From assembly GCA_002714465.1 (NCBI GenBank), contig PAXL01000014.1:1-11440 (forward strand): DNA of 11,440 nucleotides. The letters are read 5' to 3'. Within the stretch, counting starts at the first letter, position 1, and each line of letters starts with the position of its first letter. This DNA comes from Gemmatimonadota bacterium (GTDB lineage: Bacteria; Latescibacterota; UBA2968). Shown here piece by piece: positions 1 to 11,440 of the stretch. Below the pieces are notes generated by a model, which worked only from the letters and a program-made list of their open reading frames with translations, did no database searches and was not told where the DNA came from. A program made the position numbers and the translations under genes.

Positions 1-1222
1 AACCCCGCACCATATACGCCTGCAGCACCCCGCTCTCATCCGAATTGAAGAATCCGGATCGCCCGTTCGGTGACAGGAACGGATGGATATGGGTGTCCTT
101 CGTCCAGGATGATCCCGGGTCAGCCACCTTCCGTGCGTTCGTCATTGGACCGTTGTCTTCCTCCGGCATGTCGAACAGCCAGACAGTGCCGCCCCCGTCT
201 CTCGGTCCTACATCCGTGATCAGACGTCTCCCTCCGATGTCTGTGGCAAAGTGCCAGAAGTTGGGGCCGTCGAAGTCACGGGACAGGTCGTTTCTCCAGC
301 TGTTCGGTGCGTTGATTCCATCGTGACCCGAATGCGGTACTGCTTTGCTTGAGATGAGCTGCTGTTCCTCGGGGTCACGCGTGTTCGTGCTCGTGATGGC
401 GAAATCCGATCGTCCTACCCAACACTGGTGGCCCTGACAGTGTTCGTTCCCGTCACGTCCCCAGGGGAAGTTTCTGAAGTTCGTTCCGTCGTCGCGGATC
501 AGGTGGATGTCCGCACCTGCTCCGCTCACGAGCTGAATCAGGTCGCCCTTCGTGCTGACCGTGTTCCCGTGGTTCTCCTGGATCATGATGTCGTGGGATG
601 CGTCCGGGTCCGTCTGGCGTGTGTATTGAGGGTGGATGTTGCACCAGGATGTGCCCTCGAAGATCAGTCGGACCGATGGTTCGTCTATCTCGAAGACGAG
701 GAGACCCCAAGGTGCGCCGACCGTTTGCCCGTCTCCGAGGAATCCCGAGATCGCGATCCGCTTGCCGTCGGACGAAATTGTTGATAGCGGATAGGGGCGG
801 CTGAGACGGTAGCTCGTGTCAGGGATCGCGTGATCCAGCACGAACAGGGTCTCTCTATCACTACCGCTGAGCTTAACACGTTTCAGCGTAAGACGGCCAC
901 CATTCGTCTCTGTCTCGTCGACGAAATAGTATAGGTATTCGCCGTCAGGCGAGATCGATGGACCGGTCGTACCGGGCTCAGTCGTGATGGGGGTCAGGCT
1001 GCAGTTGTCTTCAAGGTTACAGAGTAGGAACTGATGCTCTGGGTCACGAGGGTCCGACCCGTGTGGGTGAGCCGATCGATGAATGATCAGTCGTTCCGAG
1101 TCTGGTGTGAAGATTTGCGCCTCCATATAGATGTGCGAAGACGGTAGCGCTTCATCCGTTAGCTGGATGATTTCGAGTGCCTTTCGATTGGCCGAGGGCA
1201 CGAGATCTGGACGTGGTTTCAT
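1..1222 (-). CDS. Oligogalacturonate-lyase-like (PL22-type) beta-propeller protein, 3' end outside window
   Basis: The frame is open from the ATG at 1222 to the left edge, giving 407 residues without a stop. AGGAGG lies 4 nt before the ATG and there is no signal peptide, so the product is probably cytoplasmic. Recurring blade motifs are visible, such as SPDGEYLYYF (91-100) and SSDGKRIAISG (150-160). From memory of the PL22 family, NIHPQY (195-200), DDGTNFR (244-250), QGHQCW (263-268) and THIHPFLSPNG (377-387) followed by FFNSDESG (391-398) match conserved PL22 segments. That family uses three His and one Gln to bind a metal and cleaves unsaturated digalacturonate by beta-elimination. H265, H378 and H380 sit at the His positions, but the Gln position appears to be Lys 376 or close to it. 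Family membership is fairly clear; pectin-fragment cleavage is inference, and a non-catalytic or differently specific relative is possible. No neighbour is an obvious pectin gene. Confidence 0.72.
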   Translation of the reverse strand, partial: MKPRPDLVPSANRKALEIIQLTDEALPSSHIYMEAQIFTPDSERLIIHRSAHPHGSDPRDPEHQFLLCNLEDNCSLTPITTEPGTTGPSISPDGEYLYYFVDETETNGGRLTLKRVKLSGSDRETLFVLDHAIPDTSYRLSRPYPLSTISSDGKRIAISGFLGDGQTVGAPWGLLVFEIDEPSVRLIFEGTSWCNIHPQYTRQTDPDASHDIMIQENHGNTVSTKGDLIQLVSGAGADIHLIRDDGTNFRNFPWGRDGNEHCQGHQCWVGRSDFAITSTNTRDPEEQQLISSKAVPHSGHDGINAPNSWRNDLSRDFDGPNFWHFATDIGGRRLITDVGPRDGGGTVWLFDMPEEDNGPMTNARKVADPGSSWTKDTHIHPFLSPNGRSGFFNSDESGVLQAYMVRG

Positions 1223-1365
1223 GGGGCCTCCTGAGAACGAGTATGTAAGATCAGACGTTTCGCAGGGATCGCAAACGGCTATGCGTCGGGTCGTAAACCG
1301 GGGCTGATGGTCAGGATATTCGGCAAGTGGGAGACAACCTTAGCAGTGGTACGAGACGCGCGACG

Positions 1366-1595
1366 TGACTAGTCCGAAAAGTGCGAAAGGGCATCATCGA
1401 TCGAAGCAGCTTCTTGCGAGGCTGAACACCCACGATCCGTTTGTCCAACTGACCGTTCGATTAAAGTATCAGGCAGGTGGCATACTTATTCACGTGCTAC
1501 ATGTCCGCCAGCATTTTGGCAGTATGTCGCGTGTCGCCACGTTGGGTGAGCGGCACGCGGACGTCGTTCGCATCGAATGCGACGAGGATAACGAA
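1366..1595 (-). pseudogene. Decayed C-terminal half of a second thioredoxin domain
   Basis: Reading straight on past the stop codon (1596-1598) of the neighbouring thioredoxin gene, in the same frame, gives a degraded copy of that gene's C-terminal half. Matching pieces are VAFDAND (intact gene VKLDAEND), a GD pair, K.LA, TCLIL (identical in both) and SNGQLDKRIVG (intact PNGKLLKKLVG). The remnant has in-frame stops at 1497-1499 (TAG) and 1461-1463 (TAA). It lacks the N-terminal part that would hold the CxxC, and the cis-proline segment IPT has become YAT. It has no start codon or ribosome binding site of its own. It probably comes from a tandem duplication followed by deletion, or from loss of a once longer two-domain protein. 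Frame continues to a stop at 1311-1313, but resemblance fades near 1366. Confidence 0.75.
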
Positions 1596-2051
1596 TCAGT
1601 GAGTTTGAGACGCCAGAGGAGACCGGAGGAATGCTAAAAAGTCTTCCGGCGGATGATAGCCGACGAGCTTCTTGAGAAGCTTACCGTTCGGTGCAAGAAT
1701 CAGACAGGTGGGAATCGTCGTCACGCCGTACTTCCTCGCCAGTTTGCGCGAGTTGAGCGTTTCGTCTCCGATGCGGGCCATCGGCGTATCGTTTTCCGCA
1801 TCCAGTTTGACGGTCGTGTAGTGCTGTTTGAGGACAGCCTTGACGTCATCCCGCGAGAGGACGCGGCGGTCGAGTTTCTTGCAGTAGGCGCACCAGTCAG
1901 TGTAAACCTCGACCATAACCAACGTGTCCGTGCTGTCCGCGCGAACCAAGCCTCTAGGATAGGTAAGCCATTCTGCTTCGACTGATCCACCAAAGAGAGA
2001 GACGAACGCGATTCCGGAAACGATGGCTCTTATGCTGCGCATAAGCCTCAT
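1596..2051 (-). CDS. Exported thioredoxin-fold protein with WCAYC active site
   Basis: This 151-residue protein has a short basic N terminus and a hydrophobic segment (about 9-26, ending near VEA), consistent with a signal peptide and a periplasmic location. The thioredoxin active site is TDWCAYCKKL (51-60, Cys54 and Cys57). TTIPTCLIL (111-119) supplies the cis-proline (Pro114), and APNGKLLKKLVGY (120-132) is the usual closing strand region. The W-C-x-Y-C-K form resembles thioredoxin_7/SoxW- or DsbD-gamma-like domains that reduce periplasmic disulfides. The start at 2051 is one of two close candidates: an ATG three codons later (2042) is preceded by GAGG at short spacing, whereas the first has no clear ribosome binding site. 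It lies downstream of a TonB receptor whose plug contains a Cys pair; a redox link is only inference. Confidence 0.85.
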   Translation of the reverse strand: MRLMRSIRAIVSGIAFVSLFGGSVEAEWLTYPRGLVRADSTDTLVMVEVYTDWCAYCKKLDRRVLSRDDVKAVLKQHYTTVKLDAENDTPMARIGDETLNSRKLARKYGVTTIPTCLILAPNGKLLKKLVGYHPPEDFLAFLRSPLASQTH

Positions 2052-2123
2052 AGGTAGAAGGGAAGTGTAGATTAACGCCGAGATGCGGGTCTTCTGACGA
2101 ATTGGGAACCTCTAAAGCTTGGC

Positions 2124-2351
2124 CTATCTCGGTCGGATCTCAGTCCACAAGGTAGGCAGGGGGGAAGTGGGTCGTGTAGCGTCGCCCCCATGAAGTGTCG
2201 TGGCATTCCAACTCGAGGCCCTGTCAACGGTGAACTTGAGATCCCGTCCCGGATGAATGCCGACAGGCGCCACCACCGTGTAGTGGTCGTGGTTGAGAAT
2301 AGGGCTCACACACCTCCTTGTGTAAGCTAAGTCCTCCGTTCTGGAGCCCAT
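2124..2351 (-). CDS. Small hypothetical ORF directly behind a TonB receptor
   Basis: This 75-codon frame begins one base after the receptor stop codon (TGATATG), an arrangement suited to translational coupling. The same TGATATG junction occurs in this window between the intact merC-like gene and the small membrane protein behind it. I do not recognise the product. It has no signal peptide or membrane segment, one Cys, and a His-containing stretch NHDHYTVVAPVGIHPG (20-35). An AGGAGG inside the frame (about 2310) has no standard start codon at a useful distance. It may be a real small gene, the remnant of a larger one, or an open frame by chance. Apart from it, I see nothing else in the 2052-2352 gap. 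Confidence 0.3.
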   Translation of the reverse strand: MGSRTEDLAYTRRCVSPILNHDHYTVVAPVGIHPGRDLKFTVDRASSWNATTLHGGDATRPTSPLPTLWTEIRPR

Positions 2352-2352
2352 A

Positions 2353-4635
2353 TCAGTAGGCTACCTTCATCGATGCCGTGATGGTCCGCGGTTGTCTTGG
2401 TCCGTAAATGTAGCCTGCGTCGCGATCAATGCCCTGATCGAAGTCGCTCTGGTAGCCGTTGAAGATGTTTTTGATTCCAACCTTGATTTCCAGTTCCGGA
2501 AGCTGTCCTCCGAGCCCTAGGTCGAGATCGAATGATGCGTTCGCCTCCCAGAAGGCATCTGATCGCTCGAGCCGATCTTCTGCGATGTAGCCGGCCAAAT
2601 GTGGCACATCCATCGGACCTGTGTAGATACCAGAAACCGCCGCGCTCGCGAAGGACGCGAACTGCCAGGATGCGGCGTAGTAGCCGTAGAGACCCGGAGT
2701 ACGAAGCATTAGATCCGAGAACAGTCCGTCTGCCCACTCGACCGGGTCGTCATACCGACTCGACTGCAGGGTCAGGCCAGCTTGGAACGAAGTCTTCCAC
2801 GTCGAGGCTCGGAGATCTAGTGTTGCCCCTTTCACAACCGCACTGCCTCCGTTCTTCTTCAGGAGCAGGAAGTTGCCGGCCGTATCCTCACCGTTGTCCT
2901 CGAGGATAAAAGCGTCTGTCACCTTCGTGTAGAAGCCCTCAAGCGTGAACCCCCAGTAGTAGTCTGGGTTACTGTAGGAGTGGTCGTAGGAACCTGAGCT
3001 GCTCCAGGATCGCTCCGTGCCAAGATCAGGAGCGAGCTCGATCAGGAGAGCCTCGCCTGAGACGGACTCTATGTGCAGGTCCTCGTCGAAGGTCTGCGGG
3101 GCGCGATAGCCGGTCGAGCCGGAAAGGCGGATCTGGCTTTCCCCGTTCAGGCGAAGCAGCAGGTTCGCACGCGGGCTGACGATCGGATTGTCGACGAACG
3201 AATGCTTGTCGAGGCGAGCGCCCAGGAGCAGGTTCACGAGTTCGACTGGCTTCCAATCCGTCTGTGCATAAGCGCCGACCGTTGTGATCGACTGATCCGT
3301 GAAGCGTTGGTATCCGACGATCTCGTCTTCAAGACGGTTGTACTTGAGGTCTGCTCCGAAGGTCAGGTCGTTCGTCGAGGACGCAGACCTTGAGTAATGG
3401 CCTCCTGCCGCGATTGTGCGATCCAGGGACTCACCATAAGCGTTTGGGTCGCGCCCTGCACCGTAGTAGCTGTCTCGTGATGTCCGCTGCGCGGAAAGGT
3501 AGAACTCGACCTCGTTCAGTTCGTCCGTCGCGAGCACGTTCTCATACGCCACGCTTCCGCCGATGACCGTATGCTCAAGCCATTCGGCGATGTCTGCTTC
3601 GTGGGGTTTGAACTCGAAGCGGTTTCCGCCTCGGCGGTCTTCGTTCAGGCTGTGGAATTCGAAGGTAAGCTTGCTCAGGAGACTCGGTCTAAGGTGGCTG
3701 CGCAGGCCGAAGGAGGCGTTCTGGAGCTTTACGATCTCCGAGAAGTCGTCATGGTCGTGGTCGTAGGGCGAGCGCGAACGGGCCAGACCAAACAGCGAGA
3801 CACCGGCACGCAGATCGTCGGATACATAGGTGGTCGAGACGCTGACCTTGTGGTCATCTGCTCCCCCGTTGAGGAATGATTTTGAGGCGGTGACGTCGAA
3901 GCCCGTTTTGATCGCCTCTCGCGTGATGACATTGACCGTCCCAGCAATCGCGTTACCGCCGTAGAGGGCCGAACCGCCGCCGCGAACGACTTCGATCTGC
4001 TCGACCATTGATGTCGGGATTTGCTCGAGACCATAGACGCCGTTGAGAGCGCTGAAGATCGGTCGACCGTCGATCAGGATCTGCGAGTAGCCCCCCTCGA
4101 GTCCGTTGATTCGGAGCTGAGTGAAGCCGCAGTTCTGACAGTTGTTCTCCACGCGAAGACCCGGCTGGAAGACGATGCCATCGGCAAGCGTTTCGGACTG
4201 TGTGTCCGCGAAAAGTTTGTCGTCGACTATGTTGACGATGACCGGGACGTCGCGCTTGTGTTTCTTGGTGCGGGTCGCGGTGATGACCATATCCTTGCCA
4301 CGCAGGTCGGATTCTGTCAGCTTGATCACGAGACCATTGCGTCCTGTCTCATGGCCAACCTGAACTTCCGTCTGGCCGTAACCGACCATCGAGACGCGGA
4401 TCGTGAACTCGTCCGATACGACTTGTTTGAGAATGAAGTGTCCTTCTGAGTCGGCAACGGAACCTATTCCTGTTCCCAAGACGACGACGTTTGCCCCAGG
4501 AAGAGGTTCACCCGTTAAGAAGTCGACCACGGTACCGTTGACCGGCCCCTGTTCCGCTGAAAGGGGCATCGCAAGCAGCAGACCTAGCACAACCAGCTTG
4601 AGAATGCATGTCGGAATATGTCGTAAGTCGTCCAT
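2353..4635 (-). CDS. TonB-dependent outer-membrane receptor with CQNCGF plug motif
   Basis: I chose the ATG at 4635 (760 residues). It gives a good signal peptide (hydrophobic CILKLVVLGLLLAMPLSA) and has AAAGG 8 nt upstream; the frame could open further out only at a TTG. The order is a CarboxypepD_reg-like domain (VNGTVVDFLTGEPLPGANV onward), then a plug with RDVPVIVNIVDD, then ENNCQNCGFTQLRINGLEGG, ILIDGRPIFSALNGVYGLEQIP, and IEVVRGGGSALYGGNAIAG. A beta-barrel follows, ending in an aromatic Tyr after PRTITASMKVAY. Receptors with a CQNCGF plug are a recognisable group in Bacteroidota and relatives; I do not know a proven substrate. The neighbouring metal genes make a metal or metal chelate the likeliest cargo. 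The Cys pair could bind metal or form a disulfide, and a thioredoxin-fold protein is encoded shortly downstream. Confidence 0.92.
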   Translation of the reverse strand: MDDLRHIPTCILKLVVLGLLLAMPLSAEQGPVNGTVVDFLTGEPLPGANVVVLGTGIGSVADSEGHFILKQVVSDEFTIRVSMVGYGQTEVQVGHETGRNGLVIKLTESDLRGKDMVITATRTKKHKRDVPVIVNIVDDKLFADTQSETLADGIVFQPGLRVENNCQNCGFTQLRINGLEGGYSQILIDGRPIFSALNGVYGLEQIPTSMVEQIEVVRGGGSALYGGNAIAGTVNVITREAIKTGFDVTASKSFLNGGADDHKVSVSTTYVSDDLRAGVSLFGLARSRSPYDHDHDDFSEIVKLQNASFGLRSHLRPSLLSKLTFEFHSLNEDRRGGNRFEFKPHEADIAEWLEHTVIGGSVAYENVLATDELNEVEFYLSAQRTSRDSYYGAGRDPNAYGESLDRTIAAGGHYSRSASSTNDLTFGADLKYNRLEDEIVGYQRFTDQSITTVGAYAQTDWKPVELVNLLLGARLDKHSFVDNPIVSPRANLLLRLNGESQIRLSGSTGYRAPQTFDEDLHIESVSGEALLIELAPDLGTERSWSSSGSYDHSYSNPDYYWGFTLEGFYTKVTDAFILEDNGEDTAGNFLLLKKNGGSAVVKGATLDLRASTWKTSFQAGLTLQSSRYDDPVEWADGLFSDLMLRTPGLYGYYAASWQFASFASAAVSGIYTGPMDVPHLAGYIAEDRLERSDAFWEANASFDLDLGLGGQLPELEIKVGIKNIFNGYQSDFDQGIDRDAGYIYGPRQPRTITASMKVAY

Positions 4636-4660
4636 ACAGTAGGCCTTTGGAGGAGCGGCA

Positions 4661-4689
4661 AAGCTAAAAGGCTTCTGTCGGGCTGTCAA
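4661..4689 (-). promoter_or_regulatory. Candidate sigma-70-like promoter for the CQNCGF receptor
   Basis: On the minus strand a perfect TTGACA (4689-4684) is followed after 17 nt by TAGCTT (4666-4661), a weak -10 element. This places transcription start roughly 15-20 nt before the ATG at 4635. Just upstream (4690-4720) is an AT-rich stretch with the imperfect palindrome TAGTCTAGGCTA (4700-4711), which could be an operator. The -10 is poor, so this is tentative. Confidence 0.3.
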
Positions 4690-4725
4690 TAATATATTTA
4701 GTCTAGGCTAATAATTGTATCGAGT

Positions 4726-4746
4726 AAAAAAGCTCAGTGCTTTTTT
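4726..4746 (-). terminator. Short hairpin AAAAAAGC / GCTTTTTT, possible bidirectional terminator
   Basis: A perfect 8-bp inverted repeat (AAAAAAGC, loop TCAGT, GCTTTTTT) lies 14 bp after the stop of the nuclease remnant and upstream of the next receptor. The T-run could end transcription on either strand. The stem has only two G-C pairs, so it would be weak. Confidence 0.4.
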
Positions 4747-4759
4747 CAGTTCCGGTTGG

Positions 4760-4969
4760 CTAGAGAAGTTGGAATCGTGAGAGGACGGGATCGTGATCGC
4801 TGGCGGGGTCTGGAAACTCCGAATTGAAGTGGGCGATCCCCTTGATGACGGCATAATGGGCGACAAGCGGCGAGCTGTGGTTGCCCCCCTGGACCTGTGC
4901 GATCGTGACCGACTTTCCGGCGTGTACCATGGATGTAGAAAACGGTAACAACAGAATGAGATTACGCAT
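4760..4969 (-). pseudogene. Internally deleted ExeM/NucH-type extracellular nuclease remnant
   Basis: This 69-codon frame joins the two ends of a much larger secreted nuclease. Residues 1-18 are a signal peptide (MRNLILLLPFSTSMVHAG). Residues 19-45 (VTIAQVQGGNHSSPLV and VIKGI) match the opening of ExeM-type nucleases, where a segment like IQGSG..SPLVG..V.VEGIV begins an OB-like domain. Residues 48-69 (FNSEFPDPASDHDPVLSRF) match the extreme C terminus of the endonuclease/exonuclease/phosphatase domain, whose SDHDPV motif carries catalytic residues. These proteins usually have several hundred residues, so the whole middle is missing, with the join near codons 45-48. The reading frame survives across the join and the start has an AGG 8 nt upstream, so a short exported peptide could still be made, but it cannot be an active nuclease. 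Confidence 0.75.
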
Positions 4970-5099
4970 TGTGAAAGCCTCGGGGTCTCTTCGGGAATCA
5001 GCGAGGAAGAGTGTACAATCTGGCTATCACAACAACGTTACGGCAGGATTACGCGGCGAGCCGAAGCGGAAAGTGAGCTAAGCCTAGTTCTCTCAAAGG

Positions 5100-7370
5100 C
5101 TAAAAGTAGGAAATCCGATAGTTTAGACGCAGGTTGCGGCCTGACTCTGGCATCACCGATCGAATGCGCGAGAGGTGATTGCGATACTCCGTGTTGGCCA
5201 TGTTATCGAGAGTTAGCGTCCAGCTATGACGGATTTGGTCGCCTGAGAGTTCTTTCTGCGCATACAGACCAAACACAGCAAACGCGGCCGTCGGCATTTC
5301 GAATCTGTCTACGCGGTCCTGTTGGGCAGCCACCTCGGCATTTGCCCCGACCGTCAGCCAAGGATGTCGGTATTCGAGTGTACCGTTCACCTTCAGCGGC
5401 GGGATCCCCGGCAAAGGTAGGTCGTCATCCCTGTTCTCGGCGTGAATGTAGCTGACGCCGATTTCCGCCAGAAGGCGATCTGCGGGACGGGTGGCTAGAC
5501 GGAACTCTGAACCGAGAAATCTAGCATCGACACCATCGATCGCGTAGATCGGGAGTAGCAACGCGAAGTTGATGTCACCCGTGTTGCGCGGCGTCAGGAA
5601 GTTCGCATACTCGCTCCAGAAGCCAGTCGCGAGCAAATCGATGCCCTGATTTCGGTAGTGTAGGAAAGCCTCCAGTCCGAAGCTTCTCTCCGACCTGAGT
5701 GTCGCGTCACCCACCTCGAACGTATACGCTGCCAGATGAGGGCCTTCGTTGTAGAGCTCCTCGATCGTCGGAATCCGCTCTGATCTGCTGACCGAGAATC
5801 CGGCCGCGAGCCGATCGGAGATCGACACGAGCGGGCTGACCGCCGCAGACCAGCCGTGGAAGTTTCTGTCCAAATCCCCAGACCCCTCGCGAGCGCGTTC
5901 GGAGTCTCTAGGGTTCAGAAAAGAGAAGGCGTAACGTCCTGCGACCTGCAGCTCGAAGCGTTCTCTCGATGCTTCGTGATACGCGCTCAGGGTGCCAGAA
6001 AGCTGACTGGTTGGCGGCGTGAACACGAACGCCCCGAGCTCGAGTTCGTAGTGTGAGAGGCTGGCGCCCAGGATCGTCTTCGACCGGCCATCACCAGGCC
6101 CAACGTGCAGACTCAGATCACCACGGTAGTCATGGAACAGGAACTCCGCGCCGATGTTCCCATTCGACTCGAACTCGAAGTGATGGTAGTGGGTACGAGC
6201 GAAAGAAGCCTCGAGCCGATCCAGCGACTCACCCTCGAACTTATAGGATGCATTCGCATCGAAGACCCGTCTCAAGATGTCAATGTCCGCCCCGTTCGGA
6301 TGACCCCCGATAAAGCCACCGGGAATCCCATAGTCCGTGTTGAACTGGTCAAAACTGGCACCGACATACCCACGTTCTCCGGCATAGGAGACGCCGGCGA
6401 TCAGGGTGTTAGTGTTGATCTCTGTGTTATCGAGCTCCCCGATCGGTGTCTGCTGATTCCGGGTATCTCGGTATGTCGTTTCCCCGGACACACCGAGAGG
6501 ACCGAGGGGGGCGACGATTGACATTGCCAGAAGGCCGCCGCGGTTTACGGTCGACCCACGTAAATCGATTGTGCCCCAGGCTTGTGTGGGGAGTGTTCTG
6601 GGGAACTTATTCTTGACGACGTTTATCACGCCGCTGTTGGCAGACGATCCGTAAAGGAGGGATCCCGGCCCACGGATGATCTCGATCTGCTCGAGGTTGA
6701 ACATCTCGAGTGTCATCGCGTGATCCGCCGAGGTGCCCGAGAGATCGCGGGACTGCAATCCGGCCTGAGTGATCTGGACGCGATCGCCACTGAGGCCGCG
6801 TATCACGGGGCGAGCGGGGGCCGGCCCCATGCTTCGGATACCGACCCCCACCTCGTTCCTGATCGTCTCAGCAAGCGTAAGGCTGTAGTTCTTTTCCAGG
6901 TCCTTCCCGCTTAGGATCCCCAACGATTCCTGGAACTCCTCGAAACGCGTGTCCGGGGAATGGGACAGGACATCGATACCCTGCAAGAGCAGCACCCGGG
7001 GCTCCAGCTCCACCCGAAGAGCTGAGACCACTTCTCCGGAGATGCTGACCTCACGCGATAAACCGCGGTACCCGATCCTAGAGAAGGAGAGGACATGACT
7101 GCCGGTCGACAGCGTGAACATAAACTGACCATTGTCGTCGGTCGATGTCCCACGCGGTGTGCCTGACAGACGCACCGCCACCTCTTCAACCGGTTGTTTA
7201 GTTTGGCTATCGACGACATAGCCCACCACATCGACCGGCTGTTCGGAGTTAGAGAATCCCGCGAGGAGGAAGAGAAGGACAAGTGACCCGATCCATCTTT
7301 CGCTGATGAAGTAGGGGTAGACTGGTTCCTTCCTCTTCCGGTCCCCGCGGAGCCTAGTTAGACGGTGCAC
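5100..7370 (-). CDS. ZnuD-like TonB-dependent receptor, probable zinc uptake
   Basis: From the GTG at 7370 this is 756 residues. No ATG, GTG or TTG in frame lies between that GTG and the hydrophobic signal segment (IGSLVLLFLLAGF), so GTG is the best start although it has no clear ribosome binding site. It overlaps the lipoprotein gene by 17 nt, which suggests translational coupling. Domains in order: basic n-region and signal peptide, CarboxypepD_reg-like domain (VVGYVVDSQTKQPVEEVAV), and a plug with RPVIRGLSGDRVQI, TSADHAMTLEM and IEIIRGPGSLLYGSSANSG. Then a beta-barrel ends in Phe. The RPVIRG..GDRV...D.S..S.DHA pattern and the barrel piece ARTHYHHFEFESNG (about 6160-6200), followed by an aromatic/acidic strand, resemble ZnuD of Neisseria, which imports zinc. 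Zinc as substrate is inference from this resemblance and from the neighbours; another divalent metal or a chelate is possible. Confidence 0.88.
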   Translation of the reverse strand: MHRLTRLRGDRKRKEPVYPYFISERWIGSLVLLFLLAGFSNSEQPVDVVGYVVDSQTKQPVEEVAVRLSGTPRGTSTDDNGQFMFTLSTGSHVLSFSRIGYRGLSREVSISGEVVSALRVELEPRVLLLQGIDVLSHSPDTRFEEFQESLGILSGKDLEKNYSLTLAETIRNEVGVGIRSMGPAPARPVIRGLSGDRVQITQAGLQSRDLSGTSADHAMTLEMFNLEQIEIIRGPGSLLYGSSANSGVINVVKNKFPRTLPTQAWGTIDLRGSTVNRGGLLAMSIVAPLGPLGVSGETTYRDTRNQQTPIGELDNTEINTNTLIAGVSYAGERGYVGASFDQFNTDYGIPGGFIGGHPNGADIDILRRVFDANASYKFEGESLDRLEASFARTHYHHFEFESNGNIGAEFLFHDYRGDLSLHVGPGDGRSKTILGASLSHYELELGAFVFTPPTSQLSGTLSAYHEASRERFELQVAGRYAFSFLNPRDSERAREGSGDLDRNFHGWSAAVSPLVSISDRLAAGFSVSRSERIPTIEELYNEGPHLAAYTFEVGDATLRSERSFGLEAFLHYRNQGIDLLATGFWSEYANFLTPRNTGDINFALLLPIYAIDGVDARFLGSEFRLATRPADRLLAEIGVSYIHAENRDDDLPLPGIPPLKVNGTLEYRHPWLTVGANAEVAAQQDRVDRFEMPTAAFAVFGLYAQKELSGDQIRHSWTLTLDNMANTEYRNHLSRIRSVMPESGRNLRLNYRISYF

Positions 7371-8601
7371 TAATTGCAACCGGTATCGTCGCAAACGTTT
7401 CCTCTGTGTCCCCGTCGTGGAGTATCGACAACGTGATTGTCGTCGATCCAGCCGCTTTGCCGATGATCCGGAAGGCCCAGAATTCGGGATCTGCTGGTGG
7501 ATCGAATCCAAGCAACGATGTATCCGCGACCGCAATCCCAAGCGAGTGAGCCGGAACGGAGGGTTGAAACTCAACGTCCTTGTCGTCGAAGAACTTGGCT
7601 TCAAAGTGATCGGTGCTGTCACCTTGCGCCACCGTCAGCGATCCTGTTGTCTCGCCTTGGCCGGCTAAGGGGGATTCGGTCAGCACCTGTCCGCTTTCCT
7701 CGTCCTTGACGCGAACGCCAACCGGTTCACCGTGCTGACCCGTCTTAGATTCGATGTGAACCGAGAGCGGCAGCGTAGAGAAATCCGAATGACCATCGTG
7801 AAGAACGGATAGGATGACCGTCGTCTCACCCTCAGCGAGTCCACGAAGATGGAACTCGAAGCCTCCCTCGTCACCTGGATCCTGGTATACCTCCAAAAGA
7901 GTCTGGTCAGCGATTGTCCAACCGAGGCTAAGCTCGTTGCCCGTGGGAGCGGCAAACTCGGTTCCATTTGCATCTAGGAACTTGATGCTCAAGTGACCTG
8001 TCAGGCCGATTGGAGCCTCTAGATGATCGCGTAGTCCTCCCGTCGTATCGACTACACCCTGAAAATACCTGAAGAATCGAACGCCCGAGTCGATCAGCAC
8101 CAGACCCTCTGCCCCGAATTCCTCTTCCACATGAACAGGGATCGGTTTTGTGCGGAAGTCTGCGTGCTCGCCGTGGGTAATCTCGAGGATGATGGTCGTT
8201 TCACCGGCCTTGAGACCGCGGAGGTGAAACTCGAAGTCTCCTTCCTCGCCTGGATCCTGAAAGACTTCTAAAACGGTGGGGTCTGCGATGACCCAAGTGA
8301 ATTTCCATTCGGGAGTTTTTGGGGGTGCAAGCTCGCTCCCTGCTGAGTCCAAGAATCGGATGCCCCAATGGTTCGTTAGTTCGCCAACCTTAGCTTCAAG
8401 GTGGCTCGCATTGTTTCCAGTGGAATCAATGTTCCCCTGGAAATACCTAAAGAAACGGACCCCCGAGTCTACGAGTACTAGACCTTCGGCCTCGTAGTGA
8501 ACCTCCTGAGTAGACGTTGGATCATCACTGCCGCAGCCCGCGAAGACTGCGACCATAGTAAAGGCAAGCGCAAGAAACGCGCCTTGGTATCGGCAAAGCA
8601 T
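7354..8601 (-). CDS. Triple-repeat lipoprotein paired with the ZnuD-like receptor
   Basis: A 415-residue lipoprotein: the signal peptide ends in the lipobox VFAGC (19-23) and Cys23 is the predicted lipidation site. AGGAG lies 7 nt before the ATG. The rest is three tandem domains of about 120 residues: 37-159, 162-284 and 292-411. The first two are close copies offset by 126 residues (both contain DSGVRFFRYFQG, DPG.EG.FEFHLRGL and GETT.IL), and the third is diverged. A DH(L/F)EA or SHLEA element recurs in all three (67-70, 192-196, 331-335). A HGEHADF / HDGHSDF element occurs in the first two and becomes HDGDTEE in the third. The repeats look like all-beta Ig-like domains. Function is not known to me. 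Position and overlap with the receptor start suggest a partner that captures metal at the cell surface or hands it over in the periplasm, with the recurrent His/Asp/Glu as possible ligands. Confidence 0.85.
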   Translation of the reverse strand: MLCRYQGAFLALAFTMVAVFAGCGSDDPTSTQEVHYEAEGLVLVDSGVRFFRYFQGNIDSTGNNASHLEAKVGELTNHWGIRFLDSAGSELAPPKTPEWKFTWVIADPTVLEVFQDPGEEGDFEFHLRGLKAGETTIILEITHGEHADFRTKPIPVHVEEEFGAEGLVLIDSGVRFFRYFQGVVDTTGGLRDHLEAPIGLTGHLSIKFLDANGTEFAAPTGNELSLGWTIADQTLLEVYQDPGDEGGFEFHLRGLAEGETTVILSVLHDGHSDFSTLPLSVHIESKTGQHGEPVGVRVKDEESGQVLTESPLAGQGETTGSLTVAQGDSTDHFEAKFFDDKDVEFQPSVPAHSLGIAVADTSLLGFDPPADPEFWAFRIIGKAAGSTTITLSILHDGDTEETFATIPVAISAPSN

Positions 8602-8662
8602 CGTGTTCTCCTGACATACGGTTTGCTCAACGAACAGGATCCACCAGAAGGGACTTTAAAGA

Positions 8663-8684
8663 TGGTCCAATCCGTGATGGACCA
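8663..8684 (-). promoter_or_regulatory. Perfect 7-bp inverted repeat upstream of the lipoprotein gene
   Basis: TGGTCCA and TGGACCA flank an 8-nt spacer, 62-83 nt before the lipoprotein ATG and about 80 nt after the stop of the small membrane protein gene. In the minus-strand transcript it would form a hairpin followed by TCTTTAAAG, so it may be a weak terminator or attenuator, or an operator for the lipoprotein-receptor pair. No clear -35/-10 pair was found in 8602-8765. Confidence 0.35.
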
Positions 8685-8765
8685 AGGCGGATCATTGGTG
8701 AGAGCCAAATAGCCGATCGCCTAATTTGATCGACAGCTGGATCTATGTATAGCAGAGTGTTCGTG

Positions 8766-9053
8766 CTACCGTTGTGGAGGCGGAGAACGACCTTGTTGGG
8801 AGATTCGAAGGGTAGGCGAGTGGCCGACGGCGGATGAGATTCGCTTTTGGCCGGAAGCAATCAGTAAGACAAGAGATAGCGCCGCAGGTCCGAGGAACAG
8901 GACCTGTGCCCATTCACAGACAACACAGTCGGTTACGTGACATTCGTCCGCGTGGTCAGGCGTGAGACCGTGCGACAACGCGAATCCGAACGCGATAGTC
9001 AGCAGGGCCAAGGCAAGGGCAGTCAGGGCTGATTGGTTGCGGAGGCGAAACAT
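8766..9053 (-). CDS. Small membrane protein with His/Cys-rich loop (DUF2946-like)
   Basis: This protein has 95 residues when started at the ATG at 9053, one base after the stop of the merC-like gene (TGATATG); the longer open frame overlaps that gene out of frame and is less likely. A first hydrophobic segment (about 9-27) is followed by SHGLTPDHADECHVTDCVVC, then a second membrane segment (about 52-65) and a tail ending in RSPPPQR. The layout of a membrane or signal segment, a His/Cys-rich exposed loop with CxxC, a second membrane segment and a C terminus with a PP motif resembles DUF2946-type small proteins. These are often found beside metal transport genes and have no established activity. 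The loop may bind a metal such as zinc or copper. Family assignment is by general look, not a strong match. Confidence 0.65.
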   Translation of the reverse strand: MFRLRNQSALTALALALLTIAFGFALSHGLTPDHADECHVTDCVVCEWAQVLFLGPAALSLVLLIASGQKRISSAVGHSPTLRISQQGRSPPPQR

Positions 9054-9054
9054 A

Positions 9055-9483
9055 TCAATTGTGGTGGTGGGACTCTGTAATGGCGTCGTGATCGTGGCAA
9101 TGATCGTGGCTGCAGAGGTGCTGGTTGCGGACATGGCCAAGAATCAGGAAGGCGGATCCTGCTACTGTGATGCCCCGTTCGCCAAACTCGCTGAGCAGGG
9201 AGTGTCCGGCGAGAGCTGCCGTTACCATGAACCCAAGGCCGATCAGCCCGTAGAAGATGACACGGACATCCTTATGCGCGCGACAACCGAGCGTCAGGGC
9301 GAGAAGGCTGGTTGGGAGGATGATCCAGAGCAGGATCGCGTGGAAGCTCTCATCACCGAAGAACGTTGAGGCGATTACCGGAAAGGCGACAATGACAACC
9401 GGTATCAGGAGGCAGTGCACGGTGCAAGCCGTCGAGATCAGAATTGCGGCTTTGTCGCTGAATATGCGGGCGCGATTGAGCAT
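9055..9483 (-). CDS. MerC-like membrane protein with His-rich C-terminal tail
   Basis: This protein has 142 residues and four probable membrane segments. The first carries the MerC motif ACTVHC (19-24, Cys20 and Cys24), followed by a Pro-rich turn, FFGDESFH and HAILLW. The tail HLCSHDHCHDHDAITESHHH (122-141) is unusually rich in His and Cys. MerC proteins were described as mercury importers, but related MerC-domain proteins without a mer operon are common beside zinc genes. No merA, merP or merR is present here, so mercury resistance is unlikely. The tail suggests binding or sensing of zinc or a similar metal on one membrane face. It heads a two-gene unit with the small His/Cys protein and is preceded by a candidate operator at 9515-9530. 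The ribosome binding site (AAGTGAA) is weak. Confidence 0.88.
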   Translation of the reverse strand: MLNRARIFSDKAAILISTACTVHCLLIPVVIVAFPVIASTFFGDESFHAILLWIILPTSLLALTLGCRAHKDVRVIFYGLIGLGFMVTAALAGHSLLSEFGERGITVAGSAFLILGHVRNQHLCSHDHCHDHDAITESHHHN

Positions 9484-9514
9484 TTATGTTCACTTGAGTC
9501 AAAGTGCGTATGGA

Positions 9515-9530
9515 GTGTGTATAAACCTAC
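9515..9530 (-). promoter_or_regulatory. Candidate operator before the merC-like gene (site B)
   Basis: The plus-strand 16-mer GTGTGTATAAACCTAC matches 13 of 16 bases of the site before the regulator gene (GTATGTATATTCCTAC read on the minus strand). Five of its eight base pairs are symmetric. It lies 32 nt upstream of the merC-like start. The minus strand contains TATACA here, which could serve as a -10 element, so a bound protein would block transcription. The binding protein could be the RHH regulator or a Zur-like factor encoded elsewhere. Confidence 0.45.
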
Positions 9531-9594
9531 CAGCGAAGCTAGGTTGCAGCAAGTTTAAAATGAATATGATTATAAAGATTTATTTTTAAATAAT

Positions 9595-9942
9595 TTAAGG
9601 CTCTTCTTCTGTGACGTTCTTCTCGACACATTCCCCGCAGTCCAACCAGTGCTCCTTGGGTAGATTGACCAGCGCACGTGGGCTGCTTCCCCGCTCGAAC
9701 ACGGGGTGAAACAACACATCCCCTTTCTCGTGATGCGTTCCGCACGTATGACAGTCTGCTTCTTCTTTCAGTTCGACCGGTGTGTATCCCGCGATCACCC
9801 AGCCATCGTGACCCGTATGGGCAGCAAGACTCTGCAGCGCTTCCCGAATGGTACGTGACTTGTTCCCTTGGTAGTATTTGTCTGCCAACGTGTCGAGGAG
9901 ATCGACAGTAGCGTCATCGAGGGTGAAATTGAGTCGTTTCAT
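9595..9942 (-). CDS. Ribbon-helix-helix regulator fused to a Cys/His metal-binding domain
   Basis: This protein has 115 residues. Residues 1-42 form a CopG/Arc/NikR-type ribbon-helix-helix: strand MKRLNFTLDD, helix ATVDLLDTLADKYY, and helix KSRTIREALQSLAAH. Such domains dimerise and bind short palindromes with the paired strands. Residues 60-110 hold EADCHTCGTHHEKGDVLFHP and HWLDCGECVEK, giving CxxC (64, 67), His70/71, His79, His98 and CxxC (102, 105), a treble-clef or zinc-ribbon-like set of ligands. NikR pairs an RHH domain with a quite different nickel-binding domain, so this looks like an analogous metal-sensing repressor of another design; constitutive structural zinc is the alternative. 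GAGAGA 5 nt before the ATG serves as ribosome binding site. The gene has its own candidate promoter and operator (9977-10010). Confidence 0.8.
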   Translation of the reverse strand: MKRLNFTLDDATVDLLDTLADKYYQGNKSRTIREALQSLAAHTGHDGWVIAGYTPVELKEEADCHTCGTHHEKGDVLFHPVFERGSSPRALVNLPKEHWLDCGECVEKNVTEEEP

Positions 9943-9976
9943 GCAGGTCTCTCGGCAAGGAGTGGACTATGGGTGT

Positions 9977-9992
9977 GTAGGAATATACATAC
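9977..9992 (-). promoter_or_regulatory. Candidate operator before the regulator gene (site A)
   Basis: The minus-strand GTATGTATATTCCTAC is an imperfect palindrome (six of eight pairs symmetric), 35 nt before the regulator ATG. It covers the TATATT proposed as the -10 element. With site B at 9515-9530 it gives a consensus GTRTGTATAWWCCTAC. Its placement suits autoregulation, but the binding protein is unproven. Confidence 0.5.
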
Positions 9993-10010
9993 TTTCAAGA
10001 CCGAACCAAA
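9982..10010 (-). promoter_or_regulatory. Candidate promoter of the regulator gene
   Basis: On the minus strand TTTGGT (10010-10005) and TATATT (9987-9982) are separated by exactly 17 nt. Transcription would begin about 30 nt before the ATG. A partial inverted repeat CCAAAGGTT/AACCTTGG (10006-10038) overlaps the -35 side. Confidence 0.4.
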
Positions 10011-10055
10011 GGTTGCCTTGTTCAATTTAAAACCTTGGCGGATTGTGGTGGACGA

Positions 10056-10441
10056 CTAACAACTCATTCGGCAAAGCGATTGGTTTCTGATGTGGGCCGA
10101 TATCATCGTGATGCCGCCGACGACAGGGAATGCCCGTGCAAGCGACTCGCCAAGTAGCTCCTGTCCGGCTATAACAGGTAGTCCCAGAACGACGCGACCA
10201 AGCAAGCCCCAGAGCGGCACCGAGGGACGCCGATGTCGCCGATAGCCCAGGATAAGAGTCAACAGACTCAGTGGGAGAACGAGTTTGAAGAGCGTGATGT
10301 GAAAGTGCTCATCTTCGAGTCCGAGAGCGAACAACGACGGAAACAGAACGAGTGGGCCCCCCAGAACAACTCAATGGATCAAGCAGGTCGCAGACCCGAT
10401 AATCGCGAACCGATTTGCAGGGTTCCATTTAAATGCTTCAC
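10056..10441 (-). pseudogene. Second MerC-like gene, interrupted (TGA at motif Cys, shifted start frame)
   Basis: The frame that ends at 10056 contains a MerC-like protein without its normal start: NRFAIIGSATCLIH, then TGA at 10371-10373, then VVLGGPLVLFPSLFALGLEDEHFH and three further hydrophobic segments ending in RNQSLC. The TGA sits where the second Cys of the CxxxC motif belongs (compare ACTVHC in the intact neighbour). Ahead of it there is no ATG, GTG or TTG in frame. A GTG touching the upstream stop (TAAGTG, 10441) with a GGAGG ribosome binding site would start in the wrong frame by one base, the shift falling at TTTAAAT (10433-10427). Two lesions make a pseudogene the simplest reading. 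A restart at the TTG at 10334 would give 92 residues without the motif. The upstream gene is probably co-transcribed. Confidence 0.75.
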
Positions 10442-10984
10442 TTACGGTGTTTGCTCTCCTCCCTCCAGTTTTTCCTCGATTTTCATCTGGTATGCAGGCT
10501 CGGTGACGGGAGGCAAGAGCTTCTCTATTGTCTCCTTGGGGAGAGAGGCAGGTCTGGCCTTCTTCAGCGTATAGAAAAGCCCCATATCATTGTCGGCCGT
10601 CAACGTCAGCTTGCCCCTCAGCACGATCGGGTCGTATGAGAATCGCAGCGGCTTGACCATTTTCACTTCCACGTAAGTCTCGGGTTTTCCATCCCCGCCA
10701 CAGAACGTGCATCCAACGAGCGGCAAGCCTGTCATGACGAAGTGTGAATGCTTCTCGGTCGGTTCGATCGGGATCATGTATCCGGCCATGATGATGTCCG
10801 CGTCCTCCAGCCGCTTAACACGCGGCGAAAAGGTTGCGTGGAAGGTGTGACCATCGTCTGTGTAGGTCATGTCACCCAAGACCTCCCAAGCAACCGCCTC
10901 TGCCGATTGCCCGTCTGTATTCGCAGCGACAGAATCAGACATCGACAGAACGCCGAACAGCAGGACCAAAAGTCGGATCTTCAT
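10442..10984 (-). CDS. Periplasmic DUF3299-like protein with CxxC
   Basis: This protein has 180 residues with a signal peptide (hydrophobic 4-20, cleavage near VAA). AAGGA lies 8 nt before the ATG. The core WEVLGDM, FSPRVKRLEDADIIMAGYMI, PIEPTEKHSHFVMTG and LVGCTFCGG (Cys92 and Cys95), followed by PETYVEV, fits the DUF3299 pattern, where a predicted beta-barrel domain ends in a CxxC segment. The biochemical role of DUF3299 is unknown to me. Exported members beside zinc and COG0523 genes suggest a metal-related envelope role, with CxxC as a possible ligand pair or redox site. It follows the GTPase gene by 49 bp and touches the broken merC-like gene (TAAGTG), so these three were probably one transcript. 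Confidence 0.78.
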   Translation of the reverse strand: MKIRLLVLLFGVLSMSDSVAANTDGQSAEAVAWEVLGDMTYTDDGHTFHATFSPRVKRLEDADIIMAGYMIPIEPTEKHSHFVMTGLPLVGCTFCGGDGKPETYVEVKMVKPLRFSYDPIVLRGKLTLTADNDMGLFYTLKKARPASLPKETIEKLLPPVTEPAYQMKIEEKLEGGEQTP

Positions 10985-11033
10985 GGTGGGATCCTTTCAG
11001 TTTTCCGCTAGAATCAGGCGAAAACAGAAGAAG

Positions 11034-11440
11034 TCAGGCTGACGCTTCCTCGGCTTGGAGCTCGGGGAAGGGATTAGGTAAGTTTGACCAGTTACTGCTA
11101 TCTTTGTCGAGGAGATCCTTATCGATCAGACACGCGTCGAGTCGGGCACGCATCGATGCTTCATCCATCTCCTGCCCTATAAATACGAGCTCCTGAATGC
11201 GATCACCAAACCGCGGATGCCATCCGGATTGTTCGTCGGGCTGCTGACCTTCGGGGTGATCCCAATATTTTCGAGGGGTAGCCGCCCACCACACCCCACC
11301 AGCGTTTACTGTGCTGACGCCACCTGCCTGCGACCATTCGTAAGCAACGCGATGGTCCGCCGCGACCCAGAAGAAGCCCTTGGAACGAAGGACGCCACCC
11401 CAGTTGCCCGCATCGTGTAGGAATTCCCAAAACTTCTCTG
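11034..11440 (-). CDS. COG0523/CobW-type GTPase (metallochaperone), C-terminal part only
   Basis: The 134 residues before the stop at 11034 are visible; the start and GTPase domain lie beyond the right edge. The sequence is a textbook CobW C-terminal domain of the ZigA/YciC branch: WGGVLRSKGFFWVA, AYEWSQAGG, AGGVWWAATPRKYW, FGDRIQELVFIGQEMDE, LDACLID, and an end with NPFPEL. Proteins of this COG0523 branch hydrolyse GTP, bind zinc and are commonly induced when zinc is scarce, serving to deliver zinc to client proteins. The His-bearing insert between the WWAA and GDR motifs is short. Its position at the head of the gene group supports a zinc-limitation theme, though COG0523 also includes cobalamin and nitrile hydratase chaperones. 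Confidence 0.92.
   Translation of the reverse strand, partial: EKFWEFLHDAGNWGGVLRSKGFFWVAADHRVAYEWSQAGGVSTVNAGGVWWAATPRKYWDHPEGQQPDEQSGWHPRFGDRIQELVFIGQEMDEASMRARLDACLIDKDLLDKDSSNWSNLPNPFPELQAEEASA

Follow-up and report, generated by a model that had tools for sequence, protein, structure and literature searches.

A repeat-domain Ig-like lipoprotein encoded beside a ZnuD-like receptor as a putative zinc-capture partner at the outer membrane

In the window (the whole stretch of 11,440 nucleotides that was analysed), the gene under study encodes a lipoprotein with three Ig-like domains and is followed directly downstream, on the same strand, by the gene of a ZnuD-like TonB-dependent receptor. 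No match was found among plasmid sequences, and an Rfam search of the window was without hits up to E=1. The features of the locus were the following:

5100..7370, minus strand: ZnuD-like TonB-dependent receptor, with GTG 7368-7370 or ATC 7305-7307 as its possible start
5736..5738, minus strand: receptor His equivalent to ZnuD His499
6174..6176, minus strand: receptor Glu equivalent to ZnuD Glu340
6720..6725, minus strand: plug Asp-His pair equivalent to ZnuD Asp99-His100
7354..8601, minus strand: three-domain Ig-like lipoprotein (415 aa), the gene under study
7372..7734, minus strand: domain 3 (C-type), residues 290-410, candidate ligands H290, H332, H395 and E400
7753..8118, minus strand: domain 2, residues 162-283, candidate ligands H268, H271 and D273
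8128..8499, minus strand: domain 1, residues 35-158, candidate ligands H35, H143, H146 and D148
8533..8535, minus strand: Cys23 codon of the lipobox, preceded by a hydrophobic signal segment and followed by acidic GSDDPTS
8766..9053, minus strand: small Cys/His membrane protein with an R-x-PP C-terminus
9055..9483, minus strand: MerC-domain protein (Pfam PF03203, 1.4e-24)
9595..9942, minus strand: candidate ribbon-helix-helix regulator, its C-terminus rich in Cys/His (weak RHH_1 match, under the cut-off)
10442..10984, minus strand: secreted protein resembling DUF3299 (weak match, under the cut-off), with 53% identity to the neighbour at locus L039
11034..11438, minus strand: COG0523 (ZigA-like) GTPase, truncated by the end of the window so that its C-terminal part is left

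The limits and strand of the lipoprotein gene were borne out as given in a preliminary description of this DNA, as was its lipid anchor, with Cys23 lying in the sequence behind the hydrophobic signal segment. Moreover, the three tandem domains of about 120 residues that it had proposed were recovered: they are homologous, measure about 122 amino acids each and were all detected with a single profile (8e-41 or better), a result obtained partly by construction, as the profile was seeded with domains 1 and 2 and iterated on the family. Domains 1 and 2 were 60.7% identical, against 25.6% for domains 1 and 3 and 30.3% for domains 2 and 3, so their portrayal as two near-copies and one diverged copy is fair. 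A lipobox-like Cys appeared in 161 of the 173 family sequences, 139 of which had at least two acidic residues at positions +2 to +7 (the Cys being chosen automatically, and the count standing without a control set). Such an acidic run resembles the surface-export signal of Bacteroidota, a likeness that covers the family only and not the other lipoproteins of these genomes. No PDB chain matched the lipoprotein by sequence at E<=1, and the family is apparently undescribed.

In the AlphaFold model, all three domains were predicted to be Ig-like and of the BIG2 type. Pfam Big_2 was not listed for the window protein, and the relative P0041 scored 27.3 against a gathering threshold of 22.8. Fold searches returned Ig-like and related domains and no lead toward metal transport, the closest folds being Ig domains of S-layer, LigA and adhesin proteins. 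A putative site common to the domains comprises a His opening strand A and an H-x-x-H-x-D motif on the F-G hairpin, with a B-C-loop His added in the last domain and E161 standing at the position of the first His in domain 2. In particular, H268, H271 and D273 were invariant in an alignment of 73 rows, which confirms the H.GH.DF element first noticed by eye, and Cys20, H35, H136, H139 and D141 were invariant in 24 single-domain relatives (29-96% identical to the first row). Among 254 distinct domains aligned, those of the N type kept H109 in 172, H112 in 164 and D114 in 163 of 177, and those of the C type kept H44 in 73 of 74, H109 in 73 of 73 and E114 in 62 of 73. Strand F was predicted to end and strand G to begin at the two His (H143/H146, H268/H271 and H136/H139), thus giving a two-residue turn flanked by them, and the His residues would cluster in space, judging from secondary structure and Ig topology. 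Each domain carries what looks like a metal-binding site, and the His/Asp positions formed one shared site per domain instead of being scattered. On the other hand, DHLEA, also proposed as a recurrent element, was rejected as a recurrent site, as its copies (DHLEA in domain 2, DHFEA in domain 3) occupy different columns of the domain alignment, outside the shared His/Asp cluster. At least five His within 20 residues were found in 24 of 92 open frames.

Among PDB chains, the receptor profile matched ZnuD best (5e-68, the next match being 2.2e-29), with OprC (copper) also among the matches, and the receptor scored 165.5 bits against the NCBIfam ZnuD model, well below the cut-off of 950. The high-affinity zinc ligands of ZnuD are Asp99, His100, Glu340 and His499 according to the available sections of PMC4557270, which add that two facing histidines are also used by haem receptors. 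Their equivalents in the 747-aa receptor fragment were D207, H208, E390 and H536, all four being invariant in 15 of 15 receptors; furthermore, the D-H and GPH motifs were kept in 41 of 41 receptors, with the Glu present in 41 aligned rows as read by eye. The receptor shares with ZnuD the plug/barrel family and all four ligands, but differs from it in a CarboxypepD_reg-like N-terminal domain, in its lipoprotein partner and in the absence of the His/Asp-rich capture loop 3 of the neisserial type, since the aligned segment was 23-24 residues long in all 41 receptors versus about 75 in the ZnuD chain (about 50 residues shorter), neisserial ZnuD being the sole partner of this comparison.

The two genes had also been taken to overlap translationally. 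Their adjacency on the same strand held, but a long overlap did not: the receptor has no ATG start there, its nearest usual start (the GTG) gives only 17 nt of overlap with the lipoprotein gene, and the alternative ATC aligns by eye with the receptor ATG of the relative L001, in which the receptor starts 28 nt past the lipoprotein stop. An intercistronic hairpin, scored as z < -2 with 60 mononucleotide shuffles per pair as the reference, was found in 23 of 39 pairs and was not found in the window, L001 or L039.

Homologues with one to four domains occurred in several phyla, their named sources being Latescibacteria, Gemmatimonadetes/Gemmatimonadota, Ignavibacterium and Ignavibacteriaceae. A contig scan with a single protein gave one locus only, and the survey used a broader genome search, from which the loci of all 31 matching genomes of the first phylum and of 40 out of 58 of the second were fetched, an incomplete sample. 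Within these loci, selected for carrying the lipoprotein, a ZnuD-like receptor lay within 1.5 kb downstream of 74 of the 92 family genes and within 0.3 kb of 70 (approximate gaps, measured between stop-to-stop open frames), contrary to the case in which homologues usually stand without a receptor. Some zinc-type neighbour was present for 84 of the 92, and H-x-x-H-x-[DE] was kept in all 84 of these and missing in four of the other eight. Across 64 genomes, the lipoprotein occurred in 31, the receptor in 31 and both in 29. The clustering of neighbours yielded many shadow-frame clusters, and at least 11 families were retained by eye. A gene passing the motif test for the small Cys/His protein lay upstream of 74 of the 92 genes, MerC-domain genes were near 38, a MacB-type ABC permease near 17 and a ZnuA-family substrate-binding protein (SBP) near 13, the one at L110 matching PF01297 at 1.8e-80. 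ZigA was above the curated NCBIfam cut-off at L039 and L062, the L039 relative of the window GTPase being a full ZigA, and the DUF3299 neighbours presumably correspond to a zrg gene. Three classical Zur/Fur-type patterns were sought in 23 upstream regions and no Zur box was found.

Nine of the 92 genes had zinc-type neighbours yet no receptor above the score limit within 9 kb, eight of which (L073, L094, L095, L098, L100, L102, L105 and L108) sit with MerC, an ABC ATPase and a MacB-like permease. At L098, L102 and L108, the fetched stretch ends within a frame farther on that resembles a TonB receptor with a low score, so a receptor may be present there. Conversely, in the first phylum 7 of the 42 receptors had no lipoprotein within 2.5 kb upstream; one was cut by a contig end, and the other six had no intact lipoprotein directly upstream, so the receptor may work alone. 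Alongside the L133 receptor only a 91-aa lipoprotein fragment was present, and at L136 a weak lipoprotein match (8e-05) lay downstream of the receptor. Two lipoproteins per receptor were found at L034, L051 and L063.

The family being usually encoded beside a zinc-uptake receptor, the lipoprotein probably catches zinc for that receptor. The zinc setting of the pair is well supported, and we hold it somewhat probable that the lipoprotein and the ZnuD-like receptor make up a two-part zinc importer of the outer membrane, with capture as the lipoprotein's share. From its anchor in the outer membrane, where it most likely faces outward, the lipoprotein would collect Zn2+ at one end of each Ig-like domain, through the strand A His and the F-G H-x-x-H-x-D (with the B-C-loop His in the last domain), and would pass it to the adjacent receptor, in which the buried Asp/His/Glu/His site of ZnuD is kept and the long His/Asp-rich capture loop is gone. 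Zinc capture would thereby have shifted from receptor loop to lipoprotein. Import through the receptor would be powered by TonB, and the onward steps would fall to inner-membrane and cytosolic proteins encoded alongside, in differing combinations of ABC, ZnuA-like, COG0523 and MerC genes. Domain repetition may add sites or reach.

The main rival, which we consider rather unlikely, is that the lipoprotein faces the periplasm as an acceptor or chaperone that takes zinc from the receptor to an ABC importer, a job like that of ZrgA or ZnuA. The eight loci with MerC and ABC genes and no recognised receptor nearby speak for it, as a surface role is not required there, and the His/Asp-rich loops of the family recall those of ZrgA and ZnuA. 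In the accessible parts of PMC9820375, Vibrio ZrgA is the proposed SBP of such a MacB-like zinc ABC system (ZrgABCDE), which has a MacB-type permease in common with the 17 family loci mentioned; ZrgA is periplasmic, and the lipoprotein matched no PDB chain at E<=1. Moreover, a ZnuA-family SBP is already encoded in the 13 contexts mentioned, the acidic run behind the lipid Cys suggests export to the surface, and a periplasmic acceptor would leave the receptor's missing capture loop unexplained. It is improbable that the lipoprotein acts as a metal buffer or sensor at the outer membrane, binding zinc in excess or in scarcity and tuning the receptor with no direct hand-over: the hairpins could raise its abundance above that of the receptor, and multi-domain forms and doubled lipoproteins would suit such a role, but the tight pairing with one receptor type exceeds the needs of a general buffer. 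Equally improbable is service to a metal other than zinc (copper, nickel, cobalt, mercury) or to some metal complex, suggested by the MerC-domain genes and the OprC match, against which stand the four conserved ZnuD ligands and, in part of the loci, ZigA, ZnuA-family and zrg-like ABC neighbours. That it is simply an Ig-like protein of the surface or of adhesion whose histidines are incidental, as its closest folds would have it, is very improbable: few residues are invariant, the His/Asp set being among them, and the motif goes together with zinc-type neighbours.

Returning to zinc capture for the receptor, paired genes and a lipid anchor, as in bipartite lipoprotein/TonB-dependent receptor systems, were both present. 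HmuY is a haem lipoprotein adjoining a TonB-dependent receptor, and the preliminary description had seen its logic in a zinc setting. The partnership with a ZnuD-like receptor was supported, whereas kinship with HmuY found no support, the predicted fold being a BIG2-type Ig sandwich; HmuY was absent from the fold matches listed, which is compatible with some likeness to it, and from the PDB sequence matches. The lipoprotein and receptor of the Bacteroides vitamin B12 system are named BtuG and BtuB. Surface lipoproteins of this system likewise capture a small ligand for uptake, albeit a different one (PMC6143338, in the part available). TbpA/TbpB and HpuA/HpuB share the logic of surface lipoprotein plus TonB-dependent receptor, but their targets are iron or haem proteins of the host, and their lipoproteins are of the beta-barrel/handle kind, in place of the Ig-like domains and putative metal sites seen here (PMC7857515); ZnuD is absent from the text of this review, and its available passages name no zinc pair. 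In TseZ-HmuR, a zinc-binding protein also delivers zinc to a TonB-dependent receptor, but, as far as the excerpts of PMC8602904 go, TseZ is T6SS-secreted and its partner is a haem receptor, whereas here a lipid-anchored repeat protein is co-encoded. Lipoprotein/receptor pairs are thus already known as a kind, and the zinc and Ig-domain form is apparently new, in line with the earlier remark that no such zinc system had been described, as no published description was found in the literature searched. A wider proposal, that multi-phylum surface lipoproteins with one to four metal-binding Ig domains replaced the His-rich-loop capture of ZnuD as the zinc counterpart of TbpAB, HpuAB and the Bacteroides B12 lipoproteins, seems to us evenly poised.

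To our knowledge, zinc passage across the outer membrane is poorly known outside a few pathogens. If the proposed role is true, the pair would be a dedicated two-part zinc importer in which a separate repeat protein has taken capture over from a receptor loop, and ZnuD-like receptors in several little-studied phyla would gain a testable partner. Furthermore, an HxEA...HxxHxD lipoprotein beside a ZnuD-like receptor would then be a signature by which zinc uptake may be annotated in metagenomes.

The homologues of the 415-aa lipoprotein (7354-8601, minus strand) were collected in a search over 5.8 billion proteins, which returned a set of 81 with the query's own cluster counted in. The family was present in 31 of the 64 genomes of the first phylum searched, to which a wider search with 386 relatives added seven, while a profile of the one-domain form found it in 58 of 84 genomes of another phylum and in 4 of 5 of a third. 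Next, the gene neighbourhoods of 92 lipoprotein genes (85 loci, counting the window) were surveyed for zinc-type neighbours, defined as a receptor, ABC permease, ZnuA-like, COG0523, MerC or DUF3299 gene lying no more than 9 kb away in the same orientation. Such a neighbour was found for 84 of the 92 genes, and all 84 encoded H..H.[DE] with F, Y, I or V as the next residue, as did four of the other eight; those lacking it were L070, L071, L075 and the fusion L055. In locus L039, whose lipoprotein is 77% identical to that of the window, the gene order was ABC ATPase, MacB-like permease, ZigA, DUF3299-like, MerC, RHH (a ribbon-helix-helix regulator), MerC, small protein, lipoprotein and receptor, and the window keeps this order as far as it extends. 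The ZigA proteins of L039 and L062 scored above the NCBIfam curated cut-off (608 and 621, respectively, vs. 600). In L110, the genes after the receptor encode a binding protein of the ZnuA family (PF01297, 1.8e-80; closest NCBIfam model AztC, under cut-off) and a COG0523 protein short of the ZigA cut-off. MerC-domain genes recurred at 38 of the 92 family genes, which suggests that this family, though named after mercury, has a role connected with zinc. The remaining features considered were the following:

8766-9053, minus strand: small membrane protein with a Cys/His cluster and an R-x-PP C-terminus, adjoining the lipoprotein gene, as at 74 of the 92 family genes
10056-10445, minus strand: second MerC-domain gene, with an in-frame TGA where relatives hold a conserved Cys
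9973-9992 (window) and 2169-2188 (L039): palindrome GTGTGTA-N6-TACATAC, found in the window ahead of the RHH gene and in L039 ahead of the ABC genes
2353-4689 and 1596-2051: second TonB-dependent receptor and thioredoxin-like protein, after the lipoprotein-receptor pair, likewise in L001

Four representatives of the small protein had no Pfam family match. For the TGA-bearing MerC gene, neither a SECIS-like fold nor an Rfam match was found; the TGA may reflect selenocysteine, a nonsense change or an error in the sequence. The palindrome, a pattern derived from those same two sites, had no further copy in the window or the L039 stretch and none in 200 shuffles; it is a possible operator of the RHH protein. 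The second receptor and thioredoxin-like combination was confined to the window and L001 among 36 sources compared.

For 74 of the 92 lipoprotein genes, a ZnuD-like receptor lay downstream in the same orientation at a distance of up to 1.5 kb, with an open-frame gap below 0.3 kb in 70 of them; in the other four, a small gene or second lipoprotein intervenes (L036, L050 and the first copies of L051 and L063). Of the 18 genes without a receptor at that distance, one (L034) leads a tandem pair whose downstream receptor is more distant, three (L064, L099 and L111) are at the end of a contig, two (L055 and L076) are fused to proteins whose repeats we read as dockerin-like, one (L059) has a COG0523 neighbour and three (L070, L071 and L075) have no zinc-type neighbour. 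The last eight adjoin MerC, ABC ATPase and MacB-like permease genes; in L098, L102 and L108, a low-scoring TonB-receptor-like frame appears farther on, truncated where the fetched stretch stops. In both fusions, the Ig domain sits behind the dockerin-like repeats without zinc neighbours, and L055 carries another residue in place of the first hairpin His.

Across the 64 genomes, with receptors counted at E≤1e-60, the lipoprotein and the receptor were each present in 31; 29 genomes had the two together and 31 had neither (Fisher P = 2e-13, uncorrected for shared ancestry). The lipoprotein-only genomes, G030 and G063, have the gene at a contig end, and a cut receptor is visible in the former (L053). 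Conversely, a lipoprotein was found within 2.5 kb upstream of 35 of 42 receptor matches. Among the other seven, one is cut by a contig end (G032) and another is the second receptor of L051; inspection of the remaining five found an intact lipoprotein directly upstream in none, with a mere fragment upstream in L133 and a weak match downstream in L136. In L137, a distant ZnuD-like receptor without a lipoprotein neighbours a small Cys/His protein and a transporter that looks ZIP-like by eye. Furthermore, complete small-protein, lipoprotein and receptor units stand in tandem in L045, L046, L047 and L048, which suggests that the three form one module. A hairpin between the lipoprotein and receptor genes was detected in 23 of 39 cases (z < -2 vs. 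mononucleotide shuffles), and none was found there in the window; such a hairpin would favour the lipoprotein over the receptor in amount.

The receptor (5100-7370 with a provisional start, minus strand) comprises plug, barrel and CarboxypepD_reg-like domains (Pfam), and its closest solved structure was ZnuD (1.2e-26 with the single sequence; 5e-68 with a 15-row profile, followed by PhuR at 2.2e-29). The best NCBIfam match was also the ZnuD model, at a score far under the cut-off (165.5 vs. 950), so the sequence is better called ZnuD-like than ZnuD. According to PMC4557270, the buried zinc of ZnuD is bound by Asp99, His100, Glu340 and His499. The His100-His499 spacing of 399 exactly fits the aligned receptor residues, and a chain offset of 14, counted on the profile alignment, sets Glu340 onto the conserved Glu of Y-x-H-x-E. 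The counterparts in the window receptor fragment (residue 1 at 7343) are D207, H208, E390 and H536, which were invariant in 15 of 15 receptors; the Asp-His and His ligands were present in 41 of 41, and the Glu was read by eye in the same rows. On the other hand, loop 3, whose clusters 241-251 and 288-298 are presented in PMC4557270 as metal-sensing and zinc-capturing, is missing: the segment measured 23-24 residues in all 41 receptors, against about 60 residues left unaligned at this place in the ZnuD chain.

Regarding the lipoprotein, H268, H271 and D273 were among the invariant residues of a 73-row alignment, and the one-domain relatives (n = 24; 29-96% identity to the first row) showed 13 invariant columns, including the lipid Cys, H35, H136, H139 and D141. 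A total of 254 distinct domain sequences, taken from the 81-homologue search, the first phylum's loci and L068-L076, were compared. In N-type domains, the H-x-x-H-x-D positions were kept in 172, 164 and 163 of 177, respectively, and the first-His position, covered by the alignment in 128 of 180, was His in every one of these. In C-type (last) domains, the B-C-loop His was kept in 73 of 74, the hairpin His in 73 of 73 and the Glu in 62 of 73, with His in all 58 of 74 aligning at the first-His position. Where the first His was unaligned, Glu directly preceded the profile match in 33 of 48 domains, and Glu161 takes this place in window domain 2. In DSSP strings of the models, one hairpin His ends strand F and the other begins strand G, with two residues between. 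The standard Ig topology brings the beginning of strand A together with the B-C loop and the F-G turn at one end of the sandwich, which makes a single metal site per modelled domain plausible. The DHLEA element, named as recurrent in the preliminary description, did not hold up, falling outside the putative His/Asp site with its two copies in different alignment columns. Moreover, 24 of 92 family open frames had at least five His within some 20-residue stretch; in PMC4557270 loops of this kind are compared with the one by which ZnuA catches zinc, and according to PMC9820375 the His-rich region of ZrgA provides extra zinc sites but is not essential.

No published description of this family, or of a lipoprotein partner of ZnuD, was found among titles and abstract openings, mostly outside subscription papers. 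TbpAB/HpuAB, the Bacteroides B12 lipoproteins and TseZ-HmuR are the nearest published ideas found for the pair. The main rival reading makes the lipoprotein an acceptor in the periplasm, a view that the eight ABC-linked paralogues favour. An acidic run past the lipid Cys (at least two Asp/Glu in positions +2 to +7) occurred in 139 of 161 members, a count with no control set; it resembles the Bacteroidota surface-export signal (PMC5080379) and may act as one in these phyla. A surface zinc catcher is the most likely role, because the receptor is without the neisserial ZnuD capture loop yet keeps the inner site, metal-type sites recur along the lipoprotein and its gene keeps company with that of the receptor; the lipoprotein would thus catch zinc at the surface and feed it to the adjoining receptor.
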